DNA of 64,000 nt from an uncultured Coriobacteriaceae bacterium (GCA_902793195.1 CADBCS010000013.1:62001-126000), one strand, 5' to 3'; numbered from the stretch's first letter, positions 1 to 64,000 are shown. Notes: a model not told the origin generated them from the letters alone. Made by a program: numbers and translations.

Positions 1-1
1 G

Positions 2-274
2 CGCGCCGCCTTTCTGCGCACCTACCTCATGGGCAACGACGTGGTCCTGCTCGACGAGCCGTTCTCGGCGCTTGATGCGCTCACGCGGGTCGAGCTTCGG
101 GAGTGGTATGTGAGCATGGCACGCGACCTCGGCCTTGCGTCGGTGGTCATAACCCACGACGTGGACGAGGCCGTGGCGATGGCGACGCGGGTGTACGTGC
201 TCGAGGGCTCGCCGGCAACCGCCGTTCGGATTGAGCCCAACAGGGAGCAAATACTCAAGCTGCTGGGATTCTAG
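2..274 (+). CDS. ABC transporter ATP-binding protein, C-terminal part (cut by window start)
   Basis: Only the last 90 codons are present; the reading frame is open from base 2. The visible part contains the Walker B motif VVLLDEP, the D-loop SALD and the H-loop THD (VVITHDVDEA), so this is the back half of an ABC nucleotide-binding domain that would power import or export at the membrane. The short tail after the H-loop and the FSALDALTR wording resemble the nitrate/sulfonate/taurine or thiamine-precursor importer ATPases, which is a family-level guess only. The Walker A and signature motifs lie outside the window. A hairpin follows the stop codon and is shared with the convergent gene. Confidence 0.85.
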   Translation, partial: RAAFLRTYLMGNDVVLLDEPFSALDALTRVELREWYVSMARDLGLASVVITHDVDEAVAMATRVYVLEGSPATAVRIEPNREQILKLLGF

Positions 275-280
275 TCGACC

Positions 281-339
281 AGCCTCTTGGGGACCGTCCC
301 TGCACGACCGGTCGCAACGGGTCGGTCCCCCAAGAGGCT
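281..339. terminator. Inverted repeat between convergent genes, likely bidirectional terminator
   Basis: AGCCTCTTGGGGACCG (281-296) pairs with CGGTCCCCCAAGAGGCT (323-339) with one bulged base. It sits between the rightward ABC gene and the leftward gene ending at 338, overlapping the latter's stop codon. There is no clear T-run. The GGGGACCG core is the same as in other intergenic palindromes of this window. Confidence 0.6.
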
Positions 340-3319
340 AGTCCTGAACCTCCTTTGGGGCGAGGGGCGAGTTGCGCGTGGTGAAGTGGAGCATCACCGC
401 ACAGAACAGGCTTATGGATCCGAGCAAGATTACGGGCCAACGGGAGTCGAGCGCCAGAAGCAGGCCGAGCAACAGCGGTTGCACAACAAGAAGTACGCTG
501 CGCACGGCGAACATCTCTCCGGTGGCAAGCCCGGTAGAGACGCCCGTGGCCTTTGCAGACCTTACCCAAAGGGCCTTCCACCCGTCGGACGCCTTGCACA
601 GCACGCCCACGAGCGCGATGGTCACCACTGCCCAAACCATCGTGTTGTTGAACGAGAACACCAAAAAGACTATCGAGAGCAAGGATATGGCCGCCAAGGA
701 CACGCGCCACTTGTCGAATCTCTCCTCCAAGCGCTCCAGCAAGGGGATCGAGGCAAAGACGACCAACTGTCCCAGAACGAACAGGTTGTTGATCACGTCG
801 GTTTCCACGCCAAGGTTGGATGAGAACAGCGGGAACATAAAGGAGTTGTATCCGGCAGCGAGGATGGCGGGCAACATGATGAAGAGGATGATGGGCAGGG
901 TCGTCTTGCTCGTAAGCAGCACGCGCAGGGCCTCCCGCTCCGTCTTCGTTCGCTTGCTCTCCTTTTCCAGGGGATGCTTCGTGCGAGGAAGCAGATGGGA
1001 CGCCATCACAAACACGATCAGGCTCACGATCGCGACCACCACATAGACCCACGCATTGCCAATCTGCTGCGCCACCGTGCCGCCAAGCACGGTACCCAGC
1101 GCTGCGGCCGAAGTGTCTGTGCGCTTGATGCCGCCCGCCGCCAGGGCGCGCACATCGTCCGTGTCGGCGCGTCGTGGCAGCGAGTAGCTCAGCGTGTAGA
1201 GCAACCCAAATGGTATGGCCATCAACAGCTTGGCTAGGCAGTAGAGCCAAAAGTTGCCAATGAGGACCACGGCTCCCGTGCAGATGGCGCTAAACGTCAT
1301 AAACAGGGCGCCTCGCCTCATGAGCTTTCTTATGACCACGCGCGAGCCCAAGAGGGCGTAGGTCGCCTGTCCCAGCACCAGGCCCAGACCCAGCATGATG
1401 GAAGGCAGCGCCAACATGAGGCCAGAGCTCTCCATGCCCGCGGACTTGAGCAGCGCGCGGGCAATGAGGGTCGTCATAACGGCATCGACGCTCGAGAGCA
1501 GGGTCACGAAGAACGAGAACGGGCGCGTGAGAATGGCCATCGCGTCGTGGTGGTGACGCATCTGGGTGAACGACATGAAGCAATGCGCACAGGCCCGTAG
1601 CTCCACGTAGGTGAGGTATACGACCAGGACCATCACCAGCAGCGTGATGATGCGAAGGGTGATCTCGCTCATGACGGCCGACTCAAAGGTCCTCAGGCGG
1701 CTTCCGATCTCTATAACGCCCACCGTGCTCTTGCCGTCGCTCGAGGCGATGCGCACCAATTTGTACTGAGTCGCGTCGTAGCGGCTCCTGCCAATGTGAA
1801 TCTCGTCATCTGTCTCGTTCGTCTGGAAGACCCTCTCGACCGCGTCTTGGGTCATGGAGGAGAGCGCACCCGTGCCAACGACGTGCTCGCCAACGCTGTC
1901 ATAGAGGTAATAGATGCCCTTGCTGTCCTTTGCGTAGATGATGGCGTAGGTTCCGATGCCGTTTTGGGTGGCTGCGTCGGCAATGCTCACCACGGGGAAT
2001 ATAACGTCAAGATAGTCGTACGATTTGTCGGCGTCCGAGAAGGGTTCCGTGCGGAACTCCTCGCGACTGCTCCGATTCTCCATGGCCTCGCTCATCTGCA
2101 ACGACGTATACGAGAGGTAGTCGGCAAAGGTGCTGATCTCCTCCGCGCGCGTTCGCTGCAATGCCTGATAGGCCCCGTACGAGATGTACCCAATGGTCAT
2201 GCTCACTACGAGCACGACGACAAACGACGCGAAGAGCGGTCCGATGTTCTTGGTGTTTCCCACGCGTACGCGCTTGCGCAACGTGATGAGGCCCAGGATG
2301 ACGAAGAAAAAAAACACGTAGCAGCGACATACCAGCACCAGAACATGGAAGGTGAGGGAGGCGGGCGACGGCATGACGCTTTCCAGTCTGGTGAGCTCGC
2401 TCCCGTCGAGGTCACAGATGCTCACGGCGTTCATTTCGCGATTGGACAGGGTGAGGTGATCTCCATTGATGTGGATGTACCCGTACCCCTCCTCCTCCAG
2501 GATGGGACGGAGCTGGTTGTCCTTGGACTGGTGGTAGACGGTACCGGTCGTGTCGTCGTATAGGAAGGGTTCCGACGTGTCGGAGAGGTCGATGGACGTG
2601 AACGTATGGTCCGAGGACTCGGCATGTGCTGACTGCTCGGACTCCACGCCGTTGAGCATGCCGCGTGAGTTGATGGTCCTAAAGACGCTGTCCCTGGAAC
2701 AGTAGCCAATGCCAAAGACGTTGCTCATGTCGATGGGATCTTCGCTTACAAGACCGTTGCTATGCTTGCTCGCATGGACGATGGAGACCGTGCTGCGGGA
2801 GGCCTCGTCATCGTCGTTGTCCGTGCCTTCGCGACAATAGAGTACGTACACATCGTCCTCGTCCGCATTGTCCATCGTCATGATCGAGGGCGTGAGCTGA
2901 TCCTCCTTTGGCTCAAGGCTAAAGACCACCTGCCTAGACACGCCGGCGGGGCTGTAGGCGACCACGCACTCCCTCTCGATGATGGTGCTGTCCTTGAGGT
3001 AGGTGATGCCCGAGACATAGATGGTGTCGCCGGCGACGCACACGTTGGTTATGGCCTCGATGGGCGAGTTGAGCTCATCGCACATTATGTAGCCGGTAAG
3101 CTCATGGTCCTTGTTGAGAATGAGCAGACGAGACGACTCGCGGTCGACGATGGCCGTATGCTTGCCGTTTGTGTCGGCTGCCGAGGGGCCATCAAGTCTG
3201 ATTGGATTGACGAGCGACGGGGGCAACAGTATGCCAAAGGTGCCCAAAGAGACAAGCACCGAAAGCACAAGCAGGACGAGGGCGACAACACGGAGACGTC
3301 GAAGCAGTCCTGTTCCCAT
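338..3319 (-). CDS. Large membrane protein: extracytoplasmic propeller-like region and sensor-like region fused to an MFS transporter domain
   Basis: The protein has 993 residues. Residues 10-33 form a signal anchor. Residues 40-320 are an extracytoplasmic region rich in short beta-strand repeats (for example SSRLLILNKDHELTGYI) resembling NHL/WD-type propellers. Transmembrane helices follow at about 322-346 and 361-384. A second soluble region at about 390-550 looks like a dCache/PAS-type sensor, then a helix at 553-573, and residues about 598-985 contain some 12 hydrophobic helices with an MFS-like pattern. Normal MFS proteins are about 400 residues, so more than half of this protein is added sensory-looking material. 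The ligand is unknown. The fold assignments for the two soluble regions are inferred from pattern, not from a search. It is transcribed toward the ABC gene; a GGAAGG stretch lies upstream of the ATG. Confidence 0.7.
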   Translation of the reverse strand: MGTGLLRRLRVVALVLLVLSVLVSLGTFGILLPPSLVNPIRLDGPSAADTNGKHTAIVDRESSRLLILNKDHELTGYIMCDELNSPIEAITNVCVAGDTIYVSGITYLKDSTIIERECVVAYSPAGVSRQVVFSLEPKEDQLTPSIMTMDNADEDDVYVLYCREGTDNDDDEASRSTVSIVHASKHSNGLVSEDPIDMSNVFGIGYCSRDSVFRTINSRGMLNGVESEQSAHAESSDHTFTSIDLSDTSEPFLYDDTTGTVYHQSKDNQLRPILEEEGYGYIHINGDHLTLSNREMNAVSICDLDGSELTRLESVMPSPASLTFHVLVLVCRCYVFFFFVILGLITLRKRVRVGNTKNIGPLFASFVVVLVVSMTIGYISYGAYQALQRTRAEEISTFADYLSYTSLQMSEAMENRSSREEFRTEPFSDADKSYDYLDVIFPVVSIADAATQNGIGTYAIIYAKDSKGIYYLYDSVGEHVVGTGALSSMTQDAVERVFQTNETDDEIHIGRSRYDATQYKLVRIASSDGKSTVGVIEIGSRLRTFESAVMSEITLRIITLLVMVLVVYLTYVELRACAHCFMSFTQMRHHHDAMAILTRPFSFFVTLLSSVDAVMTTLIARALLKSAGMESSGLMLALPSIMLGLGLVLGQATYALLGSRVVIRKLMRRGALFMTFSAICTGAVVLIGNFWLYCLAKLLMAIPFGLLYTLSYSLPRRADTDDVRALAAGGIKRTDTSAAALGTVLGGTVAQQIGNAWVYVVVAIVSLIVFVMASHLLPRTKHPLEKESKRTKTEREALRVLLTSKTTLPIILFIMLPAILAAGYNSFMFPLFSSNLGVETDVINNLFVLGQLVVFASIPLLERLEERFDKWRVSLAAISLLSIVFLVFSFNNTMVWAVVTIALVGVLCKASDGWKALWVRSAKATGVSTGLATGEMFAVRSVLLVVQPLLLGLLLALDSRWPVILLGSISLFCAVMLHFTTRNSPLAPKEVQD

Positions 3320-3425
3320 GTCCGTGTTGCCGCCCTTCCTGTTCGTCTAGTCACTAGGAGCATAGCACGTCGCCATTGTGCATGCGCCCATCAAGAGCGG
3401 TGTGTGGCAATGTGTTTTTGTGGGC

Positions 3426-4823
3426 TTACTCAATCGTGAGGAAGGCCTGGTATCCGCGATAGGCCTCGTACAGGTCGGCCTTGGAGATGGTCTCCCACGG
3501 CGCGTGCATAGACAGCACGGGTAGGCCGCTATCGATAACGTTGATGCCGTATTTCGCAAGGATGTACGCGATGGTCCCGCCGCCACCGACGTCAACCTTG
3601 CCGAGCTCCGCGGTCTGCCAGCACACGTCGTGGTCGTCCATCACGCGGCGGACGAGGGCAACGTACTCGGCGTCGGCGTCGTTCGACCCGCTCTTGCCGC
3701 GTGCACCGGTAAACTTGTTGAATGTGAGGCCGCGCCCCAGGTAGGCGGCGTTCTTGGCTTCGAACGAGCTGGCAAAGGTGGGGTCGAATCCCGCCGACAC
3801 GTCGCTGGAGAGCATATGCGAATTCACGAGGCAGCGGCGCAGCGCGAGCGAGCCCTCTCCGTACCCGGCGAGCGACAACACCTCTGCCAGGACGTTCTCG
3901 AAGAAGAAGCTGGTCATGCCCGTCGAGCCAACCGACCCTATCTCTTCCTTGTCCACGAGGATGGTAAGGGCCGTGCGTGCAGGGACGTCCTTAAGGCTCA
4001 ACTGTGCGCGCAGACTCGGATAGGCGCACGACCGGTCATCGTGACCATAGCCCAAGATCATGGAACGGTCGAAGCCGGCCTCGCGCGCGGGACCCGCAGG
4101 CACGACCTCGAGTTCCGCGGAGATGAAGTCCTCCTCGTCCATGTCGTATTTCTGTGCGAGCAGCTCAAGCAGCTGGGCCTTTACGGGATCCTTCTTGTCC
4201 TCGTCGTCCTCGACGACAAGGGGCTTGTGTCCTACGAGCACGTCGAGCATCTCGCCATCGATGACCGTGGCGGCATCCTTCTTGAGCTGCTCCTGGGCGA
4301 GGTGGATGAGCAGGTCGGTGATGACGAAGACGGGGTCGGACGGGTCCTCTCCCACGCATACCGGAACCAGACTGCCGTCCTTCTTTGCGATGACGCCATG
4401 TATGGCGAGCGGCAACGTGACCCACTGGTACTTCTTGACCCCACCATAGTAATGGGTGTCCAGATAGGCCAGGTCGTTCTTCTCCTCCAGGGGGTTCTGC
4501 TTGATGTCGAGGCGCGGCGAGTCCACATGTGCCCCAAGGATGTTGATGCCCTCGGTGAGCGGTCTTTTGCCCAGCTCGATGAGGATGAGGGACTTGCCGC
4601 GGTTGGAGGCGAATATGCGAGACCCTGGCCCGAGCTTCGTGTTGCTGGCTATCGCCTCTGCCAGGTCCATGTATCCGGCCTGTTTGGCGAGCTCGATGGA
4701 GCTGGAGACGCATTCGCGCTCAGTCTTGTTCTGGCTGATAAAGGAGATGTAGTCACCCGAGAACTCCTCGAGTTCCTCAAGCTGCTCGCTGGTGTAGTTT
4801 TTCCATGCGTTCGGTCGTTCCAT
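3426..4823 (-). CDS. M18 family aminopeptidase (aspartyl aminopeptidase type)
   Basis: The 465-residue length and motifs fit the M18 zinc aminopeptidases, which remove N-terminal residues (often Asp/Glu) from peptides in the cytoplasm. Visible family motifs are GAHVDSPRLD, with the first metal-binding His and Asp, DKEEIGSVGSTG around the catalytic Glu, and the C-terminal GGGGTIAYILA and SMHAPWE with the last metal-binding His. The start at 4823 is preceded by AGGAGT six bases upstream. It probably supplies amino acids from peptides in a fermentative metabolism. The gene stands between the MFS fusion and an unknown membrane protein in the same direction. Confidence 0.93.
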   Translation of the reverse strand: MERPNAWKNYTSEQLEELEEFSGDYISFISQNKTERECVSSSIELAKQAGYMDLAEAIASNTKLGPGSRIFASNRGKSLILIELGKRPLTEGINILGAHVDSPRLDIKQNPLEEKNDLAYLDTHYYGGVKKYQWVTLPLAIHGVIAKKDGSLVPVCVGEDPSDPVFVITDLLIHLAQEQLKKDAATVIDGEMLDVLVGHKPLVVEDDEDKKDPVKAQLLELLAQKYDMDEEDFISAELEVVPAGPAREAGFDRSMILGYGHDDRSCAYPSLRAQLSLKDVPARTALTILVDKEEIGSVGSTGMTSFFFENVLAEVLSLAGYGEGSLALRRCLVNSHMLSSDVSAGFDPTFASSFEAKNAAYLGRGLTFNKFTGARGKSGSNDADAEYVALVRRVMDDHDVCWQTAELGKVDVGGGGTIAYILAKYGINVIDSGLPVLSMHAPWETISKADLYEAYRGYQAFLTIE

Positions 4824-4893
4824 GCAAGACTCCTATCGTTGTCCCTCTGTCTGGTTGCCATTGGACGTTACGGTGGGCATGCCGCCAAAGGCG

Positions 4894-5637
4894 TTAGCTC
4901 GGCTGCCCGCCCGCAGGCGCGTTACCCTGCGTGTTGGTCTGGGTCGTGGCGGACGTGTCTGTTGTCGCGCCTGCTCCCGTGTCCGTGCCCGTTCCCGATT
5001 CGGCAGATGGCGCTGGCGCGGGCGTGTTCTCGGTCGGGGAGCTCTCGGGGTTGTTCTGCTGGGGCTCCTCGTAATCCGTGTAGTCCTCCTCGTAGCCATC
5101 CTCCGGATAGTGGGTCCATTCCTCATAGTACACGTCTTCGGACTCGTCGGTGTACTGGCGGGTGGTCGAGGTCGAGTCCTTTGCGTTGTCCGTGTTGGTC
5201 GGCTTCTTCTGCTCCCGCTGCGTGGTGGTGGGGAAGAGGGTGAAGCCACCGAGCCAGACCCTAAACCCATTGCCACCCGTAGCTACGAGGACGAGGCCCG
5301 AGGATGCCAGGGCGGCGATGACGGACGCCGCGACGACGATCCTGCCGCACTGCTGCAGGCGGGTGGGCAACTGTGCGTCGTCGTACTGGCTGGGGCCGTC
5401 GAGCTGGCTCGAGTCGAGCACGCCATCGAGCTGTGCCGAGCCGAGCATGTCCTCCCGCTCGTAGCTCAGTCCGTTTGACAGTATCGACGACACGATGACG
5501 CACGTCACGACTCCAACCACAATGGATATGAGTGCGCCGCCTAGGCCCGTAAAGAACGCCATTGCCAAGGAAACGAGGCAGGCCGCTAAGATGCCGCCAC
5601 CCTTGGGCACGTGCGTTTCGCGAGGTTGTGCTTTCAT
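4894..5637 (-). CDS. Hypothetical membrane protein with disordered acidic Ser/Thr/Pro tail
   Basis: The protein has 247 residues and no recognised family. The N-terminus carries two hydrophobic helices (about 14-34 and 36-56), followed by a soluble loop and a third helix (about 98-122). The remaining 120 residues are low-complexity: a Tyr/Glu/Asp-rich stretch around 165-190 and then Ser/Thr/Pro/Ala/Gln repeats (TENTPAPAPSAESGT). The tail would be exposed on one side of the membrane. It is 70 bases upstream of the M18 gene in the same direction and may be co-transcribed. The function is unknown. Confidence 0.7.
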   Translation of the reverse strand: MKAQPRETHVPKGGGILAACLVSLAMAFFTGLGGALISIVVGVVTCVIVSSILSNGLSYEREDMLGSAQLDGVLDSSQLDGPSQYDDAQLPTRLQQCGRIVVAASVIAALASSGLVLVATGGNGFRVWLGGFTLFPTTTQREQKKPTNTDNAKDSTSTTRQYTDESEDVYYEEWTHYPEDGYEEDYTDYEEPQQNNPESSPTENTPAPAPSAESGTGTDTGAGATTDTSATTQTNTQGNAPAGGQPS

Positions 5638-5736
5638 GTGACCTCCGCTCTTGGTTCCATTGTTTTTTGAATACCCACATCCTATGATACGAAACAGCCC
5701 TCCACACGGTTATCACGTACCGCTCACCAATCATCC

Positions 5737-5766
5737 TTCGACCTTTGGTGCCATGCGCGCTAAGAT
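5737..5766 (+). promoter_or_regulatory. Putative promoter of the aldolase gene
   Basis: TTCGAC (5737-5742), an 18-base spacer and TAAGAT (5761-5766) resemble a sigma-70-type promoter, 56 bases upstream of the aldolase ATG, in an otherwise gene-free gap. Confidence 0.4.
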
Positions 5767-5821
5767 GGTCGGAGTTAGGTACTGCAGGTACGTTTTGTCA
5801 ACGTTCGTCGGGAGGTAACAC

Positions 5822-6694
5822 ATGCTCGTTAATGCAACCGCCATGCTCCAGTCCGCCGTCAAGGGCCACTACGGCATCGCCGCGTTCAACACCAACGACC
5901 TCGAGTGGACGCGCTCCATTCTCCAGGCCGCCGAGGAGCTCCAGACTCCGGTTATCATTCAGTGCACCGCTGGTGCCGCCAAGTGGCAGATGGGCTTCAA
6001 GGTCGTCGCCGACATCGTCAAGGACCTCGTTGACTACATGAACATCACCGTTCCCGTTGCCATGCATCTCGATCACGGCTCCTACGAGGACTGCTTCAAG
6101 GCCATCGACGCCGGCTTCACCTCCATCATGTACGACGGCTCCCACGAGCCCACGTTCGACATCAACCTCGAGCGCACCGCTGAGATCGTGAAGCTCTGCC
6201 ACGGCAAGGGCATCTCGGTTGAGGCTGAGGTCGGCGGCATCGGCGGCGTCGAGGACGGCGTTGCCTCCAACGGCGAGCTCGCAGATCCCGATGAGTGCAA
6301 GGCCATCGCCGACCTCGGCGTTGACTTCCTCGCCTGCGGCATCGGCAACATCCACGGCCTGTATCCCGATGACTGGGCTGGCCTCTCCATGGATCGTCTG
6401 GCCGAGATCAAGGCCAAGACCGGCGACCTCCCGCTCGTGCTCCACGGCGGCACCGGCATCCCCACCGCAATGGTTCAGGAGGCCATCGACAACGGCATCG
6501 CCAAGATCAACGTCAACACCGACCTTCAGGTTGCCATGGCCAAGGCCACGTGGGCATTCGTTGACTCCGGCGAGGCAAAGCAGGGCAAGAACTACGACCC
6601 GCGCAAGCTCCTCAAGCCTGGTTTCGACGCAATCGTTGCTCGCGCCAAGGAGCTCATCATCGACTTCGGCTCCGACGGCAAGGGCTGGGCATAG
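5822..6694 (+). CDS. fba: Class II fructose-bisphosphate aldolase
   Basis: The protein has 290 residues. It splits fructose-1,6-bisphosphate into dihydroxyacetone phosphate and glyceraldehyde 3-phosphate, the central step of glycolysis, using a zinc ion. Visible family motifs are the early AFNTNDLEW, the zinc-binding VAMHLDHGSYED, YDGSHEP, EAEVGGIGG with its metal/substrate residues, and the phosphate-binding VLHGGTGIP and INVNTDLQ. A near-consensus GGGAGGT lies seven bases before the ATG, and codon use is strongly biased, as expected for a highly expressed gene. It is monocistronic: a promoter-like site lies upstream and a strong terminator downstream. A related sugar such as tagatose bisphosphate cannot be excluded. 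Confidence 0.95.
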   Translation: MLVNATAMLQSAVKGHYGIAAFNTNDLEWTRSILQAAEELQTPVIIQCTAGAAKWQMGFKVVADIVKDLVDYMNITVPVAMHLDHGSYEDCFKAIDAGFTSIMYDGSHEPTFDINLERTAEIVKLCHGKGISVEAEVGGIGGVEDGVASNGELADPDECKAIADLGVDFLACGIGNIHGLYPDDWAGLSMDRLAEIKAKTGDLPLVLHGGTGIPTAMVQEAIDNGIAKINVNTDLQVAMAKATWAFVDSGEAKQGKNYDPRKLLKPGFDAIVARAKELIIDFGSDGKGWA

Positions 6695-6726
6695 GTCTAA
6701 GCGGCTTTGTAGCCACAATCGATGCG

Positions 6727-6762
6727 AACCGGACTCGGGAATTCCCGGGTCCGGTTTTTTTT
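6727..6762 (+). terminator. Rho-independent terminator after the aldolase gene
   Basis: AACCGGACTCGGG, loop AATT, CCCGGGTCCGGTT, then a run of T. The 13-bp stem has a single G-T pair, 33 bases past the stop codon. Confidence 0.9.
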
Positions 6763-6852
6763 AGGTTCACGGACTCGTCGGACTGTCCCCTCATGCCCAC
6801 CGATACTTGTGGTATCGTGCCATCGTGCTGATTTTGATGAGAGAGGGAAGTC

Positions 6853-8778
6853 TTGTCTCGCTTACGTGCCTATTTGAGGGGACCGCAGATCTGGCCTGCG
6901 ATCGTTGCGATCGTGCTTCTGACCGTCTGCTATGTTGTGTGCTTCCTGAACAGTGGCATGCTCTATCTCACCAATGACGACATGAGCATCCAGGAGACCC
7001 TCGCCGGCACCCGCCTGGGGTCGCCCTATCCCTTGGTGTGGTTCTCCAACTTCATCATAACGACCCCCATCTCGATGCTCTATGGCCAGTTTCCTGGTGT
7101 GCAGTGGTGGTTCATCTACAGTCACCTGCTCATGGGCACTGGTCTCTTCCTGGTGAACTACGGAATTGCGCGCGCGTGTTCGGACAGCACGGTTCCCATC
7201 CGCATAATCTCCGCAGTCGTTGCGCTTGCCTTCGACTTTGCGTTTCTCATATATCCCATGACCAAGGTTGCCTTCACCATCGTTCCGGGCGTGCTGGGTG
7301 CTGGAGTCGTGTGCTGGATCGTGTCGAAGCGAGAGACGCTCAGCGGGGGCCAGTTCGCTGCCTGCCTCGTCCTATCCATGCTCGCCCTTTGCCATCGCGA
7401 GGAAAGCGGGCTCATCGTATTGTGCTTTGTGTCGCTTGCCCTCCTCACCAGGTCGCTGCTGTCGCATGAGGGGTCATCCGCACTGGAGGTCATCAAGGGC
7501 TGTGTCTTGCCCATTGTCGTGGTGCTGTTCGTTGCGGGAATCGTGATAACGGGCAACCGCTCGGTGCAGAACGAGGCGAACGGGCCGGAGTATGGCCCAT
7601 ACAGTGATGCACGTTCCAGTTTCGTCGACTATGAGCATGACTCGTATTCCGAGAATAAGGAGACATACAACGAAGTCGGTTGGAATGGCGACTTGTACGC
7701 GCTCGTAAGCAACTGGTGCTTTATGGATGAGTCGGTCAACACGGAGTCGTTGAATTACGTTAAGACCCATCAGCATCCTACGGACTACGCCCAAAGCATG
7801 TCGCATGAGTGGGGTCAGCTCATGTCGCATCCGCTGGCAGGATATTGCCTTATGTCCTGGATTGTGATCGCGGGGGCGGCCTTCATCGTGCTCATGGTGG
7901 GGATGAAGTGGCCCTACCTGTGCATGCAGATGCTCAATGTGCTTGGCACAGTGGGACTGCTCGTGCTCCAGTTGCTCTTGGGCAGGATCTTGTATCGTAC
8001 GGTCTTGGTTACGGTCGTTTCCAGCTCCGCGTTCAGCCTGGCTCTGACCTATCGGGCGTTGGGCGCCGACCGTCGCTCCGTTTTGCTTGCCCTGTTTGGC
8101 GTGGCGACGATAGCGGGCATGTGGATGGGCGCATGGGAATCTACCCGCGTCGCATTCGACCAGACGAGAATTGCTCCCTTGGTCGCGGGGTCCCAGAAGG
8201 CGGAGGCCTTAATGGAGTATGCGATGCTGCATCCGTCGCTCGTGTACGTAAAGGGACCCAGAGCTCCCTCGAGCACGAATCCTCACAAGGTCTACCCGGG
8301 GGACAAGCCGACGAACGTTTTGGCTTGGGGAGGCTCCGAATACAACTCACGCTTGTCCAAGCTGCGCATGGAGAAAAACGGACTCGACTCGTTTACGGGC
8401 GAGGTCTTTTCGCATGACAACGTGAGGCTTGTCTCGGGCATCTCGCTTGCGGACATCGACTATTCGCTTGGAGGCACCGACACGCTCTCGAGCTTCCTGC
8501 GCTGGCAGCGCGACAAGTACGGGGCAAAGGGGGTCATTCAGGTGGATACTCCGTATCCCGGCGTGTACGTGCTGCGCATGATCTACGGCGACGAAAACCA
8601 GGATTTCTACGACCAATACGAAAAGGGCTTCATCCTGCCTGTCCGTTATGACTCGGACTCCTTGGAGGAGGATTCGGACGATTTACAAGACAGCGAGGAC
8701 GAGGAGCTCGAGGAAGAGGCCCCATATGAGGAGTCCGATAAAGACGAGCCGGACCTCATGTATGGGAATCTCGCTTAG
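6853..8778 (+). CDS. Polytopic membrane protein of glycosyltransferase-like type with acidic C-terminal tail
   Basis: The protein has 641 residues. It starts at a TTG, with GAGAGGGAAG just upstream; no ATG lies near. About ten hydrophobic helices span residues 15-420, followed by a soluble extracytoplasmic domain (about 430-590) and a very acidic tail of Asp/Glu runs. The overall shape (helical membrane half, NDD motif after helix 1, soluble C-terminal half) resembles uncharacterised cell-surface polysaccharide glucosyltransferase-like proteins. No catalytic residue can be assigned from sequence alone, so the function is open. The glycosylase gene begins eleven bases after its stop and may be co-transcribed. 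Confidence 0.65.
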   Translation: MSRLRAYLRGPQIWPAIVAIVLLTVCYVVCFLNSGMLYLTNDDMSIQETLAGTRLGSPYPLVWFSNFIITTPISMLYGQFPGVQWWFIYSHLLMGTGLFLVNYGIARACSDSTVPIRIISAVVALAFDFAFLIYPMTKVAFTIVPGVLGAGVVCWIVSKRETLSGGQFAACLVLSMLALCHREESGLIVLCFVSLALLTRSLLSHEGSSALEVIKGCVLPIVVVLFVAGIVITGNRSVQNEANGPEYGPYSDARSSFVDYEHDSYSENKETYNEVGWNGDLYALVSNWCFMDESVNTESLNYVKTHQHPTDYAQSMSHEWGQLMSHPLAGYCLMSWIVIAGAAFIVLMVGMKWPYLCMQMLNVLGTVGLLVLQLLLGRILYRTVLVTVVSSSAFSLALTYRALGADRRSVLLALFGVATIAGMWMGAWESTRVAFDQTRIAPLVAGSQKAEALMEYAMLHPSLVYVKGPRAPSSTNPHKVYPGDKPTNVLAWGGSEYNSRLSKLRMEKNGLDSFTGEVFSHDNVRLVSGISLADIDYSLGGTDTLSSFLRWQRDKYGAKGVIQVDTPYPGVYVLRMIYGDENQDFYDQYEKGFILPVRYDSDSLEEDSDDLQDSEDEELEEEAPYEESDKDEPDLMYGNLA

Positions 8779-8788
8779 CAAAGCTGGG

Positions 8789-9304
8789 ATGGTGAGTGGG
8801 GGAGTGGCTGAGTACACGCATGTCGTGCATGGAATCGCGCCGACCTATAACGAGCGCAGCCGCGTGCTGGTGCTTGGGAGCGTGCCCAGCCCCAAGTCAC
8901 GCGAAGTGGGCTTCAATTATGGTCACCCGCAGAATCGCTTTTGGCGCGTTCTTGCCCAGCTGGCGGGGGAGCCGGTACCACAGTCGGTGGACCTCAGGCG
9001 CGACTTCTGCCTGCGCCACGGCATAGCGTTGTGGGACGTCGTGGCGGAGTGCGACATAGTGGGGGCCTCCGACACGAGCATCAAAAACCCCATCCCCAAC
9101 AGGCTCACCGACATTACGGAGGTGGCTCCCATCGAGGCGGTCTTTTGCACGGGCGCAAAGGCGCATGCGCTCTACCGACGCCTGTGCGAGGCTGACGTGG
9201 GCATCGAGGCCGTGCGACTGCCCTCCACGAGTCCCGCCAATGCCGCTTGCACGATGGATCAGCTGCTTGTGGCATATGCCCAGATTTTCGAGCACTGCTC
9301 GTAG
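8789..9304 (+). CDS. DNA-deoxyinosine glycosylase (uracil-DNA glycosylase superfamily)
   Basis: About 171 residues. It would remove hypoxanthine (deaminated adenine) from DNA as the first step of base excision repair. The motifs LVLGSVPSPKS, NYGHPQNRFWRVL and LPSTSPANA match the DNA-deoxyinosine glycosylase subgroup of the UDG superfamily. The frame is open further upstream to 8648, but that part overlaps the preceding membrane-protein gene and reads as low-quality Arg/Ser sequence, so the ATG at 8789 (or the adjacent GTG at 8792) is preferred. The ribosome-binding site is weak, which suggests coupling to the upstream gene. Confidence 0.85.
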   Translation: MVSGGVAEYTHVVHGIAPTYNERSRVLVLGSVPSPKSREVGFNYGHPQNRFWRVLAQLAGEPVPQSVDLRRDFCLRHGIALWDVVAECDIVGASDTSIKNPIPNRLTDITEVAPIEAVFCTGAKAHALYRRLCEADVGIEAVRLPSTSPANAACTMDQLLVAYAQIFEHCS

Positions 9305-9439
9305 CGGCAACCGGAATCTCGACCGACTCGCGCCTGTTGGGTCTGTGGCGGGCATCGTTAATAAACTCGACATGGAGACGAGTGTGTTTTTGCAGTATTC
9401 TATTCGCGTTACCGCGACAAAACTTGGGAGGGAACACGC

Positions 9440-10678
9440 ATGGACTCCTCTATGATTTCTGCATATCGGGCGCTCAATGAGGCACAGGCGGCCATTGCCC
9501 GTGCGCAGACGCTCGATGAGGCGTTGCAGGAAGGACTCAAGGCAATCCTCAAGAACTGCAAGGCTGAGTCGGGGGCGATCTGGTATGCGAGTTCGATGGG
9601 GGATGATGGGGATAACCCGTCGTGCATTCTCCATCCGTACTTCTGGATCGGGGGATCGGACCTCACCTCGTGTATGCATGTGCCTGGGGACGGCTCGGTG
9701 GGCCGCGTGTACCAGACGCAGGTGGCCGAGCGCTACCTGCACTTCGCGCCCGAAAGCGATCCGGCGACGGTGTCCGACTTCCAGGACATCGAGGTCAATT
9801 CCATGATCTGCGTGCCCTTCTCGAGCATGAAGAAGAACCTTGGATGCATCCAGTTCATCAACAAGGAGGGCGGTGGCTTCTTTACCAACGAGGAGGCCGA
9901 CGTCTGCGAGATGATGGCCATGCTCGCCGCCATGGCCATCGAGGAGAACGACAATCTCCAACCCGAGTGGTCTCCCGGCAATACGATCATGCGCGTGCGG
10001 GGGGTAACGCGCGAGTTCAAGAACGGGGACGTGGTGACGAAGGTGCTCAAGGGCGTTAACCTCGACGTGTACGAGGGTGAGTTCCTCGTGCTTCTGGGTG
10101 AGTCCGGATGTGGCAAGTCCACGCTTCTCAACATCATTGGCGGCATGGACCATCCGACGAGCGGTTCCTTCGAGTGCTTTGGCGAGGAATACTCGAACGC
10201 CTCGCAGCAGCAGCTCACCGAGTATCGTCGCGACAACATTGGCTTTATCTTTCAGAGCTACAACCTCATGCCCAACCTCAACGCCAGGCAAAACCTCGAG
10301 CTCATTGCGAGTCTGGTCCCCAAGCCCATGTCGGCGGACGAGGCGCTCGAGATCGTCAACCTTGGCGAGCGCAAGACCAACTATCCCTCCCAGATGTCCG
10401 GCGGACAGCAGCAGCGCGTCTCCATTGCCCGTGCCCTCATGAAGCGTCCTCGCATCATCTTGGCGGACGAGCCCACCGCCGCCCTCGACTACACCACCTC
10501 CATTGAGGTTTTGGAAGTCATGGAGAAGATCGTCTCGGAGGGCACGACCATGATCATGGTCACGCACAACGAGGAGATCTGCCGCATGGCCGATCGCGTG
10601 GTGCGCATGCGCAACGGGCGCATGTACGAGGTGACGGTCAACCGTCGAAAGGCCCACGCGAACGAACTCGTGTGGTAG
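9440..10678 (+). CDS. GAF domain-ABC ATPase fusion, partner of the downstream FtsX-like permease
   Basis: The protein has 412 residues. Residues about 10-170 read as a GAF-type sensor ([34 protein letters not shown]). Residues about 183-405 are a LolD/MacB-type ABC ATPase with Walker [10 protein letters not shown] (220-228), signature MSGGQQQR (319-326), Walker B IILADEP (339-345) and the H-loop His376. LolD-type ATPases normally have about 230 residues and no sensor domain. The fusion suggests that a small ligand or redox signal inside the cell gates the ATPase. GGGAGGG lies before the ATG. The next gene, encoding its likely membrane partner, starts almost at its stop codon. Confidence 0.88.
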
Positions 10679-10692
10679 CGAGCAGGACAGCC

Positions 10693-13600
10693 ATGAAAGG
10701 AATACGAGCCGTCGAGCTCCTCGCTAACATCAAGGCGAACATCGTCGCATTCTTCTCGATCTCGATGTTCGTGTGTTTGGGTGTCGGGTTGTTTACGGGC
10801 ATTCAGTGGGGGGCGGTGGCCCTGCGCGACGCTGCCAACGACGCCATTGCCAGGGGAAATATGCATGACGTGGAGATTCAGTATCCCTACGGCATAACCG
10901 ACTCCGATTTGGATCAGATTCGCAAGATCGACGACGTGAGCGACCTCGAGTGTGGCTACTCCACCTTTGTCGTGATGGCGAAGGGGGCCACCAGCTACAC
11001 CATAAAGGTACAATCGATCACCGAGCGCATAGACGTCCCCACGCGCGTTGAGGGCACCATGCCGACAAGGGACAACGAGATAGCCCTGCTCGACTTTTGG
11101 GCCAAGGGCAAAGGCATCAACATTGGCGACACGGTGCACTTTAGGCATCAGGAGGCGGCCTCCGAGGTAGCTGACGGGCTCAACATGCTCAAGCAGGACA
11201 CGTTTGTGGTTACGGCACTCGTGGACATGCCCTCATACCTGCAAAAGATGAGCACCACGCTGGGCGTCTCCAACATTGCCACGGGTGCCATCGATTGCGT
11301 GGGATTGGTGCGCAAGGAGGCGTTTGACTCCACCAAATACAAGGATGGATACTCCAACGTGTACCTGCGGTGCAACTCCGTCGCGGGTGTGGACACGTTT
11401 ACCGACGAATATAGGGACAAGTTGGCGCCGACCATCGACTCGCTCACCAGCTTGGGTGGCATCTTGGGCACAAACAGATACAACAAGATTCATGGGGATG
11501 CCCAGGAGGAGCTGGATCAGAACGAGCAGAAGATAAGAGACGGTGAGGAGCAGCTTAACGACGCGAATGCCCAGACGGCCGAGGGCGAGAAGACGCTCGA
11601 GGATGGCAAGAGGCAACTGGCCGAAGGGCAAAAGACTCTTGAGGCTGGCAAGGAGGAGCTCGCCGCGCAACAGTTGTCGGGCACCGAGGAGCTTGCGGAA
11701 GCTTACTCAAAGCTAGTGGAGGGTCAAGCCACGTACGATGCCGGACTTGAAGCGTACAACACCGCCACCGACACCTATAACTCGCTGAGCGCCGCCCTCG
11801 ATGAGAATCGGGGGTCCTACGACATGCTCGTTGAGCTCATCAACGACGTGGAGCTCTTCGATACGCTCGATACCCTTGTGGCAGACGTCCAGGGGGCTTT
11901 GGATGACTACAACGTAGCGGATGAGGGCTCCAAGGAAGATGCGTGGGCCGCGGTCGTCGATGCGTATGGCAGACTCAAAGATTCCTACAACGACTTAAAG
12001 GACGAGACCGGGTCTGCCAATGGCACCTTGGGTGGACTCAGCGGCTTTGGCTTTCTGTCGAGCCTGGGCACTCTTCCTGACATCCCGTCCGACGTCAACC
12101 CCAACTCGATAGCCGCAGAACTCGAGAAGATCGTCAACGCATACTACGCGGTACGCTCTGGCTTGGACGACCTCGCCAACCAATCCGTCACCGTGAGCGG
12201 CCACACGATCTCCTTTACGGACATCCCCGGCGGGCTCGAGGAGGTCTCGGATGAGCTTGTGGAGAAGCGGGGGCAGCTCGACGATGCGGAGGCGGAGCTC
12301 AAGGACGGTTGGACCGAATACGATGCGGGCAAGGCCCTGTACGACACGGGAGTGGCCGAGGGGCAGGACAAGGTGGCCGCTGGTGCTCGCGAGCTCGAGG
12401 AGAAGCAGAACGAGGCGCAGGAGGGCGCGAGGAAACTCGAGGAGGCCAAGCGGGAGATAGCGAGCAAGACCAAGGAGCTGGAGGACGGCAAGATCAAGCT
12501 GGAGGATGCCAAGAAGCTGTTGGCCGACATGATCGAGTACGAATGGGTCGTGTTGCCACGTCGGGACAGCGGCGGCATACAGGGCATCAGCATGGTCTCC
12601 ACCATGATGGAAAATGTCCGCTGGGCCATGGCATCGCTGTTCATCATCGTTGGTCTGTTCGTGTGCTACTCGGCGATCTCGCGACTCGTGCACGAGCAGA
12701 TGATCCAGCTTGGCACCAAGAAGGCGTTGGGATTCCGCGAGGGCGAGGTTACCATTCATTACCTCTGGTTTGCGGGCATCTCGGTGGTCCTGGGCTCGCT
12801 TCTGTCCATTGTGATTAGCATCCTGTTGGTGCAAGGCATCATGAACCCCACGGCAGCGGGCAACTTCTGCGTGGATGCGTACGGCCCCTACTTCTGGCCC
12901 GTCGACCTGCTTGTCGTGGGTGGACTGGAGCTGTTGCTCATACTGGCGTCCACATGGTTTGCCATCCATGGGATTCTCAAGCTCAATGCCATAGACCTGC
13001 TCAAGGGAGAGTCCACCGCCAGCGTAAAGCAGCACTTCTACGAGCGCACGAAGCTCTGGAGCAAGATGTCGCTCTACTCCCAGACGATCGTGAACAACTG
13101 CGTTAACGACAAGCGACGTGTGGTGGGCACGCTCATTGGCGTTGTTGGATGTACGGCGCTCATCGTGACCGCCGTTACGCTTGCCGGAAACGTGAGCGAC
13201 AGCCTCACACACCACTACGACGAGGTCTATCACTTCGATTCCATTGCGTTTTTGGACGGTAAGGGCGACGAGCCCGCAAAGAGCGTCGCAATGGCGTTGT
13301 ACGATCACGGTATTGCGAGCACCGAAGCCTTCGAACGTATGCTGCAAGTTCGCAAAACGGACGGTACTCGTGCCGTGGCGAATCTCGTGGTGCCCACCAA
13401 CGAGGAGTCCTTCGAGAAGTTCTATAGCGTGGTCTCCACCAATGGAGGGCCGGCAGACCTCGCGAGGAATGGACTCTGGGTCTCGGCGGGGTACGGCAGC
13501 CACATGCACCTTAAGGAAGGCGACGAGATCACCCTCACCGAGAACACGGGAAAGACGCACACGTTTAGGGTTGCCGGCTTCTTTGACTACTATTTGCTGC

Positions 13601-14193
13601 GTCAGGAGTTCGTTATTAGCAAGCAGGGGTACAAGGAGGCGTTCGGCGAGGAGCCTCAGACCAACCTCCTGCTCGTCAACACCGATGGCGTGGGTGTCGA
13701 TGCCACGCGCGAGTACCTTGTCGGCACCAAGGGCTATAACTCCCTCGTGGACGACAAAGCTGACGCCTCGTATGCCTACAACGAGCTCAGCAGAATCCTT
13801 CGCACGGTCGTGCTCATTTACCTGCTGCTTTCGGCGCTCATGGCAATCGTGGTGCTGCTCAATCTCGACATCATGTTCGTGGACGAGAAGAAGCGCGAGC
13901 TTATCGTGCTCATGATCAATGGCTTTTCCACAAAGGACGCTAAGGCGTACATCTATCGCGACTCCATTGCCCTCACCGTTATTGGCATCCTGCTTGGTGT
14001 GGTCGTGGGTGCGATCATGGGTGCCATAACCGTGGGAGCGCTTGAGCCCCAGAATGGGTACTTCCTCAAGGGATTAAATGGGATTGCCGCCATCGTGGGC
14101 ATCGTCGGCGCGGCCGTGTTCTCCATCGCGGTGCTGCTGTTTTCCCTCAGGAGGATTCCGCGGTTCGACCTTACGGACATCAATCGCTTCTAG
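10693..14193 (+). CDS. FtsX-like ABC permease with long periplasm-facing coiled coil
   Basis: The protein has about 1166 residues. An N-terminal membrane helix (about 15-38) is followed by a MacB-like extracytoplasmic region and then two Glu/Lys/Asp/Ala heptad-rich coiled-coil stretches (about 265-350 and 525-615; for example LEDGKRQLAEGQKTLEAGKE). Three helices with FtsX pattern follow (about 640-770), a second extracytoplasmic domain, and a final set of three helices (about 1035-1155). This is the architecture of the MacB/FtsX-superfamily type VII exporters that act by mechanotransmission. The ATG at 10693 is chosen over a GTG at 10672 because the latter overlaps the upstream ATPase gene. 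With the GAF-ATPase it forms a two-gene transporter. The substrate is unknown; lipoprotein, peptide or cell-wall signalling are possible. Confidence 0.85.
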   Translation: MKGIRAVELLANIKANIVAFFSISMFVCLGVGLFTGIQWGAVALRDAANDAIARGNMHDVEIQYPYGITDSDLDQIRKIDDVSDLECGYSTFVVMAKGATSYTIKVQSITERIDVPTRVEGTMPTRDNEIALLDFWAKGKGINIGDTVHFRHQEAASEVADGLNMLKQDTFVVTALVDMPSYLQKMSTTLGVSNIATGAIDCVGLVRKEAFDSTKYKDGYSNVYLRCNSVAGVDTFTDEYRDKLAPTIDSLTSLGGILGTNRYNKIHGDAQEELDQNEQKIRDGEEQLNDANAQTAEGEKTLEDGKRQLAEGQKTLEAGKEELAAQQLSGTEELAEAYSKLVEGQATYDAGLEAYNTATDTYNSLSAALDENRGSYDMLVELINDVELFDTLDTLVADVQGALDDYNVADEGSKEDAWAAVVDAYGRLKDSYNDLKDETGSANGTLGGLSGFGFLSSLGTLPDIPSDVNPNSIAAELEKIVNAYYAVRSGLDDLANQSVTVSGHTISFTDIPGGLEEVSDELVEKRGQLDDAEAELKDGWTEYDAGKALYDTGVAEGQDKVAAGARELEEKQNEAQEGARKLEEAKREIASKTKELEDGKIKLEDAKKLLADMIEYEWVVLPRRDSGGIQGISMVSTMMENVRWAMASLFIIVGLFVCYSAISRLVHEQMIQLGTKKALGFREGEVTIHYLWFAGISVVLGSLLSIVISILLVQGIMNPTAAGNFCVDAYGPYFWPVDLLVVGGLELLLILASTWFAIHGILKLNAIDLLKGESTASVKQHFYERTKLWSKMSLYSQTIVNNCVNDKRRVVGTLIGVVGCTALIVTAVTLAGNVSDSLTHHYDEVYHFDSIAFLDGKGDEPAKSVAMALYDHGIASTEAFERMLQVRKTDGTRAVANLVVPTNEESFEKFYSVVSTNGGPADLARNGLWVSAGYGSHMHLKEGDEITLTENTGKTHTFRVAGFFDYYLLRQEFVISKQGYKEAFGEEPQTNLLLVNTDGVGVDATREYLVGTKGYNSLVDDKADASYAYNELSRILRTVVLIYLLLSALMAIVVLLNLDIMFVDEKKRELIVLMINGFSTKDAKAYIYRDSIALTVIGILLGVVVGAIMGAITVGALEPQNGYFLKGLNGIAAIVGIVGAAVFSIAVLLFSLRRIPRFDLTDINRF

Positions 14194-14198
14194 ACCAA

Positions 14199-14238
14199 GA
14201 GTCGGGGCTCGGAGGATACTCCCTCCGAGCCCCGACTC
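14199..14238. terminator. Bidirectional terminator hairpin between convergent genes
   Basis: Perfect 17-bp stem (14199-14215 with 14222-14238) around a six-base loop ATACTC, located between the converging permease and VWA genes. Confidence 0.75.
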
Positions 14239-14267
14239 CATGCCGAGCTGCTCGTTAGAACGCTGTG

Positions 14268-15965
14268 CTAGTTCTTCTCGGCTAGGTTCACGAGCTCAAG
14301 GAACTCGGTTCGTTTTGCGTCGTCGGTCTTTCCTACAAGCTTTCGTATTGAGTCGTAGGTGGTGCTGCCCTTGAACTCGGAGTCGCGCAGCAGCATCCCG
14401 AACTCGCACACGGATGCCGCGAAACGCCAATCGCTGCCTGGATCTTCCTTCCAGTCGGTCTTGCCGAGGGAGATTTCCTGCTCCTTTGCCTCATTGCCCT
14501 GCATGGGCATGTAGCGCAGCTTTGCGGTGAGCCACTCGTCGGGGGAGGCGCTGGAGTCGCCCTTGGTCTCGTACTTGAGGTCGGGTGCCGAGACCTCCAT
14601 CTTGGAGTCCGTGCGCACGATCTCGTATGCAACGGTAAACTGGCTCTGGGGACCAACCTCGCCCGCATCCTTCTCGTCGTTCTTGAAGTCCTCGTCGGCC
14701 ATGGCGCGGTTCTCGTAGCCGATGAGGCGGTAGCCCTTGATGGCGGTCGGATTGAACTCGATCTGCATCTTTACGTCGTTGGCAAAGGGGACCAGGTTGG
14801 CCGTGAGGCGCTCGCCAAGCACGCGCTCGGCCTCCTCCTCGCAGTCGATGTAGTGATACGAACCGTTGCCGTGATCGGCAATCGTCTCCATCTTGTTGTC
14901 CTTGTAGTTGCCTGCGCCAAAGCCGAGAACCGAGAGATAGATTCCCGTTTCGCGCTTGGAGTCCACGTACGCCTCCAAATCGCTTTCGCTTGACATCCCC
15001 ACGTTGAGGTCGCCGTCGGAGGCCATCACGATGCGGTTGACGCCGCCTTCGATCCTGTTCTTTTCGGCGAGGTCGTAGGCCATCTTGAGTCCTGCCTCGC
15101 CGTTGGTTGCCCCGTTCGCGCTAAGGCTGCGGATGGCGCGCATGATCGTTTGGCTGTCGGAGCCCTTGGCGCCGTCCAGAACGACCTCCTCGCCATTTGC
15201 GTACGTTACGATCGAGACCCGGTCGTTGTCTCCCAGCGTCTTTACGAGCTGGGCAAACGAGCTCTGAAGCAGGGGAAGCTTGTCGGGGTCGTCCATCGAG
15301 CCGGAGACGTCGATGAGGAACACGAGGTTGGAGCCCTTCTTGGCCACGCTCTCGTCCTCCTTTGCGGTGGCAAATCCCAGAACCAGAAGGTCGGTGTCCT
15401 TGTTCCAGGGGCACGGTCCCACTTGTGCGGTGATGCCAAACCCATCCTTGCCCTTGGGCTGGGCGTAGCTGTAATCGAAGTAGTTGAGCATCTCCTCGAT
15501 GCGTACGGCTCCTGGCGTGATGCTGTTATAGGAGTAGTACTCCAGCGCATCTTCATTTTGGCCCTGCTCGACATCCTTGCTTGGCTTGGCGACCGCATAC
15601 CCATTGCGCAGCATGCGGCGCAAGTTGGCATAGCTCGCCGTGTCGACGTCGGCCGAGATCGTGGAGAGTGGCCTTGAGGCCGTGGAAATGAACCCCTGCT
15701 CATCGATTGAAGAATACTCCTCGGTGTTAAAGGTTGGCTCCTCCGAGTAATACCCCTCCGGCATGGCGTTATACTCGGTCGCCATGCCATCCGTGACCAT
15801 CTGCAGGGGCATCTCGTCGTCTATCGGCATGACCTGCTTGTTGCCGCTCGTCTCTGCTTCCGTTGGGGGTGCTGCCGCGGGTTGCACGGCAGAGCCGCAG
15901 GCAATCAATGACAAAGCGACGGTGCACGACACGAAGGCCTTGGCCGCCTGTGCTAACGTTTTCAT
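14268..15965 (-). CDS. von Willebrand factor A domain lipoprotein, YfbK type
   Basis: The protein has 565 residues. Residues 1-23 form a lipoprotein signal with lipobox LIACGS (Cys23), so it should be anchored on the outer face of the membrane. A vWF-A N-terminal domain (around 95-190, RIEEMLNYFDYSY) precedes a VWA domain with an intact metal-ion site DVSGS (219-223), and a DUF3520-like C-terminal domain completes the YfbK arrangement. VWA domains bind protein partners through the metal site. The frame is open 41 codons further upstream, but the ATG at 15965 has AGGAGA ahead of it and starts exactly at the signal peptide. It follows the sigma/anti-sigma pair by 97 bases and probably belongs to the same unit. 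Confidence 0.9.
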   Translation of the reverse strand: MKTLAQAAKAFVSCTVALSLIACGSAVQPAAAPPTEAETSGNKQVMPIDDEMPLQMVTDGMATEYNAMPEGYYSEEPTFNTEEYSSIDEQGFISTASRPLSTISADVDTASYANLRRMLRNGYAVAKPSKDVEQGQNEDALEYYSYNSITPGAVRIEEMLNYFDYSYAQPKGKDGFGITAQVGPCPWNKDTDLLVLGFATAKEDESVAKKGSNLVFLIDVSGSMDDPDKLPLLQSSFAQLVKTLGDNDRVSIVTYANGEEVVLDGAKGSDSQTIMRAIRSLSANGATNGEAGLKMAYDLAEKNRIEGGVNRIVMASDGDLNVGMSSESDLEAYVDSKRETGIYLSVLGFGAGNYKDNKMETIADHGNGSYHYIDCEEEAERVLGERLTANLVPFANDVKMQIEFNPTAIKGYRLIGYENRAMADEDFKNDEKDAGEVGPQSQFTVAYEIVRTDSKMEVSAPDLKYETKGDSSASPDEWLTAKLRYMPMQGNEAKEQEISLGKTDWKEDPGSDWRFAASVCEFGMLLRDSEFKGSTTYDSIRKLVGKTDDAKRTEFLELVNLAEKN

Positions 15966-16062
15966 CAAAGGTCTCCTCTCATATCGACCACTACCAAGGA
16001 AACGAGCCAGCACGCCAAAGTGTCGGAAGAATCGCAAAAAAGTCCGTGGTGGATGTGAGCGG

Positions 16063-16692
16063 TCACGAATGCAGCGGCGAGAGGGCATACCACACGTCGT
16101 TGTGGGGGAAGCGCACGTAACGTTCGTCGACTACCTCGCAGGACGTCTGCCCCGATTCGCCCAAACCGTATGCGGTGGCCTTTTTGGCCTTCTGCCCGTC
16201 GACGTTCTCGTTCGAAGGATTACCGACCTCGAAGCGCCGCCCGTCGTCGAGCTCGACGACGGTCCACGTTGGGGCGGGGGCCTCCTCAGCCGAGTCGACC
16301 TCTGCCGCCACCGAGCCCGCTACCGAGTCGGCGTCCTGTGCCATGGGGCTCTGCTCCTCATCGATGCCCTCGGGTGCGATGTCTGTTACGGGGGCGGCGT
16401 TCTTAAAACTCATGGTCTCGCTCTGGGCGTCTTGTTTCGACTGCCGCGTGGTTGGCGACATGTTTGTTGGCAGCATCACGACCATGGCGAGGGCAAGGCA
16501 GGCGGCAAGCGCAAGCGGCACCACTATGTGCCAGTGCGGGCGGCGCAATCGCCGATGGCCTACGGCCTTCTCTTCCGCCTGCAGGGAGGCAAGCACGCGG
16601 TTGCGGGTGTCGGCGGAGGGGCCCATGGCCGCATAGGCCGCTTGGAGACGATCGTCCAGATCCGGCAGGTTGGTTACATGGCTGTCACTCAC
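16063..16692 (-). CDS. Probable anti-sigma factor, single-pass membrane protein
   Basis: The protein has 209 residues. An N-terminal cytoplasmic helix region of about 50 residues (LDDRLQAAYAAMGPSADTRNRVLASL) precedes one membrane helix (about 55-77) and an extracytoplasmic half with DDGRRFEVGNP. The start codon overlaps the stop of the sigma-factor gene by four bases (ATGA), the usual arrangement of an ECF sigma factor with its anti-sigma factor. No HxxxCxxC zinc motif is present, so it is not a classical ZAS-type anti-sigma. The assignment rests on context and topology, not on a recognised domain. Confidence 0.65.
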   Translation of the reverse strand: MSDSHVTNLPDLDDRLQAAYAAMGPSADTRNRVLASLQAEEKAVGHRRLRRPHWHIVVPLALAACLALAMVVMLPTNMSPTTRQSKQDAQSETMSFKNAAPVTDIAPEGIDEEQSPMAQDADSVAGSVAAEVDSAEEAPAPTWTVVELDDGRRFEVGNPSNENVDGQKAKKATAYGLGESGQTSCEVVDERYVRFPHNDVWYALSPLHS

Positions 16693-17168
16693 GTCGCATC
16701 GCCCCCTAGCGCTTTTTTAAGCAAACCTCGGGCGTCCCTCAGACGATTTCGAATCGTGGACGCGGGAACACCCAGCATGTCTGCAATCTCTGCGGTCTTG
16801 TAGCCCTCATAATAGTGCAGGTATACGCAGTCCTTGTACTTCGTTGGCAGACGAAGCACGGCATCGATGGTGTCGTCGACGGCATCTTGCGATGACCAGG
16901 CTGCCTGCTCGCGTTCGGGCATTGCCACAACGCGCGTTCGCTGCGCGCTCTTGAGCACGTCCTTGCAGTGGTTCGAGGCACATACGATGAGCCAAGCGTG
17001 CTCATGCCCCTCGTCGTTAAACGACCTCGGGTTCCTCACCAGCTTTGCGAACACCGTTTGTGCCGCGTCCTCCGCGTCGGCATGTGAGCCCAAATACGAA
17101 TAGCACAACCGATACACCGTGTCGAAGTTGCGCTCGAACGTTGCCGCTATGTCGTATGTCTTGGTCAT
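16689..17168 (-). CDS. ECF-type RNA polymerase sigma factor
   Basis: The protein has 159 residues with the two conserved sigma-70 regions only. Region 2 (about 13-75, VYRLCYSYLGSHADAEDAAQ) binds core polymerase and the -10 element. Region 4 (about 105-155, YKTAEIADMLGVPASTIRNRL) contains the helix-turn-helix for the -35 element. The Arg/Pro-rich linker between them is short, as in extracytoplasmic-function sigma factors. It is the first gene of a probable sigma/anti-sigma/VWA-lipoprotein operon and likely responds to an envelope signal. Confidence 0.93.
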   Translation of the reverse strand: MTKTYDIAATFERNFDTVYRLCYSYLGSHADAEDAAQTVFAKLVRNPRSFNDEGHEHAWLIVCASNHCKDVLKSAQRTRVVAMPEREQAAWSSQDAVDDTIDAVLRLPTKYKDCVYLHYYEGYKTAEIADMLGVPASTIRNRLRDARGLLKKALGGDAT

Positions 17169-17215
17169 GGGGAGAGCCTAGCATACGATTGCGCGTCCTG
17201 TTTGCGACTCGCGTA

Positions 17216-17644
17216 TCAAGACGCCCAAATCGCCTTCATGAAATTCGTGTATGCCTCGTCGCAGATGCCCAGCGTGCGGTTGAGCAGCTCGAAGCAGGTG
17301 TCGCCCACCACGTTTGGCGAGAGTATGGCGTCGCCACTCGCAATGATGTCGTTGTCCTTGTCCAGGAAGAACGTGAGCCACCTGTACAGTATGTTGGCCT
17401 CGTTGATGGCCGTTAGTGCCGCCTCCGTCTTGTTTGGGGGGACGTGGGCGATCACGCCGCTGCCAAAGTGCATGGTCTCGCCGTCGGGGTCAAACCAGAA
17501 GAAGACGTCCAGATGCTCTATGTTCTCCATGTTGTAGCCAATGCGGACTGCAGGGACTTTTGCGTTCTCCAGCTCTGAATACACAATGTCGCGCTGATCG
17601 AGCGCCGTTTGGAATGCGATGAGGTTAGCAGATCCAGAAGCCAT
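17216..17644 (-). CDS. YbjN domain-containing protein
   Basis: The protein has 142 residues, acidic and without signal or membrane helices. The pattern (FQTALDQRDIVY near the start, a central VFFWFDPDGETMHF, ANILYRWLTFFLDKDNDI and a C-terminal FELLNRTLGICDEAYTNFMKAIW) matches the YbjN family, whose fold resembles type III secretion chaperones and which is thought to act as a general stress or protein-binding factor. Its biochemical role is not established. GAGAGGA precedes the ATG by six bases. It lies 47 bases upstream of the sigma gene in the same direction. Confidence 0.8.
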   Translation of the reverse strand: MASGSANLIAFQTALDQRDIVYSELENAKVPAVRIGYNMENIEHLDVFFWFDPDGETMHFGSGVIAHVPPNKTEAALTAINEANILYRWLTFFLDKDNDIIASGDAILSPNVVGDTCFELLNRTLGICDEAYTNFMKAIWAS

Positions 17645-17954
17645 GGCACGTCCTCTCTTGTGTGGTCATCCCTACGATACTATACCGTGGGCATGTCGGA
17701 ATAGAGTGTTCCCAAAAAAGCTGGTCATTAGGCAACCGTTCGTGCCCCAATGGGGCATACGGGTCGCCCGCAACCGAGGCAAGGTGCACAACAATTGAAC
17801 CAATTTTGGAATCATTATCCATTTTATGGGCATTTGAGTTATGGAGAAATATGGTTTAGGGTGCCCACTCGCCCGCTTGCCAATAAAGCCATGACAGGGC
17901 TGACCTGTTTTGCGTACAATGCATGCAATGTTTGTTAAAGAAGGTGGTGAACCC
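17645..17954. other. 310-base intergenic region between divergent genes
   Basis: No convincing gene. It is more AT-rich toward its right end and holds the promoter-like site of the phosphate genes; small open frames here lack ribosome-binding sites and plausible composition. No riboswitch or tRNA pattern was recognised. Confidence 0.5.
17891..17920 (+). promoter_or_regulatory. Putative promoter of the phosphate-transport pair
   Basis: ATGACA (17891-17896), 18-base spacer, TACAAT (17915-17920). The ATG of the first gene follows 35 bases later behind AAGGTGGTG. No clear Pho box was recognised. Confidence 0.5.
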
Positions 17955-18581
17955 ATGAGTAGGGTAAAGCGCAAGGAGGACGTCTTCTACCGTCTCTTCC
18001 GTGAGTACGGTGAGAAGATCGTCGCCACGACCGAGATTTACCAAAAGATCTTCTCGAACGACTATCCCAACACAAGAACGCTCATCTCGAGCATGAAAGA
18101 TTACGAGAACGTCTGTGACGACCAGGCCAAGCGCATCTTCATGGAGTTGGGCAACTCGTTTATCACGCCGTTCGACCGCGAGGACATAAGCGTGCTGACC
18201 AAACGCCTGGACGACATCGTGGACTACATGGAGGCTGCGGCGAGTCGCATGGACCTCTTTGCGGTGGAGGGCATGCGTCCGGAGGCGGTTCGTCTGGCCG
18301 AGATTACCGGTCAGGCCGTGGCCGAGTTGGCCAAGGTCTTGGATCGACTCTCCAACTTTAAGAAGGACCCCGCCGTCATGGAACTCGCCTTGGGCGTCGA
18401 CGTGATCGAGGACGAGGGCGATGCCGTGTACAAGAACGCGTTGGCCGACCTCTTTAGCGGTAACGTGGGCACGCTCGAGATCATGAAGTGGTCGCGTGTG
18501 CTCGATCGCATGGAGCTTGCGCTCAACGCCTGCGAGCACGCCTGCGACATCGTCCAGGGCGTGGTAATGAAAAATGCTTAG
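17955..18581 (+). CDS. PhoU-like DUF47 family protein
   Basis: The protein has 208 residues, nearly all predicted helix, matching the DUF47/PhoU-like family (DVFYRLFREYGEKIV near the start, LADLFSGNVGTLEIMKW and NACEHACDIVQGVVMKNA at the end). Members of this family are encoded next to PiT transporters and are thought to bind metal and tune phosphate uptake. The ATG at 17955 is chosen because it carries AAGGTGGTG nine bases upstream, although the frame is open to 17910. The stop overlaps the start of the transporter gene by eight bases, indicating translational coupling. Confidence 0.9.
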   Translation: MSRVKRKEDVFYRLFREYGEKIVATTEIYQKIFSNDYPNTRTLISSMKDYENVCDDQAKRIFMELGNSFITPFDREDISVLTKRLDDIVDYMEAAASRMDLFAVEGMRPEAVRLAEITGQAVAELAKVLDRLSNFKKDPAVMELALGVDVIEDEGDAVYKNALADLFSGNVGTLEIMKWSRVLDRMELALNACEHACDIVQGVVMKNA

Positions 18582-19566
18582 CGGACTGCTTATTGCCGTG
18601 CTGGTGGCGGCATTCATCTTTGAGTTCATCAACGGATTCCACGACACGGCGAACGCCATCGCGACGACCGTCTATACGCGGGCGCTGCCTCCTCGCGTAG
18701 CCATCCTCATGAGCGCGACAATGAACTTCATCGGCGCACTCATGAGCGAGCGCGTGGCCATGACCATCGCCCACGGGCTGGTGGACGTGCAGCTGGAGCT
18801 GTACGTCATCCTTGCCGCGCTTCTGGGTGCCATCATCTGGGACCTGTTCACGTGGTGGCAGGGCATTCCCAGCAGCTCGTCTCACGCGCTCATTGGCAGC
18901 CTCATCGGCGCCACCATCGTGTTTTCGCGTGGTACGCAGCACGTCATGTGGGACGGCGTGCTCATGAAGGTCGTCATCCCGCTCTTCACCTCGCCGATAA
19001 TCGGTCTTCTGCTGGGCTTCTGCTTTATGAAGCTGGTCTTTGAGCTCTTTGCCAACTGGAAGCCCGCCAAGGCGAACGGGCTCTTCCACAAGGCACAGAT
19101 TGCAAGCTCCATGTTCATGGCCTACAGCCATGGCAACAACGACGCGCAAAAGACGATGGGCATCATCACATTGGCGCTCATCGGCAGCGGCGAGCTTGCC
19201 GCGGGTTCGGGCGTGCCCACATGGGTCAAGCTCTTCTGCGCGCTCACCATGGCATTGGGCACTTCCATCGGCGGACAGCGCATCATGAAGACGGTGGGCG
19301 GCGGCGTGACCAAGCTCGAGCCCGTGGTCGGGTTCGTGTCGGAGACCTCGTCCGCAATCGCCATCGAGACCATGACGGCGCTCGGCGCTCCCGTGAGCAC
19401 GACTCAGGTGGTTACGACCGCGATCATGGGTGCGGGAAGCGCCAAGGGTGCAAAGAAGGTTCGCTGGGGCGTGGCGGGAAGCATCGTAAAGGCGTGGTTT
19501 ACCACGTTGCCCGCCACGATGATCCTTGGCGGCCTGTGTGCGCTCGTGATTGAGCTTTTCATATAG
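18574..19566 (+). CDS. pit: PiT family inorganic phosphate transporter
   Basis: The protein has 330 residues with about ten hydrophobic helices. The duplicated PiT signature is visible: FINGFHDTANAIATTVYTRA near residue 15 and AYSHGNNDAQKTMGII near residue 185. These low-affinity carriers move metal-phosphate complexes with protons or sodium. It overlaps the upstream PhoU-like gene, the usual PiT operon. Length and motifs are typical and no defect is seen. Confidence 0.95.
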   Translation: MLSGLLIAVLVAAFIFEFINGFHDTANAIATTVYTRALPPRVAILMSATMNFIGALMSERVAMTIAHGLVDVQLELYVILAALLGAIIWDLFTWWQGIPSSSSHALIGSLIGATIVFSRGTQHVMWDGVLMKVVIPLFTSPIIGLLLGFCFMKLVFELFANWKPAKANGLFHKAQIASSMFMAYSHGNNDAQKTMGIITLALIGSGELAAGSGVPTWVKLFCALTMALGTSIGGQRIMKTVGGGVTKLEPVVGFVSETSSAIAIETMTALGAPVSTTQVVTTAIMGAGSAKGAKKVRWGVAGSIVKAWFTTLPATMILGGLCALVIELFI

Positions 19567-19575
19567 CATGCGGAC

Positions 19576-19608
19576 GCGCGCCATGGGAAGTCATTTCCCA
19601 TGGCGCGC
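19576..19608 (+). terminator. Terminator-like hairpin after the phosphate transporter
   Basis: Perfect 14-bp stem GCGCGCCATGGGAA (19576-19589) with TTCCCATGGCGCGC (19595-19608), loop GTCAT, nine bases after the stop codon; no long T-run. Confidence 0.6.
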
Positions 19609-19656
19609 ATGTGTTGGCCATGCGCACGGCACAAATGAGGACGGGAGGTTCGCGTC

Positions 19657-20352
19657 ATGACCTTGGTGTACTACGCCGACGACGAGCCCGAGATTCGCGA
19701 GGTGGTCTCGCGTTTTTTGATTAGCGAGGGCTTTTTGGTCGAGACCTTCGCGACTGGTGACGAGCTGTTGGAGGCCTTTGCGTCCCGTCCGTGCGACTTG
19801 GCTCTGCTCGACATCATGATGCCGGGCACCGATGGGTTGGGCGTGCTCGCCAAGCTCAGAGCTACCAGCACCGTGCCTGTTATATTGCTCACAGCCAAGG
19901 ACTCCGATGCCGACTTGTACACCGGTATGTCGCTGGGTGCCGACGACTACATTGCCAAGCCGTTCAGGCCGCTTGTCCTGCTTGCCAAGATGAGGGGTGT
20001 GCTGAGGCGCGTTGCCCCTGCGGCTCAGGCAAGGGGAGTGGGACGGGCCGACGTGCGGTTTGGCAACCTCCAGTACTCGCCCAAAAGGAGGGCATTCCTC
20101 GTGGGGAATGCCAGCGTGGAGCTGACCCCAACCGAGGGGCGGTTCCTCGCGTTTCTCATGGACCGGCCTGGTGAGGCAATCGCACGGTCCGACCTGCTGC
20201 GCGAGATTTGGGGAATCGAGTACGAAACGGGTTCGCGTGTCGCCGACGAGGCCGCCAGGCGAGTGAGAAAGAAGCTCATGGCGGCGGGTGCGAACGTCTA
20301 TCCTCAGACCGTGTGGGGGTTTGGCTTCAAGCTCGATCAAGGGGGTTCCTGA
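19657..20352 (+). CDS. OmpR/PhoB-type response regulator
   Basis: The protein has 231 residues. The receiver domain (1-118) has the acidic pair DDE (8-10), phospho-acceptor Asp52 in LALLDIMMPG, and the conserved Lys in IAKPF. The C-terminal winged helix (about 130-228) carries the OmpR pattern VELTPTEGRFLAFLM and ending VYPQTVWGFGFKL. GGGAGG is present upstream of the ATG. The stop codon overlaps the start of the histidine kinase gene by one base, so this is a cognate two-component pair. Target genes are unknown. Confidence 0.94.
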   Translation: MTLVYYADDEPEIREVVSRFLISEGFLVETFATGDELLEAFASRPCDLALLDIMMPGTDGLGVLAKLRATSTVPVILLTAKDSDADLYTGMSLGADDYIAKPFRPLVLLAKMRGVLRRVAPAAQARGVGRADVRFGNLQYSPKRRAFLVGNASVELTPTEGRFLAFLMDRPGEAIARSDLLREIWGIEYETGSRVADEAARRVRKKLMAAGANVYPQTVWGFGFKLDQGGS

Positions 20353-21527
20353 TGGGTGGCAAAAGGGGTCTGCCATCGATCTCCACCGTGCGTACGGTAT
20401 GGCTCGTAGTGGTACTTGCGATTGCGTTCGAGCTCGTGCTCATTCCCGTCTTTGGTTTCACGCAGCTGCGTGGCATTCGGGACAAGGCCGACGAGGCGCT
20501 CAACGGGCTGCTGCAGACGGGGGAGGGTCCATACACCTCCGACCTGCCCGAGGCGTACATCATGTATGAGGACGAGGTCACGCAACACAAGCTCTATGGG
20601 GCGGGGGCCGATTTGGGGTCTTTCGTTCTGGCACACCAGGACGAGCTGCCTGTGGACGAGACGCTCACCTTTGGGGAGGGGGACGATGCCCTCATCTACC
20701 AGTTGGCCAGAGGCTCATGGCTTGCCGAGGAGTCTCCGTATCCGGTGCTGCTCGTCTATTGCGACGTGGGGTTCTCGTACGGCGTGATGCGTCTCACGCT
20801 TGGCGTGATGGTCGTGGTTGCGGCCGTTACGGCGGCAGCGCTCGTCTTTGCCGGGCGCGCGGCCACAAGAGCCATCGAGAGGCGAGACGAGTCGCAGCGG
20901 GCTTTCTTTGCAAATGCGTCGCATGAGCTCAAGACGCCCCTCATGACCATTCAGGGAAACACGTGTGGCATGCGTGACGGCTTCATTGGCACCCATGAGG
21001 GGTGCGAGGCGATCGACGCAGCGGCGGAGCGCATGTCCGGGCTGGTGGGCGACATATTGGAACTGAGCCGCGTGGATGCAGGTGTTGTTACGCCGCGGGT
21101 AGAGGCATGCGATGTGAGGGAGATTGTCTACGACGCCCTCTCCGCTGTTCGCGTGGAGGCGGACAGACGCCATATTGCGCTAGATGTCAACCTCGAAGAG
21201 TCATTGCCACGCAAATGCGATGAGGGGATGACCTTTACCATCGTGTCCAACGTTGTCACCAACGGTGTGCGACACGCGCGCTCTCGCCTGTGCGTGTCGG
21301 CTCAGGTAGGGGCAGATGGAGCCTTGAGCATATCGGTCGTAAACGACGGGGATCCAATAACCAACGAGGATCGCGTGCATGCCTTCGATCGCTTCTACTG
21401 TGGTGAGCAGGGGCAGACTGGCATTGGCCTTTCGTTGGCACAGGAATACGCAAGCTTACAGGGAGGCTCCATTGCCATACGACCGCTCGACGCGGGCACC
21501 GAGTTTACGATTGTGCTCCCATCGTGA
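20352..21527 (+). CDS. Sensor histidine kinase
   Basis: The protein has 391 residues. Two membrane helices (about 14-37 and 145-168) bracket a roughly 105-residue extracytoplasmic sensor. The HisKA domain has His191 in NASHELKTPL, and the ATPase domain shows a short N-box (VVTNGVRHA), NDG, and GIGLSLA. The open frame extends upstream to 20208, but that part lies inside the response-regulator gene; the ATG at 20352 overlaps its stop by one base and GGGGG lies just upstream. It phosphorylates the regulator encoded immediately before it. The signal is unknown. Confidence 0.93.
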   Translation: MGGKRGLPSISTVRTVWLVVVLAIAFELVLIPVFGFTQLRGIRDKADEALNGLLQTGEGPYTSDLPEAYIMYEDEVTQHKLYGAGADLGSFVLAHQDELPVDETLTFGEGDDALIYQLARGSWLAEESPYPVLLVYCDVGFSYGVMRLTLGVMVVVAAVTAAALVFAGRAATRAIERRDESQRAFFANASHELKTPLMTIQGNTCGMRDGFIGTHEGCEAIDAAAERMSGLVGDILELSRVDAGVVTPRVEACDVREIVYDALSAVRVEADRRHIALDVNLEESLPRKCDEGMTFTIVSNVVTNGVRHARSRLCVSAQVGADGALSISVVNDGDPITNEDRVHAFDRFYCGEQGQTGIGLSLAQEYASLQGGSIAIRPLDAGTEFTIVLPS

Positions 21528-21668
21528 GATACCCACATCAAAGCATTGCGAAATCACATACCACGCTTTTAAAATTTTTCTGAATGGAGGACAATTCTTA
21601 AGGATACTTCAATAAAACTATGCCAAAATGTCTATATTGCCCCCAGTTTCAATAGAGATGAGAGCAAG

Positions 21669-24662
21669 ATGCCGCAACGTCTTAAAGACGCACAGGGTGA
21701 TTTCGACGAGCTGACCGGCTTGCCCACGATGATGTATTTCCGCAGGTATGCGGGCGGCTATGTGCGCAATGCGTTGGAGCATGGCAGGGTACCTTACCTT
21801 ATCTATTTCAATCTAGAGAACTTCAGCACGTTCAACGAGCGCTATGGGTTCGAAGAGGGCGACAAACTTTTGGAGCTCATGTCTCGCGCGCTCCAGGAGG
21901 CGTTCCCCGGCTTTCTGCTCTCCAGGTTTGCGTCAGACCATTTTTTGCTGGTCTGTGAGTGCTTGGACCTGGAGCGTGCCATTGAGGATGTGGGACAACA
22001 GCTGAGGACATTTGGCAAGCATGGCAACATCGAGCTCAAGGCCGGCGTCGTTTGGATGGAAGATGCCGATATTGACATCTCCATGGCATGCGACCGGGCC
22101 AAATTGGCCTGCGACAGCATAGCCCACCGCCACGATCTCAACATCCGTGTGTTCGACGATGCCCTGAACTGGAAAATCGAGCGTGCACATTACATCGAGA
22201 GTCACATCGACAATGCCATCGAAAAGCATTGGATAAAGGTGTACTTCCAACCCATTGTTCGAACGGTGACCGGCGAGGTGTGCGATTTCGAGGCGTTGGC
22301 ACGCTGGGAGGACCCGCGCTACGGAATGCTCTCTCCTGGAGTGTTCATCGAGGTGCTCGAGGAATGTCACCTCATCCATAAGCTCGATGCCTACGTCGTC
22401 GAGCGTGCGTGCGAGATTTGGAGGAGTTTGCGCAACGTCACATCGCGCTTTGTGCCATTTTCCGTCAATCTATCCCGCCTGGACTTTGAGCACTGCGACG
22501 TATATGAGATGGTCGACTCGGCCGCGCGCACCTATAGGGTTCCTCCTCAGATGATTCACGTCGAGATAACGGAGTCGGCTCTCACCGAAGACAAGGGTAT
22601 GCTGTTGCGCGATATCGATCGATTCAGGGCGGCTGGCTATCAGGTTTGGCTTGATGACTTTGGCAGTGGGTATTCCTCGCTCAACACGCTCAAGGACTAC
22701 GTGTTTGACGTGGTAAAAATCGACATGGTATTCCTCCGCGAGTTCGAGGAGCGCCCCCAGTCGCGCGTCATCATATCCTCCATAGTCAACATGGCCAAGC
22801 AGTTGGGCATGCGGACCCTCGTAGAAGGCGTGGAGACAGCCGAGCAGTTCGATTTCATAAGGAGCATTGGTTGCGAGTTCGCGCAGGGATATCTCATCGG
22901 TCAACCGGTTCCTCCCCAAAAGAACCTGAAGAAGATCTCCTCTGGAGAGTTCGTTGTTGCCGACCCCTCTTTGCACGGATATCACGATCGCATTGGCGCC
23001 ATAAACGTCCTGAGTCCCACGCCCTTCGAATTTCCTTGGGAGACTTCTGCGGAGGGGCACCCGCCAACCAGCTTGCTTCCTTTGGCAATCATTGAGTTCG
23101 AATCGGGTATCGCGCGCTTTATGATTGCGAATGATGCGTTTGCCTTTATGATTCGCGAGGCCAAGATGGGTACCATGGCCGAAATTGCCGCGCAGATAAG
23201 CCATCCCGAGACTACGTGCGCGCGCAACATGCGTGCCGCCGTGGAGGCTGCAGTTGCATCTGGCAAACTTGAGTCGGTTGACTTGCTCGAGAACGGTCGC
23301 CATTGCATGATGCGTCTGCGTCGCATCTCGAGCCATGGGAACGTGGTCGCCCTCATGATGTCGGTCATGAGTCTTTCTGCCTCAACCGATTTGGACGAGG
23401 AAAAGCGCAGTGCCATTGCGTTGCGTCAGTTGTACGTCGTGTACGATGAGGTAAACGTTATTACAATTAATGACGATAGCATTAAGAATGTGTTTAGGGG
23501 CAATGCCAGCTTCCCCTCCCTGCGGATGGACCAATCGGCAAGCCATTCCATACAACAGTACGCGCAATCGAAGATTCACCCGGACGACCGCCAGCGCTTC
23601 GTGCACTTTCTAATGGCGGATTCGTTGGGGGAGCGGTTGGAGCGAAACGGTCTCAAGAGTCTTTCGGAGGCATTTCGCGTCTTGGGGGCCGACGGACTCT
23701 ATCTCTGGTTTACGTGTGTGGTATTTCCCATCGAGTTGGACGGTGTCAGCTGCGTAATCGTGTGCATGCGTCGGTTCAATCACGAGGTGGTGGAATGCGT
23801 GGAGGGCTGCGATACCATCCCCAAGTCATTGCTTTGGGACACGCTCATCGACCTTGTGCCTGCGGGTGTGTTTTGGAAGAATACCGACAGGCGCTTTATG
23901 GGCGTCAACAAACGATTCCTGCACTTCTACGAGTTCGATTCGGTCAACGACGTGTTGGGAAAGACCGACGAGGACATGGGCTGGCACGTGGACAACGACC
24001 CGTTCAAGAACTACGAGCTTCAGGTTATAGATCAGGGTCGTGACATGCTGGACACTCCGGGCCAGTGCATCTCCCGAGGGGAAGTGCATGACATTCTGGC
24101 AAGCAAGGTGCCCCTGCGGCGCAATGGCGAGATCATTGGCCTTCTGGGCTTCTTCATCGACAAGTCCGACACACGATTGCATGGTCCCATGTTGGGCGAG
24201 ACGATGGACTCAGTGGGTACGGACGCGCTTACTGGTCTTATCAACCTAAAGGGTTTCTACTCGTCCATGCTGTCGTATCGAGAAGCGTACGAGAAGACTG
24301 GTGTGGACTTCATTTGCGTTGCGGCGAACATCCACGGAATGCGCGACTTCAACGATGTGTACGGGCATTCGTTCGGAAACAACATACTTCGGGTCGTGGC
24401 GCATCGCTTGGTCAGGTCCTACGGTACCGATGGCGTGGTTGCGCGCATTGGCGGTGATCGGTTTGCCATTTTGCGACAGTACATCGATGACAAGGCCGTT
24501 GCCGACTTCGTATGGCAGGTTCGCAGGACCGTGGAGGACGTCAGTGAGGTGGACGGCATCGGCATATGCCTGCGTTGTCAGCTGGGATACTCGGTATTCT
24601 CGCAAGAGGGCGACGTGGACTTGCTGTTCGAGACCGCAAAGGTACGCATGCGTTTGGACTAG
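21669..24662 (+). CDS. Cytoplasmic GGDEF-EAL-PAS-GGDEF protein of c-di-GMP signalling
   Basis: The protein has 997 residues and no membrane helices. Domain order: a degenerate GGDEF domain (12-165; ASDHF at 88-92 replaces the catalytic motif), an EAL phosphodiesterase domain (175-420) with intact FEALARW (207-213), the TESALTED metal site, DDFGSGYSSL and KIDMVFL, an uncharacterised linker with PAS-like pieces (about 440-700), a PAS domain (about 725-835, GVFWKNTDRRFMGVNKRFL) and a C-terminal GGDEF domain (852-997) with GGDRF (928-932). The EAL domain should be active in c-di-GMP hydrolysis. The second cyclase motif deviates at one Glu (R for E), so activity is uncertain. It stands alone, about 140 bases after the two-component pair. 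Confidence 0.9.
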   Translation: MPQRLKDAQGDFDELTGLPTMMYFRRYAGGYVRNALEHGRVPYLIYFNLENFSTFNERYGFEEGDKLLELMSRALQEAFPGFLLSRFASDHFLLVCECLDLERAIEDVGQQLRTFGKHGNIELKAGVVWMEDADIDISMACDRAKLACDSIAHRHDLNIRVFDDALNWKIERAHYIESHIDNAIEKHWIKVYFQPIVRTVTGEVCDFEALARWEDPRYGMLSPGVFIEVLEECHLIHKLDAYVVERACEIWRSLRNVTSRFVPFSVNLSRLDFEHCDVYEMVDSAARTYRVPPQMIHVEITESALTEDKGMLLRDIDRFRAAGYQVWLDDFGSGYSSLNTLKDYVFDVVKIDMVFLREFEERPQSRVIISSIVNMAKQLGMRTLVEGVETAEQFDFIRSIGCEFAQGYLIGQPVPPQKNLKKISSGEFVVADPSLHGYHDRIGAINVLSPTPFEFPWETSAEGHPPTSLLPLAIIEFESGIARFMIANDAFAFMIREAKMGTMAEIAAQISHPETTCARNMRAAVEAAVASGKLESVDLLENGRHCMMRLRRISSHGNVVALMMSVMSLSASTDLDEEKRSAIALRQLYVVYDEVNVITINDDSIKNVFRGNASFPSLRMDQSASHSIQQYAQSKIHPDDRQRFVHFLMADSLGERLERNGLKSLSEAFRVLGADGLYLWFTCVVFPIELDGVSCVIVCMRRFNHEVVECVEGCDTIPKSLLWDTLIDLVPAGVFWKNTDRRFMGVNKRFLHFYEFDSVNDVLGKTDEDMGWHVDNDPFKNYELQVIDQGRDMLDTPGQCISRGEVHDILASKVPLRRNGEIIGLLGFFIDKSDTRLHGPMLGETMDSVGTDALTGLINLKGFYSSMLSYREAYEKTGVDFICVAANIHGMRDFNDVYGHSFGNNILRVVAHRLVRSYGTDGVVARIGGDRFAILRQYIDDKAVADFVWQVRRTVEDVSEVDGIGICLRCQLGYSVFSQEGDVDLLFETAKVRMRLD

Positions 24663-24685
24663 CGCGGCGTAAAAAAAGCTGGGCT

Positions 24686-25480
24686 CTATGGCTCCGCGTC
24701 GAAGAGCCGAATCGCACCTTCGGGCAGGCAGGTGCTGTCGGTTGCTATAACCAACACATTGTCGACCTGGTCGGGTCGTACGCGCTTGCTCGGCAAGACG
24801 CACACATGGAGGAAGGCGCTCGAGAGACACGCAACCGTTCGCATGAGCAACGAGGCCCGAGGTCCTTCGAGGGCGCTGATGACGTTTGCCGCATATGTAC
24901 CGCCTGGATTGAGGCAGGCATGGACGACCGATGCCGCCTCGGGCGCGAGAAAGTGCCGCTCGGGTTGCTCTGCGACAAAGCAATCGTTGAGAATCGCGTC
25001 GTAGGTGCGTCCGCTACGAGCGCACGACTGGATGTGATGCCAGGCGTCGTCGCACACCAATCCCAGCCTGTGAGTCTGATCGGTATGGTAGTCCTCGCGC
25101 AATCGATCAAGCAAGAAGTACTCATGGGCCAACCGCGTGATGGCGGGATCGACTTCGACGACGTCGATGCGCGTGGGGTCGTGATGGGCTATCACATGCT
25201 TGGGATAGGCATAGCCACCGCCACCAAGCATGCACATGCGGCGTACGGGGGAACCCATGGAGAAGACGACGTCATATTTTGCGAGGTAGGGAAAGGGGAC
25301 GTCGCACCACCATTCGTCCAGATAGGTTCCCGACTGATACGTGCCCGCAATGTCGAGGACGCGCAGTTTCCTGTCACCCCAGTCGGTCTCGTATATCCTT
25401 GCCATGCCAAAGCGCGTTGGGACCTTGGTTGCCCTCCAGCGCGCCCACAGGGTTCTTGCGCGGCTGATTAATCTCATCAA
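24686..25480 (-). CDS. Spermidine synthase-like methyltransferase-fold protein
   Basis: The protein has 264 residues. The Rossmann-fold core shows MCMLGGGGYAYPKHV (nucleotide loop), IDVVEVDPAITRLA (acidic residue at the end of strand 2), DDAWHHI and YDAILNDCFV, as in spermidine synthases and their homologues. The gatekeeper and catalytic residues of true aminopropyltransferases are not clearly conserved (NDCF instead of the usual DSxDP), so the substrate may differ. It overlaps the upstream hypothetical gene by four bases (ATGA), so the two are co-translated. Confidence 0.75.
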   Translation of the reverse strand: MMRLISRARTLWARWRATKVPTRFGMARIYETDWGDRKLRVLDIAGTYQSGTYLDEWWCDVPFPYLAKYDVVFSMGSPVRRMCMLGGGGYAYPKHVIAHHDPTRIDVVEVDPAITRLAHEYFLLDRLREDYHTDQTHRLGLVCDDAWHHIQSCARSGRTYDAILNDCFVAEQPERHFLAPEAASVVHACLNPGGTYAANVISALEGPRASLLMRTVACLSSAFLHVCVLPSKRVRPDQVDNVLVIATDSTCLPEGAIRLFDAEP

Positions 25481-26031
25481 TCGCTCGATGCAAGACGCGC
25501 GCGTAGCTCGGCGGCAAAGGACTCGTCACCCTTGGACAAAAGCGCGATGACTGCCTCGATGTCCGATGCGCTTGGAACTCTGGGTTCGGGTTTTGGCGCC
25601 GGTCCCGGCTCGTCCTGCGGCGAGAGCTCGATGCGGGCGCGCCGCGAGACCAGCTGTCGGGCAACTGCGCCGCATGCCTTCTCCCACTCGCGTTCGTCGG
25701 CCGTCTCATCCAACGAGGACACGAGGCTCGAGCCATAGCGATCACCTTCCAGCGATGCGAGCCAGGTGCGTGCGACCTGCCGTCCGGTCTTGGCAGAGCA
25801 GGACCCGTCGTCCTTGTCTGCCTGCGCCCCAAATTCCTCGCAAAACGACTCGTAAAGGCTGGGTTCGGCCGATCCGTCTCCGTCCCACAAAAAGGGGTTC
25901 GCATCCTTGCAAAACTCCTCGAGGCCCTCTGCCGGACGCTCCCATGAGCGTCGGGCGGCATCGTAGGCCTCCTGAACCGCATAGTAGGCGTTCACATAGA
26001 TGGTAAACGAATCCCAACGATGCTCCAGCAT
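25477..26031 (-). CDS. Hypothetical protein co-translated with the spermidine synthase-like gene
   Basis: The protein has 184 residues, acidic, and soluble. The first 120 residues contain Trp- and Tyr-rich helices (YVNAYYAVQEAYDAARRSW). A Pro/Glu linker (ELSPQDEPGPAPKPEPR) leads to a short C-terminal helix pair (SDIEAVIALLSKGDESFAAEL). No family is recognised. The overlap with the next gene suggests a functional link to it. Confidence 0.65.
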   Translation of the reverse strand: MLEHRWDSFTIYVNAYYAVQEAYDAARRSWERPAEGLEEFCKDANPFLWDGDGSAEPSLYESFCEEFGAQADKDDGSCSAKTGRQVARTWLASLEGDRYGSSLVSSLDETADEREWEKACGAVARQLVSRRARIELSPQDEPGPAPKPEPRVPSASDIEAVIALLSKGDESFAAELRARLASSD

Positions 26032-26193
26032 GTATGCCTCCCTCTCGCATAGAGGTCTCCTGCATCAGGCAATTGTGATGCTTCTTTGGGACCTCGCAAC
26101 AAAAAACCTCCGTGCACGCCAAAAGAACAGGTTGGATTTGCCTGGCGGGATCGGCGATGGGCCCTGTTTGACGTGCCGGCCAATACCACATGG

Positions 26194-26227
26194 AAAAGGC
26201 CCACCGGCACCCGTGCCGATGGGCCTT
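26194..26227 (-). terminator. Terminator of the mscL gene
   Basis: Read on the minus strand, AAGGCCCATCGGCAC and GTGCCGGTGGGCCTT form a 15-bp stem with one G-U pair and a two-base loop, followed by TTTT, 20 bases past the mscL stop. Confidence 0.85.
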
Positions 26228-26246
26228 GCTGACCTATGGAGCCTAC

Positions 26247-26684
26247 CTACTCGGCCACGGCGGGGGAGTCGAACTCGCCAGCACAGTGCGGGCAGCGGGT
26301 CGCACCCTCCTTTACCTCCTCCAGGCAGAACGGGCACTTGGGGGCGGCAGCCTCCTCCTCCTCGGTTTGCTTCTTGAGCAGGGCGTCGCTGGCCTCCTGG
26401 ACCTTGTTCATGGCCTTGACGATGAAGAACACGATGAGTGCCACGATGAGGAAGTTGATGATCGCGCTGAGGAACTTGCCAAAGTCGATGGTGGTGCCCG
26501 GTACCACAAGGCCACCGATCTCGGTCCCGTTGCCACCGGTAACGAAGGTGATGAGGGGGTTGATGATGTCGTCGGTGAGCGAGGTGACGATGCCCGTGAA
26601 GGCTCCGCCAATGATGACGCCTACTGCCAAGTCCATTACGTTGCCACGATTGATGAACTCTTTAAACTCCTGAACCATACCCAT
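26247..26684 (-). CDS. mscL: Large-conductance mechanosensitive channel with C-terminal zinc ribbon
   Basis: The protein has 145 residues. MscL opens under membrane tension and releases solutes during hypo-osmotic shock. It shows the N-terminal amphipathic helix (VQEFKEFINRGN), first helix VMDLAVGVIIGGAFTGIV and second helix FLSAIINFLIVALIVFFIV. After the usual cytoplasmic helix it carries two CxxC pairs, CPFC (117-120) and CPHC (131-134), a zinc-ribbon-like knuckle that standard MscL proteins such as that of Escherichia coli lack. The gene is followed by a strong terminator. Confidence 0.95.
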   Translation of the reverse strand: MGMVQEFKEFINRGNVMDLAVGVIIGGAFTGIVTSLTDDIINPLITFVTGGNGTEIGGLVVPGTTIDFGKFLSAIINFLIVALIVFFIVKAMNKVQEASDALLKKQTEEEEAAAPKCPFCLEEVKEGATRCPHCAGEFDSPAVAE

Positions 26685-26830
26685 TGTTGCTTCCTTCCTT
26701 CACTTTGGAATTGGGGCGCACAAGATGATGCCACAATATGTAGCATTTGTGAAGAGCTTTACGACACTTTAATGTACGAATGCCTTCCGATGCTGCGTTC
26801 CAGCCTGGCGATACGGTCGCGCGAGCCTGG

Positions 26831-27301
26831 TTAGGAACTCCTGGAAGGCCCGCGGCCGAGGTCGTCGGTGTCCAACAACACGGTAAAGGGGCCGTCGTTG
26901 GTGAGCGTCACGTGCATGTGGGCACCAAAGACGCCCCTGCCAACGTGCGTCACGTCCCTCTGGGCGCACGAGCAGAAGCATTCGTATAGCCGGTTTCCCA
27001 GCTCGGCGGGTGCGGCGCTGGCAAACGAGGGTCTGTTGCCCCTACGACAATTCGCATAGAGGGTGAACTGGCTCACCACGAGCACCTCTCCACCCACGTC
27101 CAGCAGCGACAGGTTTGTCTTTCCCGCGTCGTCGGGGAAGATGCGGAGCTTGGCTATCTTGCCCCAGAGTCGCTGGGCATCCTGCTCGGTGTCGTTGGAC
27201 CCCACTCCGAGCAGGATGAGCAAGCCTGGACCACAGCTTCCCACGCAGGTGCCGTCTGTCTCGACACGCGCCTCTGCGACGCGTTGCAGGATGGCTCTCA
27301 T
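26831..27301 (-). CDS. dtd: D-aminoacyl-tRNA deacylase
   Basis: The protein has 156 residues. It hydrolyses D-amino acids (and glycine) wrongly attached to tRNA. The N-terminal MRAILQRVAEARV, the SQFTLYA motif and the late NDGPFTVLLDT are the family hallmarks. It starts ten bases after the stop of the M32 peptidase gene, in the same direction, so both may be on one transcript. Confidence 0.96.
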   Translation of the reverse strand: MRAILQRVAEARVETDGTCVGSCGPGLLILLGVGSNDTEQDAQRLWGKIAKLRIFPDDAGKTNLSLLDVGGEVLVVSQFTLYANCRRGNRPSFASAAPAELGNRLYECFCSCAQRDVTHVGRGVFGAHMHVTLTNDGPFTVLLDTDDLGRGPSRSS

Positions 27302-27310
27302 GGCTGTGCC

Positions 27311-29197
27311 CTAGCGTATGCCGTACAGGCTGGTGTACTTCTTGGTGAGGTAGTTCGCGTAGTGGCGTGGGTTGAACGGCTCGTCGCAGGCGAGCTCGAT
27401 GATCTGCTTCGCGTCCTTGGCGCGACCGTGCTTCCACACGCGCCTGCGCAGCCACGTGCGTATGGGCTCAAGGTCGCCGGATGCAAGCAGCTGGTCCCAT
27501 GGTAGCCCCTCGTCGATCATCTTGGCGCGTAGCTGTGCGGCATAGGCGTTGCCCAATGCATAGGCGGGGAAGTACCCAAAGTCGCCCATTGCCCAATGGA
27601 CGTCCTGCAACGGACCCTCGACGTTGTTTTTTGCTGACGTGCCGATGTACTTTTGGTAGCGTTCGGCCCAGAGCTTGGGTACCTCGGTGGCCGTAGCCTT
27701 GCCATCGAACAGGAGCTGCTCTATCTCGTAGCGCACGATAACGTGAAGCGGGTAGGTGAGCTCGTCGGCGTCGACGCGAATGAGCGTGGGGGAGACGCGG
27801 TTGACGGCCAGATAGAGCTGGTTGGGTGTAACGCGACTCATCTGACCGGGGAAGCGCCTCTTTATGAGTTGGAGCAGCGGGCCGATGAAGGCTCGGTCCC
27901 GACCGATGCAGTTCTCGAAGAATCGCGCCTGCGCCTCGTGCATGCCCATGGAGGTGCCGCCCTTGAGCGAGGTGTGGTTGAGGGCGGGGTCAACTCCCTG
28001 CTCATAGAGGACATGGCCGCCCTCGTGGAGCATGGTGTACACGTTGGCCATGAGGTTGTCCCGCTCAACGTGGGCGGCAATCACGGCATAGTTGCTCGTC
28101 ATCGCATCCGAGAAGGGGGACTCGGACGAGCTGAGGTAGTGCGCGTCCTCGTCGATGCCCATAAGCTCAACGATATCGCGCGCCAGCTCCCACTGTCGGC
28201 TCACGTCAAAGCGACCTTCCACGCACGTGTGCGAGAACGTCTTTCCGCTTTCCGAGATGGACGAGAGCAGCGGAAGCACGCACCGCTTGACTCGGGCGAA
28301 GAACGAGTTGTAGAACGCTCGGTTGGTTCCCGGCTCGTATTCGTCGAGAAGCGTGTCGTAGGCATCGGCTTCGGGGTTCTGGGACTTGGCGATGCGGCGT
28401 CTAAGGTTGACCAAACGGTCGAGATAGGGAGCAAAGGAACGCCAGTCGTCACGCTCCCTGGCCTGCACCCATGCGTCGTAGCTCTCAGACGTGAGGCGCA
28501 CGAGCTTCGTCTGGTCCGTGGCAGACGTGCTCACCAGCTTATGTCGGTCCTTCGAGAGGACCGCGACCTGTGCGGCCACCACAGGCTCCAGCTCGCCTGA
28601 CTGTGCGGCGAGGCGGTCGAGCATCGATCCCACCTCGGGCTTGCTGAGCAGCTCGTGGTCTTCCTCCTTGAGGATGGCGAGGGCCTCGGCCCGATCGGCG
28701 GTGGCGCGGACGGGGTCGATGGTGGCGCCATAGACCTCAAGCTCGGCAGAGGCGTAGCGATGCGCATAGAGACGACGCTCGATGGCCCCAAGCAGCTCCA
28801 GATCCTCCTCGACGGGTACCTCCGGCTCGGGCTCCGGCTCCGGCTCGGGCTCCGGCTCGGGCTCGGTGTCGCTCTCTGGCTGCACATCGGACTCGGTTTG
28901 GCCCTCGTCTTTGCCGGCGGCCTCGTCACCGGCCTCCTGCTCGGATGTCTCCTCGCCCTCGGTCAGCTTCGCTGCGTCAGGCTCGGCATCGCCGGTGCTC
29001 TGAATCGTCGGTTCGGCATCCTCGGCCTGCACAGGGACCTTGTCGTCCAACGCGTCCACTCCCGCGGCTCTGCGCACCGATGCCATCATGGCGTCGACCT
29101 CTTCCTCGGCGGGTTCCGGGCGCTCGTCGCGAATGGGGGAAAGCAGAAAGGAGGGAATGTTGAGCTGTTTATCTTGGGCGCTATTGTTTTCGGGCAT
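27311..29197 (-). CDS. M32 family metallocarboxypeptidase with acidic N-terminal extension
   Basis: The protein has 628 residues, compared with about 500 for typical family members (thermostable carboxypeptidase Taq type). The zinc motif HEGGH (about 391-395), the upstream SPFSDAMTSNYAV and the downstream HYLSSS/EPIRTWLR-like features are in place, so it should remove C-terminal residues from peptides. The first 125 or so residues are an added acidic Pro/Glu/Asp/Ala-rich stretch with an EP dipeptide run. The ATG at 29197 is chosen because GAGGAA lies ten bases upstream; the frame is open 49 codons further but that part is Arg-rich with no ribosome site. It precedes dtd in the same direction. 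Confidence 0.9.
   Translation of the reverse strand: MPENNSAQDKQLNIPSFLLSPIRDERPEPAEEEVDAMMASVRRAAGVDALDDKVPVQAEDAEPTIQSTGDAEPDAAKLTEGEETSEQEAGDEAAGKDEGQTESDVQPESDTEPEPEPEPEPEPEPEVPVEEDLELLGAIERRLYAHRYASAELEVYGATIDPVRATADRAEALAILKEEDHELLSKPEVGSMLDRLAAQSGELEPVVAAQVAVLSKDRHKLVSTSATDQTKLVRLTSESYDAWVQARERDDWRSFAPYLDRLVNLRRRIAKSQNPEADAYDTLLDEYEPGTNRAFYNSFFARVKRCVLPLLSSISESGKTFSHTCVEGRFDVSRQWELARDIVELMGIDEDAHYLSSSESPFSDAMTSNYAVIAAHVERDNLMANVYTMLHEGGHVLYEQGVDPALNHTSLKGGTSMGMHEAQARFFENCIGRDRAFIGPLLQLIKRRFPGQMSRVTPNQLYLAVNRVSPTLIRVDADELTYPLHVIVRYEIEQLLFDGKATATEVPKLWAERYQKYIGTSAKNNVEGPLQDVHWAMGDFGYFPAYALGNAYAAQLRAKMIDEGLPWDQLLASGDLEPIRTWLRRRVWKHGRAKDAKQIIELACDEPFNPRHYANYLTKKYTSLYGIR
28822..28868. repeat. 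Hexanucleotide repeat encoding Glu-Pro dipeptides
   Basis: Imperfect tandem copies of the hexamer GGCTCG/GGCTCC inside the M32 gene encode about seven EP dipeptides in the acidic extension. Such runs can change copy number by slippage in steps that keep the frame. Confidence 0.8.
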
Positions 29198-29373
29198 GGG
29201 GCACCGTTCCTCGATCGTGACGTTTGCAACACTTCCAGTGTAACGCTTGGCACGCCCACATAGTCGACCCCTTTTTAGCGCCATCCCATTTTCGTGGATT
29301 GCCTCATCGGGTCGTGCGTTGCGGTTGTGGGAGAGCCCACGCATGCGGAATCGAGTAAAAATGAACTATCAGC

Positions 29374-29401
29374 TTGAACTGTTCGGCACAAATGCTAAGA
29401 T
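29374..29401 (+). promoter_or_regulatory. Putative promoter of the HTH-aminotransferase gene
   Basis: TTGAAC (29374-29379), 16-base spacer, TAAGAT (29396-29401). The -35 hexamer coincides with one of the TTGAACT repeats. Confidence 0.6.
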
Positions 29402-29456
29402 TAGTTCAATTTGAGGAGTCCATAAATTGAACTTTGGAGTCTCATGGAATTGAACA
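29374..29456. promoter_or_regulatory. Cluster of TTGAAC half-sites, candidate operators
   Basis: TTGAACT occurs at 29374-29380 and 29427-29433, its reverse complement AGTTCAA at 29403-29409, and TTGAACA at 29450-29456 just inside the gene. The sites flank the promoter, the likely transcription start and the start codon of a gene whose product carries an N-terminal helix-turn-helix, which suggests autoregulation. Confidence 0.55.
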
Positions 29457-30925
29457 GCATCTTTAGCGAGCGGCTCAGGGAGGCAATGGAGCAACAGGGG
29501 CTCAAGCAGGTCGATCTCATTCAAGAGGTGACCAGTCGGGGCGACAGGCTGGGAAAAAGCCAGCTCAGTCAGTATGTGAGCGGAAAGACCATGCCGCGCG
29601 CAGACATGCTTGCCGTTTTGGCCGGCGCGCTCGGCGTAAGCGAGGAATGGCTCTTGGGAAGCGAGAAGCCAACAGAAAACAAGACGGTCCATCACCGGGA
29701 GGCGATTCCCATGCGGAGATTCAAGAAGTCGACAAAGCTCGATCACGTGTCCTACGACGTGCGGGGGCCCGCGCTCGACGAGGCCATGCGCATGGAGGAG
29801 GATGGCATCCACATCCTCAAGCTCAACATTGGCAACCCGGCACCGTTTGGGTTCCGCACGCCCGACGAGGTCGTCCAGGACATGGCGAGTCAGCTCAGAA
29901 AGACCGAGGGGTACTCCGACAGCCGCGGGCTCTTCTCGGCACGCAAGGCAATCATGCAATACGACCAGCTCAAAGGCATTCCCAACGTCACCATGAACGA
30001 CATCTATACGGGAAATGGCGTCTCGGACCTCATCAATCTGGTGATGCAGGCCATGATCGAGACGGGCGACGAGATTTTGGTGCCAAGTCCCGATTATCCC
30101 CTGTGGACCGCCTGCGTGACGCTGGCCGGCGGAAAGGCCGTGCATTACCTCTGCGACGAGCAGGCGGAATGGCTTCCCGACCTCGATGACATGCGCTCGA
30201 AGATCACCAGCAACACCAAGGCCGTCGTCATCATCAATCCCAACAACCCGACCGGTGCGCTGTATCCGCGCGAGGTGCTCGAGGAGATCGCGCAGATCGC
30301 CCGAGAGCACCAGCTCATCATCCTCTCGGACGAGATCTACGACCGTCTGGTGATGGACGACCTCGAACACGTGAGCATAGCGAGCCTCGCACCGGACCTG
30401 TTCTGCATCACGTTCAACGGCCTCTCCAAGAGTCACATGATCGCAGGATGGCGCATCGGCTGGATTTCCATCAGCGGCAACAAGCGTCTGGGTCGCGACC
30501 TGATGGAGGGCATCAACGTGATGTCTAACATGCGCCTTTGCTCGAACGTTCCCGCACAATCCATCGTCCAGACGGCGCTGGGCGGTCACCAGAGCGTCAA
30601 GGGGTATGTGGTGCCGGGCGGCCGCGTACGCAACCAGCGCGACTTCGTGTACGAGCGGCTAAGGCAAATCGACGGCGTGAGCGTGGTAAAGCCCAAGGCA
30701 GCGTTCTACATCTTCCCCAGGCTCGACCCCAACAAGTTCCACATTACCGACGACGAGCAGTTCCAGCTCGACCTCTTGCAGGACAAGCGCGTTCTCATAG
30801 TACCGGGCAAGGGCTTCAACTGGAGCACCCCGGGCTACTTCCGCATCGTGTACCTGCCTCGTCGTGCCATACTGGGCGAGGCGCTCGACAAGCTGGAAGA
30901 GTTCCTGGGGTACTACCGCCAGTAG
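29444..30925 (+). CDS. XRE-type HTH fused to a class I/II PLP aminotransferase (AlaA-like)
   Basis: The protein has 493 residues. Residues about 8-65 are a Cro/C1-type helix-turn-helix (LKQVDLIQEVT, LSQYVSGKTMPRADMLAVLAGALGVSEEWLLG). Residues about 85-490 are a full aminotransferase of the alanine-aminotransferase group, with INPNNPTGALYP, SDEIYDRLVMD, the PLP lysine K329 in NGLSKSHMIAGWRIG, and the C-terminal Arg in YFRIVYLP. It would exchange amino groups between alanine and 2-oxoglutarate or similar. The usual regulator-aminotransferase fusions are GntR-type (MocR); here the DNA-binding part is XRE-type and all catalytic residues look intact. TTGAACT repeats surround its promoter. Confidence 0.9.
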   Translation: MELNSIFSERLREAMEQQGLKQVDLIQEVTSRGDRLGKSQLSQYVSGKTMPRADMLAVLAGALGVSEEWLLGSEKPTENKTVHHREAIPMRRFKKSTKLDHVSYDVRGPALDEAMRMEEDGIHILKLNIGNPAPFGFRTPDEVVQDMASQLRKTEGYSDSRGLFSARKAIMQYDQLKGIPNVTMNDIYTGNGVSDLINLVMQAMIETGDEILVPSPDYPLWTACVTLAGGKAVHYLCDEQAEWLPDLDDMRSKITSNTKAVVIINPNNPTGALYPREVLEEIAQIAREHQLIILSDEIYDRLVMDDLEHVSIASLAPDLFCITFNGLSKSHMIAGWRIGWISISGNKRLGRDLMEGINVMSNMRLCSNVPAQSIVQTALGGHQSVKGYVVPGGRVRNQRDFVYERLRQIDGVSVVKPKAAFYIFPRLDPNKFHITDDEQFQLDLLQDKRVLIVPGKGFNWSTPGYFRIVYLPRRAILGEALDKLEEFLGYYRQ

Positions 30926-30955
30926 GGAAGGGCCGTCGGGATTGGTTGTGTCAAC

Positions 30956-31005
30956 GGCAGGCGGGCGCCTCATCGGGACCATTCCTGGTGCGGCGCCCGC
31001 CTGCC
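30956..31005 (+). terminator. Strong hairpin after the aminotransferase gene
   Basis: GGCAGGCGGGCGCC (30956-30969) pairs perfectly with GGCGCCCGCCTGCC (30992-31005); loop of 22 bases. No T-run follows, so it may be a terminator or a leader structure for the downstream operon. Confidence 0.5.
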
Positions 31006-31177
31006 TGCTCTTGACACCGGCTGGCTGCTCTCGCCAAGTCGATGGTGCGGTTGGCCCGCCGCGGGCCCTGGCGGGCGCACAGGTCGCCGAATTGTATCTG
31101 TTCTGGGCTATACTGTTGTCTCAAATAACGTAAGGTACCTATGAGCAGTCCTTGTGAGGAGGATGGAGCATACGCAT

Positions 31178-31594
31178 ATGGACAGAAGGACTTTTTTGCG
31201 GGGCGCCTTTGGTCTGGTGGCGCTTGCGGGCGGAGCGACTGTGTGCGGTGTTGCCGCGCAGGCGACGCTGGGACAGTCTGGAGAAACGTTCGTAACACCG
31301 CCGGTGCAGGCGCCGGACGAGGCGGACGGTCCGGTGATGGCAGCCGGGATACAACTCGTGGAGCACGGTGACGAGGTGTGGGGCGTAACGCAGGACACGC
31401 ACCTCTTTAGCGTGGATGCCACGGGCGCGGAGCTGGTGCGTCTGGCCGACGGCAGCCATACCATAGACGAGATGGCTGCAGCTGCGTCGACGTCTTTGGA
31501 CCCAGCCGACGTGGCGTCGTTCTTCGTTACGCTGGGACAGGCGGGTTATCTGGCCAACACCGTGCTGGTGAACCTCACCACGCAGACGGCGTAA
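31178..31594 (+). CDS. Tat-signal protein with PqqD-like (RiPP recognition element) domain
   Basis: The protein has 138 residues. The N-terminus MDRRTFLRGAFGLVALAGGA is a twin-arginine-type signal. After a Pro-rich linker, residues about 68-128 match the PqqD pattern: DTHLFSVDATGAELVRLADG, HTIDEMAAAA, and DVASFFVTLGQAGYL. PqqD domains bind leader peptides and present them to radical SAM enzymes; finding one behind an export signal is odd. The frame is open to a GTG at 31154 and an ATG at 31163, but the ATG at 31178 has GGAG nine bases upstream and gives a clean signal. The radical SAM gene starts eight bases after its stop. Confidence 0.75.
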   Translation: MDRRTFLRGAFGLVALAGGATVCGVAAQATLGQSGETFVTPPVQAPDEADGPVMAAGIQLVEHGDEVWGVTQDTHLFSVDATGAELVRLADGSHTIDEMAAAASTSLDPADVASFFVTLGQAGYLANTVLVNLTTQTA

Positions 31595-31601
31595 GGCGAC
31601 T

Positions 31602-32978
31602 ATGGACAGCAACACACCACAGGCCCCCGAGCTCTTTGCCCTTCGCGACGAACGCGGACCCATCCTCTATGCCCCTCTGGGGCGACTCATGGCCCGGGCG
31701 AACGAGTCGGCCGTAAACGTGGCGCTTGCCTATGCGCGCGACCCAAAGGCGATTGACTCGATGTCCGAGGAGGAGCGTGCGGTCGTGAGGACGTTGGAGG
31801 AGCGAGGGTTCTTCGAGCGTCGTCCCTACCCGCAACACGAGGTGCAGTTCTGCCCCACGCAGGTTACGCTCTTTCCCACAAACGGCTGCAACCTGCGTTG
31901 CAGCTATTGCTACGCGTTTGGCGGCGAGGGGGGTGGCAACGGGGAGCCCATCACGCGCATGCGCCTGGAGGTCGCCCAGCGTGCCGTCGACCTGGTGGCG
32001 CGCAACGCGCGCAAGAGGCGCGACGCAGGCGAGGAGGTACGCAACTTTCTGGTGTCCATACACGGAAACGGCGAGCCGTTCTGCGCGTTCGACCTCATCC
32101 GCGAGATCGTGTGGTACGCCCAGGACGTCTCGGAGCAGGTGGGCGTTCCCGTGGTGTGCAACGCGGCGACCAACGGGGTCCTTTCCGACGAGCAGCTGGA
32201 CTTCGTTCTGGCGAACTTCGACAACCTCAACGTCTCGTTCGACGGGTTGCCCCAATACCAGGACGCGAATCGCCCCATCGCAGGCGGTCGCGGGTCCTTT
32301 GAGGCGGTAGACCACACGATGCGTCGCCTGAGCGAGGCAAACCTGAACTTTGGCATACGCACGACGGTGACGTCTGCCATGGTGGATGACATGCCCCGCA
32401 TCGTCGAGTTTGTCGCGGAACGGTACCCCTCCGCGGAGCAGCTGCACTTTGAGCCGGTGTGGGAGTGCGGACGCTGCAAGACCTCGCATGACACCATGCC
32501 GGAGTCGGACGTCTTCGTCCGTCGCTATCTGGAGTCTCTTGAGGTCGCGAAGGACCATGACCTGCGTCTCGTGTTTAGCGGCGCGCGCCAGGACGTGCTG
32601 GCAGACACGTTCTGCAAGGTCAGCAGCGGCTCCTTTACCGTAACCCCAACCGGCGACGTGACGGCATGCTACGAGGTGAGCTATAGGAGCGACCCGCGAT
32701 CGGAGCGGTTCTTCTTTGGCCGCTTCGACGATGCGGTGGGCGACTTCGTGTTCGACCAAGACAAGCTGGACCAGCTCTCACAGCTCAACGTGCGCAACAT
32801 GGGTTACTGCGACGACTGCTTCTGCCGCTGGCACTGCGCCGGCGACTGCTCCGCCAAGGTCCTCGACGGCATTGGGCCGGACGAGCACCACGGCAGCGTG
32901 CGGTGTTTGATAAGTCGCTCTCTCACACTTAACCAGATTCAACGAAAACTCGATTGGAGGCCGAACGATGAGCAATGA
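31602..32978 (+). CDS. Radical SAM/SPASM peptide maturase
   Basis: The protein has 458 residues. The N-terminal 85 residues look like a small recognition domain. The radical SAM core has CNLRCSYC (C96, C100, C103) for the catalytic 4Fe-4S cluster and SAM, with GNGEPF and the usual strand pattern. The C-terminal SPASM domain has cysteines at 338, 356, 403, 406, 408, 412, 416 and 435 (YCDDCFCRWHCAGDC), for auxiliary clusters. SPASM enzymes commonly modify ribosomal peptides, for example by thioether links. The gene overlaps the Cys-rich peptide gene by eleven bases, which makes that peptide the obvious substrate. Confidence 0.9.
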   Translation: MDSNTPQAPELFALRDERGPILYAPLGRLMARANESAVNVALAYARDPKAIDSMSEEERAVVRTLEERGFFERRPYPQHEVQFCPTQVTLFPTNGCNLRCSYCYAFGGEGGGNGEPITRMRLEVAQRAVDLVARNARKRRDAGEEVRNFLVSIHGNGEPFCAFDLIREIVWYAQDVSEQVGVPVVCNAATNGVLSDEQLDFVLANFDNLNVSFDGLPQYQDANRPIAGGRGSFEAVDHTMRRLSEANLNFGIRTTVTSAMVDDMPRIVEFVAERYPSAEQLHFEPVWECGRCKTSHDTMPESDVFVRRYLESLEVAKDHDLRLVFSGARQDVLADTFCKVSSGSFTVTPTGDVTACYEVSYRSDPRSERFFFGRFDDAVGDFVFDQDKLDQLSQLNVRNMGYCDDCFCRWHCAGDCSAKVLDGIGPDEHHGSVRCLISRSLTLNQIQRKLDWRPNDEQ

Positions 32979-33339
32979 CGCAAAGGACTACGACGATCGC
33001 AAGCTCACCACAAAGAGCGAGGATGCGCTTCCCAAGCCGCAGATAGAGATCATCGTCGACGGCAACAGCGTGTTCAAGCCGGGAATGAAGACGTACTTTG
33101 TTGACGGCTACGACGCCGAAAAGGGCGAGTACTCCGGCAAGGTGATGGGGGAGTACTGCACCTGCGACACCGTGGTGAGCACGCATGTGGTGTGCACGTG
33201 CGAGGCCGTGTGCACGTGCGAGGCCGTGTGCAGCTGCAACGGATACCAGAGCTGTTCCTGCGTGAGCAACGTGTCGGGTGGTGGCGGGTCGCACACGGTG
33301 TCGTGCGGAAGTCCCTGCGCCTGCGTTCCCGTGCACTAG
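32968..33339 (+). CDS. Cys-rich peptide with six CxC motifs, candidate RiPP precursor
   Basis: The protein has 123 residues. The first 60 residues are charged and Cys-free, like a leader. The C-terminal half has 13 cysteines: CTC at 64-66, 76-78 and 82-84, CSC at 88-90 and 96-98, C113, and CAC at 117-119. Residues 76-90 form a six-residue repeat (VCTCEA, VCTCEA, VCSCNG). A Gly-Gly-Gly-Gly stretch separates the last cysteines. GGAGG stands nine bases before the ATG, and the gene overlaps the maturase gene. No known bacteriocin or RiPP family was recognised. Metal binding without modification is an alternative. Confidence 0.8.
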   Translation: MSNDAKDYDDRKLTTKSEDALPKPQIEIIVDGNSVFKPGMKTYFVDGYDAEKGEYSGKVMGEYCTCDTVVSTHVVCTCEAVCTCEAVCSCNGYQSCSCVSNVSGGGGSHTVSCGSPCACVPVH

Positions 33340-33382
33340 CGCTGCGCTCGCGATTGCATGCAAATGAGAGGAGAGTAGTGCC

Positions 33383-34753
33383 ATGACCTCACGTAATTCC
33401 GTCCTGACATTCGTCGTTTCGTCCGTGCTGGCAATCTCCCTTGCGGCATGCGGCTCCCAGCAGGCGTCCGAGGCAAACCAAAAGGACGCGCCTGCACAAG
33501 ACGCCGCCGTTGCGGAGCAGGAGGTCGCACCAAAGTTCATTACGGGCCATGCCAAGCGAGACATAAAGGAGCTCGACGACATCGTCACCCTCAAGGAGAT
33601 TCGGGAGCGGTGCGAGAAGCTCAAGGATGAGGTGCCCGAGAAGGCCGAGGACGGCGATCTGGCCAAGTCGGCGGACAAGGCGTTTACCAACGCGAACAAG
33701 GAGTATGCGGCGGGCAACTACGATAAGGCCGTATCGGGTTACCAGGACGCCATAAAGACCTATCCGCTTCACCTGGGTGCCAACGTAAACCTCACGCTTG
33801 CGTTGCTCCAACAGCAGAAGAACGAGGAGGCACTGGCGCAGGCCCTCATATGCGCCCACCTGTTCCCCAAGGACTCGGGATGCATCCTCAACGCGCAGGT
33901 CGCATGCGTGGCAAACGGGTTCTCCTTCGCGGACCTCAAGGAGCCTCTGCGCAAGTCCGTGAGCACGTTCGGTGGGACATCCGCACTCAGTCGGATGTCC
34001 TCGGACAAGAACAAGAAGCTGTACGAGTACAACGAGCTGTGGGACGAAATCGAGACGACCCTGTACAACGGCGACAATGCCGATGACGACAGGCCACTGT
34101 CGATACGGTTCCAGGACGTGCGCATAAAGCTCAAGGATCTTGCCGAGGACCACGGCAAGGATCCCGATGTCCAGGCATTGCGCGCATATCTCGACTCGTT
34201 GGGTGCCGAGCTGGGCTGGGTCGTGGACGCGAGCGCTGCCGAGGCGGTGCGGGAGCTGCCCGCCGTCATACTGGACGACGAGATGTGCAAGGTCGAGATA
34301 ACCGACGTGTCCTGGAATCCCTCGAAGGGCATGACGGTCAAATACACCTTGACAAGCCGGAACGAGGATGGCCTGAGCATAAAGAACGGTGACGGCTGGA
34401 TGATAGACGGCGAGCCTGCCTACACCGAGTGGGACGGCCATCACCTGAACTCCGCCTTCGACGTCGACGGCTCGTTTGGCGTCAAGAAGGGGACCGAGGA
34501 CTCGAGCGACGAGGCGACCTCGAACAGCAAGACGTCGAGCGACAAGTCGACGAGCAGCAAGACCACCTCAAACAGCAAGTCCACGAGCGACAAGGCCACC
34601 TCAAACAGCAAGACGACCACGGACAGCAAGTCCACGAGTGACAAGTCTGCAGACGATGCGGAGCCCAAGGATCTATGTGGGGTCCTCTGCATCGCAGATG
34701 ACGAGGGGAAGGTCGTGAAGGTCTTTCCGTTCCACTGGGCTGCCGGCGCATAG
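33383..34753 (+). CDS. TPR-containing lipoprotein of the peptide-modification operon
   Basis: The protein has 456 residues. The lipobox LAACGS follows a signal peptide of about 22 residues, so it should be anchored outside the membrane. Residues about 105-185 contain TPR-like helices (EYAAGNYDKAVSGYQDAIKT), usually a protein- or peptide-binding module. A folded region with few features follows to about 375, then a 55-residue Ser/Thr/Lys/Asp repeat tract (SSDKSTSSKTTSNSK) and a conserved-looking end DLCGVLCIADDEGKVVKVF. GAGAGGAGAG precedes the ATG. It lies between the peptide gene and the second radical SAM gene and may handle the exported product. Confidence 0.75.
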   Translation: MTSRNSVLTFVVSSVLAISLAACGSQQASEANQKDAPAQDAAVAEQEVAPKFITGHAKRDIKELDDIVTLKEIRERCEKLKDEVPEKAEDGDLAKSADKAFTNANKEYAAGNYDKAVSGYQDAIKTYPLHLGANVNLTLALLQQQKNEEALAQALICAHLFPKDSGCILNAQVACVANGFSFADLKEPLRKSVSTFGGTSALSRMSSDKNKKLYEYNELWDEIETTLYNGDNADDDRPLSIRFQDVRIKLKDLAEDHGKDPDVQALRAYLDSLGAELGWVVDASAAEAVRELPAVILDDEMCKVEITDVSWNPSKGMTVKYTLTSRNEDGLSIKNGDGWMIDGEPAYTEWDGHHLNSAFDVDGSFGVKKGTEDSSDEATSNSKTSSDKSTSSKTTSNSKSTSDKATSNSKTTTDSKSTSDKSADDAEPKDLCGVLCIADDEGKVVKVFPFHWAAGA

Positions 34754-34768
34754 GCCGGCGTTCTAGCC

Positions 34769-36154
34769 ATGCGCGTCTTCCTCATACGGCCTCTCTGCGT
34801 GGTCGAGGAGCCCGAGTTCGCCGAGCCGCTCGGAATCGAGCGGCTGGCGGGCTATCTGTTGGCACGAGGCATTCGTGACGTGCATCTGTTTGACCGACGG
34901 CTGTACGAGCGCGAGCGAGATGCGGGTATCGCTGCGGGCACGTTTTGGGATGACGTGCGCTCTGCCGTGGCGGAGGGGATGCCAGACGTGATTGGCGTGT
35001 CGCTCATGACGTCGTCGGACGTGCGTGACGCCAGTCGCGTATTGGTGCGCTTGCGGTCCATGTGTCCGGGAGTGCGGTTGGTGGCAGGTGGACTTCACGT
35101 GACGATGGCGCGCGAAGACGTGGCCCGAATGCTGCCGCGTGGCACCGAGCTCATTGCGGGCGAGGGCGAGGGGCCGCTCTACGCGCTCGTTTCCGGCACT
35201 CCCCATGTTTCCTCTCTCACACCCGATGACTGGGCTTGTGCGCATAGGCCGCATCTGGAGCGGTATGCCGTCCTGGGTTGCGCGGTTAACATGCAGACGT
35301 CGCGGGGCTGTCCGGGAACGTGTGCCTTCTGCGCCACGCCCGGACTGCCGGCAAGCCTGAGGGCGTGGCGCCCTCGGCGGGTGGGCCTGGTGGCAGACGA
35401 GATGGAGTCGGTTGCGCGGCGCCTGGAAGCCGCAGGCCTTCCGGCCGTGTGCAACTTCGTGGACGACGACTTTGGTCCCCTCGAGCGGCTGGAGGAGCTG
35501 GCTGCCGAGCTCGCGCGACGCGAGGACCTTCGCGTCACCTACTCATGCGAGATGCGCATGCGGACGCTCACTCATGCGCGCAATCTTGGACGTAGGCTCA
35601 AGTCGTTGCACGAGACTGGTCTCACGCGCATCTTCGTGGGGGTTGAGTCGCTCGACCCCGACACCCTCGAGCAGTGGCACAAGCGCTACGACGTGGGGCG
35701 CCTGCCTCACGTGGTGAGGGCATTTGACGAATCGGGCGTTCGCCTGCAGGCGGGATACATCATGTGGCATGCAGACCAGACGGTGCGGGGTGCCCTGGAG
35801 GAGGCGCAGGGCCTCCATCGTCTGGGACTCTACGCCCACCAGGCGGCGACGAGCCGGATGATAGTGTTTCCCGGCTGCGCGCTTGCGGAGGAAGCTGGTT
35901 CGGTGGATGGGCTTGAGCCGTTGACCGCTCATGCGCAGGAGTTCTACCAAACCTTCCTACGCGAGACGGAAGACTTGCGCAGGCGTTGGATGCGTGCTGC
36001 TATAGCCGAGCCGCATGCCACGGCCACGGCATGGCTCACGGGAGACGATGGGCGGGCAACGGCGCTCAACGACGAGCTGCGCGAGGTCAACGAGCTCTCG
36101 TACGCGGCGTTCACGACGTTGGCCGAGTCCTTTGTGACCGGGCAGGACGTGTAG
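34769..36154 (+). CDS. B12-binding-type radical SAM protein
   Basis: The protein has 461 residues. Residues 1-140 read as a cobalamin-binding-like Rossmann domain (LGIERLAGYLLARG, VIGVSLMTSSD, LVAGGLHVTM). The radical SAM core follows with CPGTCAFC (C181, C185, C188) and downstream FVGVESLDPDTLEQWHKRY, as in cobalamin-dependent methylases and related enzymes. No DxHxxG base-off motif is evident, so cobalamin binding is uncertain. The ribosome site is weak and translation may be coupled to the lipoprotein gene 16 bases upstream. It is the second radical SAM enzyme of this operon. Confidence 0.8.
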   Translation: MRVFLIRPLCVVEEPEFAEPLGIERLAGYLLARGIRDVHLFDRRLYERERDAGIAAGTFWDDVRSAVAEGMPDVIGVSLMTSSDVRDASRVLVRLRSMCPGVRLVAGGLHVTMAREDVARMLPRGTELIAGEGEGPLYALVSGTPHVSSLTPDDWACAHRPHLERYAVLGCAVNMQTSRGCPGTCAFCATPGLPASLRAWRPRRVGLVADEMESVARRLEAAGLPAVCNFVDDDFGPLERLEELAAELARREDLRVTYSCEMRMRTLTHARNLGRRLKSLHETGLTRIFVGVESLDPDTLEQWHKRYDVGRLPHVVRAFDESGVRLQAGYIMWHADQTVRGALEEAQGLHRLGLYAHQAATSRMIVFPGCALAEEAGSVDGLEPLTAHAQEFYQTFLRETEDLRRRWMRAAIAEPHATATAWLTGDDGRATALNDELREVNELSYAAFTTLAESFVTGQDV

Positions 36155-36163
36155 GGAGGACAC

Positions 36164-37615
36164 ATGCGCTACGCGGTTCCCGTAAACGGAGCGAATGAGG
36201 TCGAGGCGCTCGCTGCGGCAGGTGCCGACGAGCTGTACTGCGGGGTGCTGGAGCCATGGTGGGAGCGGCGCTATGGCAACCATGACTCGTCGAGCCGCAG
36301 GCAGGGCAAGGCCAACCTGTCGTCGCGAGGGGAGCTGCGCGACGTGGTGCATGCCGCCGACGCGTACGGCCTTGCCGTTTTTCTCGCGCTCAACGCGCGA
36401 TACAGCGAGCCGCAGCTCGACTATCTCGTGGGGCTGTGTGAGGCCTTCGAGGGTTATGGCGGTCGTGGGGTCATCGTCTCGGACCTGGGCCTGCTGTGGC
36501 GCCTGCGCGGCAACACGAGCCTACGTGTCACGCTCTCCCTGCTTGCCGTGGCACAGAACGTGCCCACGATCCAGGCGTTCGCGGATTTGGGCGTCTCGCG
36601 GGTGGTGCTGCCACGTTTTGTTGACTGGCGCGAGGCTGGCACGCTCCTGCACCCGTGTGGGGGAATGGAAGCCGAGGCGATGGCCTTCTTCGACAAGTGC
36701 CCATGGGTGGACGGGTATTGCCGCCATCCGCATCTGGTCTCGTTTCCCGAGGTACGGGGCAACGTGACCGCACATGACGAACCGCTCCTTACCTTCGACA
36801 CCACCTATCGTACGCATGCCTGCCTGGGCGGGGCCTGCTCCTATGTGGAGCCGTATCCCTGCGCGGCCTGCTTTCTGGAACGCTTCGAGCATGCTGGCGT
36901 GGGCGTCGCAAAGCTGGGGGGTCGTGGTCGCCCCTTGGCCGAACGCGTGCGAGCGCTCTCGTTTTTGCGTGCGGCCAAAGCGTGCGCAAGCGACGACCAA
37001 CGCGCGCGACTCTATCGGCGAACGTTCGGCCAACAGTGTGCGTGCTACTACGGCGAGCACACACAGCGCCGTGATGCCATAGAGCCCACGCATGCGCAAT
37101 CCGCAAGCGACGAGCGCACATACGTGGGCAGCGAGACGAGCGTCTCCGCGTTTCGCGAGGCATTGGCCAAGCTCATGGACGGCCCACGTGCTGAGGGGCC
37201 ACTCACCATCCTGGTTCCGCCTCTGTCCCAACGCTCACTCGAATTCCTCGCACGATCGATTGAGGGACTCGATGTCGTCATTCCCGAGGGAACGCATCTG
37301 TGTGTCAACGACTTGGGTACGCTCGTCACCCTTGCGCGCCTCCTGCGCGATGCGCCAAGCCACATGGTGTTGCGGCTCGGCACGTTGCTTGCGAGAGGGG
37401 AGGACCCCAGGGTCGTGGCGCACTTCCTCTCGCCGGAGCAGAACCCCCCTCGCTTGGTGACGGACGAAGAGGGTCGAGTCCGGGCCCTCACGTATGCGCC
37501 GCCGCCAGACGAGCTGACAACGCACTGGCGAAGCTGGTCCACATGCGAGCCGTCGGCAATGCGGGCCGTGGCAGAACTGACCGGCATTGCCACGGTCGAG
37601 CGGGAGTTCCCTTAG
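36164..37615 (+). CDS. U32 peptidase-like protein with iron-sulfur-type cysteine cluster
   Basis: The protein has 483 residues. The start MRYAVPVNGANEVEALAAAGADELYCG is the typical TIM-barrel opening of the U32 family, which includes collagenase-like proteins and the UbiU/UbiV and RlhA iron-sulfur hydroxylases. Cysteines 220, 225, 233 and 236 (CLGGACSYVEPYPCAAC) form a cluster-binding pattern, and C292/C294 are near. True peptidase activity in this family is doubtful. GGGAGGA precedes the ATG and the gap to the upstream gene is nine bases. It closes the operon. Oxidation or hydroxylation of the peptide is a possible role. Confidence 0.75.
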   Translation: MRYAVPVNGANEVEALAAAGADELYCGVLEPWWERRYGNHDSSSRRQGKANLSSRGELRDVVHAADAYGLAVFLALNARYSEPQLDYLVGLCEAFEGYGGRGVIVSDLGLLWRLRGNTSLRVTLSLLAVAQNVPTIQAFADLGVSRVVLPRFVDWREAGTLLHPCGGMEAEAMAFFDKCPWVDGYCRHPHLVSFPEVRGNVTAHDEPLLTFDTTYRTHACLGGACSYVEPYPCAACFLERFEHAGVGVAKLGGRGRPLAERVRALSFLRAAKACASDDQRARLYRRTFGQQCACYYGEHTQRRDAIEPTHAQSASDERTYVGSETSVSAFREALAKLMDGPRAEGPLTILVPPLSQRSLEFLARSIEGLDVVIPEGTHLCVNDLGTLVTLARLLRDAPSHMVLRLGTLLARGEDPRVVAHFLSPEQNPPRLVTDEEGRVRALTYAPPPDELTTHWRSWSTCEPSAMRAVAELTGIATVEREFP

Positions 37616-37811
37616 TCTGCAGGTCTGGCTAACCCGCTAGCGGCCTTGTTCGTAACGGAAGGCGAGCCAAATCCCCGACAAGGTTCGTGAGTGATAGATT
37701 GTATTGTGAGTGGATAGACATAACGAATGCGCTTTTGGATGACCTGCCATTGTGTCGCCTTATGAGCATGGGATTGAGCAGGTTCCTCTAGATGGAAAGG
37801 AGCGGGGCAAG

Positions 37812-39497
37812 ATGTCCGAGAACGAACCAGAGGTTGGTTTGAAGCCATATCTGTCTCCGGTCGCGGCATGGGCACTGTCGGTAGGCACTGCCGTTGGCTG
37901 GGGCTCTCTTGTTGTTACCAGCAGCACCTACCTCAAGCAGGCCGGCCCGGCGGGCACCATAATCGGGTTGCTCGTGGGTACCGCCCTCATGCTCATCATG
38001 TGCCGGAACTTCTTCTACCTGGCAAGTCACCACCCACGCGCGGGCGGCGCCTACACCTACATCAAGGAAACCTTCGGCTACGACCTCGCGTTCCTGGTGT
38101 TCTGGTTCCTCAGTCTCACCTATATCTCCATGTTCTGGGCCAATGCGACAAGCCTGCCGCTGTTCTCCAAGTTCTTCATAGGGGACCTATTTAGGTTTGG
38201 GTACCTGTTCTCTGTATTTGGCTACGAGATCTACCTTGGAGAGGCGCTGCTCACGCTCGTTGCCATCTTTGCGATAACCGCCCTGTGCATGCGACACAAA
38301 CGCTTTGCGGCCCATGCGGTAACCGTAATGGTATTTATATTCCTCATAGGAATTACGATTTGCTTTGGCGTGGCCATCTTTGGCCACCAGGTCAGCCTGA
38401 GCCCCGCGTTCGTGCCCGACAAGAACGCACTATCGCAATCGCTTCGCATCGCGTTTATCTCTCCTTGGGCGTTTATCGGCTTTGAGGGCATCACCCATTC
38501 TGCGGAGGAGTTCAACTTCAAGAAGGACAAGCTCTATCGCATACTCGTTACGTCCGTGATCGTCTCCACGGCCCTATACGTCTTCGTCACGCTGCTGAGC
38601 ATAACCGCCTTCCCGGCGGGTTGCGCAAACTGGTTGGACTACATCCAAAACCTGGGGAGCTACTCCGGCATCGAGGGTCTGCCCGCCTTCTACGCTGCGC
38701 ATCACTACCTGGGCGACGTTGGTGTGGGCGTGCTCATGGCCTCGTTGCTCTCACTGGTCCTCACCAGCCTCATTGGAAACCTGCGCGCCCTCAGCAGGCT
38801 GTGCTACTCCGTTGCGCGTGACGACATCCTGCCCAGTCGCTTTGCCCGTCTCAACGACAAACAGATTCCCGCAAATGCGATGATTCTCGTTGCCGTGCTA
38901 AGCATTCCCATAGCATTCGTGGGCCGTACGGCAATCGGCTGGATCGTCGACGTTACGACGCTTGGTGCCACCATGCTGTACGGCTTCGTGTCGGCAGCGG
39001 CCTTCAAGACGGCAAGGAAGCTAAAGAATCCCCGGGAGATTGTTACGGGCATCGTCGGAATGGTGGTAATGCTGCTCTTTGGCATCTACATGCTCTTCCC
39101 GCATCTGTTCTCGGACTACACGTTGGAGACCGAGACATACGTCCTTTTTATGGTGTGGTCCGTCGTGGGCATCCTCTACTTCCGGTGGATTATTACGAAC
39201 GACCAGGCCAGGCGCTTTGGCAAGGCGATCATCGTATGGATTTCCCTGTTGGCCTTGGTCGTATTTATGGCGCTGATCTGGTCGGGTCGCGTAAGCGAGC
39301 AGTCCACGAACGAGTCGGTCTTTACCATCCAGCAGTACTACCACGGCGAGGCGGACGCGGCATTCCAATCCTTGAGCGAGGACGCCTGTCCATGGAACGG
39401 TGGGAGAAAAAGGCGATGGAGGAGCGCGACGCGGCAAAGGAGACCGCGTTCAAGGACCCGCTTACTGGCGCGAAGAGCAAGCATGCCTACCTTTTGA
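37812..39497 (+). CDS. APC family permease, C-terminus possibly frameshifted
   Basis: The protein has 561 residues. About twelve hydrophobic helices span residues 15-520 and the wording (VGTAVGWGSLVVTSSTYLKQAGPAGTI, AFISPWAFIGFEGITHSAEEF, LSRLCYSVARDDILP) fits amino-acid-polyamine permeases. After the last helix and a short loop (ESVFTIQQYYHGEADAAF) the sequence turns into an Arg-rich run that overlaps, in another frame, the start of the GGDEF gene. This tail looks non-native. In related bacteria such permeases can be fused to cytoplasmic signalling domains. AAGGAG precedes the ATG at 37812; the frame is open to a GTG at 37752 with no ribosome site. Confidence 0.8.
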   Translation: MSENEPEVGLKPYLSPVAAWALSVGTAVGWGSLVVTSSTYLKQAGPAGTIIGLLVGTALMLIMCRNFFYLASHHPRAGGAYTYIKETFGYDLAFLVFWFLSLTYISMFWANATSLPLFSKFFIGDLFRFGYLFSVFGYEIYLGEALLTLVAIFAITALCMRHKRFAAHAVTVMVFIFLIGITICFGVAIFGHQVSLSPAFVPDKNALSQSLRIAFISPWAFIGFEGITHSAEEFNFKKDKLYRILVTSVIVSTALYVFVTLLSITAFPAGCANWLDYIQNLGSYSGIEGLPAFYAAHHYLGDVGVGVLMASLLSLVLTSLIGNLRALSRLCYSVARDDILPSRFARLNDKQIPANAMILVAVLSIPIAFVGRTAIGWIVDVTTLGATMLYGFVSAAAFKTARKLKNPREIVTGIVGMVVMLLFGIYMLFPHLFSDYTLETETYVLFMVWSVVGILYFRWIITNDQARRFGKAIIVWISLLALVVFMALIWSGRVSEQSTNESVFTIQQYYHGEADAAFQSLSEDACPWNGGRKRRWRSATRQRRPRSRTRLLARRASMPTF

Positions 39498-42058
39498 AGG
39501 AGCATGAGTTCGACGAGGCGATAGTCGGGGGCACGGCGACGAATTTTGCCGTGGTGGTCTGCGACGTAAACGGGCTCAAGGTGATCAACGACACGCTGGG
39601 TCACAAGGCCGGCGACGAGTACATCCGCGAGGCGTTCCATATGGTCTGCGACATCTTCCAGCACAGCCCGGTGTTCCGCATCGGTGGAGATGAGTTCGTG
39701 GCAGTGCTGACGGGACGTGACTACATCATCCGAAAGGAGCTCGTGCTGGCCCTGCACGACCGCTCGATCGAGCACATCGGCAAGGGCGGGGTCGTGGTTT
39801 CCGGCGGGCTTTCGGAGTACGTGCCGGGCGAGGACCCGAGCTTCCACACGGTCTTCGAGCGGGCGGACAACCTCATGTACGAGGAGAAGAAGCTGCTCAA
39901 GGGCCTCGGGTCCCTCACGAGGGAGGATGTAGAGCAGACTGGCGATTCGGCGGCCTCGCTGCTGGAAGGCGAGCTGAGCCTCACCGACAAGAGGTACGTC
40001 CTCATCGTTGAGGACGAGGACCTCAACCTCATGATGCTGGGCGAGATGCTCAGCGGAATCGAGTACGACCTGTTGTACGCGTCGGATGGTGCCGAGGCAC
40101 TCGAGCAGATCAGGGAGCATCTGGACGACATCGCGATCGTGCTCTTGGATCTGCAGATGCCACGCATGACCGGCATGGAAGTGCTGAGGGTGATGAAGGA
40201 GGAACCGGAGCTCTCCGGCATCCCCATCATCGTGATGACGGCCGACCAGAAGGCGGAGGTTGAGTGCCTCCAGATTGGCGCGATGGACTTTATCCCCAAG
40301 CCCTACCCGTCCTGGGAGATCTTGCAGGCCAGGGTGAAGCGCTGCATCGAGCTCTCGGAAAAGCGCACCATCATTGAGTCCACCGAGCGCGACACGCTCA
40401 CCGGCCTGTACAACCTGAACTACTTTACGAACTACGTGCGGATGTACGACCGGCACTACATCGACATGGCGATGGACGCCATCTTGGTTGACGTCAACCA
40501 CTTCCACATGCTCAACGAGCGCTTTGGCAAGCAGTACGGCGACAGCATGCTTGCGCACATTGGCGACAGCATCCGGGTGCTCTCCCGCGAGATAGGTGGC
40601 GTAAGCTGTCGCCACAGCGGCAACACCTTCTACATCTACTGCCCGCATCGAGACGACTACGATGCCTTGCTGGCCAGGATCGCCGAGGCGCTCGACGGGG
40701 AAGAGGCCACGGCAGGTAGGGAACGGTTGCGCATGGGCGTGTATGCCAACGTGGACAAGGCGGTGGAGATCGAGCGGCGCTTTGACTATGCCAAGATCGC
40801 GGCCAACTCCGCTAGGGGCGGATACGGCAAGGTCGTTGGCGTGTACGACGCAAAGATGCACGATGCCGAGCTGCACCGGGAGCGCCTCCTCGACGACTTC
40901 AAGCCCTCGCTGGAGAACGGCCACTTTGTTGTGCACTTCCAGCCAAAGTACGACATCCGCTCCGACAAGCCCGTGCTCTCGAGTGCCGAGGCGCTGGTTC
41001 GCTGGAACCACCCCGAGCTCGGCATGATAAGCCCCGGAGTGTTCATCCCTCTTCTTGAGGACAACGGCATGATCTTGGACCTCGACATGTTCGTGTGGCG
41101 CGAGTCAGCCGCCCTCATACGGGAATGGAAGGGCCGTTTTGGGTATTCGGTGCCGGTGTCGGTTAACGTGTCGCGCGTTGACATGCTGACGCCCAACCTC
41201 AAAGACATCTTCCGTGAGATACTGAGCGACTACGACCTGGACCCTGAGGACCTGATGCTCGAGATCACGGAGTCGGCATACACCGCGGATGCCGAGCAGG
41301 TCATCTCCACGGCGAGGGAGCTGCGGGGCATGGGCATGGGATTCCGCATCGAGATGGACGACTTCGGTACGGGCTACTCGTCTCTTGGCATGCTCTCGCA
41401 TCTGCCCATCGACGTGCTGAAGCTCGACATGAGCTTCGTGCGCAGCGCCTTTGGCGAGACGCGCGACGTGAGGATGATCGAGCTGATCATCGACATCGCA
41501 GACTACCTGCATGTTCCCGTGGTGGCGGAAGGCGTGGAGACTGAGGAGCAATACCTGGTGCTCAAGGCCATGGGATGCGACTACGTGCAGGGCTACTACT
41601 TCTCCAAGCCCGTGCCGCCCGAGGAGTTCGACCGCTTCCTCATTGAGCGCGGCAAGCAGAGCGTCGAGATAGCACCTGCCACAAGAAGGACGTACATGAG
41701 CATCTCCAACGCGCTAACCAGCGACTTCGAGAGCATCTATTACGTGGACGTGGTTACGGCGCACTTCCTTGAGTTTTATAGCGGGGATGACGGAGACCTC
41801 GAGATTCGTCCTGGCGGCACGGACTTCTATGGCGTTGCCAGGGAGAAGCTGCTTGCCGACGTGTGCGCGGAGGACGTGGAGAGGATTCGGGAGGTGCTGA
41901 GTCGGGAGAGTCTGACCCGCTGGGTTGGCCAAGAGGAGGACGGCGAGGCATCCTTTAGGCGGATGAGGGGCGGCGTGGAGAAGCCGTACACCCTGCAGAC
42001 GATTCGCACCAGGAGCAGCGACGACCATCACGTCGTGATTGGCGTGAAGCCGGAATAG
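39392..42058 (+). CDS. GGDEF-REC-GGDEF-EAL c-di-GMP signalling protein
   Basis: From the ATG at 39392 the protein has 888 residues. Order: a short coiled coil and a GGDEF cyclase domain (20-170) with intact GGDEF (98-102), a receiver domain (200-320) with Asp253 in LLDLQMP and Lys303, a degenerate GGDEF domain (330-490, SGNTF at 409-413), and an EAL domain (500-750) with SAEALVRW, TESAYT, DDFGTGYSSL and KLDMSFV. The last 125 residues are a PAS-like region. Both synthesis and breakdown of c-di-GMP look possible. The frame is open back to 39155, so the start is uncertain. The gene overlaps the permease by 106 bases in the -1 frame. Confidence 0.88.
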   Translation: MERWEKKAMEERDAAKETAFKDPLTGAKSKHAYLLKEHEFDEAIVGGTATNFAVVVCDVNGLKVINDTLGHKAGDEYIREAFHMVCDIFQHSPVFRIGGDEFVAVLTGRDYIIRKELVLALHDRSIEHIGKGGVVVSGGLSEYVPGEDPSFHTVFERADNLMYEEKKLLKGLGSLTREDVEQTGDSAASLLEGELSLTDKRYVLIVEDEDLNLMMLGEMLSGIEYDLLYASDGAEALEQIREHLDDIAIVLLDLQMPRMTGMEVLRVMKEEPELSGIPIIVMTADQKAEVECLQIGAMDFIPKPYPSWEILQARVKRCIELSEKRTIIESTERDTLTGLYNLNYFTNYVRMYDRHYIDMAMDAILVDVNHFHMLNERFGKQYGDSMLAHIGDSIRVLSREIGGVSCRHSGNTFYIYCPHRDDYDALLARIAEALDGEEATAGRERLRMGVYANVDKAVEIERRFDYAKIAANSARGGYGKVVGVYDAKMHDAELHRERLLDDFKPSLENGHFVVHFQPKYDIRSDKPVLSSAEALVRWNHPELGMISPGVFIPLLEDNGMILDLDMFVWRESAALIREWKGRFGYSVPVSVNVSRVDMLTPNLKDIFREILSDYDLDPEDLMLEITESAYTADAEQVISTARELRGMGMGFRIEMDDFGTGYSSLGMLSHLPIDVLKLDMSFVRSAFGETRDVRMIELIIDIADYLHVPVVAEGVETEEQYLVLKAMGCDYVQGYYFSKPVPPEEFDRFLIERGKQSVEIAPATRRTYMSISNALTSDFESIYYVDVVTAHFLEFYSGDDGDLEIRPGGTDFYGVAREKLLADVCAEDVERIREVLSRESLTRWVGQEEDGEASFRRMRGGVEKPYTLQTIRTRSSDDHHVVIGVKPE

Positions 42059-42068
42059 GAAGGCTCCC

Positions 42069-42142
42069 ACCAGCCGTCGGGGTCTCCCCTTTGGTCCAGT
42101 TTTCGCGAAAACTGGACCAAAGGGGAGACCCCGACGGCTGGT
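42069..42142. repeat. Perfect 74-bp palindrome between convergent genes
   Basis: Bases 42069-42105 are the exact reverse complement of 42106-42142 (centre TTTTCGCGAAAA), giving a 37-bp stem with essentially no loop. It lies ten bases past the GGDEF gene stop and 18 bases past the glucokinase stop. It contains GGGGTCTCCCC rather than a T-run. It could act as a terminator for both genes or be a mobile palindrome. Confidence 0.9.
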
Positions 42143-42160
42143 CAGGCGCAACGTGCAGTG

Positions 42161-43096
42161 CTATCCGTGCATGGCCTGGAAGGCGCTGCCATACATGGCC
42201 GCATCGTTGCCCAGGCTTGCCGGAAGGATGCGCGCGTCCTTGGAGGGGACCAGGCAGTACTTGCGGAAGGCTGCGTGCAACTCCTCGTCGAAGAGCTTGA
42301 ACCCACCGGCAACGCCACCACCAATCAGATACATCTGCGGATCAATGATTACCGAGATCTGCGCCAAGGCATAGCCCAGATAGTCGCACATGCACGAGAT
42401 GGCAGCTTGTGCCGCCTCGTCACCCGTGCTGCAAGCGTTGAACACCGAGAGCGTGTCGGTTGGGCCGCTCAGCGCAACGGGCTCGGTCCCGCGCGCGGCG
42501 CACTCCTGCTCGTACACGCGCACGATGCCCGATGCCGACGCGTACTGCTCCAGGCAACCCTTGCGCCCGCACCCACAAGAGGCGGTCTCGTCGCGGTTAA
42601 CGGTAATGTGGCCAATCTCGCCACCGGCGCCAAAGGCGCCCGAGACGATCTTGCCGTCGGTCACCACGCCGCCGCCCACGCCCGTGCCAATGGCCACGAG
42701 CACGAAGCTGCTGGCGTCCTTTGCCGTTCCCTGCCACAGCTCGCCCAATGCCGCGGCGTTGGCGTCGTTCACGAAGGCGAGGTTGGCGTGTGGGAAGGCG
42801 CGCTTAAGAGCCGCCTGCAGCCCTTCGGGATCCAGCTTGATGTTGGGGAGCATGCCCACCTTTCCGCTGTCGTCCACCGGTCCGGGAACGTCGAGGCCAA
42901 GGGCGACGACATCGTCTGCCGTGGCGCCGTTGTCCTCCAACAGCTTCTTGAGACCCTCGGTGACCACTGCGAAGTCGGCCTCGCCCACGATCTCGCCCGT
43001 GGGAATCTGTGCCGTCGCCTGCAGCTCGCCCTCCGTGGAGAACATGCCCGCCTTTATGCTCGTGCCACCAATGTCAATACCCAGCACCTTATCCAT
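42161..43096 (-). CDS. glcK: ROK family glucokinase
   Basis: The protein has 311 residues. It phosphorylates glucose with ATP. The phosphate-binding VLGIDIGGTSIKAG, GTGVGGGVV, GEIGHITV, and the ROK zinc motif CGCGRKGCLEQYAS are all present. N-acetylglucosamine or another hexose as substrate cannot be excluded, since the neighbouring divergent gene is nagA. No helix-turn-helix is present, so this is a kinase and not a ROK repressor. Confidence 0.9.
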   Translation of the reverse strand: MDKVLGIDIGGTSIKAGMFSTEGELQATAQIPTGEIVGEADFAVVTEGLKKLLEDNGATADDVVALGLDVPGPVDDSGKVGMLPNIKLDPEGLQAALKRAFPHANLAFVNDANAAALGELWQGTAKDASSFVLVAIGTGVGGGVVTDGKIVSGAFGAGGEIGHITVNRDETASCGCGRKGCLEQYASASGIVRVYEQECAARGTEPVALSGPTDTLSVFNACSTGDEAAQAAISCMCDYLGYALAQISVIIDPQMYLIGGGVAGGFKLFDEELHAAFRKYCLVPSKDARILPASLGNDAAMYGSAFQAMHG

Positions 43097-43430
43097 GTTA
43101 CGCCCCTATCCTGTGACTGAAAAATAGCATGTATGTCCATGGTAGTCGTTGATTAGCCGTCGCACTACTATAAGTTATGGCTTCTTAACCTGTGGCCATG
43201 GTCACACTGATTCGCCCCGTTTGGCTGCCACCTCTTTGTTGAAAAACGTGATGGAGCACGTTCCAAGCAGCCAGTCCGGAGTTCTATGTTGCCCATACCC
43301 GTTGTCGTTGCCTGTAGGTGGCGAGCGGCACCTCATGGGTGATGGGTTGCCGCTATACTGATGTCGTGCACAAATGCACATGTGAGGAGACCGCAATGTG
43401 GGGGAGTCGCAAGCGGAAAAGGGGGAAGCG
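43097..43430. other. 334-base divergent intergenic region
   Basis: It separates glcK (leftward) and nagA (rightward) and must hold both promoters. TATACT at 43354-43359 is a possible -10 for nagA and TATAGT read on the minus strand at 43167-43172 a possible -10 for glcK, both without convincing -35 boxes. No credible small gene was found. Confidence 0.45.
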
Positions 43431-44597
43431 ATGAGTGCCTTTGCAATAAAGTCCAAGGAGCTCGTGTTGCCATACGGCATCGATGGCTTTGGGTATCTGG
43501 TTATTGAGGACGGCAAGTTCTGCGGAGTGAGCATTGCCGAGCCCAAGGGCATGCCAACAGTCGACCGCACCGACTGTTGGGTGGCTCCGGGATTCGTGGA
43601 CACGCACATCCACGGGTTTATGGGGAAGGACGTTATGGATTGCGACTCCGAGGCGGTACACGTCATTTCGCGGGGCCTCGCGTGCCATGGCACCACCAGC
43701 TGGCTTGCGACCACGCTGACGGCGGGCACACAGAGGACCGGCGAGGCGTGTCAGAGTGTGGCTGTGGCCGCCGCCGCACAGCGGACAAACGGCGAGCTGG
43801 AAGAGGCGCGCATTCAAGGCATCTTCCTCGAGGGACCCTTCTTCACGGAGGAGCACAAGGGCGCCCAGGATCCGCGCTACCTCGCAGACCCGCGCATCGA
43901 GCTTCTGGATGCGTGGCAGGAGCAAGCGGAGGGGCTCATCCGCAAGACAGCCCTCGCGCCGGAGCGCAAAGGTGCCAAGGAGTACATTGCTGCTGCCACG
44001 GCGCGCGGCGTGGTGGCGGCGATGGGCCACAGCTCGGCCACCTATGGCCAGGCCGTGGAGGCGGTGCTCGCCGGCGCGAGCGAGGTGGTTCACACCTTCA
44101 ACGGGATGGATGACCTTGGCCACAGGAACCCAGGTATCGTGGGCTGCGCAATGACAAGCCAAGGCGTGTATGCCGAGCTCATATGCGACGGCAACCACGT
44201 TGATCCCATCGTGTGCGAGGCGCTTACGCGCGCCAAGGGATGGGAGCACGTCGTGCTCATCACCGACTGCCTCAGCTGTGGCGGCCTTCCCGACGGTAAC
44301 TACCACATCGGCGAGCTGCCCATCGTCCTGAGCGGCGGGGAGGCGCGCCTCAGGGACGGCGGCAACCTTGCCGGCAGCACGCTCACGCTCGTGGATGCCG
44401 TGCGCAATGTGGTGAGCTGGGGCATCGTCACGACCGAACAGGCCATCCGCATGGCAAGCGAGGTACCCGCCCGCGCCAACGGCATTGCCGATCGCTGCGG
44501 GTTCATCCTTCCCGGGCGCGACGCAGACCTCGTGGTGCTCGACCAGGAGCTCAACCTCGTCGAGACGTATGTGGGGGGCCGGCAGATACCGGCGTAG
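43431..44597 (+). CDS. nagA: N-acetylglucosamine-6-phosphate deacetylase
   Basis: The protein has 388 residues. It removes acetate from GlcNAc-6-phosphate, the first committed step of amino-sugar use. Metal-dependent amidohydrolase features are PGFVDTHIHGFMGKDVMD, FLEGPFF, the metal histidines in VAAMGHSSAT and VVHTFNGMDD, and the catalytic Asp in LITDCLS. AGGGGGAA lies before the ATG at 43431, which is preferred over the upstream GTG at 43398. No nagB is seen in this window. Confidence 0.95.
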   Translation: MSAFAIKSKELVLPYGIDGFGYLVIEDGKFCGVSIAEPKGMPTVDRTDCWVAPGFVDTHIHGFMGKDVMDCDSEAVHVISRGLACHGTTSWLATTLTAGTQRTGEACQSVAVAAAAQRTNGELEEARIQGIFLEGPFFTEEHKGAQDPRYLADPRIELLDAWQEQAEGLIRKTALAPERKGAKEYIAAATARGVVAAMGHSSATYGQAVEAVLAGASEVVHTFNGMDDLGHRNPGIVGCAMTSQGVYAELICDGNHVDPIVCEALTRAKGWEHVVLITDCLSCGGLPDGNYHIGELPIVLSGGEARLRDGGNLAGSTLTLVDAVRNVVSWGIVTTEQAIRMASEVPARANGIADRCGFILPGRDADLVVLDQELNLVETYVGGRQIPA

Positions 44598-44695
44598 CAC
44601 ACGAATTGCATAACGAGGGTGCCAACGGGGTCGGGATTGCGATGGCGTGCCATAATAGATTGAATCTCGTCTGGCGCAGTCGAAGGGAAGATCAT

Positions 44696-46177
44696 ATGGG
44701 GAAGTCGGGCGCGAACAAACCAATGACACCAGCCAAGGGTGTATGGCGTCGCTTTCTGGTGCTCATACCGCTTCTGGTCATTCTCGTGATTGCGTCGCGG
44801 GCCTACATCAGAGGGAAGATATCGACATACGAGGTGTATGGGTATCAACCGTACACCGGTCAGGACTTCTCTGCCAAAGACGTTGCCATGGGCCAGGAGG
44901 GCATAGTGGAGCTCGTGTCGGCAGATCTTACGAGCCTCGGACGTGTCCACCTCGTCTTCCATGCCTTAGGCGATGGGCATACCTTCGTGAGCGTTGGGAC
45001 TGGAAGCGAGTCGGAGATGTGGAGCTTGTCCGTAAAGGACAACGCAATTATCGAGGGGGGTGTCAACTTCTCGGGATGGGAGTCCGTGCACGTTTGCGTT
45101 TGCGTGTTCTTTGGCGTGGCCACCGCGCTCTTTGCGAGCGCGTTGTGGTGTCTGTGGAGAAACGCTTGGTACGGCTATACGATGGTCTCTTGCGGTGGCG
45201 GACTGCTGTTCTGCCTGTTCCAGTTCTCCTTCTTCCTCCTGCTCCTGCTAAGGGGAAGCATGATAGACTTTGCCGACCTCGCGACGCAGATTGTCGCCAT
45301 GGCAGACTGGTTTGCCATGGGCACGCTCGTCCCCATGGCAGTTTTGGCGGTGCTTGTGTCCCTCAGCAACATTTCGCTCATTCGTCATGAGGGATTTCGC
45401 CCCGTTAACCTCCTGGGCATCGCCGTGAGCATGTTTTGGGCGGTCGTCAACAACGTGTGGTTTGGCAGGGGCACGATCGTATACGACATCCTGGGCAATC
45501 CCGAGCTTACGGTGATCGTTGACACGTTGGTGTCCACGGCCATAACCTACGGAGAGTGCCTGCTGCTGTCCACCATTCTGTGCGCCTGGTTGGCGTCACG
45601 TCACGTGCCCAACCATGGGGCGGACTACCTTGTGGTGCTGGGATGTGGCCTGCGTCCCGACGGCACCCCAAGCCCGTTGCTTGCGGGGCGCGTGGACAAG
45701 GGCTGCGACTTCGACCAGACGCGCGTGGCGGCTGGAGACCCACCGGTGACGTTCGTGCCAAGTGGGGGGCAGGGGCCCGACGAGGTGATGAGTGAGGCGC
45801 AGAGCATGGCCAACTACCTCTCAAACAAGGGCGTACCCCAGGATCGGATAGTGCTGGAGGACCGCTCGTCCACCACGAGGCAGAACATGGCCTACTCACG
45901 TGAGGTGATCGAGCGGCATGCGGGGCGTGATGTGAGCGAGCTGCAGGTGGTGTTCTCGACCACCAACTACCATGTGTTCCGCGGTTATGTGTGTGCCCAT
46001 CAGGCGGGCATGCGCGTGGAGGGCATGGGAAGCAAGACACGCGCCTACTTCTGGCCCAATGCGTTCCTCCGCGAGTTTGCAGGCCTGCTTGTTACGCAGT
46101 TCAGGTCCATTCTGCTCGCGTATGTGGTCATTGCCGTCATCTACGGCCTCGCCGCATACGTACTCATCTTTGTCTGA
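44696..46177 (+). CDS. YdcF family (DUF218) membrane protein
   Basis: The protein has 493 residues. A signal anchor (18-37) precedes an extracytoplasmic segment of about 100 residues, then a block of five or six membrane helices (about 125-310). The C-terminal DUF218 domain (about 315-470) shows LVVLGCGLRPDGTPSPLLAGRVD, VPSGGQGPDEVMSEA, ILEDRSSTTRQNMAYS and STTNYHVFRG, followed by a last helix. DUF218 proteins such as SanA/ElyC are linked to envelope integrity; the enzymatic role is not settled. The ATG at 44696 follows GAAGGGAAG. Confidence 0.85.
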   Translation: MGKSGANKPMTPAKGVWRRFLVLIPLLVILVIASRAYIRGKISTYEVYGYQPYTGQDFSAKDVAMGQEGIVELVSADLTSLGRVHLVFHALGDGHTFVSVGTGSESEMWSLSVKDNAIIEGGVNFSGWESVHVCVCVFFGVATALFASALWCLWRNAWYGYTMVSCGGGLLFCLFQFSFFLLLLLRGSMIDFADLATQIVAMADWFAMGTLVPMAVLAVLVSLSNISLIRHEGFRPVNLLGIAVSMFWAVVNNVWFGRGTIVYDILGNPELTVIVDTLVSTAITYGECLLLSTILCAWLASRHVPNHGADYLVVLGCGLRPDGTPSPLLAGRVDKGCDFDQTRVAAGDPPVTFVPSGGQGPDEVMSEAQSMANYLSNKGVPQDRIVLEDRSSTTRQNMAYSREVIERHAGRDVSELQVVFSTTNYHVFRGYVCAHQAGMRVEGMGSKTRAYFWPNAFLREFAGLLVTQFRSILLAYVVIAVIYGLAAYVLIFV

Positions 46178-46192
46178 TGAAACGACCTGCGC

Positions 46193-46221
46193 GCCACGTT
46201 GGGAATACTCCCCAACGTGGC
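46193..46221. terminator. Hairpin between convergent genes
   Basis: GCCACGTTGGG (46193-46203) pairs with CCCAACGTGGC (46211-46221) around AATACTC; positioned after the YdcF gene and before the stop of the leftward gene, so likely bidirectional. Confidence 0.65.
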
Positions 46222-46251
46222 AGTTTGGCCATTGCGCGTTCGTAGGTCGTC

Positions 46252-47439
46252 CTAGAGAAGGAGAACCTCGCTGGTGTTCTCGGTGTTCTTGAGGTACTTG
46301 TCGGCTATCTTCTTCACTGTTCCATTGGCGGAAAGTGCGTCGAAGGCGTTGTTGACGAGTTCGCAGAGCTTTGCGTCTTCCTTGCGGAATGCGACCGCAT
46401 ACTCGCCGACCGCATCCTCTCCCTCATATGTAAAGTGGCTCTCTACGTACGGTTTGCTAAAGAGGTAGAGCTCTTCTCGCTCGGGGGTCTTTTCGACGCC
46501 GCTCCAGACACATGACCCTTCACCTATGTTAAGTTTGCCCAGCATTTCTTCGAAGGCCATGGTCGATGCCGTGTATTTCCAACCATAGTAGTCGCAGACG
46601 GCGCGCGCAAGTTCCACGTCGAACCCCGTCAGTTCCTTGTCTGCGTCGTAATACTCGTACGGTGGGTAGGATGGATTAACGAGTTGCGTGAACTCGTAGC
46701 CCTTGCCGTAGTTCTCTATGTCCGCCTCTGAAACGCTCTCGTCCACCTGTGCCGCCTGGTTGTCGACGCTCTTGCTGGACGTCGCAGGCTTTCGGGTGGT
46801 CGTCACGATGGCCGCTACCGCAATGGCCACGACGACCAAAGATACGAGCGCGATGACAAGCCCAATCTTTCCCTTGCCTGTTGGCGTGGTGCTCGTTGCG
46901 ACGGTGCTTGCGTCCGGCGTTGTGCCATACGGCGTTTGCTCTGCATTGGGCGGCGTCGAAACGACGCGTGTCGTGTGGTCGCCAGGCGAGGTGGGGACAG
47001 TCTGGGAGGCATTGGGCGCATCGTACTCGTAGGAAGGGCCGGGTGCATGCACTGCTGCACCATCTTGCGGCTCCTTATCCCTTGCGCTGTCCTCATGGCG
47101 CACCATGTCTATGCCCAGGAAGTCGGCGAGACCGCCCGCCAATCCGTCTGCGACGACTTGTGACAGCCTTGCATCGATTCCGCGCTCCCGGTATAGCATG
47201 TTGTGCACTATTGCCCTGGCCCGCTCGAGGGATTCGCGTGTTGGATCTTGGGCTGCCTTCTCGAGAGGCGCGAGCAGCTCGTCGTTAATCTGGAAGGAAA
47301 CGACCTTGGCCTCCCGCGAGTCGCGGTCAATGAGGTCGAGCAGAAAGGAGAGGAATCTGTTCGGCTGCGAGAGGAGCTGCGTTCCTCCCATCCTCAGCGA
47401 CTGCGTGACAGCCTCCCTAAGACCCATGTCTCCTGCCAT
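46252..47439 (-). CDS. Membrane-anchored solute-binding protein with cytoplasmic N-terminal domain
   Basis: The protein has 395 residues. The N-terminal ~110 residues are helical and would be cytoplasmic (LREAVTQSLRMGGTQLLSQPNRFLSFLLDL, ARAIVHNMLYRERGIDARLSQVV). A Pro/Thr/Ser linker leads to a membrane helix (about 185-210) and then a family-3 type solute-binding domain (about 240-390: ANPSYPPYEYYDADKELTGFD-like motif, FEEMLGKLNIGEGSCVWSGVEKT, VAFRKEDAKLCELVNNAF). No permease or ATPase gene is adjacent, so it may be a sensor or scavenger rather than a transport part. The ATG at 47439 with GGGAG upstream is chosen over a TTG at 47478. Confidence 0.8.
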   Translation of the reverse strand: MAGDMGLREAVTQSLRMGGTQLLSQPNRFLSFLLDLIDRDSREAKVVSFQINDELLAPLEKAAQDPTRESLERARAIVHNMLYRERGIDARLSQVVADGLAGGLADFLGIDMVRHEDSARDKEPQDGAAVHAPGPSYEYDAPNASQTVPTSPGDHTTRVVSTPPNAEQTPYGTTPDASTVATSTTPTGKGKIGLVIALVSLVVVAIAVAAIVTTTRKPATSSKSVDNQAAQVDESVSEADIENYGKGYEFTQLVNPSYPPYEYYDADKELTGFDVELARAVCDYYGWKYTASTMAFEEMLGKLNIGEGSCVWSGVEKTPEREELYLFSKPYVESHFTYEGEDAVGEYAVAFRKEDAKLCELVNNAFDALSANGTVKKIADKYLKNTENTSEVLLL

Positions 47440-47506
47440 GTGATTCTCCCACCTCTCCACAATATCTGTCGGTTGCAACCCATGTTACACTACCACGCCA
47501 GGTGTG

Positions 47507-47527
47507 ACTGTCCCTTTGGGGGACGGT
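47507..47527. repeat. Small GGGGGACGGT palindrome
   Basis: ACTGTCCC, loop TTT, then GGGGGACGGT: same core as the intergenic palindromes near 300 and 61,550. Confidence 0.5.
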
Positions 47528-47584
47528 GTCCGAGGGGCTGGCGGCTTTTGGAGGGGAATTGGCGGCGTCGCCTGTCGGTAGTTA

Positions 47585-47593
47585 TGCTATACT
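47585..47593 (+). promoter_or_regulatory. Extended -10 promoter of the pheST leader
   Basis: TGCTATACT (47585-47593) is an extended -10 element just upstream of the T-box leader; no good -35 at the usual distance. Confidence 0.45.
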
Positions 47594-47875
47594 CACTCGC
47601 CATGGCAATGACGGAGAGGTTCGTCGCGCCGCGTGCCCAAGCACGAGAGAGGGTGCCCACAGGCTGGAAGGCACCTGCGAGGGCTGACGCACGAAGTTCA
47701 CTCTAGCAGCCGCGACCTTAACGCGCTCGTGCGCAAGTAGGGGAGCCGTCCGTCCCACGACACGGGGCTTACGAGTGGGGTGCTCGGACACGACAACCGA
47801 TCGCTCAACCGAGGTGGTACCGCGGATCTGCGCGCCGCGCGGGAGTCAGGGGCGGTTTCGTTTTTTGGAAAAGGA
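47594..47875 (+). promoter_or_regulatory. T-box riboswitch (phenylalanine) upstream of pheS
   Basis: The leader carries the T-box core AACCGAGGTGGTACCGCGG (47807-47825) and, after a GC-rich hairpin, a T-rich run TTTCGTTTTTT (47855-47870). In the stem I region, GAAGTTCACT contains the specifier codon TTC (47697-47699) followed by A, as expected for phenylalanine. Uncharged tRNA-Phe would stabilise the antiterminator and switch on pheST. Confidence 0.88.
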
Positions 47876-47883
47876 GTCTGTAG

Positions 47884-48951
47884 ATGGCAATGCAAGACGA
47901 GCTCAAGGCAATCGAGGAGCAGTTCGTCCAGAGCCTGGCGAGCGCCGAGAACATGGAGATGCTCGAGCAGCTGCGCGTCTCGGTGCTGGGCAAGAAGGGC
48001 TCACTCACGAGCATCATGCGCATGATGGGCAAGATTCCGCCGGAGGAGCGTCCCACCATGGGCAAGCTCGCCAACACCGTGCGGGCCAACGTGGACGAGG
48101 CGCTCAAGCAGCGCAAGATCGAGCTGGGCAAGCAGGCCATGCACGCTCGCATGGAAGCCGAGGCAGCAGACGTCACCCTGCCGGGACGACGCATCCCTCA
48201 GGGAACCCAGCACCTCATCAGCCAGATTCGCGAGGAGATCGAGGACATCTTCTGCGGTCTGGGCTACATCGTTGCCGACGGTCCCTATGTGGAGACCACC
48301 TACTACAACTTCACCGCGCTCAACGCTCCCGAGAACCACCCGAGCCGCTCAGCCAAGGACTCATTCTATGTGGTGGACAATGCCCCCGAGGGAAAGCCGC
48401 CCCTGCAGCTGGGCGACTCCGACGTGCTGCTGCGCACGCAGACCTCCGGCATGCAGGTGCACTACATGGAGGAGAACAAGCCTCCCATCTACATGATCTG
48501 CCCGGGAACCGTGTTCCGTCCCGACACCGCCGACGCCAACCACCTTCCCCAGTTCACGCAGGTGGAGGGTCTTGTCGTGGACGAGGGCATCACCTTTGGC
48601 GACCTTAAGGGCACGCTCGACTACTTCTGTCGCGAGATCTTCGGCAAGGATCGTGCCACCCGTTACCGACCGCACTTCTTCCCGTTTACCGAGCCAAGCT
48701 GCGAGGTGGACGTGAGCTGCGGCGTCTGCCACGGCAAGGGCTGCCGCTTTTGCAAGAACGTTGGCTGGCTCGAGATTCTGGGCTGCGGCATGGTGGATCC
48801 CAACGTATTCGAGTACGTGGGAATCGATCCCGAGAAGTACACGGGCTTCGCCTTTGGCATTGGTGTGGAGCGCGTGGCGGCGTTGCGCTATGACCTGCCG
48901 GACCTGCGCATGCTCATGGAAGGCGATATGCGCTTCCTCCGTCAGTTCTAA
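47884..48951 (+). CDS. pheS: Phenylalanyl-tRNA synthetase alpha subunit
   Basis: The protein has 355 residues. Together with PheT it charges tRNA-Phe. The N-terminal coiled coil (VLGKKGSLTSIMRMMGKI) precedes the class II catalytic core with RTQTSGMQVHYM, FRPDTADANHLPQF, EPSCEVDVSC, WLEILGCGMVDPNV and GIGVERVAALRY. It follows a Phe-specific T-box leader. The pheT gene begins 18 bases after its stop. Confidence 0.98.
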   Translation: MAMQDELKAIEEQFVQSLASAENMEMLEQLRVSVLGKKGSLTSIMRMMGKIPPEERPTMGKLANTVRANVDEALKQRKIELGKQAMHARMEAEAADVTLPGRRIPQGTQHLISQIREEIEDIFCGLGYIVADGPYVETTYYNFTALNAPENHPSRSAKDSFYVVDNAPEGKPPLQLGDSDVLLRTQTSGMQVHYMEENKPPIYMICPGTVFRPDTADANHLPQFTQVEGLVVDEGITFGDLKGTLDYFCREIFGKDRATRYRPHFFPFTEPSCEVDVSCGVCHGKGCRFCKNVGWLEILGCGMVDPNVFEYVGIDPEKYTGFAFGIGVERVAALRYDLPDLRMLMEGDMRFLRQF

Positions 48952-48969
48952 CGAAGAAAGGTTACTGCT

Positions 48970-51444
48970 ATGCGTGTTTCATATGAATGGCTCAAAGAGC
49001 TGGTGGACGTGCCGGAGAACCCCCAGGAGCTGGTGGACGAGTTCACGCGCACCGGTACCGAGGTGGAGGGAGTCGATCGCACGGGTGCCGAGTTCGACCA
49101 CGTGGTCGTGGGACAGGTCGTCTCCAAGGAGCCCCACCCCAACTCGGATCACATGTGGCTCTGCAAGGTGAGCGTAGGTTCGCAGAACGTCAACAAGGAC
49201 GGCGAGCCGGAGCCGCTGCAGATCGTATGCGGCGCCCAGAACTTCGAGCAGGGCGACAAGATCGTGGTCGCCATGATCGGTGCCGTGCTCCCGGGCGACT
49301 TTAGGATCAAGAAGTCCAAGCTCCGCGGCGTCGAGTCGTGCGGCATGAACTGCTCGGAGCGCGAGCTGGGCCTGGGCGGAGACCACGCAGGCATTATCGT
49401 CCTGCCCGAGGACGCGCCCGTGGGCATGCCCTTTGCCGAGTACCGCGGCATCGCCGACACCGTCATCGACTGCGAGATGACGCCCAACCGTCCCGACTGC
49501 CTCTCCATGACCGGGGTCGCGGTTGAGGTCTCGGCCATCCTGGACGAGGACACCCACATGCAGATGCCCCAGATCGAGGTGGAGCATGGGGTTGGCGAGG
49601 ACGGTGCGCAAGACGTCTCGTCGCTCGTCGACGTCCAGATAGACGATCCCGAGCTTTGCCCGCGCTACACTGCCCGTGTGGTACGAAACGTCAAGATTGG
49701 CCCCTCACCGGAATGGCTTGCCAAGCGCGTGCTGGCAGCGGGCGCCCGACCCATCAACAACGTGGTGGACGTCACCAACTACGTTATGTTCCTCACCGGA
49801 CAACCGCTGCACGCGTTTGACCTTGGCAAGCTTGGCGAGCGCGACGGCAAGCGCCACATCGTGGTGCGCTCTGCCAATGAGGGCGAGCATCTCACCACCT
49901 TGGACGGCCAGGATCGTGCGCTCACGTCCGACATGCTCCTCATCACCGACGACCGGGAGCGTCCGGTCGCGCTTGCGGGTGTGATGGGCGGTCTGAACTC
50001 CGACATCGACGAGAGCACCGTGGACGTGCTGCTGGAAAGCGCCTGCTTCGACTCGGGCTGCATCAGCCGCACGAGCCGCAACCTCGGCCTCATGAGCGAG
50101 GCATCGATCCGCTTCGAGCGTCAGGTGGACACCGCCGGTTGCGCCGCAGTCTCCGACATCGCCGCCGCGCTGTTCGAGGAGTGCTGCGGCGCCGAGGTCG
50201 TGCGCGGCATGGTGGACGAGTACCCGCGTCCCAAGACCACCGAGACCATCGTGTTGCGTCCGGAGCGCGTGCGCTCCATCTGCGGCGCCCCCATCGAGGA
50301 CGACTTCATGGCTCGGCGCCTGTCCCGCCTTGGCTGCGAGGTGTCGCAGGTCGACGGCCAGCTCAACGTTGTCCCTCCCACCAACCGGCCCGACCTCACG
50401 CGCGAGATTGACCTCGTCGAGGAGATTCTTCGACTGTGGGGCGAGGGGGACGTGGAGCCCACGCTCCCCGCATCGCGCAACCACCCTGGCGGGCTCACGG
50501 TCGAGCAGCGTCGCATGAGGCTCATTGGCAGCACGTTGCGTGCATGTGGGATGTGCGAGACCAGCACCTACTGCTTCGCCGATCCGCGCGACCTCGCGCG
50601 TCTGGGCATGGCCCGAGAGGTCAAGGGCGTTCCCGTGCACATCATCCGTCCCCTGGTGAGCGAGCAGAGCGAGATGCGTCGCGACCTGATGCCGGGTCTG
50701 CTGCGAGCGGTGGCATACAACAAGGACCATGGCGTTGCGAACGTGATGCTGTACGAGATTGGCCGCGTGCTCTTTGGCCGCCCGAACAAGAGCCTTCCCG
50801 ATGAGCAGACCTATGTTGCCGGCGTGCTCTCCGGAGCCTGGAACGATGACGCATGGAACCGCAAGTACACCTCGATGGACTTCTTCGACGCCAAGGGTAT
50901 CGTGGAGGAGCTCCTGGACGCGCTGCGCATACAGAAGGTCCGCTTCCGCGCTCCCGAGCAGGAGCACTCCTCGTGGTTGCAGCCCGGCCTTGCGGCGGAG
51001 GTCGTGGTGCGCGGGACGGTGCTGGGCTGGGTTGGCAATATCCACCCAAGCACGCTCGACCTCTTTGGCATCGATGACCCCGTTGTGGCCTTCGAGTTCT
51101 CGGTGGAGGCGTTGCTGCGTCTGGCACAGGACCAGCTGCCCTACCAGGATGTTCCCACGCTGCCCGGAGTCGACGTCGACTTGGCCCTCGTGGTGGACGA
51201 GGACGTCTCGTACGAGCAGCTCGTCCAGCGCATCACGTCGGCTGGTGGCAAGCTGCTGCGCGACGTGCGTCTGTTCGACGTGTATCGTGACCCGGTGCGC
51301 GTGGGGCCAAACAAGAAGAGCATGGCCTTCTCGCTCACGTATCGTGCCGACGACCGTACCCTCACCTCCCAGGAGGTCGAGAAGGCCCATGGCCGTTTGG
51401 TAACCAAGGTGATCAAGAGCACGGGCGGAGAGGTCCGCTCCTGA
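48970..51444 (+). CDS. pheT: Phenylalanyl-tRNA synthetase beta subunit
   Basis: The protein has 824 residues, normal for the long bacterial form. It contains the N-terminal tRNA-binding domain (about 40-155, VVGQVVSKEPHPNSDHMWLCKV), the B3/B4 editing domain (about 215-390, ARPINNVVDVTNYVMFLTGQPLHAFD), B5 domain, the class II-like core and the C-terminal anticodon-binding (FDX-ACB) domain ending AHGRLVTKVIKSTGGEVRS. It is co-transcribed with pheS under the T-box. Confidence 0.98.
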   Translation: MRVSYEWLKELVDVPENPQELVDEFTRTGTEVEGVDRTGAEFDHVVVGQVVSKEPHPNSDHMWLCKVSVGSQNVNKDGEPEPLQIVCGAQNFEQGDKIVVAMIGAVLPGDFRIKKSKLRGVESCGMNCSERELGLGGDHAGIIVLPEDAPVGMPFAEYRGIADTVIDCEMTPNRPDCLSMTGVAVEVSAILDEDTHMQMPQIEVEHGVGEDGAQDVSSLVDVQIDDPELCPRYTARVVRNVKIGPSPEWLAKRVLAAGARPINNVVDVTNYVMFLTGQPLHAFDLGKLGERDGKRHIVVRSANEGEHLTTLDGQDRALTSDMLLITDDRERPVALAGVMGGLNSDIDESTVDVLLESACFDSGCISRTSRNLGLMSEASIRFERQVDTAGCAAVSDIAAALFEECCGAEVVRGMVDEYPRPKTTETIVLRPERVRSICGAPIEDDFMARRLSRLGCEVSQVDGQLNVVPPTNRPDLTREIDLVEEILRLWGEGDVEPTLPASRNHPGGLTVEQRRMRLIGSTLRACGMCETSTYCFADPRDLARLGMAREVKGVPVHIIRPLVSEQSEMRRDLMPGLLRAVAYNKDHGVANVMLYEIGRVLFGRPNKSLPDEQTYVAGVLSGAWNDDAWNRKYTSMDFFDAKGIVEELLDALRIQKVRFRAPEQEHSSWLQPGLAAEVVVRGTVLGWVGNIHPSTLDLFGIDDPVVAFEFSVEALLRLAQDQLPYQDVPTLPGVDVDLALVVDEDVSYEQLVQRITSAGGKLLRDVRLFDVYRDPVRVGPNKKSMAFSLTYRADDRTLTSQEVEKAHGRLVTKVIKSTGGEVRS

Positions 51445-51452
51445 ATGACATT

Positions 51453-51480
51453 CCCCGGCTTGCTCCGATGCAGGCCGGGG
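51453..51480 (+). terminator. Hairpin after pheT
   Basis: CCCCGGC (51453-51459) pairs with GCCGGGG (51474-51480), nine bases past the stop; lacks a T-run. Confidence 0.5.
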
Positions 51481-51558
51481 CTGCTTCCCATTTCGCAAAA
51501 GGGGGTCGTGTCGGAGTCAGTTCGTTCCGGTACGGCCCCTTACGGGTTTTTAGCAGAC

Positions 51559-52326
51559 TCAGTCGAGATTGTATGTTCCGTCCACGCCCCAGTCCCACGT
51601 GCCATGGGCGCCAGAGGCAGTTGCCGCGACCTTAAACTGGAGCTTTGCGATGCCGAGGTCGGTGTATTCGACGTCATGGCGCCTGCGCGGCAGCATCGCC
51701 CTAACGGGAGCTCCGTAGGTGTCTTGTGCCAAGACCACTGGCTGCCTGTTGGCGGCAGATGGCCCCTTCCAAATGGCGTGGACCCCTTCCCAAATCCACT
51801 GGGGCGCCTCTTCCAATGTCGTAGGTCCCGCATAGAGCTTGGAAGGTCGCTTCGACTTGGAGCGAATCGCCCTTCGGATGGACCTCTGCCTAAACGGCGT
51901 CTGGTGCATGGGGGCGCCAATGGGGATGACGTCGTGGAGCATCATGCCGTCGGGCACCGCGCACGTTGTCTTCTCGCGATCGAAGGTTCCCGCAACCCAG
52001 CAGCTTCCCAACCCGAGCGACGTGGCGATAAGAACGACTATCTGGCCAAAGTAGCCAATCTTCTCGAGAGAGATGGGATCGTTGGGGCCTACGCATGTGA
52101 CGTATGCGCCAGGATGGCCTGCAAACACCTTGTTGCTGAGGGCGAGGCTCGAACCATCCTCGTGGGGAACGTGCAGTTCGAATAGGAGGCCGCTGTCGGC
52201 GCTTGATTCCCGAGCCGCGGCACGAAGCATGTCGACCTGGTCTGCAGAGAGCGGCGTATCCTCAAATGCCCTGCAGGAGACTCGACGGTCGATGGCCTCG
52301 ACGAAGCTGCTGGTGCCAATGCTCAT
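51559..52326 (-). CDS. Nitroreductase family protein
   Basis: The protein has 255 residues. The start (AIDRRVSCRAFEDTPLSADQVDMLRAAA) is the family hallmark with FMN-binding Arg residues, and SLGLGSCWVAGTF gives the second FMN contact. The C-terminal half (PLPRRR-type basic stretch, AANRQPVVLAQD) repeats a nitroreductase-like element. These flavoproteins reduce nitro or quinone groups, or dehalogenate, using NAD(P)H; the true substrate is unknown. It is divergent from the nucleosidase gene. Confidence 0.85.
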   Translation of the reverse strand: MSIGTSSFVEAIDRRVSCRAFEDTPLSADQVDMLRAAARESSADSGLLFELHVPHEDGSSLALSNKVFAGHPGAYVTCVGPNDPISLEKIGYFGQIVVLIATSLGLGSCWVAGTFDREKTTCAVPDGMMLHDVIPIGAPMHQTPFRQRSIRRAIRSKSKRPSKLYAGPTTLEEAPQWIWEGVHAIWKGPSAANRQPVVLAQDTYGAPVRAMLPRRRHDVEYTDLGIAKLQFKVAATASGAHGTWDWGVDGTYNLD

Positions 52327-52487
52327 GCTGTCCTCCGTGTTCGTGCAATTTCAACCACAATAGAATACTGCTTTTTTACGTCGCGTGCGTTGGCCTTTGC
52401 CGGTGTCCTACCAAAACAATAACTATAGAGGAATATGATGGGCGTATCTTGCGAGGTGTCGATATAACAAGGTCTACATATGACCGT

Positions 52488-52517
52488 TTTACAACTGGGC
52501 CAATGCTGTCCTACAAT
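52488..52517 (+). promoter_or_regulatory. Putative promoter of the nucleosidase gene
   Basis: TTTACA (52488-52493), 18-base spacer, TACAAT (52512-52517), 88 bases upstream of the ATG in an AT-rich gap of about 280 bases that shows no gene. Confidence 0.5.
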
Positions 52518-52604
52518 CAAACTTCCATATTGTATTGCACTGCGCTGGTCGTGACATGCGCCAATTGGCGCGGGACAGGCCACAGGACGCGAAGGGGAGT
52601 TGGC

Positions 52605-53315
52605 ATGGGTCGTGACGACATATGCGTTGGAATCATCGGGGCGATGGACATCGAGGTCGACCTCATCAAGCGCATGTTTGAGGGAACGCGAGAGGTGCGA
52701 CGCTTTGGAATGGTATTTTGCGTTGGCTCCCTCGGGGGCGTATCCGCGGTGGCGGTCGAGTGCGGTTGCGGCAAGGTGAACGCCGCCCTCTGCGCGATGC
52801 TGCTCGTGAGCGAGTTTGGGGTAACGCATGTCATCAACACCGGCGTTGCGGGTGCCCTGGACGATCGCATAGACATTGGGGACGTCGTGGTGTCTGTTGA
52901 TGCGGTCCAGCACGATATGGACTGCACGGCCTTGGGCTACGACCCCGGATGCATTCCCGGATTGGACGAGATCGAGTTCGAGGCGGACCGTGACCTGCGC
53001 AAGCTTGCCGTCCGCGCGGTCGAGCAGGAGGCTCCCGAGGTCCACGTGTTCGAGGGACGCGTCGCCTCGGGAGATCAGTTTGTCTCGTCAAAGGAACAAA
53101 GGGACTTTATCGACAGCGTGTTTGGTGCCCTCTGCACCGAGATGGAGGGGGGTGCCATCGCGCACGCCTGCCATCTGGCGGAGGTGCCCTTCGTGGTGGT
53201 GCGCGCCATATCCGACAAGGCGGATGGGTCGGCCGACATGGACTATCCTACATTCAAGAACGTGGCTGCCGCGCGGAGCGCCCGCATCGTGGCGCGTATC
53301 ATCAAGGACATGTAG
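52605..53315 (+). CDS. mtnN: 5'-methylthioadenosine/S-adenosylhomocysteine nucleosidase
   Basis: The protein has 236 residues. It cleaves MTA, SAH and 5'-deoxyadenosine, the last being the by-product of radical SAM enzymes such as those encoded at 31-36 kb. Motifs are ICVGIIGAMDIEVDLI, VINTGVAGALDD, GRVASGDQFV, the Glu in ALCTEMEGGAIAHAC and the catalytic Asp in VRAISDKADG. The frame is open to 52203, but only the ATG at 52605 has a ribosome site (AGGGGAG) and begins at the family's N-terminus. Confidence 0.94.
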   Translation: MGRDDICVGIIGAMDIEVDLIKRMFEGTREVRRFGMVFCVGSLGGVSAVAVECGCGKVNAALCAMLLVSEFGVTHVINTGVAGALDDRIDIGDVVVSVDAVQHDMDCTALGYDPGCIPGLDEIEFEADRDLRKLAVRAVEQEAPEVHVFEGRVASGDQFVSSKEQRDFIDSVFGALCTEMEGGAIAHACHLAEVPFVVVRAISDKADGSADMDYPTFKNVAAARSARIVARIIKDM

Positions 53316-53389
53316 CCAGGGTCCGCGCCACGTGGACGGTCGTTGTAACCGGGCGGTTCCTGCCATGAGGCAGGGGAAACGGTAGGGAT

Positions 53390-54091
53390 ATGCCAAGCTG
53401 GAACATACACACGGCACACGTGGAGCGACTCATCGATGATGGGTCGTTGGACGATGTCGGCATCTCCCATGTTGACGATTTTCTGTTTGGGAATCTTGTT
53501 CCCGACATCTACGTGGGATACATGATCTGTAATCCCTCGCGCAAAATCGCATACAGGGAGACGCACTTCGCCGACCCGAGCATTATTCCCGCTCCCGACG
53601 CGAGCCTCTTCTATCGGCAGTTCGTGCGGGGCCACGATGTGGACGAGGTCGTTTTGGGCGCGTGGACCCACCTGTTGTGCGACCACTACTATAATCTGCG
53701 GACCACGCGGTTCATCGATCGGATTGGCGTGAGCGCAGGGGAGCAGACGCGCATCCGCAAGCAGGCGGACTTCGACCTGTTCGGCCGCACGCTTCCCATC
53801 GCACGGATACCACGCCTCACCAAGCGCCTGGTGAGGTGCTGCGAAGCGTTTCCGCAGTATCCCATCGACGAGCAGGACGTGCGTGCGGCAATTGCGGTAC
53901 AACGTGGCGTGGTGCGGCGAAACCAGGAGGAGCACGTGGAGGGTGCGCCCGGCTATTGCCTGCTCACCGAGGAGTTCTTTACAAAGACGTATGCGCTGGT
54001 GGACGCGGTGCTGCATGAGGCGTTGCGCAGGTACTCCGCAGGGGACGACCCCAGCGACTTGGGCAGCGTCTCTGGCCTGCAGGTGGAGTAG
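53390..54091 (+). CDS. Zinc-dependent phospholipase C-fold family protein
   Basis: The protein has 233 residues without signal peptide. The pattern MPSWNIHTAHVERLI, FLFGNLVPDIYVGYM, ETHFADP and LGAWTHLLCDHYYN places metal-type His and Asp residues as in the zinc-dependent phospholipase C superfamily, a large group of mostly uncharacterised cytoplasmic hydrolase-like proteins in Firmicutes and Coriobacteriia. The substrate is unknown. The GntR regulator gene follows six bases after its stop. Confidence 0.75.
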   Translation: MPSWNIHTAHVERLIDDGSLDDVGISHVDDFLFGNLVPDIYVGYMICNPSRKIAYRETHFADPSIIPAPDASLFYRQFVRGHDVDEVVLGAWTHLLCDHYYNLRTTRFIDRIGVSAGEQTRIRKQADFDLFGRTLPIARIPRLTKRLVRCCEAFPQYPIDEQDVRAAIAVQRGVVRRNQEEHVEGAPGYCLLTEEFFTKTYALVDAVLHEALRRYSAGDDPSDLGSVSGLQVE

Positions 54092-54096
54092 GCATC

Positions 54097-54843
54097 GTGG
54101 AATCTCCCATGTTCAAGCAACGGGGTACACCGCTCTACGTGCAGGTGTCCAATTACGTTCGCGAGAAGATTTATGCCAGGGAATGGGGCGTGGAGCAGCC
54201 CATTCCCTCCGAGCACGAGCTCATGGAGCTGCTTGGCCTCTCGCGCGGCACGGTGCAAAAGGGTGTGAGGATACTCGTCGACGAGGGCCTTTTGGTGCAG
54301 CAGCGTGGCAGGGGCACGTTTGTGACGAAGCCGCTCATGGCACGCCCAAGCTCGACGCGGCTCCTCTCGTTTGCCGAGTCCATGGACGCGCAGGACATCG
54401 CGTACCAAACGCGCGTGGTGGAGCGACGCGTCGTCCCGGCTGGCGTCGAATGCGCCGACAAGCTGGGCATCGGCCCCTTGGACGACCACCTGTTCCTGGC
54501 TCGCGTGCGGAGCGTGCGCGGCCGTCCCGCCATGTACATAGAGAGCCACCTCAACCTCATGGCGTGTCCGGGACTCGAGCTGGCAGACTTCGAGCGCGAG
54601 AGCGTGTTCGCCGCGGTCGAGCGTACGAGTGGTCGGGCGGTGGGAAGGTCGGACATGGTGTACAGCGCATGCGTCGCCGGCAAGGCTCGCGGAATGTGGC
54701 TCGACTGCGACGAGCATGCTCCGGTGCTCAATTGCGACCAGCTCGTATGCCTGGAGGACGGCGTTCCCGTTGAGTGGGGGAGCGTGTGGCTTCCGGCCAA
54801 TCGATGTGTCATCTCTGCCTCCACCGTCCGAGACGCGCGGTAG
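54097..54843 (+). CDS. GntR family transcriptional regulator with UTRA domain
   Basis: The protein has 248 residues. Residues about 8-75 form a GntR winged helix (PLYVQVSNYVREKIYAREW, PSEHELMELLGLSRGTVQKG, GLLVQQRGRGTFV). The rest is a UTRA ligand-binding domain of the HutC/FarR type (LLSFAESMDAQDIAYQTRVV, PAMYIESHLNL). Such regulators sense sugars or amino acids and usually control neighbouring genes. The GTG at 54097 or the ATG at 54109 could be the start; GGAG eight bases before the GTG favours it. Confidence 0.88.
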   Translation: MESPMFKQRGTPLYVQVSNYVREKIYAREWGVEQPIPSEHELMELLGLSRGTVQKGVRILVDEGLLVQQRGRGTFVTKPLMARPSSTRLLSFAESMDAQDIAYQTRVVERRVVPAGVECADKLGIGPLDDHLFLARVRSVRGRPAMYIESHLNLMACPGLELADFERESVFAAVERTSGRAVGRSDMVYSACVAGKARGMWLDCDEHAPVLNCDQLVCLEDGVPVEWGSVWLPANRCVISASTVRDAR

Positions 54844-54857
54844 CAGGGGGCGGCGTG

Positions 54858-54909
54858 TGGAACAGGGGACGTGTTTTTCGTTCTGGAACAGGGGACGTGT
54901 TTTTCGTTC
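54858..54909. repeat. Two tandem copies of a 26-bp sequence
   Basis: A unit beginning TGGAACAGGGGACGTG and ending TTTTTCGTTC occurs twice in a row without mismatch, in the gap after the regulator gene. Each unit carries GGAAC and GTTCC ends, so single strands can fold. Confidence 0.85.
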
Positions 54910-55037
54910 CACAGCCCCTCGTGGAACGTGTCGCCCTTTGCACGAACGTCGCGCGAAAGCACTGTATTTTTACGTCCATTGTGCTATCATCTTCATCCAG
55001 CTCATTGTTTAGGTACATCGAGTTTAAGGAGGAACTC

Positions 55038-55517
55038 ATGACAGAACAACAGACAGGAGTTGCGGCGATTGCCGGCTTCCTTGGGGGAATGGTGGTTACG
55101 TTTGTGGTACTCAGCATTGTTCTTGGAGTGCTGCTCATCATTGCGCACTGGAAGATGTTTACCAAGGCTGGTCAACCGGGCTGGAAGTCCATCATCCCCA
55201 TCTACTCCGACTACGTGCTGTTCGATCTGGTGTGGGACACAAAGAATTTCTTCATCTACCTTGCTCTCAGCGTTGGCACCTACGTGCTCTCCATGTTCTC
55301 CACCAACGCGCAGACTGGTGAGAGCAACCCAATCGTCGCGTTCCTGTGCTTGGCCGCTGCCATCGCGACCCTTGTGTGGTGGATTCGCCTGCAGCTGAAG
55401 ACCGCTGCCGCCTACGGCAAGAGCACAGGCTTTGGCGTTGGTCTCATCCTGCTGCCCAACATCTTCACCCTCATTCTGGGCTTTGGTGACGCCCAGTACG
55501 TGGGACCGCAGGAGTAG
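55038..55517 (+). CDS. DUF5684 family membrane protein
   Basis: The protein has 159 residues with four hydrophobic helices. The sequence AHWKMFTKAGQPGWKSIIPIYSDY is the signature of the DUF5684 family, small membrane proteins of unknown role that are sometimes fused to signal peptidases. A near-consensus AAGGAGG lies seven bases before the ATG; the open frame upstream overlaps the repeats and is not coding. A strong hairpin follows. Confidence 0.8.
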   Translation: MTEQQTGVAAIAGFLGGMVVTFVVLSIVLGVLLIIAHWKMFTKAGQPGWKSIIPIYSDYVLFDLVWDTKNFFIYLALSVGTYVLSMFSTNAQTGESNPIVAFLCLAAAIATLVWWIRLQLKTAAAYGKSTGFGVGLILLPNIFTLILGFGDAQYVGPQE

Positions 55518-55583
55518 GTGCCGTGGGGCGGATGGCTTACCATCCGTCTGATGATGACAATTACGCGTGTAACGCTTGATATC

Positions 55584-55615
55584 AGGGAACGCGCCCTTGC
55601 GAGGGCGCGTTCCCT
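55584..55615 (+). terminator. Terminator hairpin after the DUF5684 gene
   Basis: Perfect 14-bp stem AGGGAACGCGCCCT (55584-55597) with AGGGCGCGTTCCCT (55602-55615), loop TGCG, then TTATC. Confidence 0.8.
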
Positions 55616-55643
55616 TTATCGTGCGAAGGGCAGTCGCTATAAT
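55615..55643 (+). promoter_or_regulatory. Putative promoter of the next membrane protein gene
   Basis: TTTATC (55615-55620), 17-base spacer, TATAAT (55638-55643), 121 bases upstream of the start codon. Confidence 0.55.
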
Positions 55644-55763
55644 AGATACGCTTTTAATTATTTAGGTATTCTGAATATATTGCATGGAAATGCTTCTTGT
55701 GTCCAGTTCAGAAGGTGATAGGATATTACTCGTCTTTTCCAACTATGAGTTTTGGAGGTTGCC

Positions 55764-56207
55764 ATGAATCGTTCTGGTTCTCAAAAGTTCCTGCTCGTCA
55801 TCTCGATCATCGACATCGTCTTGGGCGCGCTCATGCTTCTTGCCGGCATCGCAAGCGGCGTATTGGGTGCAGGCGTGGGCGTTGCCGGCTCTGATCTTGC
55901 ACAGCAGGGCGTCTCTGCAAGCGATCAGGCCATGGCCGCCGGCGCCCTTTCGCTGATTGCCATTCTAAGCATAGTAGTTGGCATCGTCACCTTGATCGAG
56001 GGCATCCTTGGCATTCGTGCCGCGAACGACAGCACCAAGATTATGCCCGTGTGGATTCTTGCCATAATCGGTCTCGTGTTTGGCGCCATCAGCCTCATCA
56101 TGAGCATCGTCCAAGGCAACTTCCAGATCAGCATGCTGTTCTCGATTGCCCTCGAGGGCCTCATGTTCTGGATTGCCAACAACATCAAGCAGGAGGCTGG
56201 TCTTTAG
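55764..56207 (+). CDS. Small four-helix membrane protein
   Basis: The protein has 147 residues with four hydrophobic helices (about 8-34, 58-84, 92-112 and 118-138) and short Ser/Asn/Gln-rich loops. No family is recognised. GGAGG stands six bases ahead of the ATG at 55764. Its own promoter and a following hairpin suggest a single-gene unit. Confidence 0.7.
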   Translation: MNRSGSQKFLLVISIIDIVLGALMLLAGIASGVLGAGVGVAGSDLAQQGVSASDQAMAAGALSLIAILSIVVGIVTLIEGILGIRAANDSTKIMPVWILAIIGLVFGAISLIMSIVQGNFQISMLFSIALEGLMFWIANNIKQEAGL

Positions 56208-56244
56208 GACATGCGCCACTCGCACATACGAGTGAGGTATTGCA

Positions 56245-56267
56245 CCCCGGCAGGCTTTCTGCCGGGG
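56245..56267 (+). terminator. Terminator-like hairpin
   Basis: CCCCGGCAG (56245-56253) with CTGCCGGGG (56259-56267), loop GCTTT, followed by CGCTTCTCTC. Confidence 0.6.
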
Positions 56268-56425
56268 CGCTTCTCTCGAATGCGAGTTATCCCCTTTGCG
56301 TGCCCATGGCAGCTTGAGTGCTTCCGCACCCGGCCTCGGTCCTTGCATAGTTGGGTTCCCTACGTTTGGCGACATCGGTATTTGCTAGAATGGCTCAGTC
56401 CATCACTTGGTATGAGGGAGAGTCC

Positions 56426-56617
56426 ATGAACAATATGAGTCCCGTCGTGAGGGCATTGCTCACGAGCGCCATCTTCGTTGCCTGCCTTCTTGGCTTTTGG
56501 TACGTCAAGGACGTGCTGATCGACCATGGGACCTTCCACCCAAACTGGATGTACGTAGTAATCCTGGTCGTGGTCAGCTTTTTGAGCGAGCTGTACTTCG
56601 AGAACAAGAAGCAGTGA
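56426..56617 (+). CDS. Very small membrane protein
   Basis: The protein has 63 residues with two predicted helices (about 7-24 and 40-57) and a charged end ENKKQ. GAGGGAGAG precedes the ATG at 56426. No family is recognised. The MBL hydrolase gene follows by 52 bases. Confidence 0.6.
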   Translation: MNNMSPVVRALLTSAIFVACLLGFWYVKDVLIDHGTFHPNWMYVVILVVVSFLSELYFENKKQ

Positions 56618-56669
56618 CGGCCGGACATCTGCACATTCGGCACATCACACCGTAACGGAGGAGACGTCC

Positions 56670-57515
56670 ATGAATCGAGCGCTCTATCGAACCGACAAAG
56701 TCGAGCCGGGCATATGGCAGATAACGGATGTGCTCGATGACAGGGCATATCTGGTGGTAGGGCAGCATGAGGCGCTGCTCGTCGATACGACCATGGGCTA
56801 TGGGAACTTGCTCACCGCGGTGAGGGAGATTACGAACCTGCCGCTTACGGTGGTCCTCACGCACAATCACTACGACCACTCGGGTGGGGCGGGATGGTTC
56901 GACGAGGTTCTCTGGCCGTCGGACGAGCTCGCGCTTGCCGAGCGCGAGACCGAACGCGCCATGCGCGTCTACGACCGGCTGGTTGGAAACGCCGAGCTCG
57001 ATGGCTCGGTGCCCTTTGCCCTACGTGACGGTGAGAGTCCTCGAACATCCATCGTGCAAGAGGGGGACGTGTTTGACTTGGGTGGCGAGATGGTCGAGGC
57101 AGTCGCGTTGCCGGGGCATACGACGGGTTCCATGGGATATGTGGTACAAGGGCAACAAGTCCTTTTGTCGGGAGATGCCGTGACGCCCATCATGTGCCTC
57201 TTCTTGGAGGAGAGTCTCGACATTGCCGCCTATCGCAAGACGCTCGCCAAGATGGCGGGCATGGACTTCCAGAGGTTCTATACGGGCCATCATGACGTGC
57301 CGTTTGCAAAGGAGTCTTTGGCGAGCTTCGATGCATGCGCGGAATTTGCATCCAAGGATCTTGGCATGCCTTGGCGACACACCATGCTCCCGGAATACGT
57401 GGGAACGGTCCATCTTGCACCCTGCGAAACGGAAGACGTAGATTCGCCCGACTTCCGCGCACTCATCGGTCCCTATGTGCCAAGGTACAAGAAAAGAGCC
57501 CATCCCAGGCGATAG
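56670..57515 (+). CDS. Metallo-beta-lactamase fold hydrolase
   Basis: The protein has 281 residues. The zinc motif HNHYDH (65-70: HxHxDH) and the later LPGHTTGSMGYV, LSGDAV and TGHHDVPF carry the remaining metal ligands, so the active site is complete. The group includes glyoxalase II-like and quorum-lactonase-like enzymes; the substrate cannot be told. GGAGGAG lies upstream of the ATG. Confidence 0.9.
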   Translation: MNRALYRTDKVEPGIWQITDVLDDRAYLVVGQHEALLVDTTMGYGNLLTAVREITNLPLTVVLTHNHYDHSGGAGWFDEVLWPSDELALAERETERAMRVYDRLVGNAELDGSVPFALRDGESPRTSIVQEGDVFDLGGEMVEAVALPGHTTGSMGYVVQGQQVLLSGDAVTPIMCLFLEESLDIAAYRKTLAKMAGMDFQRFYTGHHDVPFAKESLASFDACAEFASKDLGMPWRHTMLPEYVGTVHLAPCETEDVDSPDFRALIGPYVPRYKKRAHPRR

Positions 57516-57612
57516 CGTTGCCCGGACACGCGATACCTCGGGTCGAATTGCGCGATCGGTAATGTAGTATGTAATTGCTTGTGTTCTTTCGAGTGGTTGT
57601 TAGGGGAGGAAG

Positions 57613-59262
57613 ATGGCTGGGCTATTCAAGGCGAAGGAAACAGAGGAGCAGGTCGAACTCTCTGAGGCCGAGAAGCGGATGCAGATGCTCGATGACGCCG
57701 AGCACGCGATTGACGCCGCGTTCGCTACGGGTAAGGCGGATCGTGCCGAGATAACGAGGGTCGCCCAGAACAACGCGCGCGAGGCGGTTCGCATCGTCGG
57801 CGAGGCCATGGAGGCGGACGAGAATGCCGACGAGAAGGGTCGCTTGGCGGTCATAGCCGAGAACATGGGCGATCGCGAGAAGACCAAGGCTGCGCGCAAG
57901 ATTGCCCGCGATGCGAGACGCGATGCGAAGAACGCGCATAGAGCGGCAACCAAAGCCGCAAAGATTGCCTACGATGCGATCAAGTTCAGCCAACCAGGCA
58001 AGCTCGGTTTCATGAGGGCGGTTCAGGTCATATATGCCATCAACATCTCGCTGACCCTCCTGGCATTGTTGCTGACGTCAAGAGACGCCATCGTATACGA
58101 CTCGGTCACCATCTTCACATGGGTCACCATCATTCTCCAGGGTGTGGGCTTCTGGTTCTTTATCAATTACTTTAAAGTTACTAAGCCGTTTGTGATCGTT
58201 ACCTCCGCCGTTAGCCTCGTGTCATTTGGCGTCACGTGGTTCATGACGGGGACGTCCGCCTTAAGCGAGGTTCTGTTCAACGGGTTGTGGAACATCTTCC
58301 TCATAGTCTATTTTGCGTTGTCCGAACGGGTGGACAAGATATTCGTCAACGACTTTGCGAGCTATAGGCCAAGGGCACAGACGGAGATAAGTCGCAAAGG
58401 CTGGCCCTTCGTGCGCAATCTAATCATCTACTTCATCGTCTTCTCGGTACTGGGCCATTGGATGGAGGCTGGGATGTGCCAGTTCATCCGCTTGGGTCTG
58501 GTCGAGGGCAAGTACGATCCCACCAACACCATGCTTTGGCGCGATTGGCTCTATCCCTATCCCATGGAAGGTGCGGCCGTTGTCATAATCGCTCTTTTGC
58601 TCTACCCACTCTGGCAGCTCATGCTCAAACGTCTTGAACGTCCCATTTATGCCTACGTGCTGAGCTTTTTGGCCAACGCACTCACCTGCGGCGCCATCGA
58701 GTTTGGAATGGGCCTCATCGTAAACCAGAACCTGCAGCTGTGGGACTATCGGGAGAACTTTGGCAACATCATGGGGCAGGTCTGCCTGCAGAACGTTCTT
58801 GCATTTGGCGTGGCCGCCTCAATCATCGCGTGGGTGGTGTATCCGCTCATGGAGCGCTGGATAGCTCGCATACCACAGGATACGATGAACATCGTCTTTG
58901 TGGTCGTTGCGGTTATCGGTGGCATCCTGTGGTCCCTGTACATCATCGATCCGCCAGATAGTCTCGAGACGCCGGAGGACACGGTCGCAGTTGAGGTGCA
59001 GACGGATTCGGGCGAAAACGCCACACCTCAGCCAACCCAGGAAACTGCCGCAAAACCGGAGCAAACGGATGCAGGTGTGACGACGGAAGACGAATTGTCC
59101 GCCCTTGGCATCTCGACGTTGCAGGAGATACTCGACAACAGCGAGTCTCTATCGGATGAGGACCGAGAGATGATCCAGCAAAAGCTTGACGACCTCAGGC
59201 AAAAGGGAAACGCCGATAATGAGGGCGAAGAGTCACTCAGCACCGATCGGGAGGCGGCATAG
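57613..59262 (+). CDS. Putative ABC transporter permease of the CmpB type with N-terminal coiled coil
   Basis: The protein has 549 residues. The first 125 residues are a charged Ala/Glu/Lys/Arg helix region (coiled-coil-like). Some nine membrane helices follow (about 133-465); the part VLGHWMEAGMCQFIRLGL through YPYPMEGAAVVIIALLLYP matches the family annotated as putative ABC permease CmpB (DUF1113). No ATPase is adjacent, so the transporter role is doubtful. The last 85 residues are acidic and Gln/Thr-rich. The phosphatase gene begins four bases after its stop, implying a joint function. Confidence 0.75.
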   Translation: MAGLFKAKETEEQVELSEAEKRMQMLDDAEHAIDAAFATGKADRAEITRVAQNNAREAVRIVGEAMEADENADEKGRLAVIAENMGDREKTKAARKIARDARRDAKNAHRAATKAAKIAYDAIKFSQPGKLGFMRAVQVIYAINISLTLLALLLTSRDAIVYDSVTIFTWVTIILQGVGFWFFINYFKVTKPFVIVTSAVSLVSFGVTWFMTGTSALSEVLFNGLWNIFLIVYFALSERVDKIFVNDFASYRPRAQTEISRKGWPFVRNLIIYFIVFSVLGHWMEAGMCQFIRLGLVEGKYDPTNTMLWRDWLYPYPMEGAAVVIIALLLYPLWQLMLKRLERPIYAYVLSFLANALTCGAIEFGMGLIVNQNLQLWDYRENFGNIMGQVCLQNVLAFGVAASIIAWVVYPLMERWIARIPQDTMNIVFVVVAVIGGILWSLYIIDPPDSLETPEDTVAVEVQTDSGENATPQPTQETAAKPEQTDAGVTTEDELSALGISTLQEILDNSESLSDEDREMIQQKLDDLRQKGNADNEGEESLSTDREAA

Positions 59263-59265
59263 CCC

Positions 59266-61515
59266 ATGGGGAAGGATGAGGAGAGGCGCCAGAGCATTCT
59301 TCGATGGAGAGGCCTACTTTACGGCGAGCGACTTCGGACGCGTATCGTCGTTCTGCTGACCCTCATTCTTGTCTCCGTTTCCATGACATTTGTGCAGCTG
59401 GGCTTTCTGGGCGTCGGGACAACGGGTGACTTTACGGGATACATCCTCATGTTGCTCGTCCCGTTGAGCGCGTGCGCCTTGCTGCTCGGAAAGGAATGGG
59501 CAGCTGTCGAGGGGGCGTTGTCTGGTGCCATGCTTTTGTTGCACGCACGACTTCAGCCCCTCGACCTTATCGAGCGCTACTTCATCACGCTTGCCACCTC
59601 GGTCGTGCTCTATGCCCTTACGGGACTGCTGCTGGGCTTGTTGTTTGCAGTGGCCTTGCGCAAAGACCCACGGGGCCCACGGCGCTATGTCTATGTCGGG
59701 CTCATATGTCTTGTGGTGTCTGCGCTCGTGTCCCTCTACTTCTACACTGCCATCACCGTGAGGATGGTGAGCCTCAACGACGTTACTGCCATCATCGCCC
59801 TGCTGAGTACCGGCAATCCCCTCATCCAGATCGCGTTGGACTTTCTGCTCACGCTCATCACGTGCATCGTTGCGGACAAGGCCGTCGTCTGGCATGCGAG
59901 CACGCGCCAATACGTGACCATGCGCACGATCTTTAGGGTGCGGTTGCTCGTCGTGCTCAACCTCGTGTTCTTTGTTGTCTTGGCCGCAGGGTTCACCGGG
60001 ATTACCGTCATGCTCACGGATACAGCCTTCGAGCAGATAGGAGGGGAGCTCGACTATCTCGAGGCCCAATACAAGGTACACGCGAAATTCAACGACGACA
60101 TATCCGACCAGTTGTCCGACGACAGGTTGAGGGAGGAGCTCGGTGACGACGAGCTATCCGATTGGATTAACGAGCAATTCTTCGTTCCTGCATTGCAGAT
60201 CGTCTCCGTCGACCCAACGTTGAACGGGTATGACTTCGAAGATGGAAGCGTGTTCTATATCGAAAACGGCCAGATTACCAAGTCCTACAACGATTTCTAT
60301 CCAGAGGGATCCGCGCTGGATGAGGAAATGGGGGAGGGCTACACGCAAACGATCACCGATCTTGCTCGGAGTGGAAACATGGCCCAAACCGTCTATAGCA
60401 TCGTTTCCCTCGAAGTCGATCCCACATCGGCCGAGCTCGGATACATGCGGGTTGCATCACCTATGGATGGCGTCTACATCGTCATCGTTAAGCCGGCAAC
60501 CATGGTATTCGAGAATCGCTCCCTGGCCATGCTGTGCACGTCTCTCTCCACACTCGTGCTGCTGGTGGCCTTATATCTCCTAATCTCGCATCTGCTCAAT
60601 CGGGTCGTGGCGGAGCCGATCGAGAAGACGAACGCGTCGTTGGCGAGCATCATGCAAGGAAACCTGGACGAGGTGGTGACCCAGGTGGGCAGCGTGGAGT
60701 TCGCTTCTCTCTCTGCGGGCATCAATTCCACGGTGGATGCGCTCAAGGTTCTCATAGATGAGGCGGAGCGGCGCAACGAGCGAGACCTGCAAACGGCGAA
60801 GGCGATCCAGGAGGGGGCGTTGCCTCGCACCTTCCCGGCATTTCCCAACGTGGAAGGGGTTGACCTGTACGCCTCGATGGACGCGGCCAAGCAGGTTGGT
60901 GGCGACTTCTACGACTTTCTTGAGCTGGGAGATGACAAGGTGGCCTTCCTCATTGCCGATGTCTCGGGCAAGGGGATTCCCGGCGCCCTGTTTATGATGG
61001 CCGCCAAGGCGGAGATTCAAAACTATCTTGCGGCGGGCATGGACGTGGCCGATGCGGTGCGGGCGACGAACAGCTACCTCTGCGCGAACAACGAGGCTCA
61101 GATGTTCGTGACCATGTGGGCTGCGGTCCTCGACTGCGGGACAGGTGAGCTTGCCTATGTGAACGCGGGCCATAACTTCCCGCTTCTGCGCCATGGGCGC
61201 AAGGGCCCATGGGAATGGCTCAAAAAGAAGTGCGGAATCTTCCTGGGCACGTTTGACACCGCGCGGTATCGCCAGGAGGCCATAAGACTCGAACCCGGTG
61301 ACGAGCTCATACTGTACACCGACGGCGTAAACGAAGCCTTCAACGCCTCGGATGAGGAATACGGCAACAAGAGGCTCGAGACGTTCCTTGCGGCGCACAA
61401 CGACCTGCGTCCCAAGGAGCTGGTGCGGTCGCTTCGCGAGGACGTGGCCACCTGGGCCGAGGGTACCGAGCAGTCCGATGACGTGACCATACTCGTTCTG
61501 GAGTACCGCGCCTGA
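59266..61515 (+). CDS. Membrane-bound SpoIIE-type protein phosphatase with sensor and HAMP domains
   Basis: The protein has 749 residues. Six or seven hydrophobic helices (about 20-250), an extracytoplasmic segment (about 255-415), another helix (420-445) and a HAMP linker lead to a PP2C/SpoIIE phosphatase domain (about 525-749) with KQVGGDFYDF, FLIADVSGKGIPGALFM, VNAGHNFPLL, LYTDGVNEAFN and QSDDVTILVL, the metal-binding residues. It would dephosphorylate an anti-anti-sigma-type partner; none is encoded in the window. GGGAGGCGG precedes the ATG. It is translationally close to the CmpB-type gene. Confidence 0.88.
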   Translation: MGKDEERRQSILRWRGLLYGERLRTRIVVLLTLILVSVSMTFVQLGFLGVGTTGDFTGYILMLLVPLSACALLLGKEWAAVEGALSGAMLLLHARLQPLDLIERYFITLATSVVLYALTGLLLGLLFAVALRKDPRGPRRYVYVGLICLVVSALVSLYFYTAITVRMVSLNDVTAIIALLSTGNPLIQIALDFLLTLITCIVADKAVVWHASTRQYVTMRTIFRVRLLVVLNLVFFVVLAAGFTGITVMLTDTAFEQIGGELDYLEAQYKVHAKFNDDISDQLSDDRLREELGDDELSDWINEQFFVPALQIVSVDPTLNGYDFEDGSVFYIENGQITKSYNDFYPEGSALDEEMGEGYTQTITDLARSGNMAQTVYSIVSLEVDPTSAELGYMRVASPMDGVYIVIVKPATMVFENRSLAMLCTSLSTLVLLVALYLLISHLLNRVVAEPIEKTNASLASIMQGNLDEVVTQVGSVEFASLSAGINSTVDALKVLIDEAERRNERDLQTAKAIQEGALPRTFPAFPNVEGVDLYASMDAAKQVGGDFYDFLELGDDKVAFLIADVSGKGIPGALFMMAAKAEIQNYLAAGMDVADAVRATNSYLCANNEAQMFVTMWAAVLDCGTGELAYVNAGHNFPLLRHGRKGPWEWLKKKCGIFLGTFDTARYRQEAIRLEPGDELILYTDGVNEAFNASDEEYGNKRLETFLAAHNDLRPKELVRSLREDVATWAEGTEQSDDVTILVLEYRA

Positions 61516-61620
61516 CTCACCCACCGGGGACCACCCACCGGGGACCGTCCCCGGCGGACTAGTCCGGAAGGGACCGTCCCCGGCGGGTGAGTGGCCCGTT
61601 GGGGGACGGTCCCCGTACCA
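61516..61620. repeat. Cluster of GGGGACCGTCCCC-type palindromes
   Basis: Four overlapping copies of GGGGACC/GGACGGTCCCC-like cores lie in 100 bases after the phosphatase gene. ACTCACCCACCGGGGAC near 61516 pairs with GTCCCCGGCGGGTGAGT near 61577, giving a long stem that may end the operon. Confidence 0.75.
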
Positions 61621-61708
61621 CACGAGACGATAGCAGGTTTTATCAGTCTCGTACGCGTATGGGTGCGCTAAGCTCTTCCTTGGACGGTACGTTCGAGGAA
61701 GGGTCTTT

Positions 61709-62776
61709 ATGGGGAATGTGCAACTGACGCGTCGAGCCTTGCTCTCGACTGTGGGGATGGGTGCCTTGTCTTTGACCGGGTGTGGCGCCATCGACGCCAT
61801 AGCGTCCAAGGACGAGGACACGCCCAGGGTCGTGATGGTTACCAACGTGGGTGGAATCAACGACCAAGGATTCTGCGAGCTCTCGTGGAAGGGCCTCAAA
61901 CGGCTGCGCGACGAGCGCGGATACGATGTGTCCTACATCGAGTCGCGACTCGATTCGGACTATGTTACCAACATTGACAAGGCCATCGACTACGGCGCCG
62001 ATTTCGTATGGGCGATTGGGTTCGCCATGGCGGATGCAGTTGCCTTTGAGGCAAAGATCAATCCCGACCTGGACGTGAAGTTCGGCATCGTCGACGCCAA
62101 CACCAGCGGTGCGCCAAGCCTCACCGGTGTTCTGTTTGCCGCTCAGGAGCCATCCTTCGTCGTGGGATACATCGCTGGCAAGTCAACGAAGACCAATGCG
62201 GTTGGATTTGTGGGCGGCATTGCCTCCGACAATATCTATGCGTTTGAGTATGGGTATGTTGCCGGAGTCGCCTATGCGGCAAACGAGCTTGGCAAGGAGA
62301 TCAAGGTCGATCGCCAGTATGCGGAGTCGTTCACGGATAGCGCAAAGGGCAAGTCCATTGCACAAAAGATGTTCTCGGGGGGCGCAGACATCGTGTATCA
62401 CGCGGCGGGGTCCTCGGGGGTGGGTGTTATAGAGGCTGCCACGGAAACGGGCAACTTCGCCATAGGCGTGGACATGGATCAGTCGACGCTGTCTCCCACA
62501 AACGTGCTGACCTCTGCCATAAAGCGCGTCGACCAAGCCCTCTTCGACCTTACGCCCAAGTGCCTGAGTGGGGAGATAGAGGGGGGAACCGATGTGATCT
62601 TGCGATTGGTAGACGGCGACTACATGGGCATCCCCGAGAACCACGAACATATGGACGATGCTGTCTATCAGGATGCGCTCAAGGTCATCGAACAAATCAA
62701 GGCGGACGAGATTGTGGTTCCTGGCACGATGGAAGAGTACGAGCAGTTCAAGGAGAGCCTTGTTACGCAGGCGTAA
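61709..62776 (+). CDS. BMP family nucleoside-type substrate-binding lipoprotein
   Basis: The protein has 355 residues. The signal has an RR pair (TRRALLSTVGMGALSL) and lipobox LTGCG (Cys25). The mature part shows the basic-membrane-protein pattern: VVMVTNVGGINDQGFCELSWKGL, ADFVWAIGFAMADAV, VGFVGGIASDN and YHAAGSSGVGVIEAA. These proteins bind purine nucleosides and similar compounds for ABC import. GAGGAA is eight bases before the ATG. The ATPase of the same importer starts 29 bases after its stop. Confidence 0.92.
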   Translation: MGNVQLTRRALLSTVGMGALSLTGCGAIDAIASKDEDTPRVVMVTNVGGINDQGFCELSWKGLKRLRDERGYDVSYIESRLDSDYVTNIDKAIDYGADFVWAIGFAMADAVAFEAKINPDLDVKFGIVDANTSGAPSLTGVLFAAQEPSFVVGYIAGKSTKTNAVGFVGGIASDNIYAFEYGYVAGVAYAANELGKEIKVDRQYAESFTDSAKGKSIAQKMFSGGADIVYHAAGSSGVGVIEAATETGNFAIGVDMDQSTLSPTNVLTSAIKRVDQALFDLTPKCLSGEIEGGTDVILRLVDGDYMGIPENHEHMDDAVYQDALKVIEQIKADEIVVPGTMEEYEQFKESLVTQA

Positions 62777-62805
62777 CGCTCCAGAGGCAAAGAAAGGAGG
62801 CACGC

Positions 62806-64000
62806 ATGGAGGCTGATGCTTCGTATGCCGTACAGATGAACGGCATTGTCAAGCGATTTGGTGCGTATACGGCGCTCGACCACATGCAGCTCAACGTGCG
62901 CAAGAAGTCGGTCCACGCCATACTGGGAGAGAACGGCGCAGGCAAAACGACGCTCATGAACATCCTGTACGGCCTGTACCAAGCCGATGAGGGGCAGATC
63001 TGCCTTGACGGAGCACCCGTTGAGCTCACCAGTCCCACCGAGGCAATTCGGCACGGCATAGGGATGGTCCACCAGCATTTTATGCTGGTGGAAAATTTCA
63101 CCGTCACCGAGAACATCGTCCTGGGAGACGAGGTGTGCGGGCCTGCCGGTATCCTGGACATGCGTCGTGCGCGTAAGATGGTGGAGGAACTGGTTGAGCG
63201 ATATGGGTTCGACGTCGATCCCGACGCGCGTATCGAGGACATATCGGTTGGCATGCAGCAGCGCGTCGAGATACTCAAGACGCTCTTTCGCGGAGCCGAG
63301 ACGCTCGTGCTGGACGAGCCCACGGCCGTGCTCACCCCACAGGAGATCGACAAGCTCATCCAGATCATGGAGGACCTCACGGCCTCGGGCAAGTCGATAA
63401 TCATCATCACGCACAAGCTCAAGGAGATCCTGCGCTGTGCGGACGAGTGCACCATCATCCGTCGCGGTTCGTACATGGGCACCGTCGACGTGTCCCAAAC
63501 AGACGAGAACGACCTCGCGGCTCGCATGGTGGGCAGAAACGTCAACCTCAAGGTCGACAAGACGCCAGCCACACCCGGACAGACCGTACTCTCCATCAAA
63601 AACCTCACGGTAAGGGACGAGCGTGGCATCGAGCAGGTGCGCAACCTCAACTTGGACGTTCATGCTGGCGAGATCGTTGGCATCGCAGGCGTGGACGGAA
63701 ACGGCCAAGAGCAGTTGGTGAATGCCATCATGTCCATGGACCGAGCGGTGTCCGGCACCATCGTGGCAGATGGTGTGGAGCTGCAAAACACCTCGCCGCG
63801 CTTCGTGATCGACCACGAAGTGGCGACCATACCCTCGGACCGTCACCGCTGGGGTCTCGTCCTGCCCATGATGGTCTTGGAGAACTCAGTCTTGGAGCAT
63901 CATGGCGACGACGAGTTCGGGCAGGGCATCATGCTCGATTACAAGAAGCTGTACGACTACACCGCCGAGCTCATACAGAAGTTCGACGTTAGGCCGGCAG
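62806..64000 (+). CDS. Nucleoside-type ABC importer ATPase, two-domain, cut by window end
   Basis: 398 codons are visible and the frame is still open at the window end. The first ATPase domain has Walker A GENGAGKTT, Q-loop VHQHFMLVENFTVTEN, signature ISVGMQQRVEILK, Walker B LVLDEPTAVL and H-loop ITHKLKEI. A second, RbsA-like domain begins near residue 260 (VLSIKNLTVRDERG). The doubled layout fits the BMP/nucleoside importer ATPases (NupO/YufO type). AAAGGAGG precedes the ATG by eight bases. Permease genes are expected just beyond the window. Confidence 0.92.
   Translation, partial: MEADASYAVQMNGIVKRFGAYTALDHMQLNVRKKSVHAILGENGAGKTTLMNILYGLYQADEGQICLDGAPVELTSPTEAIRHGIGMVHQHFMLVENFTVTENIVLGDEVCGPAGILDMRRARKMVEELVERYGFDVDPDARIEDISVGMQQRVEILKTLFRGAETLVLDEPTAVLTPQEIDKLIQIMEDLTASGKSIIIITHKLKEILRCADECTIIRRGSYMGTVDVSQTDENDLAARMVGRNVNLKVDKTPATPGQTVLSIKNLTVRDERGIEQVRNLNLDVHAGEIVGIAGVDGNGQEQLVNAIMSMDRAVSGTIVADGVELQNTSPRFVIDHEVATIPSDRHRWGLVLPMMVLENSVLEHHGDDEFGQGIMLDYKKLYDYTAELIQKFDVRPA

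Follow-up and report, generated by a model that had tools for sequence, protein, structure and literature searches.

Six co-directional genes (A to F) in the window (the whole 64,000-nucleotide stretch of DNA analyzed, from an uncultured Coriobacteriaceae bacterium of gut or rumen) form an operon that has about an even chance of making a cell-surface, Cys-rich RiPP of the ranthipeptide type, which would be exported folded by means of the Tat signal on A and received by lipoprotein D. The arrangement as a whole is not described in the families and literature that we searched. Gene content, family assignments, predicted folds, signals, co-occurrence, and the presence of Tat signals on related precursors are well supported.

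An open reading frame (ORF) reading of the window placed the genes at 31178 to 37615 as six intact ORFs, all on the plus strand, with gaps of 7 (A/B), 43 (C/D), 15 (D/E), and 9 (E/F) bases and an 11-base overlap of B and C, in agreement with the six adjacent, co-oriented genes of the preliminary description. For gene A, an in-frame GTG is also present at 31154, but relatives begin M[ED]RR. A promoter scan returned nothing, and terminator-like hits were about as numerous as in shuffled sequence. The features are as follows.

31178..31594, plus strand: gene A, Tat signal peptide followed by an RRE (PqqD-like) domain, 138 amino acids (RRxF motif, AF2 fold)
31178..31270, plus strand: twin-arginine signal region of gene A, MDRRTFLRGAFGLVALAGGATVCGVAAQATL (RR-x-F motif conserved in 22/22; TatC in genome)
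31602..32978, plus strand: gene B, radical SAM/SPASM maturase with its own predicted N-terminal RRE at about residues 8 to 72 (Cys patterns, CteB match)
32968..33339, plus strand: gene C, putative precursor, 123 amino acids, without a signal peptide (conserved in 22 loci)
33028..33102, plus strand: putative leader/recognition segment of gene C, LPKPQIEIIVDGNSVFKPGMKTYFV (P22, K23, P24, I28, I29, D31, G32, P38, and K41 invariant)
33157..33336, plus strand: core of gene C with CxC repeats (CTCD, CTCE, CTCE, CSCN, CSCV), ending VSCGSPCACVPVH
33383..34753, plus strand: gene D, TPR lipoprotein with lipobox LAAC and a variable Ser/Lys/Thr-rich linker (lipobox Cys, TPR)
34769..36154, plus strand: gene E, B12-binding radical SAM enzyme (Pfam domains)
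36164..37615, plus strand: gene F, U32-family protein with an extra C-terminal domain (Pfam Peptidase_U32)

The domain calls made earlier for A, B, D, E, and F were upheld by Pfam and NCBIfam comparisons, motifs, and AF2 folds. None of the six genes reached the curated cut-off of any NCBIfam model, and the Pfam and NCBIfam scans matched none of them to a named RiPP family at cut-off, so the earlier statement that no RiPP class could be named holds in this check.

Gene B encodes a CteB-like enzyme. Its radical SAM motif CX3CX2C lies at C96/C100/C103, and the SPASM pattern is complete and conserved (C338, G351-x4-C356, C403-x2-C406-x5-C412-x3-C416, and C435); in Pfam, Radical_SAM scored above its cut-off and the SPASM match below. 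CteB was the best PDB match of the family profile (6.6e-35), and the AF2 model (pLDDT 84, pTM 0.85) overlaid CteB over residues 8 to 453, RRE included, with Z values of 30.6 to 30.8 and rmsd values of 4.3 to 4.4 across 392 to 403 residues. The N terminus was modeled with bbb-aaa topology at residues 12 to 67 (mean pLDDT of ~90), so that B is predicted to have its own leader-binding (RRE) domain, as CteB does. The Cys pattern and the N-terminal RRE place B among the SPASM radical SAM peptide maturases. Its nearest NCBIfam models were nif11-like, PapB, SCIFF, and QhpD maturases, all below cut-off (SCIFF, 105.5 versus 425; PapB, 109.5 versus 340; QhpD group TIGR03906, 91 bits). Because B is kin to the SCIFF, PapB, and QhpD maturases, a non-alpha thioether is its likely product.

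The candidate substrate of B is the product of gene C, which has a Cys-free N-terminal stretch of 63 amino acids and then a 60-amino-acid core in which 12 of the 13 Cys belong to CxC pairs. The Cys richness ascribed to this peptide was borne out, although "short" was a loose term for 123 amino acids. For this core alone, 290 of 20,000 shuffles reached the observed CxC count. Homologues carry 12 to 19 Cys, nearly all CxC-paired (up to 18 of 19), and the repeat is often a hexad, C-[ST]-C-[DE]-x-V; in the window's own C, only three of the six CxC units precede Asp or Glu. Across the family, an N-terminal region of at least 60 residues is Cys-free and contains an invariant PKPQIEIIVDG...FKPGMKTYFV, and the C terminus reads VSCG[SA]PCACVPVH; both ends are invariant over 22 loci. 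A repeat number that varies between a fixed leader and a fixed C terminus is as expected of a RiPP precursor with a repeating core. The window's C had no family match in the Pfam scan. These data support the RiPP-like logic proposed in the preliminary description, with product and chemistry putative, and the CteB likeness of B and its own RRE go beyond that description. We propose that B would bind the leader (PKPQIEIIVDG...) through its own RRE and form intramolecular Cys thioethers within the CxC-[D/E]-x-V repeats. With PapB, n in Cys-Xn-Asp can range from 0 to 6, and Glu is also tolerated (PMC9413430); the CxCD/E units of C are therefore compatible with thioether bridging.

The ranthipeptide systems (SCIFF/CteB and PapB/freyrasin) resemble this locus in having a SPASM maturase with an N-terminal RRE, matched by B along the full length of CteB, and a Cys-rich core with Cys near Asp or Glu. 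They differ in that the motifs here, though compatible with the putative bridges, are CxC hexads rather than the six-Cys SCIFF or CX3D arrangements, that B scores below the SCIFF and PapB cut-offs, and that the operon also encodes a Tat-signaled RRE (A), a lipoprotein (D), a B12 radical SAM enzyme (E), and a U32 protein (F).

To follow the cluster across genomes, B was scanned against 84,980 species genomes. This gave 21 loci with 66 to 81% identity in the best segment, all from uncultured Coriobacteriia and many from the digestive tract of sheep or goats or from rumen. The order A-B-C-D was kept wherever contigs were long enough (~20 other Coriobacteriia loci). E and F mostly came next after D, with the order F-E in L038 and L051 and F ahead of A in L036; the genes beyond the cluster differed among loci. 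Because the same genes recur in ~20 further loci with unrelated flanks, the grouping is more than chance; failure of the six genes to co-occur elsewhere would have counted against the preliminary description, and the neighborhood comparison in Coriobacteriia showed that they do. In a sample of 298 genomes of the class, B (at ≥56% identity) was present in 13, and E and F (strong matches for F) in 12 each, the same 12 genomes sharing all three. The thirteenth B genome (G278, locus L050) has A to D only, while G212 retains both genes at a distance from B (F, ~9 kb upstream; E, ~10 kb downstream); that E and F accompany the operon without being next to it is a further addition to the earlier description. 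Co-occurrence alone is no proof that E and F act on C. Elsewhere in the class, two genomes (L072 and L073) carry the full set at ~32 to 55% identity. Within the window's genus (g1), A and C were found in 13 of 16 genomes, one copy each, the other three being less complete or fragmented assemblies, and the cluster seems close to a core trait of this genus. A wider phylum sample, sparse in this class, contained no genome with a strong B match besides the window's own; at this sensitivity, the window-type family seems restricted to Coriobacteriia. Plasmids yielded distant B homologues only, and the window-type cluster was not seen among them. No transporter or peptidase was conserved among the neighbors of the ~20 Coriobacteriia clusters, nor was an immunity or exporter gene seen there. 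The genome could encode a peptide exporter at another site.

Gene A begins with a conserved Tat signal: R3, R4, and F6 are invariant in 22/22 sequences, and, as read from the sequence, the RRxF motif, a hydrophobic stretch, and a host TatC mark A as a predicted Tat substrate. TatC is encoded in the window's genome and in 295 of the 298 class genomes; being present in nearly the whole class, it is informative for feasibility only. Behind the signal, the match to Pfam PqqD (PF05402) fell just below cut-off (20.6 versus 23.4 bits), and residues 41 to 130 were modeled by AF2 with bbb-aaa topology at a pLDDT of ~96. The top Foldseek matches in the PDB were mostly RREs, several with bound leader peptides (8t19 and 5v1u), none with an E value of <0.001. 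A second structural aligner returned the RREs of TigE, LynD, a lasso B1 protein, and TbiB1 at Z values of 8.0 to 8.4, moderate on that aligner's own scale, with strong agreement on RREs. The sole matches of the A profile among PDB sequences, which were weak, were to PqqD. The modeled domain has the winged-helix RRE fold, with leader binding putative. Since B already has an RRE of its own, A would be the second RRE of the system, an assignment beyond that of the preliminary description. A might instead work outside the cell without taking part in export.

The precursor itself shows no Tat signal: none of the 22 C sequences has a twin-arginine motif in its first 60 residues, and no signal peptide is apparent. 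Related systems place the signal differently, a point also new relative to the preliminary description. In one family of the class (f8), five genomes encode a precursor that itself bears a Tat signal, together with a lipobox, CxC units, and a GGGHYWYP-type C terminus, with a long CTCE/CTCD array in three of the five; three B-like enzymes follow the precursor, plus a further radical SAM protein in the loci inspected. "Candidatus Chlorohelix" (Chloroflexota) encodes two Tat-signaled proteins, one of them a WD40 protein, whose CxC-rich tails end HYWYPN or HYWHPN. Their neighbors are radical SAM homologues and a small (98-amino-acid) cytosolic protein with a weak PqqD match; BLASTP found no similarity between gene A and this protein, and the two RREs are thus perhaps not orthologs. 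In Caballeronia, a Tat-signaled CxC peptide follows the B homologue; the CxC peptide of Methylocystis has no Tat signal. The f8, Chlorohelix, and Caballeronia cases suggest that CxC peptides exported by Tat are a common target of this branch of B enzymes. The f8 and Chlorohelix systems thus share B homologues and CxC-rich targets with the window's cluster and differ from it in carrying the Tat signal on the precursor (with a lipobox as well in f8), in having three to four radical SAM genes, and in that no E or F was found adjacent. Our literature search found no paper on U32 proteins with RiPPs, on Tat with RiPP radical SAM enzymes, or on HYWYP.

Threading through Sec is not possible for a peptide that is cross-linked, which argues for exit by Tat; as C has no signal, A is the candidate carrier. 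Together with the Tat signals of related precursors, the lack of a conserved transporter points to an escort model in which cross-linked C would leave by Tat as a hitchhiker, its leader held by A, which bears the twin-arginine signal. B belongs to the same radical SAM/SPASM group as QhpD, which matures the gamma subunit of QHNDH and whose substrate is a small protein that lacks a signal but is ultimately located outside the cytoplasm; unlike that system, the operon contains no dehydrogenase subunits, and the candidate Tat carrier is an RRE. Tat hitchhiking is an established mechanism (PMC10924467), used by hydrogenases, PaoABC, and FAD-glucose dehydrogenase (PMC10924467, PMC4273604, PMC6719666). 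The proposed likeness is that of a signal-less partner carried by a Tat-signaled one; the difference is that here the carrier would be a leader-binding domain of a RiPP system, with a modified peptide as its cargo. Hitchhiking on an RRE would be the most economical reading. It is rather unlikely that B, E, and F modify C, which then exits by an unlinked transporter, with A exported by itself to serve outside the cytoplasm as a chaperone or maturation factor that binds the leader. Such a division of labor would fit a Tat-signaled A able to work alone outside and a B with its own RRE, and genes for ABC peptide exporters can be unlinked to precursor clusters; yet no transporter or peptidase is conserved over the ~20 clusters, and the Tat signals on precursors of related systems point to Tat as the route for such peptides.

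Outside the cell, D would receive or anchor the product. Its lipobox C23 is invariant in 20 sequences; the Pfam TPR match is weak in the window's D, and one homologue (L035) passes the TPR cut-offs. Since the f8 precursor carries its own lipobox, D may provide C with the missing membrane anchor or receptor. This lipoprotein and the related lipidated cargos point to a product retained at the surface, which bears on whether the peptide is an antimicrobial sacti- or ranthipeptide. Ruminococcin C offers a precedent, being a Cys-rich peptide from gut bacteria that is modified by radical SAM chemistry (PMC8188230). Nevertheless, we disfavor a bacteriocin as highly improbable: no immunity or exporter gene is among the conserved neighbors, and the near-universal, single-copy presence in g1 (13/16) contrasts with the typically patchy distribution of bacteriocins, both of which argue for a retained surface function. 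Our guess is a surface peptide with metal or redox activity rather than an antibiotic.

Genes E and F encode candidate enzymes for further modification of C. E matched both B12-binding (45.5 bits) and Radical_SAM (52.3 bits) in Pfam above cut-off, with an invariant CX3CX2C at C181/C185/C188. Its nearest NCBIfam models, BchE and a lipid-pathway B12 radical SAM enzyme, were below cut-off, as was TIGR03975, the B12 radical SAM RiPP C-methyltransferase (34.9 versus 281.85); the nearest solved relative was OxsB (1.4e-11). F scored 45.5 bits against Peptidase_U32 (cut-off, 22.4) and resembles UbiU/TrhP, with a partial match to UbiU; its profile had no relative among PDB sequences. F has seven invariant Cys, including a CX6C pair at 179/186 as in UbiU, plus a C-terminal extension. 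U32 oxidases hydroxylate quinone precursors and RNA independently of O2 (PMC11574389, PMC6747719). F shares the Peptidase_U32 domain and the CX6C pair with UbiU/UbiV, TrhP, and RlhA, and O2-independent oxidation is proposed for it. In contrast to these enzymes, its other conserved Cys are spaced CX33CX12CX2C plus CxC rather than CX6CX15CX3-4C (CX6CX16CX38C in UbiU itself), it has the extra C-terminal domain, and its peptide substrate is putative. A peptide would be a new U32 substrate within the literature searched.

We propose that E (by B12 radical SAM chemistry) and F (by iron-sulfur-dependent, O2-independent oxidation) would modify C further, perhaps at the invariant ...CACVPVH. L050 is the sole complete A-to-D cluster without E and F, and its C ends CACIPVYY rather than CACVPVH, the terminal His being lost; this alteration where both genes are absent hints, from one cluster only, that the C terminus of C is their target. 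Alternatively, C could be a metal- or Fe-S-binding peptide (metallothionein-like or a redox carrier) that B modifies in part, with E and F building a small molecule or cofactor to be loaded onto it. The near-complete pairing of Cys in CxC units is a metal-ligand pattern, E is nearest to enzymes of small molecules (BchE, the lipid-pathway enzyme, and OxsB), and F resembles UbiU/TrhP. Against this, B is predicted to be a complete peptide maturase of the CteB type that includes a leader-binding domain, and L050 shows that A to D can exist without E and F; we regard the alternative as unlikely. Returning to the modified, Tat-exported peptide, we put forward only tentatively the combined proposal that a Tat-signaled RRE carries a leader-bearing, already cross-linked peptide as a hitchhiker and that a U32 protein hydroxylates a peptide, which would be a first.

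If true, these proposals would add Tat to the routes by which RiPPs leave the cell, for which ABC transporters or Sec are usually invoked, and would give a reason for its use, namely, that a covalently bridged peptide must exit folded. RRE domains would gain a second role as export escorts, and whether U32 proteins hydroxylate peptides would be open to direct test. Taken with the Tat-signaled CxC/HYWYP precursors, the cluster would define a multiphylum class of Tat-exported, radical SAM-modified peptides. For the rumen Coriobacteriia, C would be a conserved surface peptide that can be purified and assayed.

In genome G278, the precursor (L050, 7536-7913) ends in IPVYY, not VPVH, and this locus was the sole complete cluster of genes A to D (PqqD-like protein to TPR lipoprotein) without E (B12-binding radical SAM enzyme) and F (U32 protein). 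In the L051 MAG, the radical SAM/SPASM maturase gene B is broken across two frames at about 9002-9337, where BLAST pieces in different frames overlap, which likely reflects a frameshift or assembly error. Upstream of the window operon, the gene at 29444-30925 encodes a class I aminotransferase with a fused N-terminal HTH_3 domain (Pfam).

The precursor genes in family f8 of the Coriobacteriia were as follows:
L074, 6595-7080
L075, 9797-10774
L076, 8290-8775
L077, 7912-8316
L078, 9474-9920

All five products combine a Tat signal, a lipobox, and CxC units with a C-terminal HYWYP-x, and those of L074 to L076 carry long CTCE/CTCD arrays. Three SPASM radical SAM genes resembling B come after the precursor gene, along with one more radical SAM gene in the loci inspected; the system has apparently not been described previously.

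Related genes were found on plasmids:
L085, 6239-6838, CxC-rich peptide with a Tat signal, immediately after a B homologue (Caballeronia plasmid pNK81)
L087, 6173-6559, CxC-rich peptide without a Tat signal, immediately after a B homologue (Methylocystis plasmid)
L086, 37-6771, Candidatus Chlorohelix locus (plasmid NZ_CP128402)

At L086, a pair of proteins with Tat signals, one of which is a WD40 protein, have CxC-rich tails that terminate in HYWYPN/HYWHPN; they adjoin a weakly PqqD-like protein and three radical SAM genes homologous to those of f8.

By eye, we spotted P-[KQ]-[VI]-x-x-[IV] (variants PKPQIEII, EKPQVFAV, and EPKVFRI) near the N terminus of the L074 to L078 and L086 precursors and of window precursor C (within 33028-33102). 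This segment may constitute a leader recognition element common to these precursors.
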